From: Haloarcula vallismortis ATCC 29715 | Lineage (GTDB): Archaea > Halobacteriota > Halobacteria > Halobacteriales > Haloarculaceae | DNA: 64,000 bases | Assembly: GCF_000337775.1 (NCBI RefSeq) | Contig: NZ_AOLQ01000069.1 | Location: 310,001 to 374,000 of the forward strand | Reading direction: 5' to 3' | Part shown: positions 1 through 64,000 of the stretch, piece by piece | Numbering within the stretch: position 1 is the stretch's first letter | Layout: every line of letters begins with the position of its first letter | The notes under the pieces: generated by a model | The model's database searches: none | What the model saw: the letters and a program-made list of their open reading frames with translations, nothing else | What the model was told of the DNA's origin: nothing | Position numbers and translations under genes: made by a program

Positions 1-108
1 CCGCTCTACGTCACGTAACGCGAATAGTATCCGGCGGCGGTCTTCATGTCGCACCGCGTTGAGTTGAGTACGCAGACGCTGTGGCTGCATCTGGTTCTGG
101 TTGTTCAT
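1..108 (-). CDS. N-terminal fragment of a probable winged-helix (DUF7344-like) protein
   Basis: Only the first 36 codons are in the window; the gene runs off the left edge. The start is the ATG read leftward from 108. The visible peptide begins MNNQNQMQPQRL and continues with HEDRRRILFAL. A basic RRR followed by a hydrophobic helix after a short polar leader is typical of haloarchaeal winged-helix domains of the DUF7344 type, which are presumed DNA-binding regulators. An AT-rich stretch at about 149-158 could be its promoter, giving a leader of some 20 bases. The frame stays open to the edge. Family assignment rests on one helix and is tentative; that this is a real gene start is more secure. 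Confidence 0.55.
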   Translation of the reverse strand, partial: MNNQNQMQPQRLRTQLNAVRHEDRRRILFALRDVER

Positions 109-459
109 TGTACGGGTGTATGTCTGACTACCTGATAGGTATGCACTATTTTAACCACTCTAACAGTTTTGATTATCAGAGTGACTAATCCGGAGCTACG
201 CCCACAGATGGCCCGAATATCGGTGTGAAACGGTGGACCTACGGTGGCGGCACTACCCGTTACTGCCACCGCAGAGTGATAGTATTCTGCCACTGAATCT
301 CATCGGTAACTCTTCTAACCCAGTCCAACTGCTTCACAAATCCGATAGTACCCCGTAGACGTGTTCACTCGGTTTCAGTACTCCGAGCGAATAAGAAATT
401 AGCGCCCACTCGCTTTTTTCACGCCGTTAGACCACGTCTGACGGGCTGATAGAGACGCC
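109..459. other. Intergenic region downstream of dnaK
   Basis: I find no convincing coding frame in these 351 bases. The region holds the probable 3' end of the dnaK transcript, which runs leftward, and the promoter of the partial gene at 1-108. It contains one good hairpin (242-271) and a weaker one (CTCGG at 368-372 with CCGAG at 383-387, 10-base loop). A six-base T run near 413-418 is on the plus strand, so it would not terminate dnaK. Confidence 0.6.
242..271. repeat. Intergenic hairpin downstream of dnaK
   Basis: CGGTGGCGG (242-250) pairs with CTGCCACCG (263-271) as a 9-bp stem with one G.T wobble and a 12-base loop. It lies about 190 bases past the dnaK stop. It could be a 3' UTR or termination structure, but no T run follows it in the dnaK direction, so the function is a guess. 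Confidence 0.4.
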
Positions 460-2364
460 CTATTCTTCGTCGTCTTCGTCGACGTCTTCGAAGTCAGCGT
501 CGACGTACTCCTCTCCCTGCTCGGCCGCGCCGCCTGCTGCGCCGCCGGGACCGGCAGCCCCGCCGGGGCCGGCTGCGCCACCCGGACCAGCGCCCGCAGC
601 GCCGCCGGCGGCCTGCTGGGCCTGCTCCTGATACATCTGCTTGCCGATCTCCTGTAGCTCCTCACTCAGGGTCTCGGTAACCGCCTCGTAGTCTTCCTTC
701 GTGGCGTCCTCGTCTTCGAGGACTTCCTCGACGTCCTCGATCTTGGCCTCGATATCGGACCGGAGGTCGTCGTCGATCTCCTCCTCGTTCTCGTCGAGAA
801 GCGTCTCGGCACGGCGGACGGACGCCTCGGCCTCGTTACGGGCTTCGATGCGCTCGCGGCGCTGCTCGTCCTCCTCGGCGTGCTGTTCGGCCTCCTGCTG
901 CATCTCTTCGATCTGCTCGTCGGAGAGGCCAGCACCGCCTTCGATGGTGATGTCCTCCTTGTTGCCCGACCCCTTGTCCTCGGCTTCGACGTTGACGATG
1001 CCGTTCTCGTCGATGTTGAACGACACTTCAATCTGAGGCGTGCCCGCGGGGGCCGGCGGGATGCCCGAGAGCGCGAACGCGCCGAGCAGTTCGTTCTCCT
1101 CGGCGATCTCGCGTTCGCCCTGGAAGACGCGGATCTGGACCTGCGTCTGGTTGTCCTGTGCAGTCGTGAAGATCTTCGACTCCTCGGTCGGGATGGTGGT
1201 GTTCTTGTCGATGAGGCGCTCGAACAGGCCACCTTTGACTTCGACACCGAGGGACAGCGGTGTCACGTCGAGCAGAACGATGTCATCCACATCGCCCGAG
1301 AGGACACCGGCCTGGATGGCCGCGCCCAGCGCGACAGCCTCATCGGGGTTGACGTTCTTCTTCGGCTCCTGGCCGGTCATCTCCTCGACCTGGTCCTGCA
1401 CCTGTGGCATCCGCGTCGAGCCACCGACGAGAATGACCTCGTCGATGTCGCTCTTGGTGTAGTCGGCGTCAGCAAGTGCCTGCTCCGTCGGACCGACGGT
1501 GCGCTCGATGAGATCCTCGGTCAGGGACTCGAACTTCGCACGCGTGATCTTCTGTTCGAGGTCCAGCGGCCCGTCGTCCGTGGTCGCGATGAACGGGAGG
1601 TTGATGCGGGTCTCCTTACGCGAGGAGAGTTCGATCTTGGCTTCCTCGGCGGCCTCGGTCAGCCGCTGGAGGGCCTGCCGGTCGTCACGGAGATCGATAC
1701 CGTGTTCGGCCTCGAACTCGTCGGCGAGGTAGTCGATGATAGCGTGGTCCCAGTCGTCGCCACCGAGGTCGTTGTCCCCGTTGGTCGCGACGACTTCGTA
1801 GACGCCCCCGCCCAGGTCGAGGATGGACACGTCGAAGGTTCCGCCCCCGAGGTCGTACACGAGGACGGTCTGGTCTGACTCGTCGTCGAGGCCGTAGGCC
1901 ATCGCGGCCGCCGTCGGCTCGTTGACGATACGCTCGACCTCGAAGCCGGCGATTTCGCCGGCGTCCTTGGTCGCCTGACGCTGTCGGTCGTTGAAGTACG
2001 CTGGAACGGTAATGACAGCCTTCTCGATTTCGTCGCCGAGATACTCTTCGGCGTCGTGTTTGATCTTCTGGAGAATCATCGCCGAGACCTGCTCCGGCGT
2101 GTACTCCTCCCCGTCCAGTTCGACCGTGTAATCGTCTTCGCCCATGTGGCGCTTGATCGACTGGATCGTCTCGTCGGGGTTCTTTACCGCCTGGTTCTTC
2201 GCCGGTTTCCCAACGAGCCGCTCGCCGTCGTCGAATGCGACGACGGACGGTGTTGTCCGCTCGCCTTCGCCGTTGACAATGATTTCAGGGTCGCCACCTT
2301 CCATGACCGCGAACGCGCTGTTCGTGGTCCCAAGGTCGATACCCAGAATCTTGTTGCTCGCCAT
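460..2364 (-). CDS. dnaK: Hsp70 chaperone DnaK
   Basis: ATP-dependent Hsp70 that binds exposed hydrophobic segments of unfolded proteins, working with DnaJ and with the exchange factor GrpE encoded just upstream. The 634 residues match the usual length. The actin-like ATPase domain shows GIDLGTTNS at residues 8-16 and DLGGGTFD at 171-178. The linker and substrate-binding domain begin near [10 protein letters not shown], about residue 370. A helical lid follows, then a low-complexity Gly/Ala/Pro repeat and a very acidic tail ([17 protein letters not shown]), as in haloarchaeal DnaK. The gene has its own TATA-like box about 30 bases upstream and is 165 bp from grpE, so it can be transcribed separately. 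It ends in TAG. Confidence 0.98.
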
Positions 2365-2392
2365 CTTACCCGCTCATAGCGGATTGGGCCGG

Positions 2393-2399
2393 TTAAAAG
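2393..2399 (-). promoter_or_regulatory. TATA-like box of dnaK
   Basis: Read leftward the sequence is CTTTTAA, centred about 31 bases before the dnaK ATG. This predicts a start a few bases upstream of the codon, so a near-leaderless message. No separate heat-shock element was recognised. Confidence 0.5.
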
Positions 2400-2529
2400 T
2401 TGCTAGATGCACTGATTGGAAAAACGGACAAAGGGCCTTCCTCCGGGCGGTTTTATACTCGATAGTCTCCTCTGACCGGTGATTATTTAATGTACCGCTA
2501 TACGACCGCTATACCGTCGATATCGCCCG

Positions 2530-3216
2530 CTACTCCTCGCTCTCGCTGACCGTGACCTGTGCTTCGCGCAACACTTTGTCGGCCATCTCGTAGCCCGGCC
2601 GGTGCACATCAGCGATTGCCCCGTCCGGCTGGTCGCTGTCGACGCGGGCAAGCACCTGATGCTGTGTCGGGTCGACGTCTCCGCCGGGCTCGGGGTCGAT
2701 AACCTCGACATTCTCGGCATCGAGCACGTCGTCAAGCTGGCGGAGCGTGGATTCGACCCCGCCTCTGATATCGCTGTCCTCGTCCTGTTCGAGCGCGCGC
2801 TCCAGATTGTCCCGAACGTCGAGCAGGCGCGTTACGAGGTCTTCGGTGGCACGCTTCTGTTCCTGCTCCCGCCGCTTGTCCATCCGCTTCTTGTAGTTCT
2901 GGAACTCTGCTTGCTTGCGTTTGAGCTTCTCTTCCAGTTCCGCTATCTCGCCGTCCTGTTGCTCGACCTGCGATTCGAGGCTGTCCACGCGCGCTCGCAG
3001 TGCAGAGAGCTCCCGAGCGATGTCTTCGGCATCCGACTCGGCGACCCGGTCGACCAGATCGTCGTCGACATCGAACTCGCCCAGGTCAACCTCGTCTGCG
3101 TTGATGTCTTCGGGGACATCCTCAAGATCCGCGTCGACATCGCCGTCCGCTTGCGCCTCGCTCGCGGTCGACTCCTCCGTCGCGGCCGTGTCGTCGGCTG
3201 CGTCCTGCTCGGTCAT
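2530..3216 (-). CDS. grpE: Nucleotide exchange factor GrpE
   Basis: GrpE releases ADP from DnaK so that the chaperone cycle can restart. The protein has 228 residues. The first 75 or so are highly acidic and probably disordered, the usual haloarchaeal extension. A long coiled coil follows (ESQVEQQDGEIAELEEKLK and beyond, about 75-125) that forms the GrpE dimer. The C-terminal half ends in a beta domain with the family-typical sequence HRPGYEMADKVLREAQVTVS. The gene is read in the same direction as dnaK and lies immediately upstream of it. Its own TATA-like box (GGATAAAAGG, 3238-3247) sits 27 bases before the ATG, so the transcript is probably leaderless. Confidence 0.96.
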   Translation of the reverse strand: MTEQDAADDTAATEESTASEAQADGDVDADLEDVPEDINADEVDLGEFDVDDDLVDRVAESDAEDIARELSALRARVDSLESQVEQQDGEIAELEEKLKRKQAEFQNYKKRMDKRREQEQKRATEDLVTRLLDVRDNLERALEQDEDSDIRGGVESTLRQLDDVLDAENVEVIDPEPGGDVDPTQHQVLARVDSDQPDGAIADVHRPGYEMADKVLREAQVTVSESEE

Positions 3217-3291
3217 ACCCGATAGAAGTCGTCACGTGGATAAAAGGATTCAGAAACGGGCTGGCGGTGACGCTGCCCACCGACGCCGGCG

Positions 3292-3483
3292 TCACAGGAG
3301 GAAGCTAACGACCATCAGAACGAGGAACACGACAACCAGTATCTTTGCGATTCGCATGCTAAGCCCCGCGATACCACCCAGGCCAGCGAGCCCGGCGACG
3401 ACGGCGAGGACGAGAAACAGCAGCGCCAGTTCGAGGAACCCGCCACCGGCTTGGAGCGGAACCGCGGTCAGTAGGTGCGTCAT
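3292..3483 (-). CDS. DUF1328-type small membrane protein
   Basis: A 63-residue peptide with two hydrophobic segments: FLELALLFLVLAVVAGLAGL near the middle and ILVVVFLVLMVVSFLL at the C terminus. Size, glycine content and the order helix, glycine-rich turn, helix match the DUF1328/YtjA family of tiny membrane proteins of unknown function. The start is the ATG at 3483 rather than an upstream TTG, because an AT-rich box (TTTATTATA, about 3507-3515) lies 27-28 bases before it. No partner gene is obvious; the neighbours are grpE and a hypothetical gene, each with its own promoter. Confidence 0.8.
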   Translation of the reverse strand: MTHLLTAVPLQAGGGFLELALLFLVLAVVAGLAGLGGIAGLSMRIAKILVVVFLVLMVVSFLL

Positions 3484-3528
3484 GACAGTGTACAACGCCG
3501 TCTCCTCGGTTTATTATACAGCCACTAA

Positions 3529-4149
3529 TCAGGGGCCGACAGCGAACGCGTCGGGGTCGTACTGGAACCTCACGCGGTAGGTCTCCCACTCGCCAAGTTC
3601 TTCGAGCCGGTACTTGCTGAAGGTGGGGTTCCGTACCAGCTCCAGTTCCGCAAGCCGCTCCTGAACTGGGTCGAAGAGGGTCTCCCAGTCGAGTTCTCGG
3701 AGCGATTCATCGGGGGTTTCATCGCTCTCGGTGAACGTCAGGCCGTCATCGCTTCGTTCGATTGTCCCGTACTGATATCGGCTCCACACGGTGTACTCCC
3801 CGAACGGAACAGTTTCAGTCGGCGGCGGTGGTCGGCGGTACTGCGCCTGAAACCGCTGGTGTGTCTCGCCGCCACCCCACAGCACCCCGCGGGTAAGGAG
3901 CTTTATCCGTCGGTCGGTGTCCACGCCGCTGTTGTAAATGACACGGGCGTGGTCGTACTCACTGGACTGGAACTGGTCAGCGACGCCGTCGTCGTGGTGG
4001 ATGTCGACCTCGTGCTGATACGGCAACGGCGTCCGGAGGGCGCGTTCGAGCACCGAGACCGTCTCAGCGCCCCGGCGCAGGTCGTCGTACGGCCCTGTCC
4101 CACGCCACTGCGCTGGGTCAGCCTCGTCGGGGTCGACCCATCGGTCCAT
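3529..4149 (-). CDS. Conserved haloarchaeal protein of unknown function
   Basis: 206 residues, acidic and soluble, with no signal peptide or membrane segment. I do not recognise the family with confidence. It contains Pro-rich RRPPPPTETVPFGEY near the middle and a C-terminal TYRVRFQYDPDAF. A T-rich box (TTAGTTTTT, about 4171-4180) lies 27 bases before the ATG, so the gene has its own leaderless-type promoter and is probably monocistronic. It sits between cbf5 and the DUF1328 gene, all on the minus strand. Codon use and acidity match its neighbours, so I think it is a genuine gene. I can give no function. Confidence 0.8.
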   Translation of the reverse strand: MDRWVDPDEADPAQWRGTGPYDDLRRGAETVSVLERALRTPLPYQHEVDIHHDDGVADQFQSSEYDHARVIYNSGVDTDRRIKLLTRGVLWGGGETHQRFQAQYRRPPPPTETVPFGEYTVWSRYQYGTIERSDDGLTFTESDETPDESLRELDWETLFDPVQERLAELELVRNPTFSKYRLEELGEWETYRVRFQYDPDAFAVGP

Positions 4150-4241
4150 GCTCGCAGTATGTTGCAGACGTTGTTAGTTTTTCCTGCGACGTGTGTGCAT
4201 GCTCGACCCGGGACGACTGACGCTGACACCAGAACGACGAG

Positions 4242-5132
4242 TTATACCAGCACGCGATTGATTTCGACAACAAGGCCGTCATCGGCGTCCGGGTCGCCGA
4301 CGAGCGTCCCCAGACAGACCGCAGCGCCGTCCGGTGTGACACAGACCACTTGCGAACCCTGTTCGGGTGTCGCGTCGCCCGTCTCGGCCGGCCCGGCCCC
4401 GATGACGCCCGGCGCGTACACCGGTGCGCCCTCGGCGACTTCGCGGGCCGCACTCGGGGCAATCCTGACCCGCGGCAGGTGGACCAGCGCGCGCTCGGCC
4501 GGCTGGATGATCTCGCGCAGTTGTGATTCGTCCCCCTCGTCGGCGAACGCGAGCGCATCCACGAGGTCGTGCATCGTCGACAGCGACGCGTCGTCGAAGG
4601 TACCGGTCGCCGTCCGTCGGAGGTCACCCATGTGCGCGCCGGTCCCCGCCGCCAATCCGATATCGTGACACAGCTTCCGGATGTACGTGCCCGACGCGCA
4701 CTGTACTCGCAGGAGCAATCGACGCTCGCCCTGTTCGAGGATGTCCAGCGAGTGAATCCGCCGCGCGCGTAGCTGGCGCTTCACCGCACTCTTTCGGGGC
4801 GGCTTCTGGTAGACCTCGGTCTCGAACTCGGCGACGATATCCGCGATATCGGCCGGGGCCTGATCATGGAGTTCCAGCACGGTGACGTACTCCTTGACGG
4901 CGTCGTCGAACACCTGTGCCATCCGGGCGGCGTCGCCGAGCAACACGGGCAGACAGCCGGTCACCTTCGGGTCAAGCGTCCCGCCGTGGGCGACCCGGTC
5001 CTGTCCGGTGGCGTCCCGAATCCAGGCCGCGACCTGATGGGCCGACGGGCCCGGCGGCTTATCGAGGTTGACGACGCCGAAAGAGCGAAGCGAATCCGGG
5101 GCCCGTTCGTTGGGCGGGGCACGAAGCGTCAT
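4242..5132 (-). CDS. cbf5: Pseudouridine synthase Cbf5/TruB family
   Basis: Catalytic subunit of archaeal H/ACA ribonucleoprotein, and possibly a stand-alone tRNA psi-55 synthase, converting uridine to pseudouridine in rRNA or tRNA. Of 296 residues, the first two thirds are the TruB fold: GVVNLDKPPGPSAHQV is motif I, and the catalytic Asp is D54 in GGTLDP. The tail (about 215-296, including VRIAPSAAREVAEGAPVYAP) looks like the C-terminal PUA domain that binds the ACA-containing stem. The ATG lies 4 bases after the cmk stop, so translation is probably coupled in one operon. The adk-DUF106-cmk-cbf5 order is widespread in archaea. Confidence 0.93.
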   Translation of the reverse strand: MTLRAPPNERAPDSLRSFGVVNLDKPPGPSAHQVAAWIRDATGQDRVAHGGTLDPKVTGCLPVLLGDAARMAQVFDDAVKEYVTVLELHDQAPADIADIVAEFETEVYQKPPRKSAVKRQLRARRIHSLDILEQGERRLLLRVQCASGTYIRKLCHDIGLAAGTGAHMGDLRRTATGTFDDASLSTMHDLVDALAFADEGDESQLREIIQPAERALVHLPRVRIAPSAAREVAEGAPVYAPGVIGAGPAETGDATPEQGSQVVCVTPDGAAVCLGTLVGDPDADDGLVVEINRVLV

Positions 5133-5136
5133 CGGC

Positions 5137-5715
5137 TCAGAACTCGTACCGGATGTTCTCGACCGGCGCTTGCCCCTCGTCGCCGTCAGGGCTGTACGAC
5201 TCGACGGCGTGTAACGTCACGCTCAGGACGCCCTGCGGGTCCCAGCGGGCGGTGTTGACCGACAGGTCGTAGATAGAGAGGTCGTCGAAGTTGATGTCGT
5301 AGTAGTCGCTGTAGCGCTGGGCCTCGCTCTCGCCGCGCTCCCGCGTCTCGGTTTTGGCCTGCTCGAAGGGCTTGTTCTCCCGCGTCGCGATGCGGTCGGC
5401 GCGCACATCTAGGGGCGCGGTCAGCCACAGTTTCATGTCGGCGTACTCGCCCGCCATCCAGCCGGCGAGACGGGATTCCAGCACGAGATCGTCGCGCTCG
5501 GCGGCGATGTCTCGGAGCCGGCGGTCGAGGTCGCGGTCTATCTGGTCGTCCTCCTCGGCGGCCTTGTTCAGCTCCAGCGGTGTCATCCCGCGTTCCTCAG
5601 CCAGCGAGCGGAAGATATCGCCGCCGCTGACGTGCTCGTAGTTCAGGGCGTCGGCCAGGCTCTTGGCAAGCGTACTCTTGCCGCTGCCGGCCGGGCCGGA
5701 GACGGTAATCAACAT
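5137..5715 (-). CDS. cmk: Cytidylate kinase (archaeal AAA-type)
   Basis: Phosphorylates CMP/dCMP with ATP in pyrimidine nucleotide salvage and synthesis. The 192-residue length fits the short archaeal form. The N-terminal P-loop GPAGSGKST occupies residues 7-15, followed by [16 protein letters not shown], a nucleotide-monophosphate site typical of this family. [10 protein letters not shown] and the Arg-rich lid ([22 protein letters not shown]) follow. It is the second-last gene of the adk-DUF106-cmk-cbf5 cluster, 45 bp after DUF106 and 4 bp before cbf5. A weak TATA-like box (CTTTCTA, near 5741) suggests it can also be transcribed on its own. Confidence 0.93.
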
Positions 5716-5760
5716 AGAGGTGTTCGGGAGGCCCCGATAGAAAGGGCTGTCTCTTCGCGC

Positions 5761-6651
5761 CTACCCAGTCGGCGTCGTCTCGACGTTGAGCGCCTTCCGG
5801 ATGATCTGGGTGAAGGAGAGCGAACAGAGGAAGTACCAGACAATCCACGCCTGGACCGGGCCGGCGACGCTGTTGCTCCATGCCTCAACCTCACCGAAGA
5901 TGGGGAGCGTAATCACCGGACTCGCGTCGACGCCGGCGCCAAAGACAATCCAGTAGAGCCAGAGGAACAGCGGGATGTTGACCAGCATGATCCACACCAT
6001 CGGGCGGAACTGCTGTTTGAACATCCCCATCTGGTCGGTCATCAGCTCCATCTGTTCCTCTTCGAGGCGGTCCAGCGCCTCCTGGTCGTCGCGTTCTTTC
6101 GCGGCCTTGCGGCGCTCTTTCAGGTCCTCCATCTTCTCTTGGTGGTCACCCATCCCCGACATGTCCATGAGGTTGTCCTGCAGAATCGTCGAGGTGGTCC
6201 CGGTGATAATCGCAAGCACCAGGATAACGGCGTAGAACGGCAGCATGTCGTTGAGCGGCCCGAGGAAGATGTCGATGAAATCGCCCGCAATAACGTCGCG
6301 GACCGAGGTCATCGAGTAGCCGGCAAACAGGCCGAGCGTCGCGAGCCCGGCAAGCTTGTCCCACTTTGACCAGCCGCTGTCCTCGTCATCGTCACTCGGG
6401 GCGGCATCCGACTCTTCGAGCGCCTCACGAACGCCGTCGGGGTCGTCGATGACGAACCCCTCGCCATCGGCGTCGATGAGCAGGCCGGACTCGATGAGCC
6501 GGCCCCACTCGCCGCTCGTGAGGTCGTCGCTCACGTCACTCCAGGTGACGGTCCCGTTCTCTTCGGCCGCAGCGAGCACCGTCGAGAGCGCGTCAGTCAT
6601 TGCCTCGCCGTCTTCGGCGAGTCGTTCTACCTTCGGCGCGGTACGTGCCAT
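5761..6651 (-). CDS. DUF106 membrane protein, Oxa1/EMC3/TMCO1-type insertase
   Basis: Archaeal member of the Oxa1 superfamily, thought to help insert membrane proteins and related to eukaryotic EMC3 and TMCO1. The 296 residues start with a soluble helical domain containing TVTWSDVSDDLTSGEWGRL, perhaps winged-helix, unusual for the core family. Membrane segments follow at FYAVILVLAIITGTTSTIL and MVWIMLVNIPLFLWLYWIVF, with another near VQAWIVWYFLCSLSF. The helix between the first two is charged and coiled (KMEDLKERRKAAKERDDQEA), the cytosolic hairpin characteristic of DUF106. The gene lies between adk and cmk. Function is inferred from the family. Confidence 0.88.
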   Translation of the reverse strand: MARTAPKVERLAEDGEAMTDALSTVLAAAEENGTVTWSDVSDDLTSGEWGRLIESGLLIDADGEGFVIDDPDGVREALEESDAAPSDDDEDSGWSKWDKLAGLATLGLFAGYSMTSVRDVIAGDFIDIFLGPLNDMLPFYAVILVLAIITGTTSTILQDNLMDMSGMGDHQEKMEDLKERRKAAKERDDQEALDRLEEEQMELMTDQMGMFKQQFRPMVWIMLVNIPLFLWLYWIVFGAGVDASPVITLPIFGEVEAWSNSVAGPVQAWIVWYFLCSLSFTQIIRKALNVETTPTG

Positions 6652-6738
6652 TGTGTGTGTTTGAGTTGCGACGGCATATCAACGTTTTACTCTGACTGTC
6701 TCGACGGTATCGGCCCCAAACGGTGGTTCCGTCGGGTT

Positions 6739-7389
6739 TCAGGCCGTCTGTGCGTCAACAGCGTCCTGAATCTCGCTCCAGACCTCGTCGGGCGTCTGCT
6801 CACCATCGACGGCGACGAAGCCATCGTGGTCCTCGTAGTGGTCGATGACTGGCGCGGTGTTGTCGTCGAACACGTCCAGTCGGTTGCGGACGGACTCCTC
6901 GTTGTCGTCGTCACGCTGGATGAGTTCGCCGCCGCATTCGTCACAGACACCGTCCTCTTCGGGCTGGTTGAACTCGACGTGGTAGTTCGTGCCACAGTCG
7001 TCACAGACGCGGCGGCCCGTGAGCCGGTCGACCAGCTCCTCGCGGGAGACGGAAAGCGAGAGGACCACGTCAAGGTCGGTCATCCCTTCCAGTTCCTCGG
7101 CCTGTTCGAGGTTGCGCGGATAGCCGTCGAGGACGAACCCGTCGGCCTGGGACAGCGCCTCGTCGACGATGGCGTTGACGACCGCGTCCGGCACGAGGTC
7201 ACCCGCTTCCATGTACTCACGGGGCGTGTCGTATTCGGTGTCCATGTCGCTGATGTCCATGTCCTTGTTCGCCCGGAGCGCGTCACCGGTGGTGACGTGT
7301 TCGACGCCGTATTCCTCGGCGAGGTTGGCGCTCTGAGTTCCTTTGCCGGCTCCCGGCGGCCCGAGAATCAGGATTCGCGGATTCGACAT
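6739..7389 (-). CDS. adk: Adenylate kinase
   Basis: Interconverts ATP + AMP and 2 ADP. The 216 residues are the bacterial-type long form. The P-loop GPPGAGKGT lies at residues 10-18, then GDALRANK (AMP site) and [12 protein letters not shown]. The lid carries a zinc knuckle: CDDCG followed by CDECGG. I chose the ATG at 7389 because it directly precedes the [11 protein letters not shown] core. A longer in-frame reading runs to 7527 but overlaps the divergent bcp gene and has no conserved residues. It is the first gene of the adk-DUF106-cmk-cbf5 run and diverges from bcp. Confidence 0.96.
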
Positions 7390-7495
7390 AGGCAGGGTTT
7401 CTGAGGGGTCGGTTAAATGGTTGTCCAAATCCTGCCGTCGGGACGCACTGCCGCCACCCAAAGGTGTGTAGGCCTGCCGAGCATATCCGAGCGTA

Positions 7496-7948
7496 ATGCT
7501 CGAACCCGGAGCGCCCGCGCCCGACATCAGCGCACAGAATCAGTTCGGCGAACCCGTCTCGCTCGACTTCGAGGAACCGACGGTCGTGTACTTCTATCCC
7601 GAAGATTTCACCGGCGGTTGCACCATCGAAGCGCGTGACTTTCAGGAACACCTCCCGCAGTTCCGCGAAGGCGGCATCGCCGTCTACGGCGTCTCGATGG
7701 ACGATGTGGCGACCCACGAGGAGTTTGCAGAGGAAGAAGGCCTGCTGTACGACCTGCTGGCAGACCCTGACGGGACCGTGGCCGAAGCGTTCGGCCTAGA
7801 CACGAGCGGCGGCCGGACGGCCCGCCGGACGTTCGTGCTGGCCGACGGCGAAGTGAAGTCCGTCTACGACCCGGATCTCTCGGACCCCGAGGGTCACGCC
7901 GAGGAAGTGCTGCGTGACGTTCGCAACGAGTACGTCCAGGGTGGATAG
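7496..7948 (+). CDS. bcp: Peroxiredoxin, Bcp/AhpC-TSA family
   Basis: Thiol peroxidase that reduces hydrogen peroxide and organic hydroperoxides. It has 150 residues and the thioredoxin-like fold signature [19 protein letters not shown], then [20 protein letters not shown]. The Cys in GGCTIEA is the peroxidatic residue. The second Cys that many Bcp proteins have five residues later is replaced (EARDF instead of EACDF), so this looks like a 1-Cys enzyme needing an external thiol. It is divergent from adk, with 106 bp between the two start codons, and faces thrB at its 3' end. The start is the first ATG before the conserved motif. Confidence 0.93.
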
Positions 7949-8035
7949 CTGGATCCGAGTAGACTGTCACGCCGCGATTCCGAGTGGATTGGCACGCCGC
8001 GACACACGACGGAAACAGCGGCGTCGGTACCCCGC

Positions 8036-8911
8036 TTAGAACACTTCCGCACCGCCGCCGATACGCGTCTGGTAGACGCGAGCGTCGACGCCGCGCTCGC
8101 CGAAGGCGTCGAGCATCGTACTCGCAATCTTTCGACGGTCTTTCTCAGCACACGCGGCGATGACGGTCGGGCCGGCCCCCGAGATGGTGACGCCGGTCGC
8201 ACCGGCCGCCAGGGCAGCTTCACGAACCTGTTCGTAGCCGTCGATGAGTTTCGCACGGGCCGGTGTCACGACAGTGTCGTGCATCCCCCGGCCGACGAGT
8301 TCGGGGTCGTCGCGGTGCATCCCCGTCGTCAGCGCTGCGGCGTTTCCGACCGTCTCTACCATCTGGTCGACGCGGGCGGTCTCCGGGACGACGTTGCGCG
8401 CGTCCCGCGTCGAAACCACGATGTCAGGGAGACAGGCGACGAGGGGGATGTCGGCGTCGACCTGCGTGACGCCCTTGTCGGTCGCGATGGTGAACCCGCC
8501 CATGATCGAGGGGGCGACGTTGTCGTCGTGGGCGTCCCCGGAGACGACGGCCTCGCCCTTGGCTGCGATAGGGACCAGCTCCTCGCGAGAGTAGCCGCGG
8601 TCGTACAGTTCGTTCAGCCCGACGGCCGCTGCGGCGGCGCTGGCCGCGGAAGAACCAAGCCCCGATGCGGGGCGGACGCCCTTGTCTATCTGAATGCGTG
8701 CTGGTGCATCGAGCGCGTCAGCGACCGCGCCGACGGTGTTTTTCTCGGGGTCTTCTGGGATGTACTGGCTGCCAGCGCCGGTCATCTCGATGGTGACCCG
8801 GTCGGCTTTCTCCAGACGGACGACGTCGGCCGGACGCTCCAGTGCGACACCGAACACGTCGAAGCCGCTCCCGAGGTTCGCACTGGTAGCCGGCGCCCGG
8901 ACTGTCAGCAT
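8036..8911 (-). CDS. thrB: Homoserine kinase
   Basis: GHMP kinase that phosphorylates L-homoserine for threonine synthesis. 291 residues, the family length. The N terminus MLTVRAPATSANLGSGFDVF is the GHMP start signature, and RPASGLGSSAASAAAA is the ATP-binding loop. The C-terminal GATGVTISGAGPTVIA is the third GHMP motif. A longer in-frame reading to 9472 would overlap the divergent kinase and is rejected. The start at 8911 lies 27-30 bases after an AAAAAGG stretch (about 8937-8943) that may serve as its TATA box. It is divergent from the sensor kinase at 9035; no other threonine gene is nearby. Confidence 0.95.
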   Translation of the reverse strand: MLTVRAPATSANLGSGFDVFGVALERPADVVRLEKADRVTIEMTGAGSQYIPEDPEKNTVGAVADALDAPARIQIDKGVRPASGLGSSAASAAAAAVGLNELYDRGYSREELVPIAAKGEAVVSGDAHDDNVAPSIMGGFTIATDKGVTQVDADIPLVACLPDIVVSTRDARNVVPETARVDQMVETVGNAAALTTGMHRDDPELVGRGMHDTVVTPARAKLIDGYEQVREAALAAGATGVTISGAGPTVIAACAEKDRRKIASTMLDAFGERGVDARVYQTRIGGGAEVF

Positions 8912-9034
8912 GCCCGGGAATTTCAGCAGTGTAGGCAAAAAGGTAGCGAACCGACACTGTGGCCGTTTTGCAGTACTGAGAACGCGGCCCAAAGGCATAA
9001 GACAGCCAAACCTGACGTTGGAGTAGATACCGAT

Positions 9035-11263
9035 ATGGATGTCGGCATCGCAACGGTCGCCATCCTCGGGAACGCGGGTGGGGCGCTCATTGGCTTCGCA
9101 ATCGCCGTTGTCGCCGCCCGAAACCAGGATGTCCCCGGCGCTCGCCAGTACGGCTGGCTCGCGGCCGCTGGGGGCTGCTGGTGTGCTATCTCGATATGGC
9201 AGATAGTCGTTTCGGACCCCGCCGCTGTCAAGACAGTGTACCTGCTGTCGCGAACCGCCGCTATGCAGGTCATCGGGCTCTGGATCGTCTTCGCGCTCGT
9301 CTACACTGGCCGCCAGTCGTGGCTTCGGCCATCGTTGCTCGGGCCGCTGTTTCTTGTGGTGAACGCGGACGTGCTCCTGCTGTTGACGGCTCAGGCACAC
9401 GACCTCATCGAGGTGACAGCCGTCCCTGTCACTCAACTCGGAACGACGCTGATTACCATTCAGCGCGGCCAAACTTTCGGGATTCTTCTCGCTGTTACTT
9501 ACGGGCTGTTACTGCTCGGATACGGACTCCTCGTTGAGTTTCTGTTCCGGTCACAGAACGTCTATCGGCGACAGACCGCGGCGATCATTGTCGGAACCGG
9601 TCTCCCGATACTCGTCGCTGTGCTGTATGATTTCGGCTACACACCCCATCCGGCTATCGACCTTACGCCGGTAGCGTTCTCGCTCAACGCGGTGCTCGTC
9701 GGGTGGGTGCTATTCAACGACGAGCCGCTGTCTGTGACGACGCTATCGGGTGATACCCTCGTCGACAACCTCCCCGACCCGGTCATCGCTCTCAACGACG
9801 ACTGTGTTATCATCGATTACAACGCTGCGGCGGCCAGCGCGCTGGAGCATCCGGACCCAGACGGAGCGTCACTCGATGACCTTGTCCCGGGAATCATCGA
9901 CCACATTGAGCGTGGCGAGGTGTTCTCGTTCGGGGATTCGCTCACGTACTACAACCCACAGACGACGAGCCTCACCGACCAGTTCGGAACAGAACGCGGT
10001 CGGCTCGTTGTTCTCAGAGACGTGACCGGCCAGCAGCGCCGGCAGGACCGACTCGAAGCGCTGCAGGCCGCAACACAGCAGTTCATCGAGGCCGAGACCG
10101 CCGAGGGAGTTGCTGAGATGGCCGTCGAGTTCGCGACAGCCGTCCTCGACCAGAACGCGGCGGGCGTGTTCCTCGAAGACGATTCCGTGCTTAAGCCGGC
10201 CGTCATCAGCGAGTCGCTCGAAAACAACGTCGATGAAGAACTGCTGTACGGTTCGCCGACGGACGAACCCGAAAGCAAACTCTGGAAGACGTACGAGACG
10301 GGTGAAATACAGGCCGTCTCACTGGATCGGGACGGACTCGAACCACTCGATAACGCCCTCATGCTGCCGCTTGGCTCCCACGGCGTGATGGCGATCACGT
10401 CACACGACAGCACCCTCGCCACGGAGGACAGGCGATACGCAGCAATTCTCGCACAGACGACACAGGTGGCCCTCGATCAGGTCGAACGCGAGCGCGAGCT
10501 CCGCCAGAGCCGTAGTTCTGTCCAACGACGCCGCGAGCAGATCGAGTTCTTCAACGGCGTCCTCAGACACTCGCTGCACAACGCGATGGTCGTCATCCGC
10601 GGCCGCGCAGAACACATCAGAGAAGCCGTACCGCGGTCGAAACAGCGGCATCTCGACAGCATCAGCGACTGGTGTGGGACACTCACAGAGATGAGCGAAA
10701 CGATCCGGGATATCAACAACACGGTGACTGCGAGCGAAGCCGAGCGGTTGGACGCCGTCGACCTCAACGCCACACTCCGTCGCTCGATTGAGTCGACCCG
10801 GGCCGAGTACGATTCGGTCTCGGTCTCCTGTGAACTCGACGGGGACTACAGCGTGCAGGCGAACGAACTGCTCGAAGAGGTCCTGTTGAGTATCCTCCGG
10901 AACGCGGTCGAGCACAACGACGCCGACACCCCGCAGGTATCCATCTCGGTCCAGCAGGCGAGCGACTGGCTACAGGTCCGTATCGCCGACGACGGCCCCG
11001 GGATGAGCGATGAACTAAAGACGACAGTGTTCGAACGCGGCCTCTCGCCCGACCAGACTGCCGGCGGCTTCGGCCTCTACTTCGTTTCTGTCATGATGGA
11101 GCTGTACAGCGGAACGCTCTGGTTCGAAGACAATCACCCGACTGGGACGGTCGCTGTCCTCGAATTCCAGCAGGCGGTGACAGGCAACGAGGCCGAAGAC
11201 GACCGGCCTGCTGACACCGGGACGGCGGCGACCGAAACGCAAACTAAATCCCACAACCGCTGA
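9035..11263 (+). CDS. Histidine kinase with N-terminal 7TM domain, PAS and GAF
   Basis: Membrane sensor kinase of 742 residues. The first 225 or so form seven hydrophobic helices, the haloarchaeal 7TM sensor domain. A PAS domain follows (LPDPVIALNDDCVIIDYN, about 240-330), then a GAF domain (about 350-490). The phospho-acceptor region reads FFNGVLRHSLHNAMVVIRGR, with His in RHSLHN where SHDLRN is more common. The C-terminal ATPase has NAVEHNDA, DDGPGMSD and GGFGLYFV. The start is the ATG at 9035, where the first membrane helix begins; in-frame sequence upstream overlaps thrB. No receiver domain or adjacent response regulator is present. The FAD oxidoreductase begins 11 bases after the stop. 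Confidence 0.9.
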   Translation: MDVGIATVAILGNAGGALIGFAIAVVAARNQDVPGARQYGWLAAAGGCWCAISIWQIVVSDPAAVKTVYLLSRTAAMQVIGLWIVFALVYTGRQSWLRPSLLGPLFLVVNADVLLLLTAQAHDLIEVTAVPVTQLGTTLITIQRGQTFGILLAVTYGLLLLGYGLLVEFLFRSQNVYRRQTAAIIVGTGLPILVAVLYDFGYTPHPAIDLTPVAFSLNAVLVGWVLFNDEPLSVTTLSGDTLVDNLPDPVIALNDDCVIIDYNAAAASALEHPDPDGASLDDLVPGIIDHIERGEVFSFGDSLTYYNPQTTSLTDQFGTERGRLVVLRDVTGQQRRQDRLEALQAATQQFIEAETAEGVAEMAVEFATAVLDQNAAGVFLEDDSVLKPAVISESLENNVDEELLYGSPTDEPESKLWKTYETGEIQAVSLDRDGLEPLDNALMLPLGSHGVMAITSHDSTLATEDRRYAAILAQTTQVALDQVERERELRQSRSSVQRRREQIEFFNGVLRHSLHNAMVVIRGRAEHIREAVPRSKQRHLDSISDWCGTLTEMSETIRDINNTVTASEAERLDAVDLNATLRRSIESTRAEYDSVSVSCELDGDYSVQANELLEEVLLSILRNAVEHNDADTPQVSISVQQASDWLQVRIADDGPGMSDELKTTVFERGLSPDQTAGGFGLYFVSVMMELYSGTLWFEDNHPTGTVAVLEFQQAVTGNEAEDDRPADTGTAATETQTKSHNR

Positions 11264-11274
11264 TAGGTCGATGC

Positions 11275-12633
11275 ATGATTGGCGTCGTCGGTGGCGGTAT
11301 CGCCGGCCTCTCGGCAGCGTACCGGCTCCAGCAACGCGGCCACGAGGTCCGTGTCTTCGAGGCGAGCGAGGACCTCGGCGGCCTGGCAGCGACCTACGAG
11401 ACGGCTGGTGACCCCATCGAGAAGTTCTATCATCACCTCTCGAAATCAGAGGAGACTATCGTCGACCTCGCCGAGGAACTGGGCCTCGGTGACGCCGTCG
11501 AGTGGCATATCGGAGAGAACGCCTACTACGTCGACGGCGTCGTCCACCCCATGGACAAGCCCTGGGAAATCCTCTCGTACCCGCATCTCTCGCTGTACGA
11601 TACGTTCCGGCTGGGGATGCTCGTCCTCGATATCGACGTTCGCGGCGGCGTCCCAAAGTTCGACACCTACGAACGCCTGGAGGACTTCGAGGACGTTCCC
11701 ATCGAGGAGTTCGTCGTCGAACACACCACGCGAGGCGTCTACGAGAACTTCTTCGAGCCGCTGCTCGATGCGAAGTTCGGCGACCGGAAAGACGACGTGA
11801 GCGCCGCGTGGCTGCTCGGTCGAGTCAAGTTCCGCGGCGAACGAGACATCTTGAACGGCGAGATTCTGGGCTACTTTGATGGCGGATTCGGCCGGTTGCT
11901 CGACGCGCTGGTCGACGCCGTTGGCCGAGATAATATTTCGACGGGCACGCGCGTCTCTGACATCGATACGAGCGGCGGGGCAGTCTCGTCGCTGACAGCC
12001 ACGAACGGGACCGAGACGACGGTCCACGAGGTCGACAGCGTCGTCGTCGCGACGATGCCGAACGTCTTAGAGGGGCTGACCGGCTACACCTGCGACATCG
12101 ATTTCCAGGGAACGGTGTGTTCGGTCATCAGTATGGACAAGCCGCTGCTGGATACCTACTGGCTGAACATCGCCGACGAGGCCCCCTTCGGCGCGCTCAT
12201 CGAACACACGAACTTCGTTTCTCCCGAGCGGTACGGCGGTGAGCACCTGTTGTACGTCGCCCGCTACATCCAGGACGAGTCCGAAGCCGTCTGGCAACAG
12301 AGCGACGACGAAGTCGCCGAGACGTGGCTGGACGGCATCGAATCGCTCTTCCCCGCGTTCGACCGCGACGCCGTCAACTGGATCCGCACGGGCCGAAACC
12401 CCCGGACAGCACCGGTCTACGAGCGCGGCTATCTCGACATGGTCATCCCCTACGACCTCGGCGACGCCGTCGCGGACGGGCTCTACTACGCCGGGATGGC
12501 CTCGCGTGCACAGTACCCCGAGCGCTCACTCAACGGCGGCATCGTCGCGGGCTTTGAGTGTGCCGACCGGATCGCACGCGGACCGACAGCGGTGACGGAC
12601 GACGATTCGCCGCTTTCGGAAGCCCAGCGCTGA
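11275..12633 (+). CDS. FAD-dependent amine-oxidase-fold oxidoreductase
   Basis: 452 residues. The N-terminal dinucleotide site is VVGGGIAGLSAAYRLQQRGH, followed by VFEASEDLGGLAATYE. This is the signature of the flavin amine oxidase, protoporphyrinogen oxidase and UDP-galactopyranose mutase group. The C terminus AGMASRAQYPERSLNGGIVAG contacts the FAD in this family. The substrate is unknown; related haloarchaeal proteins are often annotated only as NAD(P)/FAD oxidoreductase. Although the ATG is only 11 bases after the kinase stop, AACTAAATC (11241-11249) lies 27 bases upstream, so it can be expressed from its own leaderless promoter. Confidence 0.88.
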   Translation: MIGVVGGGIAGLSAAYRLQQRGHEVRVFEASEDLGGLAATYETAGDPIEKFYHHLSKSEETIVDLAEELGLGDAVEWHIGENAYYVDGVVHPMDKPWEILSYPHLSLYDTFRLGMLVLDIDVRGGVPKFDTYERLEDFEDVPIEEFVVEHTTRGVYENFFEPLLDAKFGDRKDDVSAAWLLGRVKFRGERDILNGEILGYFDGGFGRLLDALVDAVGRDNISTGTRVSDIDTSGGAVSSLTATNGTETTVHEVDSVVVATMPNVLEGLTGYTCDIDFQGTVCSVISMDKPLLDTYWLNIADEAPFGALIEHTNFVSPERYGGEHLLYVARYIQDESEAVWQQSDDEVAETWLDGIESLFPAFDRDAVNWIRTGRNPRTAPVYERGYLDMVIPYDLGDAVADGLYYAGMASRAQYPERSLNGGIVAGFECADRIARGPTAVTDDDSPLSEAQR

Positions 12634-12672
12634 GCGCGTCCTGCCGAAGAAACCCTGCAATCGCCGCTCCGC

Positions 12673-13281
12673 TCAGTCGCCCGCCGCGCTTTCTACGTCG
12701 TCCTCATCGACGACCGGCGCGTCGGTCGGGCTCACGTCGTCCGGTTCCTCGCGGCCGCCGCCGACGATCATCTCGCCGTCCTCTGTTTCGACGTAGACAT
12801 CGTCTGCGAAGCCACCGACGGCGTGGGGGTGCTCCGGTTCGTCCAGCCGCTCCGGCGTCGACGGCGCGCCGGCAATGCCGCCGGCCGGGCGGAAGGTTCC
12901 GAGGGGGTCGTCGATAGTGATGTCGTGGGCGTCGAAGAACTCCGCGTACCGCTCGTAGTGGGCTTCGAGTTCGTCGGCTGGGAACTCCATCATCTCCGTC
13001 CAGCCGTGGTTGTAGAAGTCGAAGTTGGCCTGAATATGGGTGATCTCTCGCGCTTCGGCTTCCGAGTAATCGGCTTTGAGCGCGGCCACGTAGGTGTCCA
13101 TCGTGGCGTCGAAGAAGCCATCGAGGTGGTCACGGCGCTCCTCCCGGTGGGCCTCGTCGGCCTTCCCGAGGAAGATTTTGGTGTGGAGTTTCACCAGCCC
13201 GTAGTTGGCCACCGACCGGATACCGGGCGTGGTCAGCGCCTTCTTGCTCGCCCAGTGGCGCGGGTTCTGGTAGATTTTCAT
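12673..13281 (-). CDS. DUF6149-like haloarchaeal protein
   Basis: 202 residues, soluble. It begins MKIYQNPRHWASKKALTT and contains conserved-looking aromatic patches (HIQANFDFYNHGWTEMMEF). The C-terminal third is an acidic, low-complexity tail (VVDEDDEVESAA-type). I assign it to the DUF6149 type from memory of such starts; no reaction is known. The start at 13281 was chosen because it begins the conserved part and has an AT-rich box (ATTTGAA, near 13311) about 29 bases upstream. A longer in-frame reading to 13650 crosses into the divergent oxidoreductase gene. The two genes are divergent with 121 bp between starts. Confidence 0.75.
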   Translation of the reverse strand: MKIYQNPRHWASKKALTTPGIRSVANYGLVKLHTKIFLGKADEAHREERRDHLDGFFDATMDTYVAALKADYSEAEAREITHIQANFDFYNHGWTEMMEFPADELEAHYERYAEFFDAHDITIDDPLGTFRPAGGIAGAPSTPERLDEPEHPHAVGGFADDVYVETEDGEMIVGGGREEPDDVSPTDAPVVDEDDVESAAGD

Positions 13282-13402
13282 TTCATTCCCGGATACGGGC
13301 CCGAGCGCCTTCAAATCCCCGACTATCGGTGTGTTCAGTGCGCTATCGAAACCGATACTCAGATAGCAATCCACATTAGGCCTGATTTCGTATCGGCCGT
13401 AC

Positions 13403-14653
13403 ATGAGCACGTCGCACGTAATCATCGGTGACGGCATCGCGGGTGCGTCCGCAGCCGAAACAATCCGGGAAGCGGACCCGGACGCGTCGGTCACAGTCCT
13501 GACCGACGAGGGGGAGGCACTGTATAACCGGATCCTCATCAAGGAGTTCGCCAAGGGGAAACTGCCCGAAGCGCCGATCTCGATCCACGAGCCGGAGTGG
13601 TACGACGAGCGTGACATCGACCTGCAGCTGAACACCCATGTGACGGACATCGACCCCGACGCCCACGAGATCCAGACTCACGAGGGCGATACCTACGAGT
13701 ACGACAAGCTGCTGGTGGCGACGGGCGGGACCCCGGCACAGCTTCCGGTCGAAAACAGCGACGCCGACGGCATCCACCACTTCTGGACGTTCCAGGACGC
13801 GCGTGGCATCCGCGAGCACGCCGACGAGGCCGACCAGGGCATCATCGTCGGGGCGGGACTGCTCGGTATCGACCTCGCCGCCGTGTGTGCCGCACAGGAA
13901 ATCGATGCGAAGTACCTGATGCGTGGCAACCGCTGGTGGCGCTACGCGCTCTCGGAGGACGGCGCGGAGATCATCCACGAAGCCCTCGAAGAAAACGGCG
14001 TCGAGCCGGTGTTCGAATCCGGCGTCGACCACTTCGAAGTCGACGACGACGGCCGGGTCACGGGCGCGGTCGATCCCGACGGCAACCACTACGACGGCGA
14101 GTGGGCCGGCGTCGCTATCGGTCTGGACTTCAACACCGAGTTCGTCAACGGGACCGGACTCGAACTCGACGACGGCGTCGTCGTCGACGAGTACATGCAG
14201 ACCAACGTCGAGGACATCTACGCTGCGGGTGACCTCACCCAGTTCTACGACACCATCCTCGACTCCCAGGCACAAAACGGCGCGTGGGGTTCAGCCAAGG
14301 AGCAGGGGTCGGTCGCCGGGACGAACATGGTCGCGGACGCGGAGGAGAAAGAGTTCCGCTGGGTCTCCTCGTACTCCATCACGCACTTTGACTTCCCGTT
14401 CCTCTCGTTCGGGCACCCGACTCGCGGCGACGACGAGGCCGAACGGAAGTACTCCGATAGCGAGTGGCGACGCCTCGCCTTCGAGGACGGCCAGCTCGTC
14501 GGCGGCGTGCTGATCGGCGACCTCTCACAGCAGTCGGCGTTCAAACAGCTCATCCGCGAGGAGCGCCAGGTCGCCGACAAGAAGGAACTGCTACTGGAGA
14601 AGGACGTGGACCTCGAAGAAGTGAAGGCACAGACGCCCGCGCCGGCCGAATAA
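13403..14653 (+). CDS. FAD/NAD(P)-dependent oxidoreductase, pyridine-nucleotide-disulfide fold
   Basis: 416 residues with two Rossmann sites: HVIIGDGIAGASAAETIRE at the N terminus (FAD) and GIIVGAGLLGIDLAA near the middle (NAD(P)H). VVDEYMQTNVEDIYAAGDLTQF is the second FAD motif. The redox-active CxxxxC pair of true disulfide reductases is absent, so this resembles rubredoxin/ferredoxin reductases or the FAD module of nitrite reductase. The electron acceptor is unknown. A box at about 13375-13381 (CATTAGG) lies 27 bases before the ATG, consistent with a leaderless transcript. It diverges from the DUF6149-like gene. Confidence 0.9.
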   Translation: MSTSHVIIGDGIAGASAAETIREADPDASVTVLTDEGEALYNRILIKEFAKGKLPEAPISIHEPEWYDERDIDLQLNTHVTDIDPDAHEIQTHEGDTYEYDKLLVATGGTPAQLPVENSDADGIHHFWTFQDARGIREHADEADQGIIVGAGLLGIDLAAVCAAQEIDAKYLMRGNRWWRYALSEDGAEIIHEALEENGVEPVFESGVDHFEVDDDGRVTGAVDPDGNHYDGEWAGVAIGLDFNTEFVNGTGLELDDGVVVDEYMQTNVEDIYAAGDLTQFYDTILDSQAQNGAWGSAKEQGSVAGTNMVADAEEKEFRWVSSYSITHFDFPFLSFGHPTRGDDEAERKYSDSEWRRLAFEDGQLVGGVLIGDLSQQSAFKQLIREERQVADKKELLLEKDVDLEEVKAQTPAPAE

Positions 14654-14701
14654 GGCTCACCGACACCGATATTTTTACGTGTTGTGGACGTAGGGCCGCA
14701 T

Positions 14702-14926
14702 ATGCGTGATGCCCTCCGCCGACTGGTCACCTGGCTCACCGGAAGCGGATCTGGCAAGCCGGACGAGTCCGACCCGTCGGACGACAGCGCCTTTGCCGGG
14801 TCGCTGCTCGATTCGTCAGTCAACTACAGCCACGGTCAGAGCGATACGCAGGCGGCCAGCGAGATGGCTGAGATACAGGCGGAAGCCGAGCGCCTCGCCG
14901 AACAGGACCAGCATCGCGAGCGGTGA
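14702..14926 (+). CDS. Small acidic hypothetical protein
   Basis: 74 residues: a short basic amphipathic start (MRDALRRLVTWLTG), a Ser/Asp/Pro-rich middle and a helical, charged C terminus (MAEIQAEAERLAEQDQ). No family recognised. I use the ATG at 14702 because TTTTTA at 14672-14677 lies 27 bases upstream, the leaderless spacing seen throughout the window. An upstream in-frame start at 14684 would fall between promoter and transcription start. It is followed by a seven-base T run that may be its terminator. The N-terminal helix might be membrane-associated, but it is too short and charged to be a clear membrane span. Confidence 0.65.
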   Translation: MRDALRRLVTWLTGSGSGKPDESDPSDDSAFAGSLLDSSVNYSHGQSDTQAASEMAEIQAEAERLAEQDQHRER

Positions 14927-14949
14927 CTGTCGGCGGGAGAACGACGCTC

Positions 14950-14956
14950 TTTTTTT
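14950..14956 (+). terminator. T7 run after the small acidic gene
   Basis: Seven consecutive T residues begin 23 bases after the stop codon, a typical archaeal intrinsic terminator. The same run lies about 27 bases before the ATG at 14979, so it may double as the promoter element of the next gene. Which role dominates cannot be told from sequence. Confidence 0.5.
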
Positions 14957-14978
14957 GCCCTAAAGCGGAGAGTCGCGT

Positions 14979-15395
14979 ATGGATGGCGGCAGCGGCGATA
15001 TGACACTCGCGTTCGACCTCGACGCCCTCAAGCAACTGGCCTATCCGGACAGCGTGTTCAACGACGCGCGCCAGTGGTCCGAGTACGTCGGCGTCATCTC
15101 CGAACAGCCCACCTACGTCGTGACCAACTTTACCCGGAAACACCGGATCAGACAGGACTTCTTCTCCGGACCGCGCGGTCGCGAAGAGAGCCTCGAAAAC
15201 GTCAAAGAGCAGTTCGACACCGACCGGCACGTCTTTGTCGGTGTGAACGACGAGGACGCCGACCTCGCCGAGGCGGCGGGCTGGGAGTACCTCCCCGTCA
15301 CGCAGGCCGCGGAAGCGGCCGACTGGGACCTCGGCGAACCGGAGACGCCGGACGCGACAACCGACGAGAATGAAGAGCGCGACGACTGGCCGTAG
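14979..15395 (+). CDS. Conserved haloarchaeal protein, DUF7124-like
   Basis: 138 residues, acidic and soluble. It begins with MDGGSGDMTLAFDLDALKQL and includes WSEYVGVISEQPTYVV and TRKHRIRQDFFSGPRGREE. The C-terminal 30 residues are disordered and acidic. I associate it tentatively with a haloarchaeal family (DUF7124 type) of unknown role. Two in-frame ATGs are possible: 14979 and 15000 (MTLAFDLD). The first has the T-rich element at the right leaderless distance, while the second begins the conserved part; I keep the first. No functional link to neighbours is evident. Confidence 0.7.
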   Translation: MDGGSGDMTLAFDLDALKQLAYPDSVFNDARQWSEYVGVISEQPTYVVTNFTRKHRIRQDFFSGPRGREESLENVKEQFDTDRHVFVGVNDEDADLAEAAGWEYLPVTQAAEAADWDLGEPETPDATTDENEERDDWP

Positions 15396-15461
15396 GCGCG
15401 GACATCTCCGGCTGACAACAAGTCGCGTAGTTTTATATTTTCCCGGTTACGGGTGGTGTGT

Positions 15462-16235
15462 ATGGCCCTCCAAATCGGCCGTGCCTTCCAAGACGGTATC
15501 GACGAACTACTCAGTGAGCGCGGGGCGGTGTTTGCCGGCGTATTCATCGTCTATGGATTGCTCAGCTCTGTCGTCTGGGCGTCGCTTTCGCAGGCGTTCA
15601 CAGAACTGTTTCTGGGGCAATTGCCGAGCGATGCACAGGTCAACCAGGCGGCAATGGCTGGTGGGACGCCACTGGCACTCGACCTCCCGCTTGCGGTTGC
15701 TGCCGTCGGCGCGCTCGTGCTGTTTGTGGTCAGCGAAGCGCTGAACATCGTCGCGATTCGTGCCTTTGCCAGCGATGACCGGGAACCGATTCCCGACAAC
15801 GTGGGTCGGCGACTGGGAAAAACTGTTGTGGTCGCGATCGCAGCCGGCATTCTCACAACCATCGCAGTGGGTATCGGCCTTGTTCTGCTTATTATCCCCG
15901 GACTGGTGTTCGCACTCCTGTTTTTCTTTGTCCGACAGGAGATTGCGCTGAACGACAGTGGAATCATCGAATCGATCAGTAACAGCGTCGGTATCGTCAC
16001 CGACAATCTCCTCGCCACGTTCGTCCTTGCCGTTGTGCTCGCGGTGCTCGGATTCGTTCTCGGCGGGGCTTTCAGCCTTCTCCCGATATCGCTACCTCCG
16101 ATGGTCCTGACGACGGTATCGACGGTCCTCTCCAGTGTTGTCACCGTGTTCTCGATCGCTGTGACGACCGTAGCGTACCTCCAAGTAGCGGAATCCGGCT
16201 ACACACAGCAAACAGAGTCCATCGGCGAGCTCTAA
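15462..16235 (+). CDS. Polytopic membrane protein, DUF7847-like
   Basis: 257 residues with about six hydrophobic segments, including AVFAGVFIVYGLLSSVVW, LPLAVAAVGALVLFVVSEAL, VVVAIAAGILTTIAVGIGLVLLI and ATFVLAVVLAVLGFVLGGAF. Small loops and a cytosolic start MALQIGRAFQDGIDELL are shared with haloarchaeal membrane families of unknown function. TTTATATTT (15432-15440) is 27 bases before the ATG at 15462, so I prefer this to the GTG three codons upstream. The gene stands alone between the DUF7124-like gene and the DUF5815-like gene. A transport or permease-accessory role is possible, but nothing in the sequence defines it. Confidence 0.75.
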   Translation: MALQIGRAFQDGIDELLSERGAVFAGVFIVYGLLSSVVWASLSQAFTELFLGQLPSDAQVNQAAMAGGTPLALDLPLAVAAVGALVLFVVSEALNIVAIRAFASDDREPIPDNVGRRLGKTVVVAIAAGILTTIAVGIGLVLLIIPGLVFALLFFFVRQEIALNDSGIIESISNSVGIVTDNLLATFVLAVVLAVLGFVLGGAFSLLPISLPPMVLTTVSTVLSSVVTVFSIAVTTVAYLQVAESGYTQQTESIGEL

Positions 16236-16289
16236 ACGACTGTAGTTCGTATCGCGGCCTTTAACCCCGAGAACAACCAATCTCAGGTA

Positions 16290-16823
16290 ATGGCTGAACC
16301 GCGCGTTCCCGGCGGGCGCGAGTCCGAACTCGAACTGGCCTGTGGCGAACTCGTCGACACGCATGACCTCCATCTCGGTATGCGGGAGTTCGCGTGTGAC
16401 TGCGGAAACACGCATGCTGTCGTGCTCGACCCGCACCCGCTGGCACGCTTCGTCCCGGAGTTTCTCACCGAGGTGCTACACGCGACCATCGAGACCAACG
16501 ACGACTACGACGAGTTCACCACCGTTCACCTGATGGGCGTCGTCATGGAGGAGTTCCCGGAGAAGGTCGTCGCCGCCGACACCAGCGAGGACGGGTCGGT
16601 CGGCTTCTCGCTGGCGTGGGTAAGCGACTTCGACTCCCGCCGGCTTCACGAAATCGTCGTCGAACTGCTTGTGGAACTGATGGAACACGCCATCAGCCAC
16701 GCCGAGGACGACGACGTGATGGCCGAGTTCGAGGAGCAGATGCTCCAGTTCGACGTCGACGCCTTTGTCGAGCAGTACCGCGACGAGCGGAACTTCGACG
16801 GCCGGTCTGACACCGCTATCTGA
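16290..16823 (+). CDS. DUF5815-like haloarchaeal protein
   Basis: 177 residues. The N terminus MAEPRVPGGRESELELACGE is followed by REFACDCGNTHAVVLD, whose CxCG could bind a metal together with the earlier Cys in LACGE. The rest is helical and acidic: LARFVPEFLTEVLHATI and HEIVVELLVELMEHAIS. It matches what I recall of DUF5815, a family restricted to halobacteria with no known function. CCTTTAACC (16258-16266) sits 27 bases before the ATG, giving a leaderless start. The gene is probably monocistronic, as a separate promoter precedes the lipoprotein gene that follows. Confidence 0.78.
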   Translation: MAEPRVPGGRESELELACGELVDTHDLHLGMREFACDCGNTHAVVLDPHPLARFVPEFLTEVLHATIETNDDYDEFTTVHLMGVVMEEFPEKVVAADTSEDGSVGFSLAWVSDFDSRRLHEIVVELLVELMEHAISHAEDDDVMAEFEEQMLQFDVDAFVEQYRDERNFDGRSDTAI

Positions 16824-16872
16824 AACAGACCGGGACCTGAGTACTTTGTCGGTCCGGCCCACACAGTGACAC

Positions 16873-17640
16873 ATGGCGGGTCGCACTGCGGTCCTGCTTG
16901 TGCTCGCGCTCTTGCTTTTTCCGGGCTGTGGAGCCTTCGGCGGGGCGGAGCGACAGACGGTGACGCCGGTTCCGGTCCCCGAGCAGTCCGAGGACAATCG
17001 GGCCGACCCCGCCGTGACCGAGAACGCTGTCGACGCTACGCGACTCGCGGCGGCCCACCGGCGCGCGACGCGGAACCGCTCGTATGTGCTGGGGATGCGG
17101 CTGTCACTCGAATGGGGGACACAAATCGTCAGTTTCGTCGTCGAAGACAGGTATCGCTACCAGTACCGGACCGAAATCGTCAACAAGAATTACACCAAGC
17201 GGGTGTACAATAACCGGAATCGGCGCTATGTCCGCGACAAGCGCGCACAGGGAGCCTGGAGCGCAACGAGGCGGCCGGCTCCGGTCGGCGACCTCCTCGA
17301 CCCTGACCCCGCTCGACTCATCGAAGCATACCTCGCAACGAACGTCAGCGTCGAGCGGCCGAGAGACGGCTGTGACACCTGTCCGGTGATACTCACGGCC
17401 ACGGAGCCACCGGCGGCGTTCCAACCGGCCGACAACTACAGCGTGCAGGCGACTGTCCGGCCGGACGGACTCGTCCGGTCGCTCACCGTCTCGTACTGGG
17501 ACCGTTCCAGAAAGGCCCCGGTCAGCTACGAAATCAGGTACTCCGCAGTCGGCGACACGACCATCTCCCGGCCGGCGTGGGTCCGACAGCGCTGGCCGAA
17601 CGCGACAGACAGCGACCCCGAACTGTCCGACAGCCACTGA
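16873..17640 (+). CDS. Predicted secreted lipoprotein
   Basis: 255 residues. The N terminus has a hydrophobic stretch (TAVLLVLALLLFPGCGAFGG) ending in a lipobox-like LFPGC, so Cys is predicted to be lipid-modified and the protein anchored outside the membrane. The short n-region carries one Arg and no twin-arginine pair, suggesting Sec export, although many haloarchaeal lipoproteins use Tat. The mature part is beta-rich and carries CDTCPVILTATEPP, whose CxxC might form a disulfide or bind metal. The RNRSYVLGMRLSL stretch recalls outer-surface proteins of the DUF7537 type, but I am not certain. The start is the ATG just before the hydrophobic core. Confidence 0.75.
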   Translation: MAGRTAVLLVLALLLFPGCGAFGGAERQTVTPVPVPEQSEDNRADPAVTENAVDATRLAAAHRRATRNRSYVLGMRLSLEWGTQIVSFVVEDRYRYQYRTEIVNKNYTKRVYNNRNRRYVRDKRAQGAWSATRRPAPVGDLLDPDPARLIEAYLATNVSVERPRDGCDTCPVILTATEPPAAFQPADNYSVQATVRPDGLVRSLTVSYWDRSRKAPVSYEIRYSAVGDTTISRPAWVRQRWPNATDSDPELSDSH

Positions 17641-17727
17641 TACGCCGCTGTCGGTTGATTTCCCGAAATCCGCCGTCTGACTGCTGTCTGACGGTGTTAT
17701 ATGGTGGCTGCGGTGTTGTACCTGTGT

Positions 17728-17958
17728 ATGGCTATGCGTGAGGGTGAGTTCGAGCGCATCCTGACGGTGCTCGAAGAAGCCGACGCCGACGGCACATTGA
17801 CGGCCCGTGAAATCTGTGACCTGCTCGAAGACCACGGCGAGGCGTTCGGGAGTGCCCACCGAGTAGCGACTGTGCTCGGTCGCCGTGCCCAACCCGGCGA
17901 GGTCGAAGTCATTCAGGGCCAGCCCTACCGGTATCGCGTTCCCGACCGCGACAACTGA
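17728..17958 (+). CDS. Small protein with a likely winged-helix fold
   Basis: 76 residues. FERILTVLEEADADGTLTAREICDLLEDHGEAFGSAHRVATVLGRRA has the rhythm of a winged-helix domain, with a possible recognition helix in SAHRVATVLGRRA and a C-terminal beta hairpin (VEVIQGQPYRYRV). It may be a small transcription factor, though I do not recognise the family. GTTATATGG (17696-17704) lies 27 bases before the ATG at 17728, which selects this start over the ATG inside the box at 17701. It sits between the lipoprotein gene and carB. Confidence 0.65.
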   Translation: MAMREGEFERILTVLEEADADGTLTAREICDLLEDHGEAFGSAHRVATVLGRRAQPGEVEVIQGQPYRYRVPDRDN

Positions 17959-18114
17959 CCGCTCTTGGCACCGCTGTCGGCCGAATTCTATCCTGTGCAC
18001 CGCATATGAGACAGCCAATCATGTGACGCTCACGCATTACGATATTCGAAATTAGACTTCGAGCTTCGCATTGTTTCGCCGGGCTTATTACGATGTGTAG
18101 ACTCCGCTCGTACA

Positions 18115-21100
18115 ATGACAGCGGACGAGGACCGTACAATCCTGCTCATCGGCAGCGGCCCGATCAAGATCGGACAGGCGGCCGAGTTCGATTACTCCGG
18201 CGCACAGGCGTGTCGCGCCCTTCAAGAAGAGGGTGCCCGCGTCGTGCTCGTGAACTCGAACCCGGCGACGATTATGACTGACCCGGAGATGGCGGACAAG
18301 GTGTATCTCGAACCCATCAACACCGAGGCGATTTCTGAGATCATCCGGAAGGAAGACCCCGACGGCGTCATCGCCGGTCTCGGTGGTCAGACCGGCCTCA
18401 ACGTCACGGCCGAACTCGCTGAGGAAGGCGTCCTCGACGAGTACGACGTGGACGTGATGGGGACGCCACTGGACACCATCTACGCGACGGAGGACCGCGA
18501 CCTGTTCAAACAGCGGATGGAAGACATCGGCGAACCGGTGCCGCGTTCGACGACTATCACGCTCGACGAGGGCGAGTCGGTCACTGACTTAGACGAGGAA
18601 TCGCTCGTGGACCGCGTCGAAGCAGCCGTCGACGAGGTCGGCGGGCTCCCGGTCATCGCACGCACGACGTACACGCTGGGTGGCTCCGGCTCCGGCGTCG
18701 TCGACGAGATGGACGAACTCATCGAACGCGTCCGGAAGGGTCTGCGCCTCTCGCGCAACAACGAGGTCCTCATCACAGAGTCAATCTCCGGCTGGGTCGA
18801 ACTCGAATACGAGGTGATGCGCGACGCCGACGACTCCTGTATCATCATCTGCAACATGGAGAACATCGACCCGATGGGCATCCACACCGGGGAGTCGACC
18901 GTCGTCACCCCGTCGCAGGTCATCCCCGACGAGGGTCATCAGGAGATGCGCGACTCCGCGCTGAAGGTCATCCGTGACCTCGGCATCCAGGGCGGCTGTA
19001 ACATCCAGTTCGCCTGGCACGACGACGGCACGCCGGGCGGCGAGTACCGCGTGGTCGAGGTGAACCCGCGCGTCTCCCGTTCCTCGGCGCTGGCCTCGAA
19101 AGCGACCGGGTACCCGATTGCCCGCGTTACTGCGAAGGTCGCGCTCGGCAAGCGCCTCCACGAGATCGACAACGAAATCACCGGGGAGACGACCGCTGCC
19201 TTCGAGCCGGCTATCGACTACGTCGTGACGAAGGTCCCGCGCTGGCCCATCGACAAGTTCCGCGACACGGAGTTCGAGCTCTCGACAGCGATGAAATCCA
19301 CCGGCGAGGCGATGTCCATCGGTCGGACCTTCCCCGAGAGCCTGCTGAAGGCACTTCGGTCCTCTGAGTACAACCCGGCCGCCGACTTCAACGAGATCGA
19401 CGATACGGAACTCGAAACGGAGTACCTCGAAAAGCCGACGCCAGACCGCCCGTACGCGATGTTCGAGGCGTTCTGTCGCGGCTACTCCGTCGAGGAAGTC
19501 GTCGACATCACTGACATCAAGGAGTGGTACGTCGAGCGGTTCAAGGAGGTCGCCGATGCCGCCGACGCCGCCCGCGAGGGCGACTACGAGACCGCCGCAC
19601 AGGCCGGCTTCACGGACCAGGAGATCACCGCGCTGGCCGGCGGCGAGTTCAACGACACGCACGTCTCCTGGCTCCCAGCCGACCTCGACGAGGACGGCGG
19701 TGACGAGGCGGAAGTCGAAGCCGCGACCGACGGCTCTGGTGTCACAGTTGACACCGTTGAGACGGACACGACTGACCGCGACTTCAAGCTGGTCGACACC
19801 TGCGCCGGCGAGTTCGAGGCGACGACGCCGTACTACTACTCGACGCGGGACCCGCTGTCGGGCATCGACCGCAACGAACTCCAGATCGACCCCGACCTCG
19901 AAAGCGTCGTGGTCGTCGGCGGCGGTCCCATCCGTATCGGGCAGGGCGTGGAGTTCGACTACTGTTCGGTCCACGCGGTCCGCGCGCTGGAGGACCTGGG
20001 CATCGACGCCCACGTCGTCAACAACAACCCCGAGACAGTGTCGACCGACTACGACACCTCCGACGGGCTGTTCTTCGAGCCGGTCACCGCCGAGGAGGTC
20101 GCCGACGTCATCGAGGCGACCGACGCCGACGGCGTGATGGTCCAGTTCGGCGGCCAGACCTCCGTCGACATCGGCCACCCGCTCGAACAGGAACTCCAGC
20201 GCCGCGACCTCGACTGCGAGATCATGGGCACGTCCGTCGACGCGATGGACCTCGCCGAGGACCGCGACCGGTTCAACAAACTGATGGACGAACTCGGCAT
20301 CTCACAGGCCGAGGGCGGCTCCGCCACCTCGAAGGAGGAGGCACTTGATCTGGCTCACGACATCGGCTATCCCGTCCTCGTGCGCCCGAGCTACGTGCTC
20401 GGTGGCCGTGCAATGGACGTGGTGTACAACGACGACGATCTCGAAACGTACATCGAGGAGGCCGTCCGCGTCTCCCCGGACAAGCCGATTCTCGTCGACG
20501 AGTTCCTTGCCGACGCCGTCGAGCTGGACGTCGACGCCGTGGCCGACGAGGACGACATCCTCATCGGCGGCGTGATGGAACACGTCGAGACAGCGGGTAT
20601 CCACTCGGGTGACTCCGCCTGTATGATTCCGCCCCGGTCTCAGGAGATCAAGGACGTGATGCCGCGCATCCGCGAGGTCGTCGAGGACATCGCCGATGCG
20701 CTCGATACGGTCGGCCTGCTGAACGTCCAGCTGGCGGTGCGTGACGGCGAGGTGTTCGTCCTCGAAGCGAACCCGCGGTCGTCCCGGACTGTGCCGTTCA
20801 TCTCAAAGACGGCCGGCGTCCCGATCGCGAAAATCGCCGCCAAGGTGATGTCTGGCGCGACGCTGTCCGAACTCGATGTGCAGGAGCAGATTCCCGAGCA
20901 GGTCTCGGTCAAAGAGGTCGTCCTGCCCTTCGACCGTCTGCCGGGGTCGGACCCGCGTCTCGGCCCGGAGATGAAATCTACCGGCGAGGTCATGGGGACC
21001 GCCGGTTCCTTCGGCAAGGCCTACCAGAAGGCCCAGATGGCCGTCGGCAAGGCAATCCCGCTCGAAGGAACGGCTATCGTCGACCTGCCCATCCTCGGCT

Positions 21101-21366
21101 TTGAGGAGCACTTCGACGTGCGGGACTTCGACGACTACGAGGACACCGATGCCATCATCGACGCCATCCAGAGCGGCGAGGTCGACCTTGTCCTCTCCCG
21201 CAACCGCGACGTACTGGAAGCCTGTGTTGAGGAGACCGTGACGTACTTCTCGACCCACGAGAGCGCCGAGGCGGCGCTGGAAGCCATCAACTCCGCCGAC
21301 CAGCCACTCGCTGTTCAGGCCATCGACGAACGGCCAAAGACCCAGCGCGAGTGGGGCGCTGAGTAA
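18115..21366 (+). CDS. carB: Carbamoyl-phosphate synthase large subunit
   Basis: Makes carbamoyl phosphate from bicarbonate, two ATP and ammonia supplied by CarA, feeding arginine and pyrimidine synthesis. The 1083 residues match the family. The duplicated halves each start with a GSGPIKIGQ/GGGPIRIGQ motif; both ATP-grasp domains are intact (EVNPRVSRSSALASKATGYP and EANPRSSRTVPFISKTAGVP). A regulatory methylglyoxal-synthase-like domain ends the protein. An acidic insert (DLDEDGGDEAEVEAATDG) near the junction is probably a halophilic extra. CTTATTAC (about 18084-18091) gives a leaderless start. carA lies 4 kb away on the opposite strand. Confidence 0.98.
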   Translation: MTADEDRTILLIGSGPIKIGQAAEFDYSGAQACRALQEEGARVVLVNSNPATIMTDPEMADKVYLEPINTEAISEIIRKEDPDGVIAGLGGQTGLNVTAELAEEGVLDEYDVDVMGTPLDTIYATEDRDLFKQRMEDIGEPVPRSTTITLDEGESVTDLDEESLVDRVEAAVDEVGGLPVIARTTYTLGGSGSGVVDEMDELIERVRKGLRLSRNNEVLITESISGWVELEYEVMRDADDSCIIICNMENIDPMGIHTGESTVVTPSQVIPDEGHQEMRDSALKVIRDLGIQGGCNIQFAWHDDGTPGGEYRVVEVNPRVSRSSALASKATGYPIARVTAKVALGKRLHEIDNEITGETTAAFEPAIDYVVTKVPRWPIDKFRDTEFELSTAMKSTGEAMSIGRTFPESLLKALRSSEYNPAADFNEIDDTELETEYLEKPTPDRPYAMFEAFCRGYSVEEVVDITDIKEWYVERFKEVADAADAAREGDYETAAQAGFTDQEITALAGGEFNDTHVSWLPADLDEDGGDEAEVEAATDGSGVTVDTVETDTTDRDFKLVDTCAGEFEATTPYYYSTRDPLSGIDRNELQIDPDLESVVVVGGGPIRIGQGVEFDYCSVHAVRALEDLGIDAHVVNNNPETVSTDYDTSDGLFFEPVTAEEVADVIEATDADGVMVQFGGQTSVDIGHPLEQELQRRDLDCEIMGTSVDAMDLAEDRDRFNKLMDELGISQAEGGSATSKEEALDLAHDIGYPVLVRPSYVLGGRAMDVVYNDDDLETYIEEAVRVSPDKPILVDEFLADAVELDVDAVADEDDILIGGVMEHVETAGIHSGDSACMIPPRSQEIKDVMPRIREVVEDIADALDTVGLLNVQLAVRDGEVFVLEANPRSSRTVPFISKTAGVPIAKIAAKVMSGATLSELDVQEQIPEQVSVKEVVLPFDRLPGSDPRLGPEMKSTGEVMGTAGSFGKAYQKAQMAVGKAIPLEGTAIVDLPILGFEEHFDVRDFDDYEDTDAIIDAIQSGEVDLVLSRNRDVLEACVEETVTYFSTHESAEAALEAINSADQPLAVQAIDERPKTQREWGAE

Positions 21367-21473
21367 CGCCGGCTAGCCGCGGAAGCGGACCGCTCACCGC
21401 AGCGGCCCATATTCTTATCATTCGAACAGAAATACGCAAATACTTATTCGTTGGACACGCCCACGTACCATTC

Positions 21474-24400
21474 ATGGTCGATGCCGTACGTGTCTTACAC
21501 GTTGAGGATGACCCCGAGTTTGCGTCGATGACGGCGGCGTTTCTCAGCCGTACCGACGACCGATTCGACGTGGTCTCGGCAACGTCGGCGGACGAGGGAC
21601 TCACCCGGCTCAGCGAGGAACCAATCGACTGTGTCGTCTCTGATTTTGATATGCCCGAGCAGGATGGCATCGAGTTTCTGGAATCCGTCCGGGCTGTCGA
21701 TGAAGACCTCCCGTTCATTCTCTTTACTGGGAAAGGTTCCGAGGAAGTGGCCAGTGAGGCGATTTCGGCCGGTGTGACTGACTACCTCCAGAAGCAGCAG
21801 GGCACTGACCAGTACACGATTCTCGCCAACCGCATCACGAACGCGGTCGAGCAGTACCGGTCACAGCGGGCACTGGATGCGAGCCGAAAGCGGCTCTCGC
21901 TGTTTATAGATAAGTCACCGCTCGGTGTCATCGAGTGGGACGAGAACTTCGAGATAGTACAGGTCAACGAGAAGGGCGAGGAAATCCTACAGCGTGAGGA
22001 ATCGGCGCTCGTCGGCACGGGGTTTGAGACGCTCGTCCCGGACTCGGCGCTGGATGCGGTCGAAGAGACGATCACGGCACTGCAGGAAGCCAGCGGTGGC
22101 TACTATACCGTGCTTGATATCGAGACCGGCGACGGCGAGCAGATCGTCTGTGAGTGGCACAACCGCATCATCCGTGAGAACGGAGAGACTGTCGCGATCT
22201 TCTCGCAGTTTCAGGAGATAACGGAACGCCAGCGGCGACAGCAGCGCATCGAGGCGTTACACGACACAACGCGGGAGCTGATGCACGCCGAATCACGCGC
22301 GGACGTCGCTGAACTGGTCGTCGAAACCGCACGCGACCTGCTCGGATTACCACTCAGTGCTGTCTTTCTCGTTGATGAGTCGGATAGTCGCCTCCGACCG
22401 GCCGCAGTGACTGACCAAGCACAAGCGGTCATCGACGACCAGCCGACGTTTAGCGAGGGCGACGGCCTCGTCTGGGACGTGTTCGAATCCGGCGAACAGC
22501 GTGTCTTGGACGACGTATCCACGCACCCTGACCGCTACAACCCCGACACCGACGTCAGCAGCGAGATACTGCTCCCGCTGGGTGACCACGGCGTGCTGAT
22601 CGCCGCATCGACCGACGCTGGAGGGGTCGAGGACGCGTCGGTCTCGCTGCTGCGAACCCTCGCCGCCAACACCGAGGAGGCGCTTTCCAGACTCGACCGC
22701 CAGCGCGAACTCAGAACGCTCACCGAGCGGCACGAACTCGCGCTTGAGGGTGCCGAACTCGGCGTCTGGGACTGGAACGTCCAGACAGACGAGGTCACAT
22801 TCGACGAGCGGTGGGCCGACATGCTCGGGTACTCGCTGGACGAACTCGAACCCACGGTCGACACCTGGGACGATCTGATACACCCGGACGACCGCGAGCC
22901 AACCTACGAGGCGCTGAACGCTCACCTCGACGGCGAGACGGACATATATGAGTGCGACCACCGACTCAGAACGGCTACCGGCGACTATCGATGGATTCGC
23001 GACATCGGCAAGGTGTTCGAACGCGACGAGAACGGCGATCCGGTCCGTGCGGTGGGAATCCATCAGGACGTGACCGACCACAAAGAACGGAAACAGCAAC
23101 TCGAAGACACAAGCCGCAAACTGCAGGTCATTCTCGACACAGCACCGACCTACATCCTGATGAAAGACACCGACAGTCGCTTTCTCTTCATCAACAGCGC
23201 GGCCCGTGACCTCTACGGCATCGACGGTGACAAGTCCGTCGTCGGGATGTCCGATTACGACATCCTTCCGGAGCATATCGCGGATCAGACCCACGCCGAC
23301 GATCAGCGCGCATTTGAACAAAAAGAGACTGTCGAAGTCGAAACAGTGATTCCCGTTGATGGGGCAGATCGGACACATCTGACGCGAAAGACGCCGATAC
23401 TTGACGACGACGGCGACCCGTACGCCCTCTGTGTCGTTGCGACTGACATTACTGACCAGAAACGGCGCGAACAGGAACTGGCCCGACTCACTGATGAGTA
23501 CGAGGCGGTGTTCGAGAACACGAACGACGCCATCGCGCTCGTCGACATTGCGGGGTCGGCGGACGATCCGAGGTTCCGATACATTCGGACGAACGAGACC
23601 TATGAGCGACAGGCCGGCTTCGACACCGACTCGCTGACCGATCAGACTCCGGTTGAGGCTGCCGGCCCGGACATCGGTCGTCGAATCGCTGACCACTACG
23701 AGCGGTGTGTCTCGGCCGGTGAAACCATCACATTCGAGGAGCGAGACCTCCACCCGACCGGCGTCTGGGAAACGCAGGTCACACCAATCTTCGCTGACAA
23801 TGAGATAAGCCGCCTCGTTGTCGTGTCACGAGATATTACCGACCGGATCGAGTACCGAGAGGAACTGGAGCGACAGAACGACCGGCTCGAAGAGTTCGCG
23901 AGCATCGTCAGTCACGACCTCCGGAACCCGCTTGGCGTCCTCGAAGGCTCGCTCACCCTTGCCAAGGACACCGGCAACGACGAGCAGTTTGACCGCTGTT
24001 ACCGTGCAATCGACCGCATGAAGGAACTCATCGAGGACCTGCTAACCCTCGCCCGTGAGGGGGATACAGTGCCGGAGACGGAGCCACTCGATCTTGAATC
24101 GACTGCACGGTCCTGCTGGCAGGCCGTCGAGACTGACGATGCTACCCTCGAAATCCCGGCTGAAAGCCCGATCTACGCCGACGAGAGCCGCCTTCGCCAA
24201 CTCCTCGAAAACCTCATCAACAACGCCGTAACGCACGGCGGCTCGGAAATCACTGTCGAGATCGGCGAACTCGACGATTCGGGGTTCTACGTCGCCGATA
24301 ATGGCGATGGTATCCCGCCAGAAAAGCACGAGACGGTGTTCGAGAGCGGCTACACCACCACTGACGGTGGCACCGGGTTCGGGCTCGCCATCGTCAAGCA

Positions 24401-24494
24401 GATAGCGGCGGCACACGACTGGTCGGTGTCCGTGACCGAGAGCGATGCCGGCGGCGCACAGTTCGAATTCAGAAGCGTCAGACAGCTGTCATAG
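21474..24494 (+). CDS. Hybrid sensor kinase: receiver, PAS, GAF, three PAS, kinase
   Basis: 1006 residues, soluble. A response-regulator receiver comes first (about 1-125), with a canonical phospho-acceptor D57 in CVVSDFDMP. Then come PAS (140-255), GAF (265-415) and three further PAS domains (about 425-540, 550-665 and 675-790). FASIVSHDLRNPLGVLEG is the dimerization/phospho-acceptor helix. The ATPase has LINNAVTHGGSE, DNGDGIPPEKHE and GTGFGLAIVKQI. Having the receiver at the N terminus suggests that it accepts a phosphoryl group from another kinase. ACTTATTCG (about 21441-21449) is 27-30 bases before the ATG. It lies between carB and the DUF4278-type gene. Confidence 0.92.
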   Translation: MVDAVRVLHVEDDPEFASMTAAFLSRTDDRFDVVSATSADEGLTRLSEEPIDCVVSDFDMPEQDGIEFLESVRAVDEDLPFILFTGKGSEEVASEAISAGVTDYLQKQQGTDQYTILANRITNAVEQYRSQRALDASRKRLSLFIDKSPLGVIEWDENFEIVQVNEKGEEILQREESALVGTGFETLVPDSALDAVEETITALQEASGGYYTVLDIETGDGEQIVCEWHNRIIRENGETVAIFSQFQEITERQRRQQRIEALHDTTRELMHAESRADVAELVVETARDLLGLPLSAVFLVDESDSRLRPAAVTDQAQAVIDDQPTFSEGDGLVWDVFESGEQRVLDDVSTHPDRYNPDTDVSSEILLPLGDHGVLIAASTDAGGVEDASVSLLRTLAANTEEALSRLDRQRELRTLTERHELALEGAELGVWDWNVQTDEVTFDERWADMLGYSLDELEPTVDTWDDLIHPDDREPTYEALNAHLDGETDIYECDHRLRTATGDYRWIRDIGKVFERDENGDPVRAVGIHQDVTDHKERKQQLEDTSRKLQVILDTAPTYILMKDTDSRFLFINSAARDLYGIDGDKSVVGMSDYDILPEHIADQTHADDQRAFEQKETVEVETVIPVDGADRTHLTRKTPILDDDGDPYALCVVATDITDQKRREQELARLTDEYEAVFENTNDAIALVDIAGSADDPRFRYIRTNETYERQAGFDTDSLTDQTPVEAAGPDIGRRIADHYERCVSAGETITFEERDLHPTGVWETQVTPIFADNEISRLVVVSRDITDRIEYREELERQNDRLEEFASIVSHDLRNPLGVLEGSLTLAKDTGNDEQFDRCYRAIDRMKELIEDLLTLAREGDTVPETEPLDLESTARSCWQAVETDDATLEIPAESPIYADESRLRQLLENLINNAVTHGGSEITVEIGELDDSGFYVADNGDGIPPEKHETVFESGYTTTDGGTGFGLAIVKQIAAAHDWSVSVTESDAGGAQFEFRSVRQLS

Positions 24495-24573
24495 AGCGTC
24501 TGCGCGGTAACGGTCCGTGTACCGGACCCGAGCATTACACTTCATAGCCACTGTGGATTTAAACTGGCAATAA

Positions 24574-24750
24574 ATGAATGTTGGTAAGATATCGGTGACT
24601 GCCTGTCTTGTTCTGGGCCAATAATGGCACGTTCGTAACACTCATCTCTGCGGCTGTGGCACTAGTTGTATGGACCGCGTTGCAATCGCTGTCGCTGCTC
24701 TGGGAAGCCGATGATAGAGGACATCACCAGACGGGCAGAGACAGTCGCTG
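24574..24750 (+). pseudogene. Possible frameshifted small membrane ORF
   Basis: From the ATG at 24574 one frame encodes MNVGKISVTACLVLG and stops. The neighbouring frame continues with GTFVTLISAAVALVVWTAL, a good membrane span, and stays open past 24711 into the next gene. Joined by a one-base shift near 24620-24625 these make a plausible 55-60 residue membrane peptide. It may equally be chance, because third-position GC is low. Low confidence. Confidence 0.2.
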
Positions 24751-25331
24751 AGATGGCCCCCGGTGACTCGGTAACGGTGGGAGTCCTCGCTGGATACAAG
24801 AGCCGCTTCTCCGAGTCACCACCGCTGAACAACCCACCGCTGACGTACCTCGACGGCGCTGAAGCCCCGGCATATCTCCTGACCAACGGGAAGCGCGGTA
24901 TCGGACGCGGGACGAAACGCAAGACCGAATCACCGGTCGGCGACCGACGGACGGTCATTCTGGTCACCGGTCGGCGGACCCTCTGTCTCATCGGGAAAGA
25001 CAACGACGACGATGTCATCGAGATTCCACACGAGGCAGTTGCCGATGTCACCACCAAGTCCGGGTTCCGTGCGCACCGCCTCGCGCTCCGGACTCCACGG
25101 AAAATGTACCACTGCTGGGTACACCGCAAGACCGACAAGAAAACCCTCAACGCGGCTGCCGAGTTCATCGAGGCCCACCAGCAGGACAGTCCAGACGCAA
25201 TCGACGGCGACGACACCGCCAACCGGGTCATGTATCGCGGCCGCCCCGTCGCACCACAAGATACAGACGAAAACGAAGACAGCGATCAGACGACATACTA
25301 TCGCGGGCAGCCAATCGACGACAGCGACTGA
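24711..25331 (+). CDS. Protein with two C-terminal DUF4278-type YRG motifs
   Basis: 206 residues. The first 150 look like a small beta domain (GDSVTVGVLAGYKSRF, TVILVTGRRTLCLIGKD and DVIEIPHEAVADVTTKSG), resembling a bacterial PH-like fold. The tail contains two short copies of the YRG motif, VMYRGRPV and TYYRGQPI, separated by an acidic linker. This motif defines DUF4278, best known from cyanobacteria, with unknown function. I chose the ATG at 24711 because conserved sequence begins there. It is convergent with carA across a 170-bp repeat-rich spacer. Function unknown. Confidence 0.65.
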   Translation: MIEDITRRAETVAEMAPGDSVTVGVLAGYKSRFSESPPLNNPPLTYLDGAEAPAYLLTNGKRGIGRGTKRKTESPVGDRRTVILVTGRRTLCLIGKDNDDDVIEIPHEAVADVTTKSGFRAHRLALRTPRKMYHCWVHRKTDKKTLNAAAEFIEAHQQDSPDAIDGDDTANRVMYRGRPVAPQDTDENEDSDQTTYYRGQPIDDSD

Positions 25332-25501
25332 CCGACGTGGCTCGTGCGCGTACAAACTGCGCTGCTCACGGTTCGCTGACGCTCACCGTTCGCGTCTCGC
25401 GGTTCTCACTCGCTTCGCTCGCTCCGAACCGCGCTACTGCTCGCGGGTCGTTCCTCCCCGCTCGCAATTCCGAGGGCCGCTCCTTTCAGTCGCGTCCCTC
25501 C
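25332..25501. repeat. GC-rich repeat spacer between convergent genes
   Basis: The spacer contains imperfect direct copies of a cggttcgc/ccgttcgc unit and the motif CTCGCTTCGCTCG that recurs between convergent haloarchaeal genes. CGCGGTTC (25398-25405) pairs exactly with GAACCGCG (25426-25433), giving an 8-bp stem with a 20-base loop. A bidirectional terminator or mRNA 3' structure for the upstream gene and carA is plausible. No coding frame looks genuine here. Confidence 0.55.
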
Positions 25502-26548
25502 CTACTCCCCCGCCATCCCCAGCACATCATCGAAGAAGCCGAGCGAATCGTGCGGGCCGGGGTTGGCCTCGGGATGGTACTGGCGCGTGATGATATTCAG
25601 GTCGTCGTTCTCCAGTCCTTCCGGCGTGTCGTCGTTGACGTTGACCTGGGTCACGTCGAGCTTGTCGCCGGGGTCGGCGACGGTGTAGCCGTGGTTCTGG
25701 GTCGTCATTACGACCTGATTGGAGCGCAGGTCGCGGACCGGCTGATTCACGCCGCGGTGGCCGAACTCCATTTTCTCGGTTTCACCGCCGAGCGCGTTGG
25801 CGACGACCTGCTGGCCGAGACAGATGCCGGCCAGTGGCACGTCACCGACGTAGGTCTCGACGAGTTCGCCGGCCTGCTCGAAGTTCTCGGGGTCGCCGGG
25901 GCCATTCGAGATAAACAGCAGGTCCGGGTCGACAGCCGCCACGTCGTCTTCACTGGCGTCGTAGGGGAAGATGTGAACCTCGGCGTCGCGTTCGACCAGC
26001 GACTCGGTGATGGACCCCTTCGCACCGCAGTCGACCAGTGCGACCGTCGCACCGTCACCGCCCTCGTTGTGGACTTCTACGTCGTCGACGGAGACCTGTG
26101 CGCCGATGTCAGTGTGGTCGGACATATGCTTGCACTCGTGGAGTTCATCGAGCGCGTCCTGCTCGGTCGCGTCCGGCCCGGCGGCGATCCCGCATTTCAT
26201 TGCTCCCTCATCGCGGATTTCGGTGACGATGTCGCGCGTATCGAGGTGGTCGACGGCCGGGATGCCTTCGGATTCGAGCCACTCGGCCACGTCGTCGGTC
26301 ATCTCGCGGGCCACCGCCGCGCGCGGGTGGACGCGGTCGGATTCGAAGCGCTCCTCCCGGACGCCGTAGTTCCCGATGAGCGGATAGGAGAACGTCAGGA
26401 CCTGCTCCTCGTAGGATGGATCGGTGAGGCTCTCCTCGTACCCGGTGTACGCTGTTGTAAAGACCAGTTCGCCGCGGGCCGTCCCCGGAGCACGAGCGCG
26501 CGCCTCGATGACGCGGTCGCCTTCGATTGCCACGTATGCGTCAGCCAT
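25502..26548 (-). CDS. carA: Carbamoyl-phosphate synthase small subunit
   Basis: Glutamine amidotransferase subunit that hydrolyses glutamine and passes ammonia to CarB. The 348 residues are slightly short of bacterial CarA, as in other archaea. The N-terminal domain has FTTAYTGYEESLTDPSY and PLIGNYGV. The class I amidotransferase domain contains FISNGPGDPEN, the nucleophile Cys in LAGICLGQQVVA, and the His/Glu pair in RQYHPEANPGPHDS. It is divergent from an Lrp/AsnC regulator, with operator-like motifs in the 102-bp space, and convergent with the DUF4278-type gene. It is not in an operon with carB. Confidence 0.97.
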   Translation of the reverse strand: MADAYVAIEGDRVIEARARAPGTARGELVFTTAYTGYEESLTDPSYEEQVLTFSYPLIGNYGVREERFESDRVHPRAAVAREMTDDVAEWLESEGIPAVDHLDTRDIVTEIRDEGAMKCGIAAGPDATEQDALDELHECKHMSDHTDIGAQVSVDDVEVHNEGGDGATVALVDCGAKGSITESLVERDAEVHIFPYDASEDDVAAVDPDLLFISNGPGDPENFEQAGELVETYVGDVPLAGICLGQQVVANALGGETEKMEFGHRGVNQPVRDLRSNQVVMTTQNHGYTVADPGDKLDVTQVNVNDDTPEGLENDDLNIITRQYHPEANPGPHDSLGFFDDVLGMAGE

Positions 26549-26562
26549 TACGAGATGCGTAT

Positions 26563-26570
26563 ACTATAGT
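26563..26570. promoter_or_regulatory. Palindrome ACTATAGT upstream of carA
   Basis: A perfect 8-bp palindrome, 15 bases from the carA ATG, between that codon and a possible TATA element (TCATAAGG, about 26573-26580). It overlaps an ATACTAT heptamer at 26561-26567. The same heptamer forms the core of the longer palindrome before lrp. A regulator binding here could block carA transcription. Confidence 0.4.
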
Positions 26571-26631
26571 CGGTCATAAGGGTTGCTTTCGAAGACGAGT
26601 TTCGAATTTCGCAATCCTCAAGTCACGACCG

Positions 26632-26644
26632 GTGATACTATCAC
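26632..26644. promoter_or_regulatory. Operator-like palindrome GTGATACTATCAC before lrp
   Basis: A perfect 13-bp inverted repeat (GTGATA, C, TATCAC) ending six bases before the lrp start codon. If the AT-rich GAATTT near 26604-26609 is the promoter, the palindrome spans the transcription start. This fits negative autoregulation, which is common in Lrp/AsnC proteins. The central ATACTAT is also present before carA. Confidence 0.5.
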
Positions 26645-26650
26645 ATCTCG

Positions 26651-27064
26651 ATGGACGACCTCGACAGGGAGATACTTTCGATACTCCGCCGGGACGCCCG
26701 AACCCCGTATACGGAAATCGCGGACCGGGTCGGCACGTCGGAAGGGACCGTGCGAAACCGCGTCGAACGACTGGTCGACGACGGCGTTATCGAACGTTTC
26801 ACCGTCGCGACGCGGACCGGCAACGTGAAAGCGATGATCGAGGTTAGCGTCGACGTAAACGTCGACACGGCCGAGGTCTCGGACCGTATCGCCGATTGGC
26901 AGGAGGTGGATTTTGTCTGGCAGGTCTCTGGCGAGGAGGATATCGTCGTCGTCGTTGACGCTGCTGATACCGACGCGGTCAACGGACTCATCACGCAGGC
27001 GCGCGAGCTGGAGGAGGTCGTCGGTACGAAAACGAGGCTCATTCTGAACGAGCGAGTCGGGTAA
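26651..27064 (+). CDS. Lrp/AsnC family transcriptional regulator
   Basis: 137 residues. The N-terminal helix-turn-helix (LDREILSILRRDARTPYTEI, then SEGTVRNRVERLVDDGVI) is followed by a RAM-type alpha/beta domain that binds amino acids and forms octamers (VKAMIEVSVDVNVDTAEVSD, DFVWQVSGEEDIVVVVDA). These proteins sense amino acids and control their metabolism. Its position head-to-head with carA suggests control of carbamoyl phosphate supply. A homologue beside carA is known in Halobacterium (Trh3), which supports the pairing but not the target. A perfect palindrome lies at the promoter. The gene ends just before a structured non-coding stretch. Confidence 0.93.
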   Translation: MDDLDREILSILRRDARTPYTEIADRVGTSEGTVRNRVERLVDDGVIERFTVATRTGNVKAMIEVSVDVNVDTAEVSDRIADWQEVDFVWQVSGEEDIVVVVDAADTDAVNGLITQARELEEVVGTKTRLILNERVG

Positions 27065-27280
27065 CACACACCCCTGCGGTCCGAGCCAACTCGGTGAAGC
27101 GGAATTCGTCGAGTGAAGTCCTTCTAAACCGGCACGTCGGGTGCACAGCGAAGTCGTGAAGCGACGGTGCAGGTCGAGCAGTGGGGTCCCGGGCGGGAGT
27201 GCCGTTTGGCGCACCAAAGCGACTGAGAGCCGCGGGACGCGAACAATATAGAGGAGCCGTGGTGGCTACGAGTCCGGACG
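27065..27280 (+). ncRNA. Candidate structured RNA region downstream of lrp
   Basis: No coding frame fits here. Nested pairings are visible: CACCC (27069-27073) with GGGTG (27139-27143), CGGT (27077-27080) with ACCG (27128-27131), and ACTCG (27089-27093) with CGAGT (27110-27114). One base later comes ACA (27145-27147). A second unit pairs GTCCCGGGC (27186-27194) with GCC-G-CGGGAC (27229-27238) around TTTGG-CGCA-CCAAA (27205-27218), with ACA at 27243. Two hairpins each followed by ACA recall H/ACA guide RNAs. I could not identify a target or a kink-turn with certainty, so this is a hypothesis. Confidence 0.3.
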
Positions 27281-27321
27281 TGACACCGTACTATCATACC
27301 GGCTGGACTACGAGAAACAGT

Positions 27322-28194
27322 ATGCAGTTCCCGGGCCTAGATATCGATATCGTCTCGACGTACGGCCAACTGGCGACCGACGGGGCACAGTTCCTCGCCG
27401 TCGCGGCGCTCCTCTACGCTGTCGGCCGGTTGATCGCCGTGCCGGTGGCCCGATGGCTGCTCTCACGGACGGAGACTAACAAGACAGTTGCCAGTGCGCT
27501 GACCAGCGCCGTCCACCTGCTAGCGGTCGTCTTTGCGGTGGTAATCGGGGCTAGCGTTGCGGGCTTTCGGGGCGCACTTGCGGGATCGACCCTCCTGGCG
27601 GCAGGTATTACACTGGCGGTGGGGCTGGCGGCACAGGACGTGCTCGGGAACTTCGTCGCCGGCGCGTTCATCGTGACTGACCCGGACCTGAACGTCGGTG
27701 ACGTCATCGCCTGGAACGGGATGCAGGGTACGGTGGTCGATATCGACCTGCGCGTGACCCGGATCCGGACGCCGGACAACGAGCGCATCATTGTCCCGAA
27801 CACGGAACTGGCGACGAGTGCGGTGACGAACTAGACATCGACCGGTCCCATCGGGATTTCTTACCAGTTCGGTATCGGCTACGAGGACGACATCGAAACG
27901 GTCCGGGCCATCATCGAAAACGCCGCTCGCGACCTCGACCACGTCTCGGAAAAGCCAGCGCCGACGGCCAGAGTCTCCGACCTCGCGTCGACGGCAATAA
28001 TCCTGACGGGCCGGATCTGGATTCCCAACGAACGGCGGAACCGACTCGCGTCAGTCAGGGCCGCGTTCATCCAGCAGGTGACAGAGGACTGCCACGCGGA
28101 GGGTATCGACCTCAGCGAAACGAACCAGTACGAACTCTCCGGCGATATCGGTGTCCACGGCAGCGCCGGGCCGACGCGCGAACGAACGGAGTAG
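27322..28194 (+). pseudogene. MscS-type mechanosensitive channel with in-frame TAG
   Basis: The sequence encodes an MscS-like channel that would open under hypo-osmotic membrane tension. Codons 1-170 cover the membrane helices (QFLAVAALLYAVGRLIAVP, VVFAVVIGASVAGFRGALAG) and the beta domain with LAAQDVLGNFVAGAFIV and NERIIVPNTELATSAVTN. A TAG at 27832-27834 then stops translation. The next 119 codons in the same frame encode the missing C-terminal alpha/beta domain (GPIGISYQFGIGYEDDIETV and PNERRNRLASVRAAFIQQV), ending in TAG at 28192. There is no frameshift or other lesion. It is therefore a nonsense allele, a sequencing error or a readthrough gene. The ATG at 27322 has TACTATCATA 28 bases upstream. 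Confidence 0.75.
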
Positions 28195-28281
28195 CCACCG
28201 GTCTGAACAGGGTTCGACTCGCGGTGTCTGCGAGATTCCCGGTGCCCGTACGTTTATATTTGTTCACAAAATGGTACGTAT

Positions 28282-29382
28282 ATGGACGAGAAGCGCTTCG
28301 TCGTCGCCCTCTTTGGTCTCGCTGTTGCGGTGGTGGTCGGTGTCCTCGCATATCAGTTTATCGCGGCGTTGACCGTCTCCGTGTTCCTCTATTATTCGAC
28401 GCGACGGTACCACAGTACCTTGCGCAGGCTCCGCCTTCCGGCACGGGTGCGTGCGGTCGTCGTTATGGCTTCGCTGGCGATCCCGCTCCTGTTGCTCGTC
28501 AGCTATGCGGCCGTCCTCCTCCTTGTCGAAACTCGGCAGTTCGTCACCCAGTACGCGCTCGTTGACGTGGCCGCAACGCACGTCAGTTGGCTGGACGGTC
28601 CAGAGTCCGTGCCGGACCTCACCGTTGAGGGACTGTACAGCGCTTACCAGTCAGGACAGCTCTCGCCGTTCGTCGCCTTCCTCAGCGAGAACGCGATGGT
28701 GCTTACGTCGGTCGCCTCTCGGTTCGTCCTCAATCTGTTCATCACGACTATCGTTACGTACTACCTTCTGGTGGACGGACAGCGCATCCGTCAGTGGCTG
28801 CTCCGGTTCGACGATGGGGCCATCATCCGTGAGTACCTCGAAGCCGTCGACGAGGAACTGGAAGCGGTGCTGTTTGGCAATCTACTGAACGTGTTGGCGA
28901 TTTCGCTCATCGCCATCGCCGCATTCACCGGCTATAACGTCATCGCGCCGGCGGCTGTCGAGGTCCCGTATCCGACGCTCGCCGGCGCGCTGACCGGTAT
29001 CGCCAGCCTGATTCCCGTCGTCGGGATGAAAATAATCTACCTCCCACTGACTGGTGTCACCGCGCTCCCGGTGGTGCTTGACGGCCAGTCTTCGCTGCTC
29101 GCGTACGTGCTCGGATTCCTCCTCGTCGCGGTGGTCATCGTCGACACGGTTCCGGACCTGCTGCTTCGGCCACTTCTCAGCGGCGAAAGCACGCACGTCG
29201 GGCTCCTGATGCTCGCGTACACGCTCGGACCGGTCGTACTGGGCTTCTATGGGCTCTTTTTTGCCCCGATACTGCTCGTCGTCGGCATGACGTTTGCGAA
29301 CACGGCACTACCTCGTCTGCTCGGCGCGAGTGAACCGGACGGCATCCACCCCGACCAGTTACGGCTGGAAGACTTCGGGTAG
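28282..29382 (+). CDS. AI-2E family transporter
   Basis: 366 residues and about eight membrane segments, including RFVVALFGLAVAVVVGVLAY, ALTVSVFLYYSTRRYHSTL, AVVVMASLAIPLLLLVSYAA and LNVLALISLIA-like and LLMLAYTLGPVVLGFYGLFF regions. The overall layout with a large outer loop and a C-terminal Pro/Gly-rich transmembrane block (GALTGIASLIPVVGMKIIYL) is that of the AI-2E exporter/permease superfamily (TqsA/YdiK). In archaea the substrate is unknown, and some members are Na+/H+ antiporters. TTTATATTT (28252-28260) lies 27 bases before the ATG. The gene is monocistronic. Confidence 0.88.
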   Translation: MDEKRFVVALFGLAVAVVVGVLAYQFIAALTVSVFLYYSTRRYHSTLRRLRLPARVRAVVVMASLAIPLLLLVSYAAVLLLVETRQFVTQYALVDVAATHVSWLDGPESVPDLTVEGLYSAYQSGQLSPFVAFLSENAMVLTSVASRFVLNLFITTIVTYYLLVDGQRIRQWLLRFDDGAIIREYLEAVDEELEAVLFGNLLNVLAISLIAIAAFTGYNVIAPAAVEVPYPTLAGALTGIASLIPVVGMKIIYLPLTGVTALPVVLDGQSSLLAYVLGFLLVAVVIVDTVPDLLLRPLLSGESTHVGLLMLAYTLGPVVLGFYGLFFAPILLVVGMTFANTALPRLLGASEPDGIHPDQLRLEDFG

Positions 29383-29516
29383 TCGCCGTAACAGCGGACT
29401 GGCTGCTGGACGCGAACGGGTGGTACGAGCGAGCACGGACCGACCGCTGTGTCGAGTTGTGATGGTGTCACAGACGAGACAAACATTCATATTCAGGCAG
29501 ACATAACGGCTCGAAA

Positions 29517-30704
29517 ATGGGGTCAAACTCCGGCTCCCCCTCCCGTCAGGTAACTCCGGCCGACCAGATCGAGGAGTTGCACATGGCGACCCGGCGACTG
29601 ATGAAAACTGAGAATCGGTCAGAAGCCGCGACCGCCGCAGTCAAGACCGCGACAGCCATTCTCGACTTTCCGTTCAGTGTCTTCTGGACGGCCAATGATG
29701 GCGTGCTCAGAGCTGAGGCGATATCCGAACCACTTCGGGAGTATGTTGCAGTCCCCGAGGACCCAGGGCAGGTAATGCAACACGAGCGCGGGAGTTGGCT
29801 GTGGGCGCACTACGAACGCGACGAGACCCAGACGGTCCTCGTTGACGAGGAGAAAGCGGCGTCCGATGCACCGCTCCACGGCGGTATCGTCGTTCCGCTC
29901 AGTGGGCACGGGCTTTTGACAGCCGGGACAGATGTGAAGGCCGAACCGACTGAGCGGGAGGCGCAACTGGCCGACATCCTCGGGAAGAACGTGCTCTCGA
30001 CCCTTGACCGGATAGAGCGCGAGCAGGAGCTGAAACGACAGCGCGACAACCTCGACCTGCTGAACCAGATTGTCCGTCACGACCTCACGAACCACCTGCA
30101 GACCATCAGTGGCCGAGCGGAACTGCTCCGGGACCAGTGCAGCGGCGACGCCATAGAACACGTCGACGGGATTCAGGAAAGCAGTCAGGCAGCCACGGAA
30201 CTGCTTGAAACGGCTGGAAACCTTGCGTCGGTAATGCAACAGACGGAGTGGGAGACCGAGCCGGTCGCTCTCGGGCCAGTCCTGTCATCAGTGATCGAGG
30301 ATATCACAGCGACATACACTGACGCACAGGTAACTGTCCCGGACGCGCTCCCGTCAGCACAGGTGGAAGCCGACGAACTCCTGTCCTCCGTGTTCCGGAA
30401 CGTTCTCACTAACGCAATCCAGCACAACGACTCGGCAACGCCGTCGGTCGTCGTCGACGTAACCGACGACGGTGACGTGCTTCAGGTCACTGTTGCCGAC
30501 AACGGTCCGGGAATCCCGGACGAGCAGAAACGGACAGTGTTCGAGCGTGGGAAGAAGCGACCGAACAGTGCGGGGACTGGCGTTGGTCTCTATCTCGTCC
30601 GAACGCTGGTCGACGCGTACGGCGGCGATGTGTGGGTCGAAGACAACGAGCCGACGGGGGCTGTCGTCGGACTCGCGCTACAGAAAGCAACGGACGACGC
30701 CTGA
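29517..30704 (+). CDS. GAF-domain histidine kinase
   Basis: 395 residues, no membrane segment. A GAF domain occupies about 25-160 (TATAILDFPFSVFWTANDG, then HGGIVVPLSGHGLLTAGT). A short coiled helix leads to the phospho-acceptor H188 in LNQIVRHDLTNHLQTISG. The ATPase domain carries NVLTNAIQHNDS, DNGPGIPDEQKR and GVGLYLVRTLV. The H-box RHDLTNH belongs to a different subtype from the SHDLRNP of the two hybrid kinases here. It lacks a receiver, so an unlinked response regulator is expected. TTCATATTC (29486-29494) is 27 bases before the ATG, so the transcript is leaderless. Confidence 0.92.
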   Translation: MGSNSGSPSRQVTPADQIEELHMATRRLMKTENRSEAATAAVKTATAILDFPFSVFWTANDGVLRAEAISEPLREYVAVPEDPGQVMQHERGSWLWAHYERDETQTVLVDEEKAASDAPLHGGIVVPLSGHGLLTAGTDVKAEPTEREAQLADILGKNVLSTLDRIEREQELKRQRDNLDLLNQIVRHDLTNHLQTISGRAELLRDQCSGDAIEHVDGIQESSQAATELLETAGNLASVMQQTEWETEPVALGPVLSSVIEDITATYTDAQVTVPDALPSAQVEADELLSSVFRNVLTNAIQHNDSATPSVVVDVTDDGDVLQVTVADNGPGIPDEQKRTVFERGKKRPNSAGTGVGLYLVRTLVDAYGGDVWVEDNEPTGAVVGLALQKATDDA

Positions 30705-30730
30705 GTCGATTCCAGAACCGGGCGGTCTCG

Positions 30731-33163
30731 TTATTGTTCCAGCAGCCCGCTCAGTAGATGTATCGCGCCGTGTTTGTCCAGCGGGTCGTTTGCGTTCCCA
30801 CAGTGGGGAGACTGCACGCAGGCCGGGCAGCCGCCGGCGCAGTCACATGCAGTCAGCATCGATAGCGTGGTGTCCATCAGCGGCCCGATGTCGTGGTAGC
30901 CAGCCCGCGTCAGGCCGATGCCGCCGGGGTAGCCGTCGTAGATGAAGATGGTCGGCTCACCGGTGTGGGGATGGCGCGGCGTCGACAGGCCGCCGATGTC
31001 GCCGCGGTCACAGAGGTACTCGAAGGGGAACATCGAGATCATGGCGTGCTCGGCGGCGTGGATGGCACCCGGGAAGTCGCCGGAGCCGCCGCCGTCAGTT
31101 GCTGTATCGCCGGGCTGACCGCCGCCATCGCTTCCGCGCTCGCGCCCGGGGCCGCTCCCAGCCCTGTACGCGCCCTGTCGTATCTCATCTTCGAGGTCCG
31201 ACGGCACGGTATGGTACAGCGCCTTCGTCTCCAGCGTCGTCTCCGGCAAATCGAGCGAACGCTGTCCGAGTACCTCTCCAGAGGAGCCGTCACGACGCTC
31301 GTAGCCGGTGATTTGCTTGCGCATCGTCACCGACGCGAATCGGACCGGCACGTCCTCCCGAGCCGGCAACCGCCGCTCCGCCAGATCCGCTTCGATGGTA
31401 ATGGTCTTATCGTGCAGGACGCGGGTGAAGTAGTCGGCCCACGTCCGGTCAAGCTGTGCGACGCCCGTGTCGAGGTCGAGGTCGGTCACCTCGTAGCGCC
31501 GGCCCTGATGGTGGTAAATCGCGCCGGGGTGGGCGTCCCGCAGCGCGTCTTCAACGGAGAGCTTCGCTATCACGTCGCCTTTCGCGACCAGTTTCACCTC
31601 ACCGTCGTCGACGGTCCGCAGGTTCATCGCGTGGTGTGGGCTGCCGTTGCCCAGCCAGCGCATTCCCTGGTCGGTCTGGCGGCGGTCGAGCTTCCCGGCC
31701 GATTCGAGGTCGGCGACCACGTCGGGGAACGTCTCGCCGAAGTGGCGGTCGTCCTCGGGCGAGAGCCAGTTCTCGCAGGCGGCCGCATGGACGTGGTCCG
31801 GGAGCAACTGCTCGTTTTCCGGGTTGGTCACGGCTTGTTCGGCCCCTGTCTCGAACAGCGCGTCGGGGTTGCGCAGGACGTACTGGTCGAGCTGGTCCTC
31901 GCCGCCGACGAGCGTGACCAGCGCGGGGTCAGTGCCGCGGCCGGCCCGCCCGGCCTGCTGGAAGGCCCGCATCCGCGTGCCGGGGTAGCCGTCCAGCAAC
32001 ACGGCGTCGAGGCCGCCCACGTCGACGCCCAGTTCGAGCGCGCTGGTCGACCAGACGCCCCGCAGGTCGCCGGACTGCAGGCCCTGTTCCAGTTCGCGCC
32101 GGCGCTCGTCGGTCAGCGCGGCCTGATACGCGCCGATGCTGTCGGCGAGGTCGTGTTCGCCGCGGCTCCGGAGTTCGTCGGCGCTGTCGCTGGCGTAGCG
32201 TTCGGCAGTCTGGCGCGACCCGGCGAAGACGACTGTCTGGAGGCCACGCTCGACGAGGTCGACGAACAGCTGTTTCGTCTCGACGTGGTTCGACTTCCGG
32301 CGGCCGCTCCCCCAGCCATCGCCCTCGTACTCCGGGGGGTTCCACAGCAGCCAGTGGCGCGGCCCGCTGGCGCTTGCGTCCTCATCGACCAGCGCGAACG
32401 ACGCCCCGGGCTGGCCGGTGACCGCTGCCGCATGTTCGATTGGATTGCCGATGGTCGCCGAGCAACAGAGCCACTCCGGGCCGCCCGCTGTGCCGCCGTC
32501 GCTTCCAGAGCTGTTACTCCCGGCGTCGAATCGCTCGGCGACCCGCTGAAGGCGGCGCATCACCATCGAGACGTGGCTCCCGAACACGCCGCGATAGCCG
32601 TGGACCTCGTCGATGACGACGGTTTCGAGCCGCTGGAAGAACCAGTCCCACAGCCGGTGGGCGTGGGGAAGTATCCCGTAGTGGAGCATGTCCGGCGTCG
32701 TCAGCAACACGGTCGGCTGGCGCTCCCGGATGGCCTCCTTCTCGGATTTGGACTGGCGGCCGGTGTACTGGGCGACGGAGACGCCGGAGGCGAAGCCAAG
32801 TCCCTGTGCCAGTTCTGACAGCGTCTCTGTCTGGTCGTTGATGAGCGCGACCTGCGGTGCGACGTAGAGCGTCGTGGCCCGGCGGTCCAGTGCCCGCTCG
32901 AACGCGGGAACGGTGTAGGCGAGGCTCTTGCCGCTTGCCGTCTCCGTTGCGAGAACGACGTTGTCACCGTCACGGACGGCCTCGATAGCGTCCACCTGAT
33001 GTGCGTAGAGGTCCGTGATGCCCCGGTCTTCGAGGACGCCGGCGAGCCGGTCCGTCACGTCGCAGTCCGCGGTCTGCGCGTCTCGGCCGGGCACCGTCCG
33101 CTGGTCGACGATCTGTCCCTCGTAGTACGGCCGGCCCCGGAGCCACGCGATCGTGTCGTCCAC
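30731..33163 (-). CDS. MrfA/Hrq1-like DEAD/DEAH helicase with DUF1998
   Basis: 810 residues. The helicase core has the Q-like motif YAHQVDAIEAV, Walker A TASGKS, the DEVH box (VVIDEVHGYRGVF) and, in the second domain, RMRAFQQAGRAGRG. The C terminus is a DUF1998 domain with clustered cysteines (CDCAGGCPACVQSPHC). This is the arrangement of bacterial MrfA/YprA and fungal Hrq1, 3'-5' DNA helicases in repair of mitomycin-type lesions; no MrfB-like nuclease is adjacent. I chose the GTG at 33163, where conserved DDTIAWLRGRPYYEGQ begins, with an ATACTTTTC box about 24 bases upstream. Longer in-frame sequence overlaps btuD. Confidence 0.88.
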   Translation of the reverse strand: MDDTIAWLRGRPYYEGQIVDQRTVPGRDAQTADCDVTDRLAGVLEDRGITDLYAHQVDAIEAVRDGDNVVLATETASGKSLAYTVPAFERALDRRATTLYVAPQVALINDQTETLSELAQGLGFASGVSVAQYTGRQSKSEKEAIRERQPTVLLTTPDMLHYGILPHAHRLWDWFFQRLETVVIDEVHGYRGVFGSHVSMVMRRLQRVAERFDAGSNSSGSDGGTAGGPEWLCCSATIGNPIEHAAAVTGQPGASFALVDEDASASGPRHWLLWNPPEYEGDGWGSGRRKSNHVETKQLFVDLVERGLQTVVFAGSRQTAERYASDSADELRSRGEHDLADSIGAYQAALTDERRRELEQGLQSGDLRGVWSTSALELGVDVGGLDAVLLDGYPGTRMRAFQQAGRAGRGTDPALVTLVGGEDQLDQYVLRNPDALFETGAEQAVTNPENEQLLPDHVHAAACENWLSPEDDRHFGETFPDVVADLESAGKLDRRQTDQGMRWLGNGSPHHAMNLRTVDDGEVKLVAKGDVIAKLSVEDALRDAHPGAIYHHQGRRYEVTDLDLDTGVAQLDRTWADYFTRVLHDKTITIEADLAERRLPAREDVPVRFASVTMRKQITGYERRDGSSGEVLGQRSLDLPETTLETKALYHTVPSDLEDEIRQGAYRAGSGPGRERGSDGGGQPGDTATDGGGSGDFPGAIHAAEHAMISMFPFEYLCDRGDIGGLSTPRHPHTGEPTIFIYDGYPGGIGLTRAGYHDIGPLMDTTLSMLTACDCAGGCPACVQSPHCGNANDPLDKHGAIHLLSGLLEQ

Positions 33164-33215
33164 AGGCGAGGTAGGGAAGCGAAAAGTATCGGTGTTGCTG
33201 TTCTCGGACGGGTCT

Positions 33216-34487
33216 TCAGTCGGTAGCTGATTGGTCGAGCGGCCGGGCCGCGTCGCGCTCCGTTGCAGACGGCAGGGACGCCACCGCTTCGGAGAGCCCA
33301 GCCAACGGTACGGTGTCCAGAGCGCCACTGGCGTGGCCGCTCCCACCGCTCTCGACGGCGAGGCAAGCATTGCCCGCCTCGATGACCGGCCTGTTGCCGT
33401 CGCCGGTTTCGCCCGCTATCACCACGGCATCGGCGGCAGCGGCGAGGTCGGCGGCACGCTCCCGGGCCGCGTCGTCGATGCCGGCGAAGGTCGGGACCGT
33501 GACCGCCTCGCAGTCGAGGTCTGCGGCCCGCTCGGCGGCTGTGTCGCCGGCGGGAACGACGCCGATACTGACCTGGCAGCCGGCTCCAGCGAGTTTCGAG
33601 ACGGCGGCAGCCGCTGGCGTGCCGGTCCCGATGACGTGGACGCGACGAGCGACTGACTCCCGTTCGGAAAGCGGCGTCACGAGCGGCGCATCGGTGCCGG
33701 GCTGGGTCGTCACCAGCGTTTCGGCGTCGAAGGCGTCACGGAGCGTGTCGCTCGTGAGCACGTCAGCAGGCCGGCCCGCGGCGCGGACCCTGCCCCCGGC
33801 GAGCAACACCAGTTCGTCGCAGTACCGGGCGGCCAGATTGAGGTCGTGAATCGCGGCGACGGCCGTCTTCCCGTCGTCGACCAGCGTCCGGACCAGTTCG
33901 AGCGTGCGGACGGCGTGATTGATGTCGAGGCTCGCCGTCGGTTCATCGAGCAGGAGGACCGGCGTCTCCTGTGCGAGCGCCCGGGCCAGCAGGACGCGCT
34001 GGCGCTCGCCGCCGGACAGCGAGGTGAACGGTCGGTCAGCGAACTCGGCGACGCTCGCACGCTCCATCGCTCGCTCGACGGCCCGTTGGTCGTCCTCGCC
34101 CATCCGGTCGAAGCGGCCGAGGTGGGGCGTCCGCCCCATCTCGACGGTCTGCCTGACGCTGAAATCGAACGACAGCGCCGTTCCCTGTGGGGTGCTCGCG
34201 ACAAGGCGACTCACCGCCTTCGCGGATTTCTCCCGGATGGGGTCGCCGTCGACGCGAACCGTTCCAGTGTCCGGGTCGAGCGTCCCCTTGAGCGCCCGCA
34301 GGACGGTCGTTTTGCCAGCGCCGTTGGGACCGACGAGGCCGACGAGTGACCCCCGGTCGACGGTAAAATCGACGCCCGAGACGACCGACTGCTCGCCGAA
34401 GGACACTGCAAGGTCGGACACGTCGAGCATCGGCCCGGAGCGGTCCTGTCCCGGGCCTGAACTGTTGGATCCGTTTGCACCGCTCAT
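33216..34487 (-). CDS. btuD: ABC importer ATPase, cobalamin/siderophore type, with extra C-terminal domain
   Basis: 423 residues. The first 250 are a canonical FecCD/BtuD ATPase: Walker A GPNGAGKTT, signature LSGGERQRVLLARAL, Walker B VLLLDEPTASLD, followed by AAIHDLNLAARYCD. The last 150 residues form a separate alpha/beta domain beginning VHVIGTGTPAAAAVSKLAGAG, absent from bacterial BtuD but, as I recall, shared by haloarchaeal homologues. It looks like a Rossmann-type fold and may be regulatory. The ATG overlaps the btuC stop in ATGA, and a strong ribosome-binding site (GGGAGGTG, about 34496-34503) precedes it, so translation is coupled. The substrate (cobalamin, cobinamide or siderophore) is unproven. 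Confidence 0.88.
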   Translation of the reverse strand: MSGANGSNSSGPGQDRSGPMLDVSDLAVSFGEQSVVSGVDFTVDRGSLVGLVGPNGAGKTTVLRALKGTLDPDTGTVRVDGDPIREKSAKAVSRLVASTPQGTALSFDFSVRQTVEMGRTPHLGRFDRMGEDDQRAVERAMERASVAEFADRPFTSLSGGERQRVLLARALAQETPVLLLDEPTASLDINHAVRTLELVRTLVDDGKTAVAAIHDLNLAARYCDELVLLAGGRVRAAGRPADVLTSDTLRDAFDAETLVTTQPGTDAPLVTPLSERESVARRVHVIGTGTPAAAAVSKLAGAGCQVSIGVVPAGDTAAERAADLDCEAVTVPTFAGIDDAARERAADLAAAADAVVIAGETGDGNRPVIEAGNACLAVESGGSGHASGALDTVPLAGLSEAVASLPSATERDAARPLDQSATD

Positions 34488-35554
34488 AGCTCGTGCACCT
34501 CCCGCTTCCGGAGCAGGTACAGGAAAAACGGCGCGCCGAGGACAGCGGTGACGATGCCGACCGGTACCTCGGCGCTGCCAGAGCGTGCCAGCGTGTCCGT
34601 CGCGACGAGGAACGACGCACCAGCGAGCGCCGCCGTCGGGAGCAGTATCCGATGGTCCGGCCCGACGAGCAGCCGCATCACGTGGGGAACGATGAGCCCG
34701 ACGAAGCCGACGATGCCGGCAACAGCGACGCCAGCCGCCGTGATGACTGCTGACAGCGCGAGCAGGACCCGCTTGGTCCGTTCGACCTCGATGCCGAGGC
34801 TCTGTGCGTCTTCCTCGCCCAGCAGCATGATGTTCAGGTCGCGAGCGTACGCGAGCAACGCGACGAACGGGATGGCGACGAGCACGACGCTCGTTGTCAC
34901 CTCGGGCCACGACGCCCCCTTGAGATGGCCCATCAGCCAGTACAGCGCTCGGCGGATGCTCTCGCCGCTGTGAAGCAACAGGAACGAGACCACCGCGCCC
35001 AGAAACGTCTGTATCGCTACCCCGGCCAGCAACAGCGTCGCGACCGGCGTCCGGCCGTTCCGCGTCGCGATGAGGTAGACGCCGAAGGCTGCGACCAGCG
35101 CCCCCGCGAAGGCCGCGCCGCGGAGGCCCAGCCCAAACGGGATTACGACCGGCGCGACGATGAAACCGACCGCGCCGACTGCTGCGCCGGAGGAGACGCC
35201 GATGATAGAGGGGTCGGCCATCGGATTCCGGAAGATGCCCTGCATGATCGTCCCCGCGGCGGCCAGCGAGAAGCCGACGACCGCGCCGAGCAGTATCCGC
35301 GGCAGTCGGACCTGCATCACAATCTGTGTCTGGAGGTCGCTTACGGCGTAGGAAAACACGTGAGCCGTGGTCACGTCGACGGCAGGGCCGGAGATGGAGA
35401 GTCCCGTTGGGACGACGACGGCGTTGAGCAGCACTTTCCCGACGACTCCGGGCGGAATCCACACCGGGCCGATGCCGGCGCTCGTCGTCACCACGGCACA
35501 GAGGACGGCGACGAGCCCTGCCGACCAGCCGACGGTCCGACCCGCGAAACGCAT
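34484..35554 (-). CDS. btuC: ABC importer permease, BtuC/FecCD family
   Basis: 356 residues, nine or ten membrane helices. VRLPRILLGAVVGFSLAAAGTIMQGIFRNPMADPSIIGVSSGA is the FecCD/BtuC hallmark. Later come GLIVPHVMRLLVGPDHRILLP and the final helix before the short basic tail. It forms the membrane channel with BtuD for a substrate delivered by BtuF. The start is the ATG at 35554; in-frame sequence upstream would overlap the btuF coding region. An AT-rich box about 27 bases upstream lies in the region shared with the btuF promoter. The stop overlaps the btuD start (ATGA). Confidence 0.92.
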   Translation of the reverse strand: MRFAGRTVGWSAGLVAVLCAVVTTSAGIGPVWIPPGVVGKVLLNAVVVPTGLSISGPAVDVTTAHVFSYAVSDLQTQIVMQVRLPRILLGAVVGFSLAAAGTIMQGIFRNPMADPSIIGVSSGAAVGAVGFIVAPVVIPFGLGLRGAAFAGALVAAFGVYLIATRNGRTPVATLLLAGVAIQTFLGAVVSFLLLHSGESIRRALYWLMGHLKGASWPEVTTSVVLVAIPFVALLAYARDLNIMLLGEEDAQSLGIEVERTKRVLLALSAVITAAGVAVAGIVGFVGLIVPHVMRLLVGPDHRILLPTAALAGASFLVATDTLARSGSAEVPVGIVTAVLGAPFFLYLLRKREVHEL

Positions 35555-35574
35555 GTATGAAAGCCCACTTGCAG

Positions 35575-35590
35575 TAGATAAGTATTTATT
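35575..35590. promoter_or_regulatory. Shared AT-rich core of the divergent btuCD/btuF promoters
   Basis: The stretch TAGATAAGTATTTATT separates the btuC start (35554) from the btuF start (35613). Rightward, TATTTATT is centred 27 bases before the btuF ATG. Leftward, the AATACTTATC part is centred about 27 bases before the btuC ATG. The two TATA elements therefore overlap or touch, so transcription complexes on the two strands probably compete. No riboswitch-like structure fits in 58 bases. Confidence 0.55.
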
Positions 35591-35612
35591 GCTCCTGGCA
35601 CCCGCATAGAGC

Positions 35613-36725
35613 ATGCGACGACTTTCTCTCGCGTGTGTCTTTGTCTTGCTTGTCGGCTCGCTTGCGGGTGTCGCTCCGGCCACAGCAACGGCTGACACGC
35701 AGGCCGACGACTGCTCGTTCCCGGTCACGATGACCGACGCCACTGGGACCGAGGTCACTATCGAGGAGCGCCCGGAACGAGTCACGACGACCAACCCTTC
35801 GGCCGCACAGACGATGTGGGAGATCGGTGGGCGCTCGCAGGTGGTCGGGCTCACACAGTACGCGAGCTATCTCGACGGCGCTGAGAGCCGAACGAACGTC
35901 TCGGCGAGCTTCGGCGTTAACGTCGAGCGTGTCGTCAGCACGAACCCGGATCTGGTGATTGCGCCGAACGCCAGCGCCGGTGACGTGGCCCCGCTCCGGC
36001 AGGCCGGGCTGACGGTGTATCACCTCCCCGCCGCGACGACTATCGAGGACATCCGGGCAAAGACAACGACCATCGGCCGCCTGACCGGGAACTGCGGAGG
36101 CGCGGCCGAGGCAAACGCCTGGATGGACGCGAATGTCGATGTCGTTCGGCAGGTCACAGCGGACGCCGAGGACCGACCGACGGCGCTGTACCCGCTGGGT
36201 GGGGGGTACGTGGCGGCGGGCAACACCTTCGTCACGTCGCTCATCGAGCTCGCTGGCGCGGAGAACGTCGCGGCTCGCAACCACACGCAGTACCCACAGC
36301 TCAGCGACGAAGTCATTCTCCAGCTCGACCCGGACGTGCTCTTTGTCACCGAGAACACGGCGACCATCGCGACGACCGAGCCCTACGCCAGCACGACCGC
36401 GGGCGACACCAATTCGACGGTCGCCGTACAGGTACGGGACATCAATCAGCCTGCCCCGCGGAGCGTGGTCTCATTCGCGCACAACGCCACCGCACAGCTC
36501 TACCCGGACCGCTACGACGATGACAGCTACGTTCCCCGGTCGGCCGTGATGGCGACCGAGACGGAATCGCGAAGCACGACCCGGACGGATGAGCCGACGC
36601 CCGCAGACCACACGCCGAGCAACGACCAGTCCACGACCGCCGCCAGCGGCCCCGGATTCACGGCCATCGTGACACTCGTCGCAGTGCTCACGCTGATTGG
36701 CACACTTGCCGGTCGGAGGCTATAG
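35613..36725 (+). CDS. btuF: PGF-CTERM-anchored substrate-binding protein, BtuF type
   Basis: 370 residues. A Sec signal peptide (LSLACVFVLLVGSLAGVAPA) is followed by the class III binding-protein domain, with VTIEERPERVTTTNPSAAQT, DLVIAPNASAGDVAPLRQAG and ALYPLGGGYVAAGNTFVTS. A Ser/Thr-rich spacer leads to a C-terminal GPGF plus hydrophobic helix plus RR, the PGF-CTERM signal used by archaeosortase for lipid anchoring. It captures the ligand outside the cell for BtuCD. Divergently transcribed from btuC, it is followed 4 bases later by the cyclo-ligase gene in the same operon. Confidence 0.9.
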   Translation: MRRLSLACVFVLLVGSLAGVAPATATADTQADDCSFPVTMTDATGTEVTIEERPERVTTTNPSAAQTMWEIGGRSQVVGLTQYASYLDGAESRTNVSASFGVNVERVVSTNPDLVIAPNASAGDVAPLRQAGLTVYHLPAATTIEDIRAKTTTIGRLTGNCGGAAEANAWMDANVDVVRQVTADAEDRPTALYPLGGGYVAAGNTFVTSLIELAGAENVAARNHTQYPQLSDEVILQLDPDVLFVTENTATIATTEPYASTTAGDTNSTVAVQVRDINQPAPRSVVSFAHNATAQLYPDRYDDDSYVPRSAVMATETESRSTTRTDEPTPADHTPSNDQSTTAASGPGFTAIVTLVAVLTLIGTLAGRRL

Positions 36726-36729
36726 CGCC

Positions 36730-37458
36730 ATGGACAAACAGACTATCCGCGAAGCGGTCTGGGATGCGCTGGAAGCGCAGGGTATCGCCCGGTTCCCGTT
36801 CCCGCCACACGACCGGATTCCGAACTTCGAGGGGGCAAGCGAGGCCGCCCAGCGCCTGACCGAGACAGCCGTCTGGGACGCCGCTGAGACGGTCAAGGCG
36901 AACCCGGACTCGCCACAGCTTCCGGTCCGGCGGGCGGCGCTGCGGGCCGGCAAGACCGTGTATATGGCCGTGCCGCGGCTCCGGGACGAGCGATGCTTCT
37001 ACGAACTCGACCCCGCCGAACTGGACGATATCGAAGCGGCACCGGCGGTTTCGAACGTCGCCGACCACGCGCGACAGGTCGGCCCCGAGGCGGTCGGGAG
37101 CGTCGACCTCGTCGTGTCGGGGTCGGTCGCGGTCACCGAGGACGGCGCGCGTGTCGGAAAGGGCGAGGGGTATAGCGACCTCGAATACGCCGTCCTCCGG
37201 GAACTGGGGCTGGTCGACGAGACGACGCCGGTCGTGACGACGGTCCACGAACTCCAGATTGTCGGCGGTCCCGAGGGCGTCGTTGACACAACCGTGCCTA
37301 TCGATGCCCACGACGTGCCGATGGACTGGGTCGTGACGCCGGACCGAACTGTCGAGACGGCGACCACGCACACGACGCCAACAGGCGTCGACTGGCACGC
37401 GCTTTCGGCGGACCGAATCGACAAGATTCCGGTACTCGCGGCGCGGCAGCCGGACTGA
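36730..37458 (+). CDS. 5-formyltetrahydrofolate cyclo-ligase family protein
   Basis: 242 residues. The enzyme family converts 5-formyl-THF to 5,10-methenyl-THF with ATP. It begins MDKQTIREAVWDALEAQGIA and has FPFPPHDRIPNFEGASEAAQRL, PVRRAALRAGKTVYMAVPRL and GSVAVTEDGARVGKGEGYSDLEYAVL, where the GxGxGYSD is the family signature. The ATG is preceded 10 bases upstream by GGAGG (36715-36719), a clear ribosome-binding site inside the end of btuF, so the two are co-transcribed. Halobacterial cyclo-ligase-like proteins of this type are not biochemically proven, so the exact folate substrate is inferred. The link to corrinoid uptake may be C1 or methionine metabolism. Confidence 0.85.
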   Translation: MDKQTIREAVWDALEAQGIARFPFPPHDRIPNFEGASEAAQRLTETAVWDAAETVKANPDSPQLPVRRAALRAGKTVYMAVPRLRDERCFYELDPAELDDIEAAPAVSNVADHARQVGPEAVGSVDLVVSGSVAVTEDGARVGKGEGYSDLEYAVLRELGLVDETTPVVTTVHELQIVGGPEGVVDTTVPIDAHDVPMDWVVTPDRTVETATTHTTPTGVDWHALSADRIDKIPVLAARQPD

Positions 37459-37494
37459 GTTTTCAGCGGTTATAGCTGGGGTACAACCCTGGTA

Positions 37495-39471
37495 ATGCAA
37501 GCTTACCGGCGGTACATCTTTACCCCTACCTGCCTTGCAATGCATATGGACACACCCGTGGCCGCGTCAAACCGTCACGGGGGCGATGGCGCTGCTGAGC
37601 GGCTACGCGTCCTCTATGTCGACTCGGATTGTGACGATATCACGGCGGTCAAGGAGACACTGAGCGGGAGCGCTGACGAATTCACTGTGACGGTGTGTGA
37701 GAGCGCATCGGCGGCGCTAGATGCCCTTGACGACGCCTCGTTTAACTGCGTCGTCAGTGAGTATCGGCTCCCCGATCAGGACGGGGTCAAACTGTTACGG
37801 GCCGTCAGAGACCGGTCGCCGGACCTCCCGTTCCTGCTCTTCACCGACGACGGCGACGAGAGCGTGGCGAGCAACGCTATTTCAGTCGGCGTCACGGACT
37901 ACGTGACGAAGACGCCCCTCTCCGAGCAGACGGAACTGCTCCGGCAACGGATCACCTCGGCCGTCGCCCGCTATCAGGAGGAGGCGGACATTCTCGACCG
38001 GATGACCGACGCGTTCTTTGCGCTTAACGAGGACTGGGAGTTTACCTACGCCAACGAGCGCGGCAGGCGTGTCATCGGTCGTGCGATGGGGGTGGACGGG
38101 GACACCACTGGCCTGCTGGGGCGCAACCTCTGGGAGGCAATCCCGTCAGTGGAGGGAACGGAGTTCAGCAAGCAGTACCGGCAGGCGATGACACAGCAGG
38201 AGCCCACCTCGTTCGAGGCGTACTTCGAGCCGCTGCAGACGTGGTTCGAAGTGTCCGTCTACCCGTCGTCGACTGGGATTTCGGTGTACTTCCGTGATAT
38301 CACCAAGCGCCACAAACACGAGAAGGAGATTAGAAGCAGAGAACGGACGCTCCGAGAGATTTACCGGGTCATCTCCCGCAAAGACCTTGTGTTCGAGGAG
38401 AAGGTCGGACGCCTGCTAGAAATCGGGCAGGATGTCCTCGGGACAGACACAGCCGCCCTCTCACACATTGACGGCGACAGGTACGTCTTCGAAGTCGTCT
38501 ACGACCCGACGGGGGCCACTGAGGCGGGCGATGCAGTCCCGCTAGATGCGACGAACTGCGAGCGAGCCGTCGTCGAGGAGCAGACGCTGGTGCTCGCTGA
38601 TATCGCCGAAGACCGACCAGACCTGGCTGAAAGAGCGGGCTACACCGAAATGGGCGTCTCCTGTTACCTTGGAACGCCCGTTATCGTCGATGGCTCGGTG
38701 TACGGCACGTTCTGCTTCTACGGTACGGAGCCCCGCGAATCCTTCTCCGAGTGGGAAGTCACGCTCGTCGAACTGATGGGGAACTGGGTCAGCTACGAAC
38801 AGGAGCGCGAACGCCGCGAGCAGGAACTCACCCGTGAGCGAAACCGTCTGGAGGATTTCGCCAGCGTCGTCAGCCACGACCTCCGGAACCCACTCAACGT
38901 CGCGTTCGGGCGGCTCACCCTTGTCGATGAGGAATACGACGGGGACCCGGAGCACATCGAATCGCTCCGGCGGTCGCTCGAACGGATGGACGAACTCATT
39001 GACGACGTGCTTGCCCTCGCTCGCGGCGGCCACAAGGTCATCGACGCGACCGAAACGTCGTTAGATGATATCATTACCGCCGCCTGGGACACCGTCGAGA
39101 GCTCGGACGCGACGCTTGAATGGGGTGATACGGATGCGGAAATCACGGGCGACCAGACACGGCTCCAGCAGCTGTTTGAAAACCTCTTCCGCAATGCCGT
39201 AGAGCACAGCGACGGCCCCGTGACCGTTCGCGTCGGGACGCTCTCGAACGAACGGGGGTTCTACGTCGCGGACGACGGCCCGGGGATTCCCGAGGACGAG
39301 CGCGACAAGGTGTTCGAACGCGGCTACACCACGAGCGACGAAGGAACCGGCTTCGGGCTGGCTATCGTCTCCGAAATCGTCGACGCACACGGTGCCCGGA
39401 TCACCGTCTCGGAAAGTGAAGCCGGCGGCACGCGCTTCGACGTGATCGGCATCCAGGTCGACCGCTTATAG
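37495..39471 (+). CDS. Hybrid sensor kinase with a Glu-substituted receiver
   Basis: 658 residues. The N-terminal receiver (about 36-160) has the acidic pair in YVDSD, but the usual phospho-acceptor Asp is Glu: E89 in CVVSEYRLPDQDG. Then come PAS (MTDAFFALNEDWEFTYAN, about 165-280), GAF (about 290-440), the phospho-acceptor helix FASVVSHDLRNPLNVAFG and an ATPase (LFRNAVEHSDGP, DDGPGIPEDERD, GTGFGLAIVSEI). Two starts are possible: 37495 (TATA near GGTTATAGC) and 37540/37546 (MHMDTP). The stop overlaps the stop of the convergent lpd-like gene by six bases. Confidence 0.9.
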   Translation: MQAYRRYIFTPTCLAMHMDTPVAASNRHGGDGAAERLRVLYVDSDCDDITAVKETLSGSADEFTVTVCESASAALDALDDASFNCVVSEYRLPDQDGVKLLRAVRDRSPDLPFLLFTDDGDESVASNAISVGVTDYVTKTPLSEQTELLRQRITSAVARYQEEADILDRMTDAFFALNEDWEFTYANERGRRVIGRAMGVDGDTTGLLGRNLWEAIPSVEGTEFSKQYRQAMTQQEPTSFEAYFEPLQTWFEVSVYPSSTGISVYFRDITKRHKHEKEIRSRERTLREIYRVISRKDLVFEEKVGRLLEIGQDVLGTDTAALSHIDGDRYVFEVVYDPTGATEAGDAVPLDATNCERAVVEEQTLVLADIAEDRPDLAERAGYTEMGVSCYLGTPVIVDGSVYGTFCFYGTEPRESFSEWEVTLVELMGNWVSYEQERERREQELTRERNRLEDFASVVSHDLRNPLNVAFGRLTLVDEEYDGDPEHIESLRRSLERMDELIDDVLALARGGHKVIDATETSLDDIITAAWDTVESSDATLEWGDTDAEITGDQTRLQQLFENLFRNAVEHSDGPVTVRVGTLSNERGFYVADDGPGIPEDERDKVFERGYTTSDEGTGFGLAIVSEIVDAHGARITVSESEAGGTRFDVIGIQVDRL

Positions 39472-40866
39472 CTGGTCGACGCAGTCCCGGATGAGCCCGT
39501 CGACGTTCTCCGGGAGCGTCGGGTGGTAGGCCCGGTCCGGGAGGTCGCGCACGTCGAGCCCGAGTTCGACGATAATCTGGAACGTCTTGGCGAAACTGTC
39601 GGCGTGGTAGTGCATCCCCTGCCAGCCCAGTACCGTCCCATCGTCGGCGTCGACGACGAGTTTCGCCAGCCCCTCGGGCACGTCCTTCGATTTGAACACG
39701 CCGTCGTCGCTGGCCTGTCGCGTCGCCGTGACGGTGTCATAGCCCGCTTCCGTTGCAGTCTCCTCGTTGTGCCCGACGCGAGCGAACGGGTAGACGCCCA
39801 GCCCAGAGAAGATGACGTGGTGGTGGACGTTTCGGTATTCATTGAGCGAGCCACCGGCTTCCTGTCGGACGATGTTTTCGGCCGCGGTGAAGCCCTGCTC
39901 CTTGGCGACGTGGAGAATCGGCTCCTTGCCGTTGACGTCGCCGACGGCGTAGATGTGGTCGGCGTCGCGGGTCTGCATCGTGTCTTTCGCCCAGTCACCT
40001 TCGACGGAGACGGGCGTGTTCTCCAGACCCAGCCCGTCGACGGTCGGGCGGCGGCCGGTAAAGAGGAACAGCTGGTCGGCCTCGAACGTCTCCTCGCTGC
40101 CGTCGTCGTACTCGACGGTGAGTCGGACGCCGCCGTCTTCAGTCTCCTCCAGTTCCTTTTCATAACAGTTCGTCGGAATGGTCACGTCCCAGTTCTCCTC
40201 GTAGATATCAAGCGCCTCGTCGCCGAACTCCGGGTCGCCCTCGTCGATGGGTCGGTCGTCGTGCTCGATAACGGTGAGTTCCATCCCGCCGGCTTCGGCG
40301 AGATATGGGACCAGTTCCATCCCGATGTATCCAAAGCCCATTACGATGCCAGAGTCGGGGAACTCGGTGGCGTCGAGCACCTGGTCGCTCGTCATGAAGT
40401 CGACCTCGTCGATGCCGGGCGTGTCCGGGACGTTCACGCTGGAGCCGGTCGCGATGACGACGTAGTCGGCTTCGTGCTCCTCGCCGCCGGCCCGGACTGT
40501 GTGCTCATCGACGAACGTGGCAGTGTCGTGAATGAAGGTTACGTCGTCGCGCTCGGCCATCTCGTGGACAGAATCACGACGGTGTCCGGCCCAGCCGAGT
40601 ACGTGGTCGTCCTTGCGTTCAACGACGGCCTCCAGATCGACTTCGGGCACGTCGCCGACGAGACGGTCGTCGTGGCGCGCCTGGAAGCGGTGGGCGCCTG
40701 CGGAGAGCACTTCTTTGGACGGCATACAGCCACGAAGGATACAGAGGCCACCGCCGGGCTCGCCGTTGTCGATGAGTGTGAGTTCGATGCCCTCTTCCTC
40801 GACAAGGTCGCCGGCCACTGCGGCTCCGGCACTCCCATACGCGCCGATGATAACGACGTGAGTCAT
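39466..40866 (-). CDS. Dihydrolipoamide dehydrogenase-like FAD enzyme
   Basis: 466 residues. Class I pyridine-nucleotide disulfide oxidoreductase with redox Cys42 and Cys47 in GGLCILRGCMPSK; the usual motif is GGTCLNVGCIPSK, so this is divergent. The FAD site reads GAYGSAGAAVAG, and the NAD site is in GIVMGFGYIGMELVPYL, unusual Phe-Gly forms. The C-terminal dimer interface keeps YHPTLPEN, which contributes the catalytic His/Glu. It lies away from any 2-oxoacid dehydrogenase genes, so mercuric reductase, mycothione or trypanothione-type activity cannot be excluded. It has its own TATA-like element (CAAATAAAGG, 40889-40898), 27 bases upstream. Confidence 0.85.
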   Translation of the reverse strand: MTHVVIIGAYGSAGAAVAGDLVEEEGIELTLIDNGEPGGGLCILRGCMPSKEVLSAGAHRFQARHDDRLVGDVPEVDLEAVVERKDDHVLGWAGHRRDSVHEMAERDDVTFIHDTATFVDEHTVRAGGEEHEADYVVIATGSSVNVPDTPGIDEVDFMTSDQVLDATEFPDSGIVMGFGYIGMELVPYLAEAGGMELTVIEHDDRPIDEGDPEFGDEALDIYEENWDVTIPTNCYEKELEETEDGGVRLTVEYDDGSEETFEADQLFLFTGRRPTVDGLGLENTPVSVEGDWAKDTMQTRDADHIYAVGDVNGKEPILHVAKEQGFTAAENIVRQEAGGSLNEYRNVHHHVIFSGLGVYPFARVGHNEETATEAGYDTVTATRQASDDGVFKSKDVPEGLAKLVVDADDGTVLGWQGMHYHADSFAKTFQIIVELGLDVRDLPDRAYHPTLPENVDGLIRDCVDQL

Positions 40867-40958
40867 ACGAGTGCTAGAGCGACGGCGTCAAATAAAGGCT
40901 TCAGTGGCGTGTTTTGCCCGGACACGACCGGCGGGCGGTCGTGCCTCGGGGTCGCGGT

Positions 40959-43475
40959 TCAATCGTCGCCGTCGACGGGCGTGGGTGGCCGCGACCGCCC
41001 GAACCCGAGCACGCCACGGACAGACCAGTCAGCGTTGAACACCCGGTCCCAGACGACGAGTGCGGAGGGGATCACCAGAATGGACGCGAGGAAGGCGTAG
41101 CCGATCGACATCGCTGTCAGGATGCCGAACTGGCCGATTGCGGGGAACACAGCCAGCCCGAGCACGCCGATACCGAAGGTCGTGGTGAGCATACTCCCGA
41201 ACAGCGCGCCGCCGGTCCCGCGAACAGTCAGGTCCAGTGCCGTCTCGAGGTCGTTTTCGTCGAACTCGTCAGCGAACCGGTGGGTGACGTGGACCGAGTA
41301 GTCGACACCCAGCCCGATCGTTATCGCCAACATCGTCGCTGTGAGCGCGTTGAACGGGATACTGAGCAGCCGCATCGTCCCGCCGAGCCACGCCACAGTG
41401 ACGACGACGGGGATGATGTTCACGAGGCCAAGCGACGGCCGCCCCTCCAGCATATTGTACATGAGGATGAGGAACAACGCTGACCCGACCAGTGCAATCG
41501 CAAGCGACTGGATAGCTGACTCCAGAATGAGGTCCGAGACAGCCTGGAACACGATGATCGAGCCGGTCGCTGTCGCCTCATATCGGAAGTCGTCGGCAAC
41601 GCTGCGCGTGTCCTCGGTCACTTCGGCGTCGGTCGCATCCGACTCGACCGTGTAGACGACACGTGCGCTCCGGTAGTCCTCGGTGATGTATTCTATCGCC
41701 GTACTACGGGCGGGGGAGTCGAGCAGATACTCGTATATCTGCTCGAGGTTATCGTCCGGGACCCCATTGTCATTCCGGTCGTTGCGCTCGACCATCCGGC
41801 GGAACTCGGGGTCTTCTGCTGCTCGGTCCTGAATGACCGTGACGATAGACGTCGAATCGGCGCGCCTGTCCTCTCGGACGAACGAGTCCGGCGGGTTGTC
41901 ACCCGCCCGATATATCTGTTCGAGCGCCGCGTCGTTCCGCATTGGTCCCTCTACGTACACCGTCGCCTGACTGGACTGAGTGGTATCGAACCGGTCGTCG
42001 AGGAAGTTCGTCACCTCCGTGACGGTGTATTCGCTCGGAGCGAACGGCTCCGGCAGCGCTTCGACGAAGTCCGGGTTCTCCTCGGGCGGCAGGAAGTCCT
42101 CCTGGCTGAACGACGTCGAGACGCCAGTGGCGTAGTAGCTGGCTCCCACCGTCGACACGAGGATGAGTACGAGGAAGATAACCGGGGCGCGATTCGCGAT
42201 GACGACACCGCCGCGCAACACGCCACTGAGTGCCGAATCCTCGGCCCCCAGCGGTGTTTCGCTGAACGTCGGGATAGGATACTTCTGTCGGAGCCGGTCT
42301 AGCTCCACCTTCGCGGCGGGCAGGAACACCCCGAAAATGAGGAAGGTGAAGATGATACCGACAGAGGCCACGTAGCCGAAGTCCTGAATCGGCGGTAGCG
42401 CGCTGGTGAGGTTCGCTGCGAACCCGATGACTGTCGTCCCGGTCACGATGAAGAAGGCGACAAGCAACTGGTCAGTCGTGATCCGCATCGACTGCTGGAT
42501 GGATGCCCCGGTCTCGCGCTCCTCGCGGTACCGGTTGACGGCGTGAATCCCGAAGTCGATACCGACCGCCAGTAACAGCGGCGGCACGGCAATAAGCATC
42601 TGCGAGAAGGGGATGCCGGCAAGCCCCATGAAACCGAACGTCCAGACGACGGCCATAAACAGCGCGAGCAGACCGAGTGCCATGTCCGCGAGGTCGCGGT
42701 AGGCAATCGTCAGGAAGAACAGGATGAACAGCACTGCTGCGGGGACGGTCAGGATGAGCGAGTCGCCGACGACGTTCGAGAACTCGTCAGCGACGATACC
42801 GCTGCCGAACAGGGTAATGCCACCGTTGTCTGCGCTGGCGACAGTGAACCCGGCCTGCTTCTGGATGCTCGTCAGCGGGCTCGAACCGCCCTGGCCTGAT
42901 CCGGAGGAGATTCCGGCCGGGACCTCGTGGGTGACGACGCCGATTGTCGCCGACGCTGAGGCGGCCTTGCGGTTGAAATCCTTGCTCAGTAGCGATTCGA
43001 ACCGGGGGTTCTGTTCGGCCGCGCGTCGAGCAGCGGCATCGATCTCGCCCGACGTCGCGGATTCGACCGCATAGATCTGCTGTTCAGTCGTCGTCGCCTC
43101 CGGGTTTAGCTGTTGGGCGACGATGCTGGCGGCGCTTGAGGTCGATGTGACACGGAGCTGTCCGTGCTGTTCTAACCGATGCTGTGACCTGAGCATCCGG
43201 AGCAACGCCGGCTTCGAGAGCACGTTGTTCTCCTGCTGGATGAGCTGTGTGCTCCCGGTATCCGGGGAGAAGGTCGGTGAGAACTTGTCGTTGACCTCCT
43301 GTAGCGCCTCCTCGGCCGGGAGATCAGTCGTAAACTGCGACGTCCCGGAATTGGTCGAGACGCTCCCGAGGCCGGCGCTGAAGATCACCGTCACGACCAA
43401 GAAGACGAGGACCACCTTCCGTGAATCGTTGACGATGCGGTCGTCCGCCCAGTCGATGTAGCGCTGGTAGTCCAT
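40959..43475 (-). CDS. RND/MMPL superfamily exporter
   Basis: 838 residues, two homologous halves with 12 membrane helices in total. Each half has a helix, a large extracellular loop and five helices, as in MMPL/HpnN-type RND proteins. Recognisable parts are GIDFGIHAVNRYREERETG and GLGVDYSVHVTHRFADEFDE, the GXXXDY-like loops near helix 4 that carry the proton-relay Asp. The start at 43475 follows the stop of the Ig-repeat gene by 3 bases, so both are one operon under the divergent TetR regulator. The cargo is unknown; relatives export lipids, hopanoids or drugs. Confidence 0.9.
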   Translation of the reverse strand: MDYQRYIDWADDRIVNDSRKVVLVFLVVTVIFSAGLGSVSTNSGTSQFTTDLPAEEALQEVNDKFSPTFSPDTGSTQLIQQENNVLSKPALLRMLRSQHRLEQHGQLRVTSTSSAASIVAQQLNPEATTTEQQIYAVESATSGEIDAAARRAAEQNPRFESLLSKDFNRKAASASATIGVVTHEVPAGISSGSGQGGSSPLTSIQKQAGFTVASADNGGITLFGSGIVADEFSNVVGDSLILTVPAAVLFILFFLTIAYRDLADMALGLLALFMAVVWTFGFMGLAGIPFSQMLIAVPPLLLAVGIDFGIHAVNRYREERETGASIQQSMRITTDQLLVAFFIVTGTTVIGFAANLTSALPPIQDFGYVASVGIIFTFLIFGVFLPAAKVELDRLRQKYPIPTFSETPLGAEDSALSGVLRGGVVIANRAPVIFLVLILVSTVGASYYATGVSTSFSQEDFLPPEENPDFVEALPEPFAPSEYTVTEVTNFLDDRFDTTQSSQATVYVEGPMRNDAALEQIYRAGDNPPDSFVREDRRADSTSIVTVIQDRAAEDPEFRRMVERNDRNDNGVPDDNLEQIYEYLLDSPARSTAIEYITEDYRSARVVYTVESDATDAEVTEDTRSVADDFRYEATATGSIIVFQAVSDLILESAIQSLAIALVGSALFLILMYNMLEGRPSLGLVNIIPVVVTVAWLGGTMRLLSIPFNALTATMLAITIGLGVDYSVHVTHRFADEFDENDLETALDLTVRGTGGALFGSMLTTTFGIGVLGLAVFPAIGQFGILTAMSIGYAFLASILVIPSALVVWDRVFNADWSVRGVLGFGRSRPPTPVDGDD

Positions 43476-43478
43476 GCG

Positions 43479-45404
43479 TTAGCGGAACCTGAAGTAGCCG
43501 CCGATGGCCAGGGCGGCCACGAGTGCGACGCCGACAATCGCCGTCAGCGGCGAGCCGCCACCGCCGGAGTTGGTCACAGAGACGGGAAGCCGGTATGTGT
43601 CGGACACCGGCGTGTCTCCATCCGGCTCCTCGTACTGGAAGTCCACCGAGACAGGGTAGCTTTTCGTCATCGCGGAACCGCTTGCGCTGATACCGAACTC
43701 GATGGTCGCCGACTCACCCTGGTCGAGGCTGTCGACGTACGCTTGGTCGTCTGACACAGAGATCGGGGACTCGGCGAACAGCTTTGCCTCGATATCGGTC
43801 AGTCGCTCACCGGCGTCGTTGGTGATGGTCACTGCGAGCGTGCTGGACCCGCCAACGTCGACGGACGCGTTCGTCGTCTCGACGATGAACTCGTCGGCGC
43901 TGCCGTCGACGCTCTGCCGGATTTCGAGCGTGTCGCTCTCGCGCCTGTCGCCCTCGCTGTTGCGGTAGTTGGCGACGAAGTCGAACTGCCGCGGGCCGGC
44001 GTTCGCGTTATCCGACACGTCGGCGTCGAACGAGACAGTCGTCGACTCGCCCGGTTCGAGGTCGCCGACCGCGTACTGGGTCTCCTTCGGCGAGATGTTG
44101 TCGTTGTCGCTGGCCCAGTTCAGGACGACGTTGCGGACCGTCCGGTCGCCGGTGTTGGTCAGGGACGCTTCGATGGTCCCGTCGTCGCCCGCCTGGAGTG
44201 TCGATTCCACATCACTCATCTCGAAGGACTGTTCGGGTTCCGGTCGGATTCCGAGTGCGATATTGTCGTCAACGCCGCTGTCGCCCTCCGGATCCTTGTA
44301 GCCGACCGTGGCGGAGATCGCATATCCTCTGACGGACGCGTCCTCGCTTGCGGACGCGTCGACGCTGATGGTGCGAGTCTCTCCGGGTTTCCACGTCCCG
44401 ATGTACTGCTCGGCGGAGTTGGACTGGCCGAACGCGATTTCGCTGCTCTGTGAGCGCAGGGAGACCGTGGCATCTCTGACAGCCACTGGCCCGTCGTTGT
44501 GGAGCGTGACGTTGTACGTCCCCGAATCGCCGACTGAGACGTCGCTGTCGACGCCCCGGACGCTGAATGTCTGCTCGCGTGCAGGTGTGATACCGAGCGA
44601 AGAGGCGGACGTACTCTTTCGCACCCCGTCCGTGTCGTCGAAGTCGACCTGAAGATCGAACTGGTACGGTTCAGCTCTGGCATCACTGCTCGTACCGACG
44701 CGGTACCGGAGCGTTCGCTGTTCACCGGCCTCCCAAGTGTCGATGAACCGGGAGCTACTGGTGTCGCTACCGACTGTGAGTTCAGGGTTCGTCGATGCCA
44801 GTGTTACCGAGGCTTCTCGGGCTGGGTCGTCACCAGTGTTTTCGACGGTAACTGCGACCGTCCCGACCGAATCGACGCGCGCGCCGGAGTCGACGTCCAC
44901 CACGTCAAAGGCTGCGTCGTCGTCGATTTCGAGCTCGAGTTCGATTCGTTCGGTTGTAGTCGATTCCTCCCGTGCACCGCTGTCTTCCGCGATAAAGCTC
45001 GTGTATTCGTATTTGACGATGACAGGAACGGTGTAGTCGCCGGGACTTGCGTCGTCATCGACGCTCACTTCGAAAGAAATCGGGTTCGTCTTGCCTTCCG
45101 GGACGGACCCGACGGCCTGCTTGTTCGTTGTCACGGTAATTGGCGCGTCTCCGTCGTTGACTCTGACTGTGGTCCCGCGAGCGGTCGTTACCTCGCTGCT
45201 CTTAGCAGCCTGCGTCGTCGGACCAGAGTCGACCGTTCCGCTGTTGACGAGCACAACGTCGAGTGTCGTCTCTTCACCGGGCGTAACAGTGTTATCGACG
45301 AACGTTGCATCAAGGTCTGGGCTCCCAGTGACGGCACCGATTGCCGTTCCGGACGCCATGAGCAATGCGACAACAGCCAGCGTCAGTAATGTTCGTGGTT
45401 TCAT
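43479..45404 (-). CDS. Secreted Ig-like (CARDB-type) repeat protein, membrane-anchored
   Basis: 641 residues. Signal peptide LLTLAVVALLMASGTAIG, then about five repeats of roughly 115 residues, each with a core such as SVGDSGTYNVTLHNDGPVAV, an aromatic strand ending and a YxF-type segment (GYAISATVGYKDPEGD, GPRQFDFVANYRNSEGD, SYPVSVDFQYEEPDGD). Such COG1361/CARDB domains are found in archaeal surface proteins. A C-terminal transmembrane helix (SPLTAIVGVALVAALAIGGY) and basic tail anchor it. It precedes the RND exporter and may be a periplasm-like accessory or docking partner. Two in-frame starts exist: 45404 (chosen, directly before the signal) and 45425. Confidence 0.82.
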   Translation of the reverse strand: MKPRTLLTLAVVALLMASGTAIGAVTGSPDLDATFVDNTVTPGEETTLDVVLVNSGTVDSGPTTQAAKSSEVTTARGTTVRVNDGDAPITVTTNKQAVGSVPEGKTNPISFEVSVDDDASPGDYTVPVIVKYEYTSFIAEDSGAREESTTTERIELELEIDDDAAFDVVDVDSGARVDSVGTVAVTVENTGDDPAREASVTLASTNPELTVGSDTSSSRFIDTWEAGEQRTLRYRVGTSSDARAEPYQFDLQVDFDDTDGVRKSTSASSLGITPAREQTFSVRGVDSDVSVGDSGTYNVTLHNDGPVAVRDATVSLRSQSSEIAFGQSNSAEQYIGTWKPGETRTISVDASASEDASVRGYAISATVGYKDPEGDSGVDDNIALGIRPEPEQSFEMSDVESTLQAGDDGTIEASLTNTGDRTVRNVVLNWASDNDNISPKETQYAVGDLEPGESTTVSFDADVSDNANAGPRQFDFVANYRNSEGDRRESDTLEIRQSVDGSADEFIVETTNASVDVGGSSTLAVTITNDAGERLTDIEAKLFAESPISVSDDQAYVDSLDQGESATIEFGISASGSAMTKSYPVSVDFQYEEPDGDTPVSDTYRLPVSVTNSGGGGSPLTAIVGVALVAALAIGGYFRFR

Positions 45405-45522
45405 GCGTAGGGATACTTCGGACATTCCTTGCCGTTGTTTCTGTCCGGAGCGGATGTCATGTCTGAGATCGGGATACGTACCCACATACGTCTGTGCAGA
45501 CTCCCGCCCGAACCGTGTACAT

Positions 45523-45540
45523 CGAACGAACGTTCGGTCG
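45523..45540. promoter_or_regulatory. Operator-like palindrome, copy 1 (CGAACGAACGTTCGGTCG)
   Basis: An imperfect inverted repeat lying just downstream of the predicted start of the leftward transcript for the Ig-repeat/RND operon, which I place near 45550 from a TATA-like GTAAATATC (45574-45582 read leftward). It matches copy 2 (45587-45604) at 16 of 18 positions, differing only in the two central bases. A TetR-type repressor is the obvious candidate ligand. Confidence 0.7.
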
Positions 45541-45573
45541 CCTATCAACGTTGTGGTTCAGTAACAGTGGGAA

Positions 45574-45582
45574 GATATTTAC
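45574..45582. promoter_or_regulatory. Bidirectional TATA region of tetR and the exporter operon
   Basis: GATATTTAC reads as a TATA box rightward, 27-29 bases before the tetR ATG, and leftward as GTAAATATC, about 27 bases before the predicted start for the exporter operon. It lies between the two operator copies, so a repressor on both would close both promoters. Confidence 0.5.
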
Positions 45583-45586
45583 TTCC

Positions 45587-45604
45587 CGAACGAATATTCG
45601 GTCG
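45587..45604. promoter_or_regulatory. Operator-like palindrome, copy 2 (CGAACGAATATTCGGTCG)
   Basis: Part of a 22-bp inverted repeat (45585-45606) with a single mismatched pair, ending directly before the tetR ATG. Its position over the predicted transcription start suits autorepression. Copy 1 is 64 bases away, about six helical turns, which would place two bound dimers on the same face of the DNA. Confidence 0.75.
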
Positions 45605-45606
45605 GG

Positions 45607-46227
45607 ATGAGTGATGGAATTCCGTTTGCCGGGGAGCCAGCGGACTCGCATGAGGCGATAATGCGGGCCACGTTCCGTGCCCTCCGGGAATACGGGTACG
45701 CCGGACTTTCGATACAGCGAATCGCGGACGAGGCAGACCTCAGTAAATCGACGTTCTATCACCACTTCGATGGGAAGGAGGACCTCCTGTTGTCCTTTCA
45801 GGAGTTCATCCTCACGGAGTTTAACCGCATCTTTCAAGTCGAATCGACCGGCGACCCCGAACAGGACATCCAGACGTTTGTCAGTCTCGTTCTCGATGAC
45901 TTTCCCGACTGCGTCGAGACGCCCGAAAAGAACGCCGTACTCGGGTCGTACATCGAGATGCGTGCTCAGGCAGTCCAGAATCCGGAGTTCCGTGAAAAGT
46001 TCACCGAGACGGACGAACTGTTCACCCGACAACTCGTACACATAATCGAGGACGGCATCGAACAGGGGGTCTTCGCCGATGTCAATCCCGAGACGGTCTC
46101 GCGGTTCATGATCACGATACTCGACGGCGTGATTCTTCAGAGCGCGACACGTAATGACAACCCTGTCGCCGAGATTCGGGACACTATCGACGAGTACATC
46201 GAAGAGACGCTGATTCTCGACACTTAG
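45607..46227 (+). CDS. TetR/AcrR family transcriptional regulator
   Basis: 206 residues. The N-terminal helix-turn-helix is canonical: EAIMRATFRALREYGYAG, then LSIQRIADEADLSKSTFYHHFDGKEDLL. The C-terminal helical domain (FQEFILTEFNRIFQVESTG and onward) would bind an unknown ligand and form the dimer. It faces the Ig-repeat/RND exporter operon and two near-identical palindromes sit at the two promoters, so it most likely represses both the exporter and itself until a cargo or stress signal is bound. The stop overlaps that of the convergent HalX gene by 4 bases. Confidence 0.94.
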   Translation: MSDGIPFAGEPADSHEAIMRATFRALREYGYAGLSIQRIADEADLSKSTFYHHFDGKEDLLLSFQEFILTEFNRIFQVESTGDPEQDIQTFVSLVLDDFPDCVETPEKNAVLGSYIEMRAQAVQNPEFREKFTETDELFTRQLVHIIEDGIEQGVFADVNPETVSRFMITILDGVILQSATRNDNPVAEIRDTIDEYIEETLILDT

Positions 46228-46796
46228 CTTCGGCTGATAGACTGGTGCGTCTCCTTTAGCTCCTCGAAATCGTCGTTTTCGGCTTGCAGCACCCACTCCA
46301 GTTCTCTGGCACGCTCTTTCAGCTCCGTGTACTCGGCACTCGATTCCAACTGTGACGCGGACTTGTCCCGTTCCAGCACGGAGAGCTTCGAGGAAATCCG
46401 GAAGTACTCATCGAGTCTATCGTCTTCCTCGGGCCTGTCGAGATGCTGATCGAGCGCCGACAGGAGCGTCGACTGCTCGACCGGCTTCTGGAGGTAGTCG
46501 TCGAAGGGCATCTCCAGAATGTTCAGGTCGGCGTCAACCGCGGTCAGCATAATGATGACACCGTCGTATCCCCGCTCGCGCAGCCGCGACAGCACGTCGT
46601 CCCCGTGTACGTCGGGCATTCGTCGGTCGAGCAACACAGCGTCGAACTTCCGACCGGCTGTGTCGAGTGCCGCCTGGCCACTGTACACGACAGTCGTCTC
46701 GTAGCGCTCGCCGAGCTTCAGAGCCTGCGTGTCTGCGACGTCGTGTTCGTCGTCGACGACGAGCACCCGAGGTGGGCCGCCTCTTGTTCTGGACAC
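46224..46796 (-). CDS. HalX-domain response regulator
   Basis: 190 residues. A receiver domain opens the protein (RVLVVDDEHDVADTQAL) with a canonical phospho-acceptor Asp in VLLDRRMPDVHG and Lys in QKPVEQ. The C-terminal 60 residues are the HalX domain (FRISSKLSVLERDKSASQL and LEWVLQAENDDFEELKE), a helical module of halobacterial regulators; it has no known DNA-binding fold and probably mediates contacts. I chose the GTG at 46796, with GTATATGT (about 46825-46832) at the right distance; an upstream ATG at 46877 is in frame but adds a non-conserved stretch. It is the only stand-alone response regulator here, so it is a candidate partner of the histidine kinases. Confidence 0.85.
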   Translation of the reverse strand: MSRTRGGPPRVLVVDDEHDVADTQALKLGERYETTVVYSGQAALDTAGRKFDAVLLDRRMPDVHGDDVLSRLRERGYDGVIIMLTAVDADLNILEMPFDDYLQKPVEQSTLLSALDQHLDRPEEDDRLDEYFRISSKLSVLERDKSASQLESSAEYTELKERARELEWVLQAENDDFEELKETHQSISRS

Positions 46797-46890
46797 GGTA
46801 TTATACGGCTCTAGAGCTGGCAACTGTATATGTCTTATCGGCAACCGCCTCTCGAAAAGCGTTAACCGATGGCCCATTGAGTATACACCG

Positions 46891-47499
46891 ATGAGCAAGT
46901 CGTCGGCGGACACAGGCGGTCGACACCGTCTTGGCAGCCTCGCGGCCGTAGTCGGGTGGATAGGGGCAGGGGCGGTCGTGCTCGCCACCGTCGCGCTGGT
47001 GGTCCAGTCAGTGTTCTCACTCGGGCTCTCGGAACAGGTCACTGTCGGACTCGGTCTGGCGCTTGGCGGCGGACTGGGCGGCGTTTCCTACCTTCTGGTG
47101 ACTGACTCGCCCGGCGAGATGACCGACGAGACGATGACAGTGTCTGCAGATGCCGAGCAAACACCGGAGCCACAGCCGGTCGACCTTTTCGACGGGCATC
47201 CGGACCCGGTGTTGTACTTCGCCGACGAGGGTCATGGTCCGGTCGTGCGTGCGGCCAACGAGGCCTTCGGGACAGCGTTCGACGTGCCGTCCGACCGGCT
47301 CACCGGGACAGCCCTTTCAGAGGCACTGCTCGTGGCTGGTATCGACGAAGTGGACGCCGAGACGGTCAGCACAGCTGACCTCGATGTCGTCGCCCTCTCG
47401 ACGGCACCTGACGAACCGACGCAGTTTCGACTGCGGACGGCTGGCGCTCCCTCGACCGGCTACCTCCTGCTTACACCGCTGGGGACAGCGGTCGACTGA
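46891..47499 (+). CDS. Membrane protein with C-terminal PAS domain
   Basis: 202 residues. Two membrane helices (AAVVGWIGAGAVVLATVALVV and VGLGLALGGGLGGVSYLLV) are followed by a linker and a PAS fold (FDGHPDPVLYFADEGHGPVV, then RAANEAFGTAFDVPSDRLTG). No kinase, GGDEF or other output domain is attached, so it would signal through a partner protein. The start is the ATG at 46891; it is divergent from the HalX regulator, and the two are the most plausible pair here. The PAS could bind a small ligand or cofactor, but no signature residue is visible. I have low certainty about its ligand, moderate about the fold. Confidence 0.72.
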   Translation: MSKSSADTGGRHRLGSLAAVVGWIGAGAVVLATVALVVQSVFSLGLSEQVTVGLGLALGGGLGGVSYLLVTDSPGEMTDETMTVSADAEQTPEPQPVDLFDGHPDPVLYFADEGHGPVVRAANEAFGTAFDVPSDRLTGTALSEALLVAGIDEVDAETVSTADLDVVALSTAPDEPTQFRLRTAGAPSTGYLLLTPLGTAVD

Positions 47500-47575
47500 A
47501 CGGCCGAACGCCACCCGCACGTCGGCGGCGTAACGGAACTTTAAAGATTCCATCCCGGCGAGATTCTGGATAGGA

Positions 47576-47863
47576 ATGCTCGCGTCACCGCTGCAACTCA
47601 TCGATAGTTTCCTGCTGAACTACACCATCGGTGATGTCCTGTTGCTCGGCTTTGTCGGTGGGCTCGTCGCAATTCTCCCGCAACGGTCGCTCCGGATGCT
47701 GGGACTACATACGATTGCGCTGGGCGCACTGCTCGTGATTACGCCGGCGTCGGCGATGGAACCAAACAGCGGGAGCGTCCTTGCGTCGTCGTTCCAGTAC
47801 AAACTGTTCGGTCTGGTGCTGCTCGTTCTCGCACCGGTGCTGTATGCCGTCGGCCGGCGTTAG
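47576..47863 (+). CDS. Small membrane protein, DUF8006-like
   Basis: 95 residues with three hydrophobic segments: TIGDVLLLGFVGGLVAIL, MLGLHTIALGALLVITPA and FGLVLLVLAPVLYAV. The end (VGRR) is basic. I place it tentatively with DUF8006-type haloarchaeal membrane proteins; function unknown. CTTTAAAG (47540-47547) is about 30 bases before the ATG. Its stop codon shares the tetranucleotide TTAG with the convergent NAD kinase stop, so the genes overlap by 4 bases. Confidence 0.68.
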   Translation: MLASPLQLIDSFLLNYTIGDVLLLGFVGGLVAILPQRSLRMLGLHTIALGALLVITPASAMEPNSGSVLASSFQYKLFGLVLLVLAPVLYAVGRR

Positions 47864-48711
47864 GCCAGCTTGTCCAGTGCGGTGAAAAAGTCAAGCGGAG
47901 GCCCGGCAAGCCGGACCGGTTCGCCCGCACGCGAGATTGTGATTCGCTCCGGCGGAACCACGCTCTTTCTGACTCGTCCGTCACTGACGACGACGCCGCT
48001 GTTGGCGTCCGTGAGTTCGATGCTGACTTCGCTGTCGACGTCGACGACCAGCGGCGGGGTCCCCATCTCGTCCGCCATCCCGGTGATGATGAGGCCGGCC
48101 ACGTCAGGGTGGACGAGCGGGCCGCGTTCGCTGAGGTTGTACGCTGTCGAGCCGGTGGGTGTCGCCACGAGCACGCCGTCGGCGTGGCCGGACGTGTACA
48201 GCGAGTCATCGACGTACACGTCGACTGTGGCCCCGCCGCCGTGACCGCGACGCTCGCCCTGAACGACGACCTCGTTCAGCGCCGGCGAGAGCTCCCAGTC
48301 GTCGCCGCTGGCCTGTAGCCGCGGCTTGGCTCGCGTCCGTGCGCTCCCGGTCTTCTGGATGTGTTCGACCTCCGCGACAACCGTCTCAACGGCTTCCTCA
48401 GGTGCGATAGCGTTCAGAAAGCCGACTTCACCGAGATTGACGCCCAGTATTGGTGTCGACCCCGCGCCGCGGGCCGCGTACAGGAAGGTTCCGTCGCCGC
48501 CGATACTCACGACAAGGTCACAGGCGGACATGTCCTCGACTGGGGCCGAATCCGGCACAGCGGCCTCCCACGCGTCGTGGTCACCCAGCGCCCCGGCAGT
48601 CGTTTGGTCGACGACGACGGCCGCCGACGTGGCGCGCAGTCGGTCACACAGTGTACTCGCAAGCGACATGGCCCGGTCGTTGTCCCGCTGTGCGACGATA
48701 CCGACAGTCAT
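47860..48711 (-). CDS. nadK: NAD(+)/NADH kinase
   Basis: Phosphorylates NAD to NADP using ATP or polyphosphate. The 283 residues match archaeal NadK. The N-terminal domain carries the GGDGT motif at 71-75 (VVSIGGDGTFLYAARG), and NLGEVGFLN is the conserved loop. The C-terminal beta domain has DGVLVATPTGSTAYNLSERG. The start is the ATG at 48711, preceded 27 bases upstream by CATATAAAC (48731-48739); in-frame sequence reading up to 49272 is rejected because it overlaps the KaiC-type gene. NAD biosynthesis (nadABC) lies in the same window at 61-64 kb, though not linked. Confidence 0.95.
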   Translation of the reverse strand: MTVGIVAQRDNDRAMSLASTLCDRLRATSAAVVVDQTTAGALGDHDAWEAAVPDSAPVEDMSACDLVVSIGGDGTFLYAARGAGSTPILGVNLGEVGFLNAIAPEEAVETVVAEVEHIQKTGSARTRAKPRLQASGDDWELSPALNEVVVQGERRGHGGGATVDVYVDDSLYTSGHADGVLVATPTGSTAYNLSERGPLVHPDVAGLIITGMADEMGTPPLVVDVDSEVSIELTDANSGVVVSDGRVRKSVVPPERITISRAGEPVRLAGPPLDFFTALDKLA

Positions 48712-48820
48712 TGCTCGGACCTTCCGGCCAGCCACATATAAACCCTCTTCGACGGCAATTATATCAGTCCCGACGCGTATCCCCTTCCATGGGCCGTTCG
48801 TGTGGCTGGTGGTCGGACGT

Positions 48821-49948
48821 ATGAGCGGGGACGACGAGTCCGACGACGACTGGTTCGAAAGCGCGCTGGACGACGAGAACGGCGACAGCCAACCGAGGGA
48901 CGCCGACGAGACTCCGGTGACAGCAGCAGAGAGCGACGCCGAGGAGTCGGCGCCTGCGGACACTGGGCTGGCTGAGGGTGACAGTGACGACGACAGTAGC
49001 AGTGCTGATAGCAACCCGTTCGGTGACGACGGAAGCGCCGTCGCTGATGCGGACAGTGACAGCAGTCCGTTCGATGACGGCGGCGGCGGTGACCCCTTCA
49101 GCAGCGGTGGGAGTAGCACCGTCGACGCAGAGGCCGACCCCTCCAGCGACGACGGCGGCGGGCTCTTCGACGACGACTTCGCCACCGCCTTCGAGTCTGC
49201 TGGCAGCGGCGACGGTGACAGCGGTAGCGACTTCGAGGAGGAGTTCGAGTCCGACATCCCGCGGGTCGACATCGGTATCGAAGGCCTCGACCAGATGATT
49301 CAGGGTGGGATTCCACAGCGCCACCTCATCGTCACCATCGGTTCGGCCGGAACCGGGAAGACGACGTTCGGACTGCAGTTCCTTCACCATGGCCTCCGGA
49401 ACGGAGAGAGCGCGGTATTTTTGACGCTTGAACAGTCCCACGATGCGATACTGGACACCGCCGGTGACCGCGGCTGGGGATTCGAGGAATACGAAGAACA
49501 GGGGCAGCTAGCGATTGTCGACCTCGACCCGGTCGAGATGGCAAACAGCCTCGACAACATTCGCGGTGAGCTGCCGGCGCTCATCGAGAAGTTCGGCGCT
49601 GACCGACTGGTCCTCGACTCCGTCTCGCTGCTCGAAATGATGTACGACGACCAGTCCCGTCGGCGCACTGAAGTGTTCGATTTCACACGGTCGCTGAAGC
49701 AAGCCGGCGTGACGACGATGCTCGTCTCCGAGGCCAGCGAGAGCAACCCCTTCGCGTCCAGACACGGCATCATCGAATACCTGACCGACGCCGTGTTCAT
49801 CCTGCAGTACGTCCGGTCAGACACCGGCGAGACGCGACTCGCTGTGGAAATCCAGAAGATACGGAACGCGAACCACTCGCGGGAGACGAAGCCCTACGAG
49901 ATAACCAACGACGGTATCTCGGTCTACCAGCAGGCAAACATCTTCTAA
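48821..49948 (+). CDS. KaiC-type ATPase with long acidic N-terminal tail
   Basis: 375 residues. The first 145 are disordered, with Asp/Ser/Glu runs and recurring small hydrophobic clusters (NPFGDD, SPFDDG, DPFSSG and GLFDDDF) that could be docking motifs. The KaiC/RadA-like domain follows: Walker A GSAGTGKTT at 174-182, a catalytic Glu in FLTLEQS near 204 and Walker B in RLVLDSVSLL (262-270). A single KaiC domain of this type is found in archaeal signalling or repair-associated proteins such as FlaH/ArlH-like ATPases; no archaellum genes are nearby. The ATG at 48821 is about 32 bases downstream of the start predicted from a TATATCA box. The stop shares CTAA with the convergent DUF4013 gene. 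Confidence 0.82.
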   Translation: MSGDDESDDDWFESALDDENGDSQPRDADETPVTAAESDAEESAPADTGLAEGDSDDDSSSADSNPFGDDGSAVADADSDSSPFDDGGGGDPFSSGGSSTVDAEADPSSDDGGGLFDDDFATAFESAGSGDGDSGSDFEEEFESDIPRVDIGIEGLDQMIQGGIPQRHLIVTIGSAGTGKTTFGLQFLHHGLRNGESAVFLTLEQSHDAILDTAGDRGWGFEEYEEQGQLAIVDLDPVEMANSLDNIRGELPALIEKFGADRLVLDSVSLLEMMYDDQSRRRTEVFDFTRSLKQAGVTTMLVSEASESNPFASRHGIIEYLTDAVFILQYVRSDTGETRLAVEIQKIRNANHSRETKPYEITNDGISVYQQANIF

Positions 49949-50658
49949 GCCGTCGCCGTCCCGACCGACTCCGGTTCATCCTGCTCGTCGAGGGCCGCGT
50001 TGTAGCCGCCGGCCCAGAGGTCCGTCGCGACGACCAGCACGTAGAAGGTGGCGAACGGACTGAGAACCACGGCGAGGAGTGACCCGAGGAACGGAATCAC
50101 ATTGAGCAAGTTCACCACGACGTTGACGGCGATGAACAGCGCAATCGAGACCAGCCACGGCGTCGCATACTCCGGCGACAGGACCAGCGTCCGCAACGTC
50201 CCGAAGTCGAACCCGGCACCGAAATCGCCGGTACAGGCGAAGTGGATGATGGCCGCCGTCGCCACGTAGCCAAACACCAGCGACAGGACGAATGATATCG
50301 CCAGCCCGCCAAACAAACCGGCCAGACCGGCCCCTGCCCCGGCGCGGGTCCCGGTCGCCATCGCGAACAGGCTGCCGCCGACGGTCACTCCGAACACGAC
50401 CAGCGGGACGAGCATGTACACGATGCTGATGAGCCAGGCCTTGAGCCCGTCGACGAGTAGTTCGCCCCAGTCTTCGAACGCCGGTGGCTGTGTCGCTCCG
50501 TCTGCTCGTTCACCGATTGCCTGAACGAGATAGCCGTACACGAGTATGACAGGGACGACGAGGAACGAGAGAAGGCTGAGGACGCCGCCGATGAGTACAG
50601 TCGTCGTCCAGTCGTCGTCTTCCATGGGATATCTGAGTGTATCTTCGAGCGACTCCAT
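49945..50658 (-). CDS. DUF4013 membrane protein
   Basis: 237 residues and about five hydrophobic segments: TTVLIGGVLSLLSFLVVPVI, LISIVYMLVPLVVFGVTVGG, LAGLFGGLAISFVLSLVFGY, LVSIALFIAVNVVVNLLNV and FLGSLLAVVLSPFATFYVLV. The start MESLEDTLRYPMEDDDWTTT and the layout are those of DUF4013, a haloarchaeal membrane family of unknown function. A CATAATTAG box (50678-50686) sits 25-27 bases upstream. It shares its last four bases with the convergent KaiC-type gene. Confidence 0.85.
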   Translation of the reverse strand: MESLEDTLRYPMEDDDWTTTVLIGGVLSLLSFLVVPVILVYGYLVQAIGERADGATQPPAFEDWGELLVDGLKAWLISIVYMLVPLVVFGVTVGGSLFAMATGTRAGAGAGLAGLFGGLAISFVLSLVFGYVATAAIIHFACTGDFGAGFDFGTLRTLVLSPEYATPWLVSIALFIAVNVVVNLLNVIPFLGSLLAVVLSPFATFYVLVVATDLWAGGYNAALDEQDEPESVGTATA

Positions 50659-50815
50659 GACCCTTGGTCACATTCCTCATAATTAGTTACAGACACCTTG
50701 CCGGGTTATTCGCTCGGCTTACCGCAGGACTGCGATGTGTCGGTCCCAACACGATTGCTCTCACATCGCGCTAGCTTGCGGAACCAATAAATCACAACCG
50801 GGCGACAGGTAGGAT

Positions 50816-51259
50816 ATGGTACTACTCGTTCCCTTCGACGGCTCGGTCCTGTCGAAAGCCGCGCTAACGCGGGCAATGGAGTTCGCAGACTACCGCGAGG
50901 AGGATGTTACTGCACTGTCTGTCATCCCGGACGACGCGGCCTACGCGCGGGAGCGTGGCTGGATCGACGCCGATGAGACATTCGCTGTCGAGACCATCGC
51001 CGACCGGATGCGAGAACAGGCCGAATCGGTCGCCCCGATGGCGTCGTTCCGCTACGAGGTCCCAGAAGACGTAAGCTCGATGGCATCGACGACGACGGAT
51101 ATCACCCGGACAATCAGAGAAGTCGCGCACGACGAAGGGGCCTCAATCGTGTTCATCGGCAGTGAGAACGCCGGACGGGTGTCGACGCCAGTCTGTAGCG
51201 TCGGTTCACCGGTGTCCGAAGACCCGCAGTACGATGTCCATATCGTCCGGCACCCGTAG
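50816..51259 (+). CDS. Universal stress protein, degenerate ATP motif
   Basis: 147 residues of the UspA fold, beginning MVLLVPFDGSVLSKAALTRA. The C-terminal nucleotide motif, canonically GxxGx9G[S/T], is here GSENAGRVSTPVCSVGS, where the second Gly position is Asn and spacing is shifted. It may not bind ATP and could act as a structural or regulatory partner. AACCAATAAATC (50782-50793) lies about 27 bases before the ATG. It is convergent with, and only 2 bases from, the canonical UspA gene on the other strand. Confidence 0.85.
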   Translation: MVLLVPFDGSVLSKAALTRAMEFADYREEDVTALSVIPDDAAYARERGWIDADETFAVETIADRMREQAESVAPMASFRYEVPEDVSSMASTTTDITRTIREVAHDEGASIVFIGSENAGRVSTPVCSVGSPVSEDPQYDVHIVRHP

Positions 51260-51261
51260 CG

Positions 51262-51693
51262 CTATCTGACGACAGTTACGGGGATAGACGCCCTTCTAAC
51301 GACGATCTCAGCGACGCTCCCCAGCAGAATGCGGGACATCCCCGAGCGGCCGTGGCTCCCCATGACTATCTGGCTGATTTCGTGGTCGTCCGCGTACTCC
51401 ACGATGACCTTCGTCGGTCGCCCGACCTCGATGACCCGTTCGACAGACTCGACACCGGTCTCGGTCACTTCTGCTTCAAGCTCGTCGAGCAGGCCCTCTG
51501 CTGTGGCTTTCTGTTTTTCGTACCACTCCTCTGAGAAGGAGGGGATTGATGCCTCCGCGCTGTAGCCGGCCTCTGCGGGGTTGATGACGTGCAAGAGAAC
51601 AATGGTCGCATCCGGATGTTCCTCGGCTGCGAACTCACAGGCTACCGATGCTTGATCTGAACTATCGACCGGAACGAGGATGCGCTTTGCCAT
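51262..51693 (-). CDS. Universal stress protein UspA
   Basis: 143 residues. N terminus MAKRILVPVDSSDQASVACEFAA (start of the UspA fold) and the canonical ATP-binding signature GSHGRSGMSRILLGSVAE near the end. It probably binds ATP and protects cells under stress in the cytosol, but targets are unknown. A GATTCAAACC box lies about 27 bases before the ATG, so its transcript is probably leaderless. It faces the degenerate homologue at 50816 with a 2-base gap between stop codons. Confidence 0.9.
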   Translation of the reverse strand: MAKRILVPVDSSDQASVACEFAAEEHPDATIVLLHVINPAEAGYSAEASIPSFSEEWYEKQKATAEGLLDELEAEVTETGVESVERVIEVGRPTKVIVEYADDHEISQIVMGSHGRSGMSRILLGSVAEIVVRRASIPVTVVR

Positions 51694-51761
51694 ATGCCCA
51701 CTTCCGCTGGGGCCGGTTTGAATCTTCGGCCCGCTGCAATCGATGAGTTAGCCTGTGTCTG

Positions 51762-53609
51762 TCAGTCCCGCCCGTGGCGGGTCACACATGTCGACAGGCC
51801 GATGAGTTCCACCGGCTCGGAGTTGTCAGGTGAGTAGACGACCCGCTGGCCTTTCTCCATGTAGGGGACCTTCGATTCCAGATTGCTGGGGATGTTCACC
51901 GCCGAAATTGCGTCTTCGTCGCCGAGATTGAGCACCATCGTCGTGTTGATCTGCTTGAACACCGGGTCAGCGATGTCCTGTGGGTCCTGCGTGATGAGAT
52001 ACAGGCCCAGACGCTCCTTTCGGCCCTGTTTGGCGGCCTCGGTGAATTTCCCGATGACCTTGCGGCCCTGGACGCTGTCGGCGTCGGTGAGGAAGTTGTG
52101 GGCCTCGTCCATCCCGAGCACGAGCGGCGTCTCCTTGATGCGGTCGTAGTCCGGGTCGTTCGAGAGCTTCTGGTCGATGAGCAGGCTGGAGACGGCCAGC
52201 ACGATTGTCGATGCCGTCCGTGAGTCCGTGATGTGGTACGTCGGGATGACCGTCAGGCCGCCGTCGCGGACGAACTGCGATATCTGGTCTGTAATCGGGC
52301 GGGCGTCCTGGTCGAAGACGGCCCCGAATCCCTGGACGCGGCGCTTGACTGCGTCGAACGTGGCCTCGTGGACGTCGCCCGCTTCGTCAAGTTCCTCCTT
52401 GAGCGCGGGGTCCCCGAGGAAGGTCCGGAAGTCGCTGTACGTGCCGCCCTCGCCGTATTCGCGCTTAAATCGCGGAAGCAGCGTGTTCACCAGCGCGCCG
52501 TACTGGTTGTCGTTCAGGCTCGAGCCGGCGATGAGCCAGGGGTTGTCGTGGACGAGCGAGAACGGGATGGTGAACTCCACCTGCTCGGCGCGGTGGTGGC
52601 TAGCGTTGTAGTCGGCCCCGGCCACCTTCGGGACGAACGCGATGGTGTTGTCGTGGCCGCCGTAGGCGACGCCTTCCCGCTCACAGCGGCGTTCGAACTC
52701 GTCGGTCATCGCGGGGTTGTCGTCGTGCATCTGGGCGTACTCGTCCTGAGGGTCGAACTGGACCACGGCGAGTTCGGGCGTCCGACCGTCGCCCATCTCG
52801 TAGGTCCGGCCGAGATACTGCCGCAGGACGTTCTTGGAACTGTGGGTCTTCCCCGACCCGGTCCCGCCCGCGACGAGGGTGTGCCGGAACACGAGCGGGT
52901 CGCCGGCGTCGTAGTCGTCTTTCAGCCGGTAGTCGATGGTCGGCGGCTCGGCGGCTGTCCGGACCTTCTCGCCACCGACAGCGAGATGGCCCAGGAAGAC
53001 GCCGTCCTCCGGAATCTTCAGGCCGGTCTTGATCTCGGATTTGTCGGTGGCCTCCCGGACGACGGTTTCGGGCTTGGGCACCCGGTCGGTCATCCGTCGT
53101 TTGAGTTCGCCGCCGTCGGAGTAGAGCACCGCGACCGGCTCCAGCTCCGCGATGAACTTGAAATCCCGCTCGTCGATGCCCCGCTCGCGCATCGCCCGCC
53201 GGGCGTGGATTTCCGTCGCGTCGTCGGCGTGGAATTCCTGTGCGTACTCCAGGGCCTTGATGCGACAGAACAGGCGTTCTCCCCCTGGATATGGGACGAG
53301 CAGATACGTGCCGATACGCAGGCGCGAGCGGTTCCGCGCGGTGACATACGCCCGAAGAACCGTTTCCTCCGCTTCCTCGCTGATCCGGAGGCCGTTCGCC
53401 GCCGAAAGGACACCGAGACCGGTGTCTGTTCCGGCCGGTGTCACGTCCATATCTTCGAAGTCGTCGTCTACAGATTGTGTCGGGTCTGTGCCCCCCGACG
53501 CGTCGACAGCTCGGTCGCCGTCGTCGGTCGTCGCAGCCGAATCGGCGGCCTCGCTCTCGGCCGCCGCGTCGTCGCCGTCGAAATCAGTGAAATCCCCGAG
53601 GTCGGACAT
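51762..53609 (-). CDS. herA: HerA-type DNA translocase/helicase ATPase
   Basis: 615 residues. A hexameric FtsK-like ATPase that with NurA and Mre11-Rad50 processes DNA ends. The acidic N-terminal 60 residues are a halophile extension; the HAS-barrel domain follows (RLRIGTYLLVPYPGGERLFC). Walker A GGTGSGKT is at 248-255 and Walker B in LVLGMDEAHNF near 500. The C-terminal VPYMEKGQRVVYSPD is typical of the family. In many archaea HerA and NurA are adjacent; here nurA is 2 kb away on the same strand with other genes between. No neighbour overlaps it. Confidence 0.9.
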   Translation of the reverse strand: MSDLGDFTDFDGDDAAAESEAADSAATTDDGDRAVDASGGTDPTQSVDDDFEDMDVTPAGTDTGLGVLSAANGLRISEEAEETVLRAYVTARNRSRLRIGTYLLVPYPGGERLFCRIKALEYAQEFHADDATEIHARRAMRERGIDERDFKFIAELEPVAVLYSDGGELKRRMTDRVPKPETVVREATDKSEIKTGLKIPEDGVFLGHLAVGGEKVRTAAEPPTIDYRLKDDYDAGDPLVFRHTLVAGGTGSGKTHSSKNVLRQYLGRTYEMGDGRTPELAVVQFDPQDEYAQMHDDNPAMTDEFERRCEREGVAYGGHDNTIAFVPKVAGADYNASHHRAEQVEFTIPFSLVHDNPWLIAGSSLNDNQYGALVNTLLPRFKREYGEGGTYSDFRTFLGDPALKEELDEAGDVHEATFDAVKRRVQGFGAVFDQDARPITDQISQFVRDGGLTVIPTYHITDSRTASTIVLAVSSLLIDQKLSNDPDYDRIKETPLVLGMDEAHNFLTDADSVQGRKVIGKFTEAAKQGRKERLGLYLITQDPQDIADPVFKQINTTMVLNLGDEDAISAVNIPSNLESKVPYMEKGQRVVYSPDNSEPVELIGLSTCVTRHGRD

Positions 53610-53696
53610 ACCCCAGTTCAGGGTAGCCGGGGATTAACACCTTTCCCCGGCAGCATGAATGTGAAACCTTACCCGGGTGGCTGTCAACGAACGCAT

Positions 53697-54488
53697 ATGA
53701 AGCCGACGCGGGTGATGTCTTTCAATGTGCGGTACGACACCGCCGGAGATGGGGTAGATGGGTGGCCCCACAGGCGGGAGCTGGTGTCGGGGATAATTCA
53801 GTATCACAACCCTGCTATTATCGGGATTCAGGAGGCGATGGCCCACCAGCTCCGGGAGCTAGAGGTGTTGCTCGACGGCTACGAGTGGGTCGGTGACCCG
53901 CGTGACTCCGTCGACGCCGGCGGGGAGCACACGGCCATCGGCTACCAGACCGAGCGCTTCGACTGTGCGGCAACGAATACCTTCTGGCTCTCTGAACAGC
54001 CCGCCGAGCCGAGCAGCGTCGGCTGGGACGCCGCCTATCCCCGCGTGGCGACCTGGGCCCGCCTCCGTGACCGCGACACCGGCGACGACCTGCTGTGTCT
54101 GAACACGCATCTGGACCATCAGGGCACCGCTGCGCGGACCGAGGGAATTGAACTGGTACTCGACCATCTCGACTCTGTCGCTCGGGATGCGCCTGCGGTG
54201 TTGATGGGTGACTTCAACTGCGTGGTCGGTGAGCCGGCCTACGAACGCGCCGACGGACACGAACTCCCGGACGGCCGCAGGCTCGTCGACGCCCGCGACA
54301 CAGCGACCGTCACCCACGGCCCGACGACGAGTCGGACGGACTTCCACGACCTCATTCCCGAGATGGGTATCGACCACGTGTTCGTCAGCGAGGATGTGGC
54401 CGTCAACACCCGAGCGGTCGTTGCCGACCGCGACGACGACCATTACGGCTCCGATCACCTGCCTGTCGTGGTCGACTGCGAGCCCTGA
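53697..54488 (+). CDS. Endonuclease/exonuclease/phosphatase-fold protein
   Basis: 263 residues of the EEP fold. The start MKPTRVMSFNVRYDTAGDGVDGWP gives the catalytic Asn. The metal-binding Glu is in IIGIQEAMAHQL; the His/Asp pairs are in CLNTHLDHQG, LMGDFNCVVG and DHHYGSDHLPVVVDC. The family includes DNA and RNA nucleases and sugar or inositol phosphatases, so the substrate is open; the short size and GSDH ending resemble secreted or cytosolic phosphodiesterase-like members. It is divergent from herA with 87 bp between starts. A link to HerA/NurA is suggested only by position. Confidence 0.87.
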   Translation: MKPTRVMSFNVRYDTAGDGVDGWPHRRELVSGIIQYHNPAIIGIQEAMAHQLRELEVLLDGYEWVGDPRDSVDAGGEHTAIGYQTERFDCAATNTFWLSEQPAEPSSVGWDAAYPRVATWARLRDRDTGDDLLCLNTHLDHQGTAARTEGIELVLDHLDSVARDAPAVLMGDFNCVVGEPAYERADGHELPDGRRLVDARDTATVTHGPTTSRTDFHDLIPEMGIDHVFVSEDVAVNTRAVVADRDDDHYGSDHLPVVVDCEP

Positions 54489-54531
54489 CCCGAGGGCGAA
54501 TCTTTTGCCACTGGGGCCCCTACGTCGAACT

Positions 54532-54867
54532 ATGTTGCTTATTCGGGGGACGGCAGGCGGGACAGCGCTGACCGGGACGCTGTACGAGCCGGGCGAGGAA
54601 CCGCCCGAGTTCAGCGGCGCGCCGGACGAGGGGACGCCCTACGTCTGGGTCTGTGACGCCTTCTACGAGGTCGAAAGCGGCGGTCAGGTCCAGACCATCG
54701 ACGACCGGGAGATCCGAATCGCTTTCGAATCCCCGATGCCCCGCGGCTTCGAGACGCGCGATGCGGCCATCAACGCGGCCAAGGAACACGTCCGAACGCA
54801 GTTCGCCCGGCTCGGCGTGGCCGGCGAGACCGTAGACGTGACGGTGCAACAGGCCGAGACGGCGTAG
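54532..54867 (+). CDS. Conserved haloarchaeal protein, DUF7113-like
   Basis: 111 residues, soluble. The start MLLIRGTAGGTALTGTLYEP leads to a beta-rich fold (TPYVWVCDAFYEVESGGQV and IRIAFESPMPRGFETRD), then a helix with AAINAAKEHVRTQFARLG. I recall a haloarchaeal family (DUF7113) starting this way; function unknown. TCTTTTGCC (54501-54509) is about 27 bases upstream of the ATG, giving a separate leaderless promoter despite closeness to the EEP gene. Confidence 0.75.
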   Translation: MLLIRGTAGGTALTGTLYEPGEEPPEFSGAPDEGTPYVWVCDAFYEVESGGQVQTIDDREIRIAFESPMPRGFETRDAAINAAKEHVRTQFARLGVAGETVDVTVQQAETA

Positions 54868-54981
54868 CTGGCTCGCTGTGAGGGTTCTGGAGTGGCTCCC
54901 ATGGAGTTGTTTGCATCTCTCTTCCGACGGACCGACCGACACGTAGGGGTGCGTATTGTCCCTGCAACCCGACTAGATTGG

Positions 54982-55095
54982 TTACTCAGCGCTGTGTGGC
55001 GGAACGAAACTGCAGTTCGGACAGCCGTTGTGCTTCGTCGTCTGGTAGCTCAATCCTGCGCCGCAGTTCGGACAGTTGTACCGCTCTGAACTCAT
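54982..55095 (-). CDS. 37-residue twin-CPxC zinc-ribbon microprotein
   Basis: Read on the minus strand from the ATG at 55095 to TAA at 54982-54984. The peptide starts MSSERYNCPNCGAGL and ends CPNCSFVPPHSAE. Cys8/Cys11 and Cys25/Cys28 form two CPNC knuckles 13 residues apart, a complete four-cysteine zinc site. Haloarchaea are known for tiny CPxCG proteins with roles in biofilm, motility and stress; this one fits that class in size and motif. It lies between HerA and NurA, on their strand, but has over 550 bp of spacer before nurA. No strong TATA element is obvious upstream; a weak AT-rich spot lies near 55118-55125. Confidence 0.72.
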   Translation of the reverse strand: MSSERYNCPNCGAGLSYQTTKHNGCPNCSFVPPHSAE

Positions 55096-55204
55096 CAGTA
55101 TCAAATAGCGTTCGACGATGCCTAACATTTCACACGATATATGTCTAATCTTTTTAACTGGATGGCCTGTTGCACGCGTTCGAAATAGCCACTTTCAGTA
55201 GATT

Positions 55205-55402
55205 ATGCTGGTAGACGTTGCACTGACTAACCGGATTTATCCGGACAGCAGGGTTCCATACCGGGAATTTCTTTGGCAAGGTTCCCCGAAACCGCATATG
55301 ATTGGGATAGGAACACTCATTGTTGCGGTTACAGTCATTGTGGCGATGACACTGACTCTCGGTCTGTTACTTCGCTTGTTGAGAGACGCTGATGGGATAT
55401 GA
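55205..55402 (+). CDS. Possible small single-span membrane peptide
   Basis: 65 residues if the first ATG is used; the last 34 (from an ATG at 55298) contain one strong membrane helix, MIGIGTLIVAVTVIVAMTL, followed by a charged RLLRDAD end. AATTTCTTTGG (55265-55275) lies 28 bases before the inner ATG and AAATAGCCA lies about 27 before the outer. Base composition is lower in GC than its neighbours. It may be real but cannot be tied to a family. Confidence 0.3.
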   Translation: MLVDVALTNRIYPDSRVPYREFLWQGSPKPHMIGIGTLIVAVTVIVAMTLTLGLLLRLLRDADGI

Positions 55403-55490
55403 ACAGTCGATTAGTTCAACTGGTACTTACCCAAGTTACTCACCACACTGAGGAGCCAAACAGGCCCTGGACGATGTGACTCACGACTAA

Positions 55491-55643
55491 CGACTGGGAG
55501 TAAACCCACCGAATCCGCCACCCGTATCTCGTACGCTCGCGGCGGTCCGTGTCGTCCCGCCCGCGTTAATTACGAGCAGCCTGACCGAGAGCATCGGGCT
55601 ACTGTCAATCCTCTACGCCATCGTCCTCGCCCGCCGCGACTAG
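55491..55643 (+). pseudogene. Possible C-terminal remnant of a membrane protein gene
   Basis: Fifty in-frame codons follow a TAA at 55488-55490 without any ATG or GTG start, and end in TAG. The last part, TSSLTESIGLLSILYAIVLA followed by RRD, looks like a terminal transmembrane helix with a basic anchor. It may be the tail of a decayed gene whose upstream part is lost. The family is not recognisable. Confidence 0.25.
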
Positions 55644-55648
55644 CCACT

Positions 55649-56899
55649 TCAGAACGATTCTTCGACGGCACCCCACCGGATATCGTTGTACTCTCGCTCG
55701 CGGTCGGTCTCGAACGTTCGCTCGATGCGTCGAGTGAGTTCCTCGCTGCCCTGTCGGTCGATCTTCGCCAGTTCGTCGGCCTTCCCGATGGCCAGCGGCG
55801 GGCCCTGCTCTCGGGCCACGTCGTGGAGTATCTGCCGTGTGAGTTTCGCCCGGCACTCCGGGTCCTTGGTGAAGGCATAGGGGGCCTCGACGCGGAACAC
55901 GAGGTCGGACCGGGGGTCGTAGAGCACGAAAAACGTCACCTCGTAGGCCTCGGGGTCGAGCGACCGCTCGATGCCCAGCGCGTCGCCGTCGGCGGCCATG
56001 ATGCCGTCAGTGCCGCCCCGCGAGCGGAACCAGTTCGTCGCAGTGAGACAGTCCGTCTGTCGCTCACCCTCGTTGTCGCGGCGCTCAAGGATTCGGCGGA
56101 AGAAGGCGGTGTCGTTCACCCACGGCGCGTTGGTCTTGCGACGTAACGCCCGTGTGAGGGCTTTTGTCGAGGAGTTCTTGATGAACCCCACCATCGGCAC
56201 GTCCCGCTCGACGAACCGCTCGACGAGGTCGACGTAGTTGTTCACCACCGTCTTGGGCCGGTCGTCCTCCGCGAGCAGGTCGGCCAGTTCGGTGTCGCGG
56301 TCGGCCCAGCGGAGCACGCCGGTCGGGTAGATCGGCCCGTCGAGGATGAACAGGTCCTCGACCATATCGGCGTTTGTCAGCGCGTGCTGGCTCTCCGCGA
56401 GATACAGCGCCAGCGCGTGGACGACCCGCTGCTCGTAGCGGTCGACCTGTGGCACGTCGAGGACACGCCGCTTGGCGTAGCCGCGGTCCCCGCCCTGCCA
56501 CTCGCCGTCGAACCCCAGCGTCGCGTCGTTCGAGTGGACGGCCATGATAATCGTCCGGCCACGGTGCAGTTCGACGTCGGATGGCACGCTGCCCATCGCC
56601 GCCTGTGCCACGTCCAGCACCAGCCCGTTCTTGAACGTCGTGGGGTTGATGCTGCCCGAGTCCAGGCCGTGCTGGGTCGGAAACGGCGGGTCCGCCAGCG
56701 CGATGTCTTCGATGGGGACCTTTCGGCGGCGCTGCTCGTCGAGCGGCTCCAGAATCTTCGTCCCGTCCTGCCATAGCGGGTCGAGAAAGCTGTCCCACAC
56801 TTCCTCGGCGGCCGCCTCCTGGTCGCTCGTCTCGACGGTCTCGCGCACCTGCCCGGCGAGCTTGGCGATTCCGTCGACGTGGACCGGGTCCAGCGTCAT
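55649..56899 (-). CDS. nurA: NurA nuclease
   Basis: 416 residues. NurA is the 5'-3' nuclease that works with HerA at double-strand breaks. The N-terminal metal-binding part reads GLDSGSINPTTFKNGLVLDV with an Asp ligand. FILDGPIYPTGVLRWADRD carries another Asp, and the conserved GFDGEWQGGDRGY and the IKNSSTKALTRAL segment are also present. The C terminus ends GAVEESF. GGATTATAC, read leftward at about 56920-56928, lies 27 bases upstream. It shares strand but not operon with herA; a zinc-ribbon microprotein lies between the two. Confidence 0.9.
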   Translation of the reverse strand: MTLDPVHVDGIAKLAGQVRETVETSDQEAAAEEVWDSFLDPLWQDGTKILEPLDEQRRRKVPIEDIALADPPFPTQHGLDSGSINPTTFKNGLVLDVAQAAMGSVPSDVELHRGRTIIMAVHSNDATLGFDGEWQGGDRGYAKRRVLDVPQVDRYEQRVVHALALYLAESQHALTNADMVEDLFILDGPIYPTGVLRWADRDTELADLLAEDDRPKTVVNNYVDLVERFVERDVPMVGFIKNSSTKALTRALRRKTNAPWVNDTAFFRRILERRDNEGERQTDCLTATNWFRSRGGTDGIMAADGDALGIERSLDPEAYEVTFFVLYDPRSDLVFRVEAPYAFTKDPECRAKLTRQILHDVAREQGPPLAIGKADELAKIDRQGSEELTRRIERTFETDREREYNDIRWGAVEESF

Positions 56900-56975
56900 G
56901 CCCGTGCGTTCGCGGGCACGGGTATAATCCTTTGGTCACCCACCGATTCGGCGCTGACTCCCTGCTGTTTGTCGC

Positions 56976-57368
56976 CTACTCCTCGTCGGACTCCTCGCGG
57001 AGGAGACGTTCGATGGCTTCAGCGATCTCCTCGTAGGACTGCATCGTCAGTCCGTCTGTAGTGATGAGCACGCCATGCCGCTCTGTCGTCGCCCGGAGGA
57101 GGTAGCCGTTGGAGAACGCGCGCACGGTGAAACGGTAATCACCCAGCTCTGACTCCTGGTAGGCGTTTTTCGTCTGTTTGTACCCCTGCCACTCGTGGCC
57201 GACGAAGTCGTTGAGGTCGGCGTCCTGTTCGAGGTCCTCCCGCAGATAGAGTTGCTCGAAGTTCGCACGAGTGAAATACGTCACCGAGCGAAGGGAGTCG
57301 CCCGTCGCCGTCCGGGCTGTCGTAACGATTGCGTCGGCCAGATCGTCCGAGAGAATGTTTCGAGTCAT
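56976..57368 (-). CDS. Conserved haloarchaeal protein, DUF7522-like
   Basis: 130 residues, soluble and acidic. It contains SVTYFTRANFEQLYLREDLEQ and a beta-rich part (DYRFTVRAFSNGYLLRATTE) that resembles a small sensor or stress domain; it ends with a helix (EEIAEAIERLLREESDEE). I associate it with a halobacterial family (DUF7522) of unknown role. The ATG at 57368 has CTTAATTTC (57391-57399) about 27 bases before it. It may be co-transcribed with nurA, but 76 bp separate them. Confidence 0.72.
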   Translation of the reverse strand: MTRNILSDDLADAIVTTARTATGDSLRSVTYFTRANFEQLYLREDLEQDADLNDFVGHEWQGYKQTKNAYQESELGDYRFTVRAFSNGYLLRATTERHGVLITTDGLTMQSYEEIAEAIERLLREESDEE

Positions 57369-57528
57369 GCCCGACCGAAGGCGGGCCACCCTCTTAATTT
57401 CAGGGTTCCCGATACCAGCAACGATAGCAGGGGAATAGCAGCACCAGAACTACCGAATTTCGCATTATCGACCGTCACGTTCGGGACTGACCGACAGTGT
57501 ATTAGGCCGGTCGCGTGACCCACCGGGT

Positions 57529-59088
57529 ATGGACGCCGGACTCATCATTCTGGACGGTTGGGGACTGAACCCGGACGACGATGTCCGGGATGCCGTCGCC
57601 GCCGCCGACACGCCGAACTTCGACCGCTACCGAGACGCAGGCGCAGCGTCGACGCTTGCGACCCACGGCCGCCGGGTCGGGCTCCCGGAGGGCCAGATGG
57701 GCAACTCCGAGGTGGGCCACCTCAACATCGGGGCCGGCCGTGTCGTCAAGCAGGACTCCGCCCGCGTCAGCGACAGTATCGCCCGCTCGCGAGGCGAGTC
57801 ACCGCCCGACGACGAGGCACAGGACCCGCCCTTCTTCGAGAACGAGACGATCCTATCGGCCTTCGAGTACGCCGAGGAACACGGTGGCCGAGTTCACTTC
57901 ATGGGCCTCGTCTCCGACGGCGGCGTTCACTCCTATCAGGATCACCTCCACGCGCTCATTGAACTCGCCGGCGAGCGCGGAACCGACGCCGTCTCACATG
58001 CCTTCACCGACGGCCGCGACACCTCGCCGACCGGCGGCGAGGACTACCTCACCGACCTCGAAGCCACCGCCGAGAAGCACGGAACTGGCCACGTCGTCAC
58101 CGTCTGCGGCCGCTACTACGCGATGGACCGCGACCAGAACTGGGAGCGGACGCGCCGGGCCTACGACGCCATCGTCCACCGAGAGGGTGACCACCACGCC
58201 GACGACGCCGTCACGGCGGCCACGGAATCGTATGCCCGCGACACCACCGACGAATTCATCGAGCCGACGACCGTCGGCGACCACGCCGGCCTCGAAGACG
58301 GCGACGCAGTCATCTTCTTCAACTTCCGGTCTGACCGCGCTCGGCAACTCACCCGAATGCTCGGCGATATCCGGCCCGAGGACTGGGGGGCTGACACCGA
58401 ATCGCCGGACACCCGGCTGGTGACGATGACCCAGTACGACGAGACGTTCGACCTGCCGGTCGCCTTCCCACCGAATCAGCCCGAGGACGTGCTCGGCGAG
58501 GTGCTCTCGGAAGCCGGGAAGACCCAAATTCGGCTGGCCGAGACGGAGAAATACCCCCACGTCACCTACTTCCTCAACGGCGGGCGGGAAGTCGCGTTCG
58601 ACGGCGAGAGTCGTGAAATCGTCGACAGCCCCGACGTGGCGACCTACGACCTACAACCGGAGATGAGCGCGCCGGAACTGGCCGACACCGCCATCGAGTT
58701 CATCGAGGCCGAGGACCCCGATGCGATGGTCCTGAACTTCGCCAACCCCGATATGGTCGGCCACACCGGCGACTTCGACGCGGCGGTGACCGCTGTCGAG
58801 GCCGTCGACGAACAGCTCGGCCGGCTGGTCGACGCCATTCAGGCCGCCGGCGGCCACGTCCTCATCTGTGCCGACCACGGGAACGCTGACGACATGGGGA
58901 CCGTCGAGGACCCGCACACGGCCCACACGACCAATCCCGTCCCGTTCATCTACCTCTCCCCTGACGGGACCGCCGGTGGCCGGACTGCCCGCGACGGCGG
59001 GACGCTGGCCGACCTCGCGCCGACGATGCTCACACTCATGGATATCGACCGGCCGGCCGCGATGACCGGCACGCCGCTCATCGAGTAA
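57529..59088 (+). CDS. gpmI: 2,3-bisphosphoglycerate-independent phosphoglycerate mutase
   Basis: Interconverts 3- and 2-phosphoglycerate in glycolysis and gluconeogenesis, using a phosphoserine intermediate and Mn2+. The 519 residues match the bacterial-type iPGM. Metal-binding and nucleophile residues are visible: LIILDGWGLN, then MGNSEVGHLNIGAGR with the nucleophile Ser, FTDGRDTSP, NFRSDRARQLT, NFANPDMVGHTGDFDA and DHGNADDM. CGCTGT-type promoter signals are weak, but GTATTAGG (57498-57505) is 27-28 bases before the ATG. It is followed by kptA on the opposite strand. Confidence 0.97.
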   Translation: MDAGLIILDGWGLNPDDDVRDAVAAADTPNFDRYRDAGAASTLATHGRRVGLPEGQMGNSEVGHLNIGAGRVVKQDSARVSDSIARSRGESPPDDEAQDPPFFENETILSAFEYAEEHGGRVHFMGLVSDGGVHSYQDHLHALIELAGERGTDAVSHAFTDGRDTSPTGGEDYLTDLEATAEKHGTGHVVTVCGRYYAMDRDQNWERTRRAYDAIVHREGDHHADDAVTAATESYARDTTDEFIEPTTVGDHAGLEDGDAVIFFNFRSDRARQLTRMLGDIRPEDWGADTESPDTRLVTMTQYDETFDLPVAFPPNQPEDVLGEVLSEAGKTQIRLAETEKYPHVTYFLNGGREVAFDGESREIVDSPDVATYDLQPEMSAPELADTAIEFIEAEDPDAMVLNFANPDMVGHTGDFDAAVTAVEAVDEQLGRLVDAIQAAGGHVLICADHGNADDMGTVEDPHTAHTTNPVPFIYLSPDGTAGGRTARDGGTLADLAPTMLTLMDIDRPAAMTGTPLIE

Positions 59089-59137
59089 TGGGCGGCGCAA
59101 CCACGCTAGTCTTCGAGTAGTGGGAGGGGCGACGGCG

Positions 59138-59806
59138 CTACTCTCCCAGCAGCGAGAGGTACTGCGGCGGCACGCGGTCGGTCGTGTACGTCTCGGCCCC
59201 CCGTTTGACGACCCACCAGTCGTTGGCTTGCATCGTCGCGGCGTCGATGACGAACACGACGGGGTCATCGGCGTGGCGACGCCCCACCTCGCGGGCCGCT
59301 CCAGCGGAGTCAGAGAGATGGACCGTCTGGCGGCCCATCGGCTTCAGTCCATCCTCGCGTATTGGTTCGACGTTCCGCGGGGCAGTCCCGTGATACAGCG
59401 TCGGCGGGACCGGGTCGTCGGTCGCGTCGAGAGAGACGTCGACGGAGTGTCCGTACGCCGCTCGAACGCGACCGCCAGCCGCTCCCTCACTTGACTCGTC
59501 GCTGACTCCCGCTCGCTCGAACCGTCCCTTCGGGTCCGTGGCGATGACACCCGAAAGCGCCTCGCCGTCGACCCAGTCGTACTTTCGCTCGACTGCGGCG
59601 CGGAGGGACTCGAATGGTGTCCAGCCTGCCTCGTCTACGTCGATGCCCGCGTCTTCGGGGAAGTGTCTGAGCGCCCCCGAGATGAACTTCGAGAGCTGTC
59701 GCCGCCGTGCACCGTCGAGAACATCAATCCCCGCTCCATCACAGACCGGGCAGGTATCACCCTCGAAGAAGCCATCCTCGGGACAGCGACGGACCGCGTC
59801 TGGCAT
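59138..59806 (-). CDS. kptA: RNA 2'-phosphotransferase KptA/Tpt1 with N-terminal zinc ribbon
   Basis: 222 residues. KptA removes a 2'-phosphate from RNA in an NAD-consuming reaction that yields ADP-ribose cyclic phosphate. The catalytic domain shows LSKFISGALRHFPE (Arg and His), TLYHGTAPRNVEPIREDG and VHLSDSAGAAREVGRRH. The first 30 residues carry CPEDGFFEGDTCPVCDGAG, a four-cysteine zinc-ribbon set absent from many homologues. Since archaeal tRNA splicing with RtcB leaves no 2'-phosphate, its target is unclear; damaged RNA or DNA-end modification are possible. The ATG at 59806 has a CAAAAACG box about 27 bases upstream. Confidence 0.9.
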   Translation of the reverse strand: MPDAVRRCPEDGFFEGDTCPVCDGAGIDVLDGARRRQLSKFISGALRHFPEDAGIDVDEAGWTPFESLRAAVERKYDWVDGEALSGVIATDPKGRFERAGVSDESSEGAAGGRVRAAYGHSVDVSLDATDDPVPPTLYHGTAPRNVEPIREDGLKPMGRQTVHLSDSAGAAREVGRRHADDPVVFVIDAATMQANDWWVVKRGAETYTTDRVPPQYLSLLGE

Positions 59807-59934
59807 GGTCGAGAATGAGCCACGACCACACAAAAACGTCACGTGGACGGATTTCGGCCGAGATTACCCTGATTTCTCCACCCCAGCGTCCGGGTAGCTT
59901 CAAGTGAATACAGTCGACAGTGAGCCATAGCGAA

Positions 59935-60669
59935 ATGCCGTCCCCAACAGACCTCGAACTCGGTGGCGAGCGGTCTGACGTGTATCGGTTTGTGGAACGG
60001 AACGGCCCTGTCGCGCCCGCCGAGGTGGCCGAAGCCATCAGCGTTGACCCCGAGCGATTCCAGCACCACATCTCCATTCTCAAACGGGACGACCTCATCG
60101 AGACCACCGAAGAGGGGAAGCTCACGGTTGCCCTCCATCAGGGCGAGACGGCCGAACACTACGAGGCCGGCGTCAGCTACGAGATACGGCCTTCCCGGCC
60201 ATCGGACCTCTCCGGCGTCGTCGGCACGATCCGCGACGTGACCAGCGAAGCGCCGTACCTCATCGCAGCTGGCGTTGCCGAGCAACTGGCATACGAGGAC
60301 ACGCTCGTCCGCTGGGGTCCTAACCGCTGTCGCGTCGTGTTCGTTGCTACTGTCGACGACGATGTCGTCGGCTGGGTCCACGTCTCTATGTCCGAGGTGG
60401 ACGAACTCGCGTCGACGGCCGAACTCACCCTCGGTGTGATGGAGACCTACCGCCGCCATGGAATCGGCAGTCACCTGCTTCACCGCGGGGTCGAATGGGC
60501 TGCCACCCGTGGCTGTCGGAAGGTGTACAACAGCCTTCCGGCCACGAACGAGCGAGCTATCGACTTTCTGAAAGAATCCGGCTGGACGGTCGAGGCTATC
60601 CGCGACGGTCACTATGAAATCAGCGGGGAACTGGTCGACGAGGTGATGCTCGCTCGCCGGCTGGACTGA
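59935..60669 (+). CDS. N-terminal HTH fused to GNAT acetyltransferase
   Basis: 244 residues. The first 75 form a winged helix (DVYRFVERNGPVAPAEVAEA and HHISILKRDDLIETTEEGKL), a MarR/ArsR-like DNA-binding unit. The rest is a GNAT domain with VVGWVHVSMSEVDELASTAEL and the acetyl-CoA loop TYRRHGIGSHLLHRGVEWAA. A DNA-binding acetyltransferase may modify a protein or small molecule while bound to DNA. The ATG at 59935 was preferred over a GTG 15 bases upstream because of a weak AGTGAATAC box about 27 bases before. It is separated by 93 bp from the PPOX-fold gene, so they may form one unit. Confidence 0.85.
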   Translation: MPSPTDLELGGERSDVYRFVERNGPVAPAEVAEAISVDPERFQHHISILKRDDLIETTEEGKLTVALHQGETAEHYEAGVSYEIRPSRPSDLSGVVGTIRDVTSEAPYLIAAGVAEQLAYEDTLVRWGPNRCRVVFVATVDDDVVGWVHVSMSEVDELASTAELTLGVMETYRRHGIGSHLLHRGVEWAATRGCRKVYNSLPATNERAIDFLKESGWTVEAIRDGHYEISGELVDEVMLARRLD

Positions 60670-60761
60670 GTCGAATTTCAGGCAACCACCGCGACCTGCC
60701 GGACAGAGAGTCCGAGGACAGCGCCCTGTGGATTTATGATTATCTGCCGACAAGTGCGGAC

Positions 60762-61253
60762 ATGACAGTTGCCGAACTGGAAGACTTCGGGATGCTCCAG
60801 ATGGATAGCGAGGACATCGAAAAGACCCTCGAACGGAAAAGCGTCGGCGTGCTCGGTGTCCCGACCGACGCCGCCCCGCTACTGTGCCCGCTCAGTTTCT
60901 GGTACGACGGCGAGTCCACGCTCTATTTCGTCTACGTCCTCGGTGCCGACAGCCAGAAAGTGACGGCGAGCGACCGCGCAGACGTCGCTCAGTTTCTCGT
61001 CTACAACATCGAAACCACGTTCAACTGGCGCAGCGTCCTGCTGACGGGGACAATCGAGCGAGTCCCTGATGACGAACGTGCAGCACTCGAAGAACAGATC
61101 GACACCTCCTGGAAACCAGACATGTTCGAACGGGCGGCCGAGACGGAGGCCACAGCGCTGTACCGGTTCCGAATCGACGACCGCGCCGGTATCAAGCAAC
61201 TCGAACTCCCGCCTGAACTCAGGACCGAATCCTCGTCGAGCCGGCCGGACTGA
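60762..61253 (+). CDS. Pyridoxamine 5'-phosphate oxidase-fold protein
   Basis: 163 residues with the split beta-barrel of the PPOX/FMN-binding family: LQMDSEDIEKTLERKSVGVL, LCPLSFWYDGESTLYFVYVLG and DVAQFLVYNIETTFNWRSVLLTG. The C terminus is acidic. Such proteins bind FMN, F420 or heme; the cofactor here cannot be read from the sequence. TGGATTTATGATTATC (60730-60745) gives a promoter about 27 bases upstream. It is convergent with nadC across a 6-base gap. Confidence 0.88.
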   Translation: MTVAELEDFGMLQMDSEDIEKTLERKSVGVLGVPTDAAPLLCPLSFWYDGESTLYFVYVLGADSQKVTASDRADVAQFLVYNIETTFNWRSVLLTGTIERVPDDERAALEEQIDTSWKPDMFERAAETEATALYRFRIDDRAGIKQLELPPELRTESSSSRPD

Positions 61254-61259
61254 CCGGGT

Positions 61260-62081
61260 TCAGCCCGTCCGGAAGGAGAAATCGAGCGTCGGCGCGGAGT
61301 GGGTCAGCGCCCCCATCGAGATGATGTCCACGCCTGTTTCAGCGTAGGTCGGCACGTCCTCAACTGTGATACCGCCGCTGGCCTCGGTGAGCGCGTCGGC
61401 CTCGGCCGCCGCCACGAAGTCGACGGCCCGCTCGGTCTCGGCGGGTGTCATGTTGTCGAGCAGGACGATGTCCGCGCCGGCCTCGGCGGCCCGCGGGGCG
61501 TCCTCGGGCGTCTCGACCTCCACGTCGAGTTTCGTGGCGAATGAGGCCCGCTGCCCGAAGTGCTCGACGGCGTCAACCAGCCCCATCTCCGCGATGTGGT
61601 TGTCCTTGATCATCACCATGTGCGAGAGGTCCAGCCGGTGGGTGTCGCCGCCGCCGGCCGACACCGCTCGCTTCTCGATGCCGCGCAACCCCGGAGTCGT
61701 CTTGCGCGTGCCGGCGATGCGAGTGTCGGCGTCAGCGTCTGCCGAGGCCGCGGCGTCGACGGCGACTCGGGTCTTCGTCGCCACGCCCGAGGCGTGGCCG
61801 GTGATGTTCACGGCGACGCGCTCCCCGCGGAGCACCGACTGCGCGGGTCCCTCGACTCGCAACACTTCATCGCCGGCGTCGATCGCATCTCCGGCGGCGA
61901 GCGGCGTTTCCACGGCACAGTCCAGATACTCGAACACCGCGGTGGCGGCGTCGAGGCCTGCAACGACGCCTGCTTCCTTCGCCACCAGACGCCCCGTCGT
62001 CGTCCCGGGCACGTCGTTGGTCACGTCGTGGTGGCCCACGTCCTCGCGGAGCCACCGCTCGATGTCGCTGTCGGTGAGCAT
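61260..62081 (-). CDS. nadC: Nicotinate-nucleotide pyrophosphorylase
   Basis: Transfers phosphoribosyl from PRPP to quinolinate, releasing CO2, the last step of quinolinate-dependent NAD synthesis. The 273 residues match the family. Motifs: LRGERVAVNITGHASGVATKTR (PRPP and substrate), IAGTRKTTPGLRGIEKRAV with the catalytic Lys and Arg, and DLSHMVMIKDNH. The C-terminal barrel has GITVEDVPTYAETGVD. The start overlaps the nadB stop by one base (TGATG), with GGAG 14-18 bases upstream, so the two are translationally linked. It is the third gene of the nadA-nadB-nadC operon. Confidence 0.96.
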   Translation of the reverse strand: MLTDSDIERWLREDVGHHDVTNDVPGTTTGRLVAKEAGVVAGLDAATAVFEYLDCAVETPLAAGDAIDAGDEVLRVEGPAQSVLRGERVAVNITGHASGVATKTRVAVDAAASADADADTRIAGTRKTTPGLRGIEKRAVSAGGGDTHRLDLSHMVMIKDNHIAEMGLVDAVEHFGQRASFATKLDVEVETPEDAPRAAEAGADIVLLDNMTPAETERAVDFVAAAEADALTEASGGITVEDVPTYAETGVDIISMGALTHSAPTLDFSFRTG

Positions 62082-63592
62082 CAGTCGGCCGTGGACTCCG
62101 GCGGGTCCTCGTTCGCGCCCACGAGGTTGTGTGTGCCGACGCTCTCCTCGTTCTCGGCGGCATGACGCGCAATCAACAGGGCGGTGACGCTGGCGTGGCG
62201 GAGTTCGTACAGCGACCGGCTGGTCCGGGTGCGGACGTACGCGTCCACTTCGCCCTTGAGCCGGCGGAGGACGGCCATTGCGCGCTGGAGTTCGGCCGGG
62301 TCGCGCTCGACGCCGACGTTCTCGTCCATCACGCGGGTCAGCCGCTGGAACTTGTCGCGGGCGAACCGCTCGGGCAGGTCCGGGTCCCGTTCCAGCAACT
62401 CCGGCGCTTCGATTGGGTCAGCTTCGGCCCCGGCGGCGTCTTCGCCGGCCCGCAGGCCCCAGACTAGCCCCTCAAGCAGAGACGTACTGGCGAGGCGGTT
62501 CGCGCCGTGGACGCCGGTTCGGGAACACTCCCCGACAGCGTAGAGTCGGTCCAGCGTCGTTCGGCCGCGGTCGTCGACGCTGATGCCGCCACAGAGGAAG
62601 TGTTCGGCGGGCGCGACCGGGATGCCACCGTCCGGGTCGATGCCGTGTTCCGCACAGCGGTCCGCGAGGTTCGGGAACTCTTCGGTGAAGTCCAGTGGCG
62701 AGACATCCAGCGTGACCTCACCGGTGGCCTCCCGTTCAGCTTTGACCGCTCGGGCAACTACGTCGCGGGGCGCGAGCTCGGCGTCCGCGTGGTAGTCGGG
62801 CATGAACCGCTCGCCATCGCCGTTGCGCAGCAGGCCGCCCTCGCCGCGGACGGCCTCGCTGACGAGGAATGCTATCTCACCATCGAGAGTACAGGCTGTG
62901 GGGTGGAACTGGACGTACTCCATGTCCTCGACCTCGGCCCCGGCGAGTGCCGCCATCCCGATGCCGTCCCCGGTCGTGTTGTCGGGGTTCGTCGTCCGCG
63001 GGTAGAGGTCGCCGATACCGCCGGTCGCCAGAACGACGCTGCCGGCGAAGTAGGGGTCGACCGCGCCGTCGGATTCGAGCATCGCGCCGTGGACCCGACC
63101 CTCGTGACGGATGAGTTCGAGCGCGGCGGTATCGTCCAGAATCTCCACGCCGTCGTGGTCATCGAGGTAGTTCAGGAAGGGGACGTGGATGTGTTTGCCT
63201 GTCGAGGCGTCGACGTGGAGGATGCGGTCCTCGCTGTGAGCAGCCTCGCGGGTGAAGTCGTGGCTGGACCCGTTCTGGTCGAAGGCAACATCGAGGGTCT
63301 CCAGCAGCACGTCCTCGACAGCCGCGTTGGCGTTCTCGACCAGCACGTCGACCGCGTCAGGGTCGGCGGTGCCGTCGGAGGCGGCCATGATATCTTCTTT
63401 GAACTCTTCGGGGGTATCCCGGGAGATTGCGATGCCGCCCTGTGCCCACCAGGAGGAGGCCCCTTCCGGGCGGGTCGCCTTCGTTGCGAGTGTCACGTCG
63501 TCGCCGTCACGGGCTGCGGACAGGGCCGCCGCCAGCCCGGCGATACCGGAACCAATGACGAGTACGTCAGTCGTAATCGGGTCGTCTGTCAT
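62081..63592 (-). CDS. nadB: L-aspartate oxidase
   Basis: FAD enzyme oxidising L-aspartate to iminoaspartate for quinolinate synthase. 503 residues. The FAD site is LVIGSGIAGLAAALSAARDG, followed by TRPEGASSWWAQGGIAIS, YVQFHPTACTLDG, the substrate-binding HARRFVARAV-type region near DVVARAVKAEREATG, and GVHGANRLASTSLLEGLVWG. The C-terminal helical part is present (RSLYELRHASVTALLIARHA). The start is 2 bases after the nadA stop with GGAG in front. Of the two alternative first steps in archaeal NAD synthesis (NadB or NadX) this organism uses NadB. Confidence 0.97.
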   Translation of the reverse strand: MTDDPITTDVLVIGSGIAGLAAALSAARDGDDVTLATKATRPEGASSWWAQGGIAISRDTPEEFKEDIMAASDGTADPDAVDVLVENANAAVEDVLLETLDVAFDQNGSSHDFTREAAHSEDRILHVDASTGKHIHVPFLNYLDDHDGVEILDDTAALELIRHEGRVHGAMLESDGAVDPYFAGSVVLATGGIGDLYPRTTNPDNTTGDGIGMAALAGAEVEDMEYVQFHPTACTLDGEIAFLVSEAVRGEGGLLRNGDGERFMPDYHADAELAPRDVVARAVKAEREATGEVTLDVSPLDFTEEFPNLADRCAEHGIDPDGGIPVAPAEHFLCGGISVDDRGRTTLDRLYAVGECSRTGVHGANRLASTSLLEGLVWGLRAGEDAAGAEADPIEAPELLERDPDLPERFARDKFQRLTRVMDENVGVERDPAELQRAMAVLRRLKGEVDAYVRTRTSRSLYELRHASVTALLIARHAAENEESVGTHNLVGANEDPPESTAD

Positions 63593-63594
63593 TG

Positions 63595-64000
63595 TTAGAT
63601 CTCCAGCATTCGGTCCATCGCGACCTGTGCCAGTTCCTTCTCCTCGGGCGCGACTTCGATGACGTTGCGCTCACGGCCCGCGACCAGTTCCTCTAGCACC
63701 CACGCGAGGTAGTTCGGGTCGATCTGGCGCATGGCGTTGCAGTCCATGCAGGCGTCGCCACACAGCGGCACGACGTTCACGTCGGGGTGCCACCGCTGGA
63801 GGTGGTGGGTGAGGTGTATCTCGGTGCCGATGGCCCACGTCTCACCGGGGTCGGCCTCGGCAACGGACTCGCAGATAGTCGACGTCGAGCCGGACACGTC
63901 TGCGGCTTCGACGACCTCGCGGCGACACTCGGGGTGCACGATGACGTTCGCGTCGGGGTAGTCCTCGCGAATGGACTTGATGTGGTGTTCGCGGAAGCGT
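63595..64000 (-). CDS. nadA: Quinolinate synthase, C-terminal part
   Basis: Only the C-terminal 134 codons are in the window; the gene starts beyond the right edge. It condenses iminoaspartate with dihydroxyacetone phosphate to give quinolinate, using a [4Fe-4S] cluster. Visible are VHPECRREVVEAADVSGSTS and VVPLCGDACMDCNAMRQIDP with cluster-binding cysteines. The stop is 2 bases before the nadB ATG, completing the nadA-nadB-nadC order of an operon transcribed leftward. Confidence 0.95.
   Translation of the reverse strand, partial: RFREHHIKSIREDYPDANVIVHPECRREVVEAADVSGSTSTICESVAEADPGETWAIGTEIHLTHHLQRWHPDVNVVPLCGDACMDCNAMRQIDPNYLAWVLEELVAGRERNVIEVAPEEKELAQVAMDRMLEI

Follow-up and report, generated by a model that had tools for sequence, protein, structure and literature searches.

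MscS-type channel genes, for example that of Escherichia coli, carry two Pfam domains, the beta domain (PF00924) and the C-terminal alpha/beta domain (PF21082). A miniature MscS has been described in Trypanosoma cruzi; this protein, TcMscS, ends past the beta domain and is without the C-terminal alpha/beta domain (PMC12334622). As for stop codons that are read as amino acids, the accessible part of a review on recoding in archaea lists selenocysteine and pyrrolysine (PMC8211752).

Here we describe a Haloarcula mscS paralog with a TAG between its beta and C-terminal domains. It lies in the window, by which we mean the whole 64,000-nucleotide stretch of DNA that was analysed. We consider it likely that this TAG is a recent loss-of-function nonsense mutation in a dispensable MscS paralog, and this is the reading that best explains the evidence.

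Results

An in-frame TAG between the two domains

The earlier note on this DNA had reported an in-frame TAG that splits an MscS gene into 170 and 119 codons. We reread the frame from the ATG at 27322 and arrived at the same structure. In the paralog at 27322-28194 (+ strand), codon 171 is a TAG at 27832-27834; 170 codons precede it, and 119 codons follow in the same frame before a second TAG at 28192-28194.

27322..27831, + strand: 5' part of the mscS paralog, 170 codons that encode the membrane helices and the beta domain; the expected product if the TAG stops translation
27832..27834, + strand: premature in-frame TAG; CAG (Gln) in 11/11 close orthologs, and 26/26 aligned orthologs have a sense codon here
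27835..28194, + strand: post-stop frame, 119 codons with the C-terminal alpha/beta domain and the original TAG stop
27331..27336, + strand: codon 4/5 junction, where one codon is absent compared with all 11 close relatives (alignment)

When the frame was read through the TAG, Pfam placed MS_channel_2nd (the beta domain) at residues 106-172 and MS_channel_3rd (the C-terminal domain) at residues 180-263. The scores were 73.7 bits for PF00924 (cut-off 20.2) and 30.2 bits for PF21082 (cut-off 21), which identifies the MscS family as the ancestry of the frame. Scanned alone, the 5' part matched PF00924 (E 3e-20) and the post-stop part matched PF21082 (E 8.7e-8). A phmmer search with the read-through frame matched solved MscS chains in the PDB across residues 25-259. 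The PDB matches also included 171-residue chains (9sdg and others), and a literature search on the code 9SDG found nothing related. Searches of plasmids and of viral contigs found no second copy of the TAG site. Reinitiation after the TAG was considered and rejected, as the remaining frame has no ATG or TTG and holds only a GTG at 28078, with 38 codons left, and a CTG at 28003.

The gene had also been called otherwise intact. This calls for a minor correction: one codon is missing after codon 4, and there are changes upstream of the start that are found only in this copy. The upstream region contains two features.

27282..27297, + strand: segment from -40 to -25 relative to the mscS ATG; it hardly varies among 11 relatives, and its position resembles that of a promoter
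27062..27321, + strand: stop of an Lrp/AsnC-type regulator gene and the spacer ahead of mscS; the spacer length is variable among relatives

Four of the 16 bases in the -40 to -25 segment, at -34, -32, -31 and -29, are unique to this copy. The signal is weak: for this segment, which was chosen post hoc, the probability of four such changes is P = 0.002 at the overall coding rate of the branch leading to this genome and P = 0.08 at the synonymous rate. The position of the segment would suit the promoter of a leaderless transcript. A start-site study of Haloferax volcanii, in the part of it that was accessible, found 72% of protein-coding transcripts to be leaderless; for the haloarchaeal TATA box and BRE it cites the proposed motifs TTWT and CGAAA, respectively (PMC4983044). 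The spacer between the regulator gene and mscS is longer than those of the nearest relatives. A new insertion at this place was rejected: the spacer occurs only once in the genome, its first part is similar to the spacer found in a different relative, and its fold is unremarkable (z -0.09).

Relatives carry a sense codon at the site

We searched for orthologs at the DNA level in this genome and in 31 others of the genus (n=32), and some match was found in 31/32. Besides the present copy, 26 loci (L009-L034) had sufficient length for alignment. In every one of them the site holds a sense codon: CAG in 12, CGG in six, CAC in four, GAG in three and CGC in one. The CAG codons belong to all 11 close orthologs (84-92% DNA identity) and to one distant ortholog. 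Named matches in the genome collection came chiefly from Haloarcula and its near kin. As Gln, Arg, His and Glu are all accepted here, the residue is not strict. A single C-to-T transition on the branch leading to this genome is the most parsimonious history. As would be expected for a nonsense pseudogene, the close relatives have a sense codon one base change away from the stop. All 11 are full length and retain the C-terminal domain.

The changes on this branch were assigned by parsimony, using the present copy, its two nearest relatives and nine outgroup sequences. The part before the stop has 11 synonymous and two nonsynonymous changes, and the part after it has 12 and four, respectively (23/6 for the whole gene). 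Under neutrality about 72% of the post-stop changes should be nonsynonymous, whereas 4/16 were (P = 1.3e-4). The synonymous to nonsynonymous ratio did not differ between the parts before and after the stop (Fisher P = 0.66). Thus, purifying selection acted on the post-stop part along most of this branch, which fits a young stop; if the lesion is very young, no post-stop relaxation is expected. A loss of purifying selection downstream in relatives had been named as a sign against the account given in the earlier note. We looked for such a loss and saw none: among the 11 close orthologs, changes in the C-terminal domain are mainly synonymous in most comparisons. The CAG codons in the close orthologs, together with the lack of a nonsynonymous excess after the stop on this branch, support the recent nonsense mutation that the note had listed among its options. 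The missing decay is by itself compatible also with a sequencing error or with readthrough and does not separate the three.

The base is probably real

A sequencing, assembly or culture artefact, in a strain that really has CAG, would account for the absence of decay past the stop, and the assembly is a draft in 69 contigs. We therefore consider the surroundings of the gene. The window was scanned for lesions with genes that had been picked from 80-kb stretches of the close relatives G031 and G020; 51/71 and 50/67 of these genes, respectively, were matched to the window. The picked genes replaced a set of all stop-to-stop open reading frames, which was swamped by spurious frames. Six of the 51 matched G031 genes and six of the 50 matched G020 genes were flagged, with mscS among both. 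The remaining flags were judged by eye. Frameshift flags near 45469-45488 and 48715 and a stop flag at 63673 lie upstream of likely true starts, and the flags at 47319 and 48316 fall in frames that run opposite likelier genes. The flag at 17638 is a stop just a few codons ahead of the C-terminus and was not taken as a lesion; the gene that begins at 16873 ends here a few codons sooner than in two relatives, a minor difference in length.

With about 50 genes compared against each relative, the mscS TAG was thus the only stop within a likely gene body, and no frameshift was found within a likely gene. That the sole such stop is in mscS speaks against a poor assembly. Additionally, the 23 synonymous and six nonsynonymous changes in the gene have the pattern of real divergence, unlike random base errors. 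Sequencing error, the second option of the earlier note, is made less likely by the lack of any other stop inside a likely gene body among the genes compared and by changes that are mostly synonymous. We regard an artefact as unlikely, and the base is probably real.

Readthrough of the TAG is unlikely

If the TAG were read as an amino acid, through readthrough or suppression, a full-length channel would be made. The intact and conserved frame after the TAG would fit this, as would a large tRNA set that includes a 26-gene array on another contig. The machinery for decoding TAG was not found. In a profile search of this genome for pylS, the best TIGR02367 (PylS) match scored 28.9 bits against a cut-off of 178.15, whereas one of 14 control genomes scored above it. 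Two matches to the general family PF01409 were found, neither with an internal stop. None of 67 tRNA matches has a CTA anticodon, although a CUA-anticodon suppressor tRNA may have been missed in a draft genome; a different anticodon was assigned to 66 of them, and the predicted loop of the remaining one contains no CTA. Anticodons were read by ARAGORN without introns, and with introns for two matches.

TAG is also an ordinary stop in this DNA, as the earlier note had claimed: it ends 19/56 model genes of the window, which were chosen on the basis of length and GC3. The scan showed an internal stop in none of the other likely gene bodies. The lack of a PylS match above the cut-off and of a CUA anticodon among the tRNA matches, together with the common use of TAG as a stop, makes readthrough unlikely; indeed we regard it as highly improbable. 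The note's readthrough option thus finds no support, and the pylS gene or suppressor tRNA for which it suggested a search did not appear. Translation would accordingly be expected to end at the TAG, and the gene is very probably cut short.

Two observations on the tRNA genes are recorded here. The array mentioned above, at C4:254166-257734 (L083:9166-12734), comprises 26 tRNA genes, all on the same strand and packed into 3.6 kb (ARAGORN). It has no CTA anticodon, a Lys tRNA with a 17-base intron sits in its midst, and it looks like a virus- or element-borne set. Separately, a tRNA-like match of 39.5 bits at C9:119694-119795 (L100), unrecognised by ARAGORN, has an extended anticodon-arm hairpin of 9-10 bp and a 14-base loop without CTA; it is either a pseudogene or an odd tRNA.

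Other MscS-type genes remain

The genome contains seven matches to the MscS beta domain, and the six others have no internal stop. Among the genus-wide MscS matches listed, a stop within the domain match is seen in the present gene alone. The ortholog in G017, another species (L034, G017:C1, about 2409909-2410453), is broken by a frame change shortly past the same domain boundary, and it has a 116-codon frame. G006 and G015, which are listed as 99-100% complete, gave only weak matches, and the gene is apparently absent from them. These cases suggest that loss of this paralog is tolerable and that it has happened elsewhere.

Discussion

The TAG cuts the gene between two domains, and a channel shortened at this boundary might retain its function; this counts against a loss of function. 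We have considered whether the short product was selected, such that a 170-residue MscS without the C-terminal cage would still gate. Two other proteins of this genus speak for it.

C9:114993-115784 (L115): 264-aa MscS-like protein, in 31/32 genus genomes, directly downstream of the diadenylate cyclase gene (dacZ; DAC match)
C38:25649-26179 (L127): 177-aa MscS-like protein, in 27/32 genus genomes

A Pfam scan of this genome's own copies found PF00924 and no PF21082 in either. Both proteins end right past the beta domain, as the 170-residue product would; in an alignment, the TAG lies no more than a few residues from either end. Based on this resemblance, some residual activity of the 170-residue product is possible. 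A phenotype is known for a gene in a comparable setting: deletion of mscS2 in the dacZ operon of Haloferax volcanii is described as having a hypo-salt phenotype in the accessible part of the report (PMC6741144). TcMscS can be cited as a parallel, as it is a natural short MscS. A literature search on MscS truncation found no paper.

The distribution of the short form points the other way. It occurs in one lineage only, while the 11 other close orthologs retain the C-terminal domain, so that a short form conserved across species, as in a natural cage-less MscS, is not what we found at this gene. Additionally, a single transition would make a stop out of any of 16 codons in the nearest ortholog, one of which is at the boundary; the position of the TAG would thus be a 1-in-16 coincidence. 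Selection on the first part alone would not yet show in so young a lesion. On this evidence, a selected short channel seems quite improbable to us. The related proposal, that the TAG marks a recent switch in architecture from a full MscS to a cage-less, 170-residue working valve of different selectivity, resembling the two conserved families that Haloarcula already has, we hold to be very doubtful.

We therefore return to a recent nonsense mutation. We propose that one C-to-T change converted Gln codon 171 from CAG to TAG in this Haloarcula lineage, after its split from the nearest sequenced species, and that the mutation is recent relative to that split. Translation most likely stops at the TAG, which would leave a protein of 170 residues that has the membrane helices and beta domain and lacks the C-terminal cage domain. 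This product presumably has no selected function. The lesion appears to be tolerated and the gene dispensable, probably since other MscS-type proteins remain, and the locus would then be at the start of its decay. In sum, the truncation looks like ordinary gene loss in progress.

Taken alone, the TAG matters little, as it is a further example of a young nonsense mutation in a redundant gene. Its annotation should say nonsense mutation and not recoding. A more useful by-product of this work is that Haloarcula genomes conserve MscS-like proteins that end past the beta domain, one of them encoded beside the gene for c-di-AMP synthase.

How does this locus compare with known systems? Like MscS-type channel genes such as that of E. 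coli, the read-through frame has both domains in their usual order; unlike them, it is split by a TAG between the beta and C-terminal domains. TcMscS has no TM1 and its short form is normal for its gene, whereas the short form of mscS is due to a lesion in one lineage. The same contrast applies within the genus, as the 264-aa and 177-aa proteins are conserved in 31 and 27 of the 32 genomes and the short form is thus normal for them. The closest likeness is to recent prokaryotic nonsense pseudogenes, with which this mscS paralog shares a stop one transition from a conserved sense codon, redundancy and the lack of decay so far. Nothing notable sets it apart from these pseudogenes, and the cut happens to coincide with a domain boundary.
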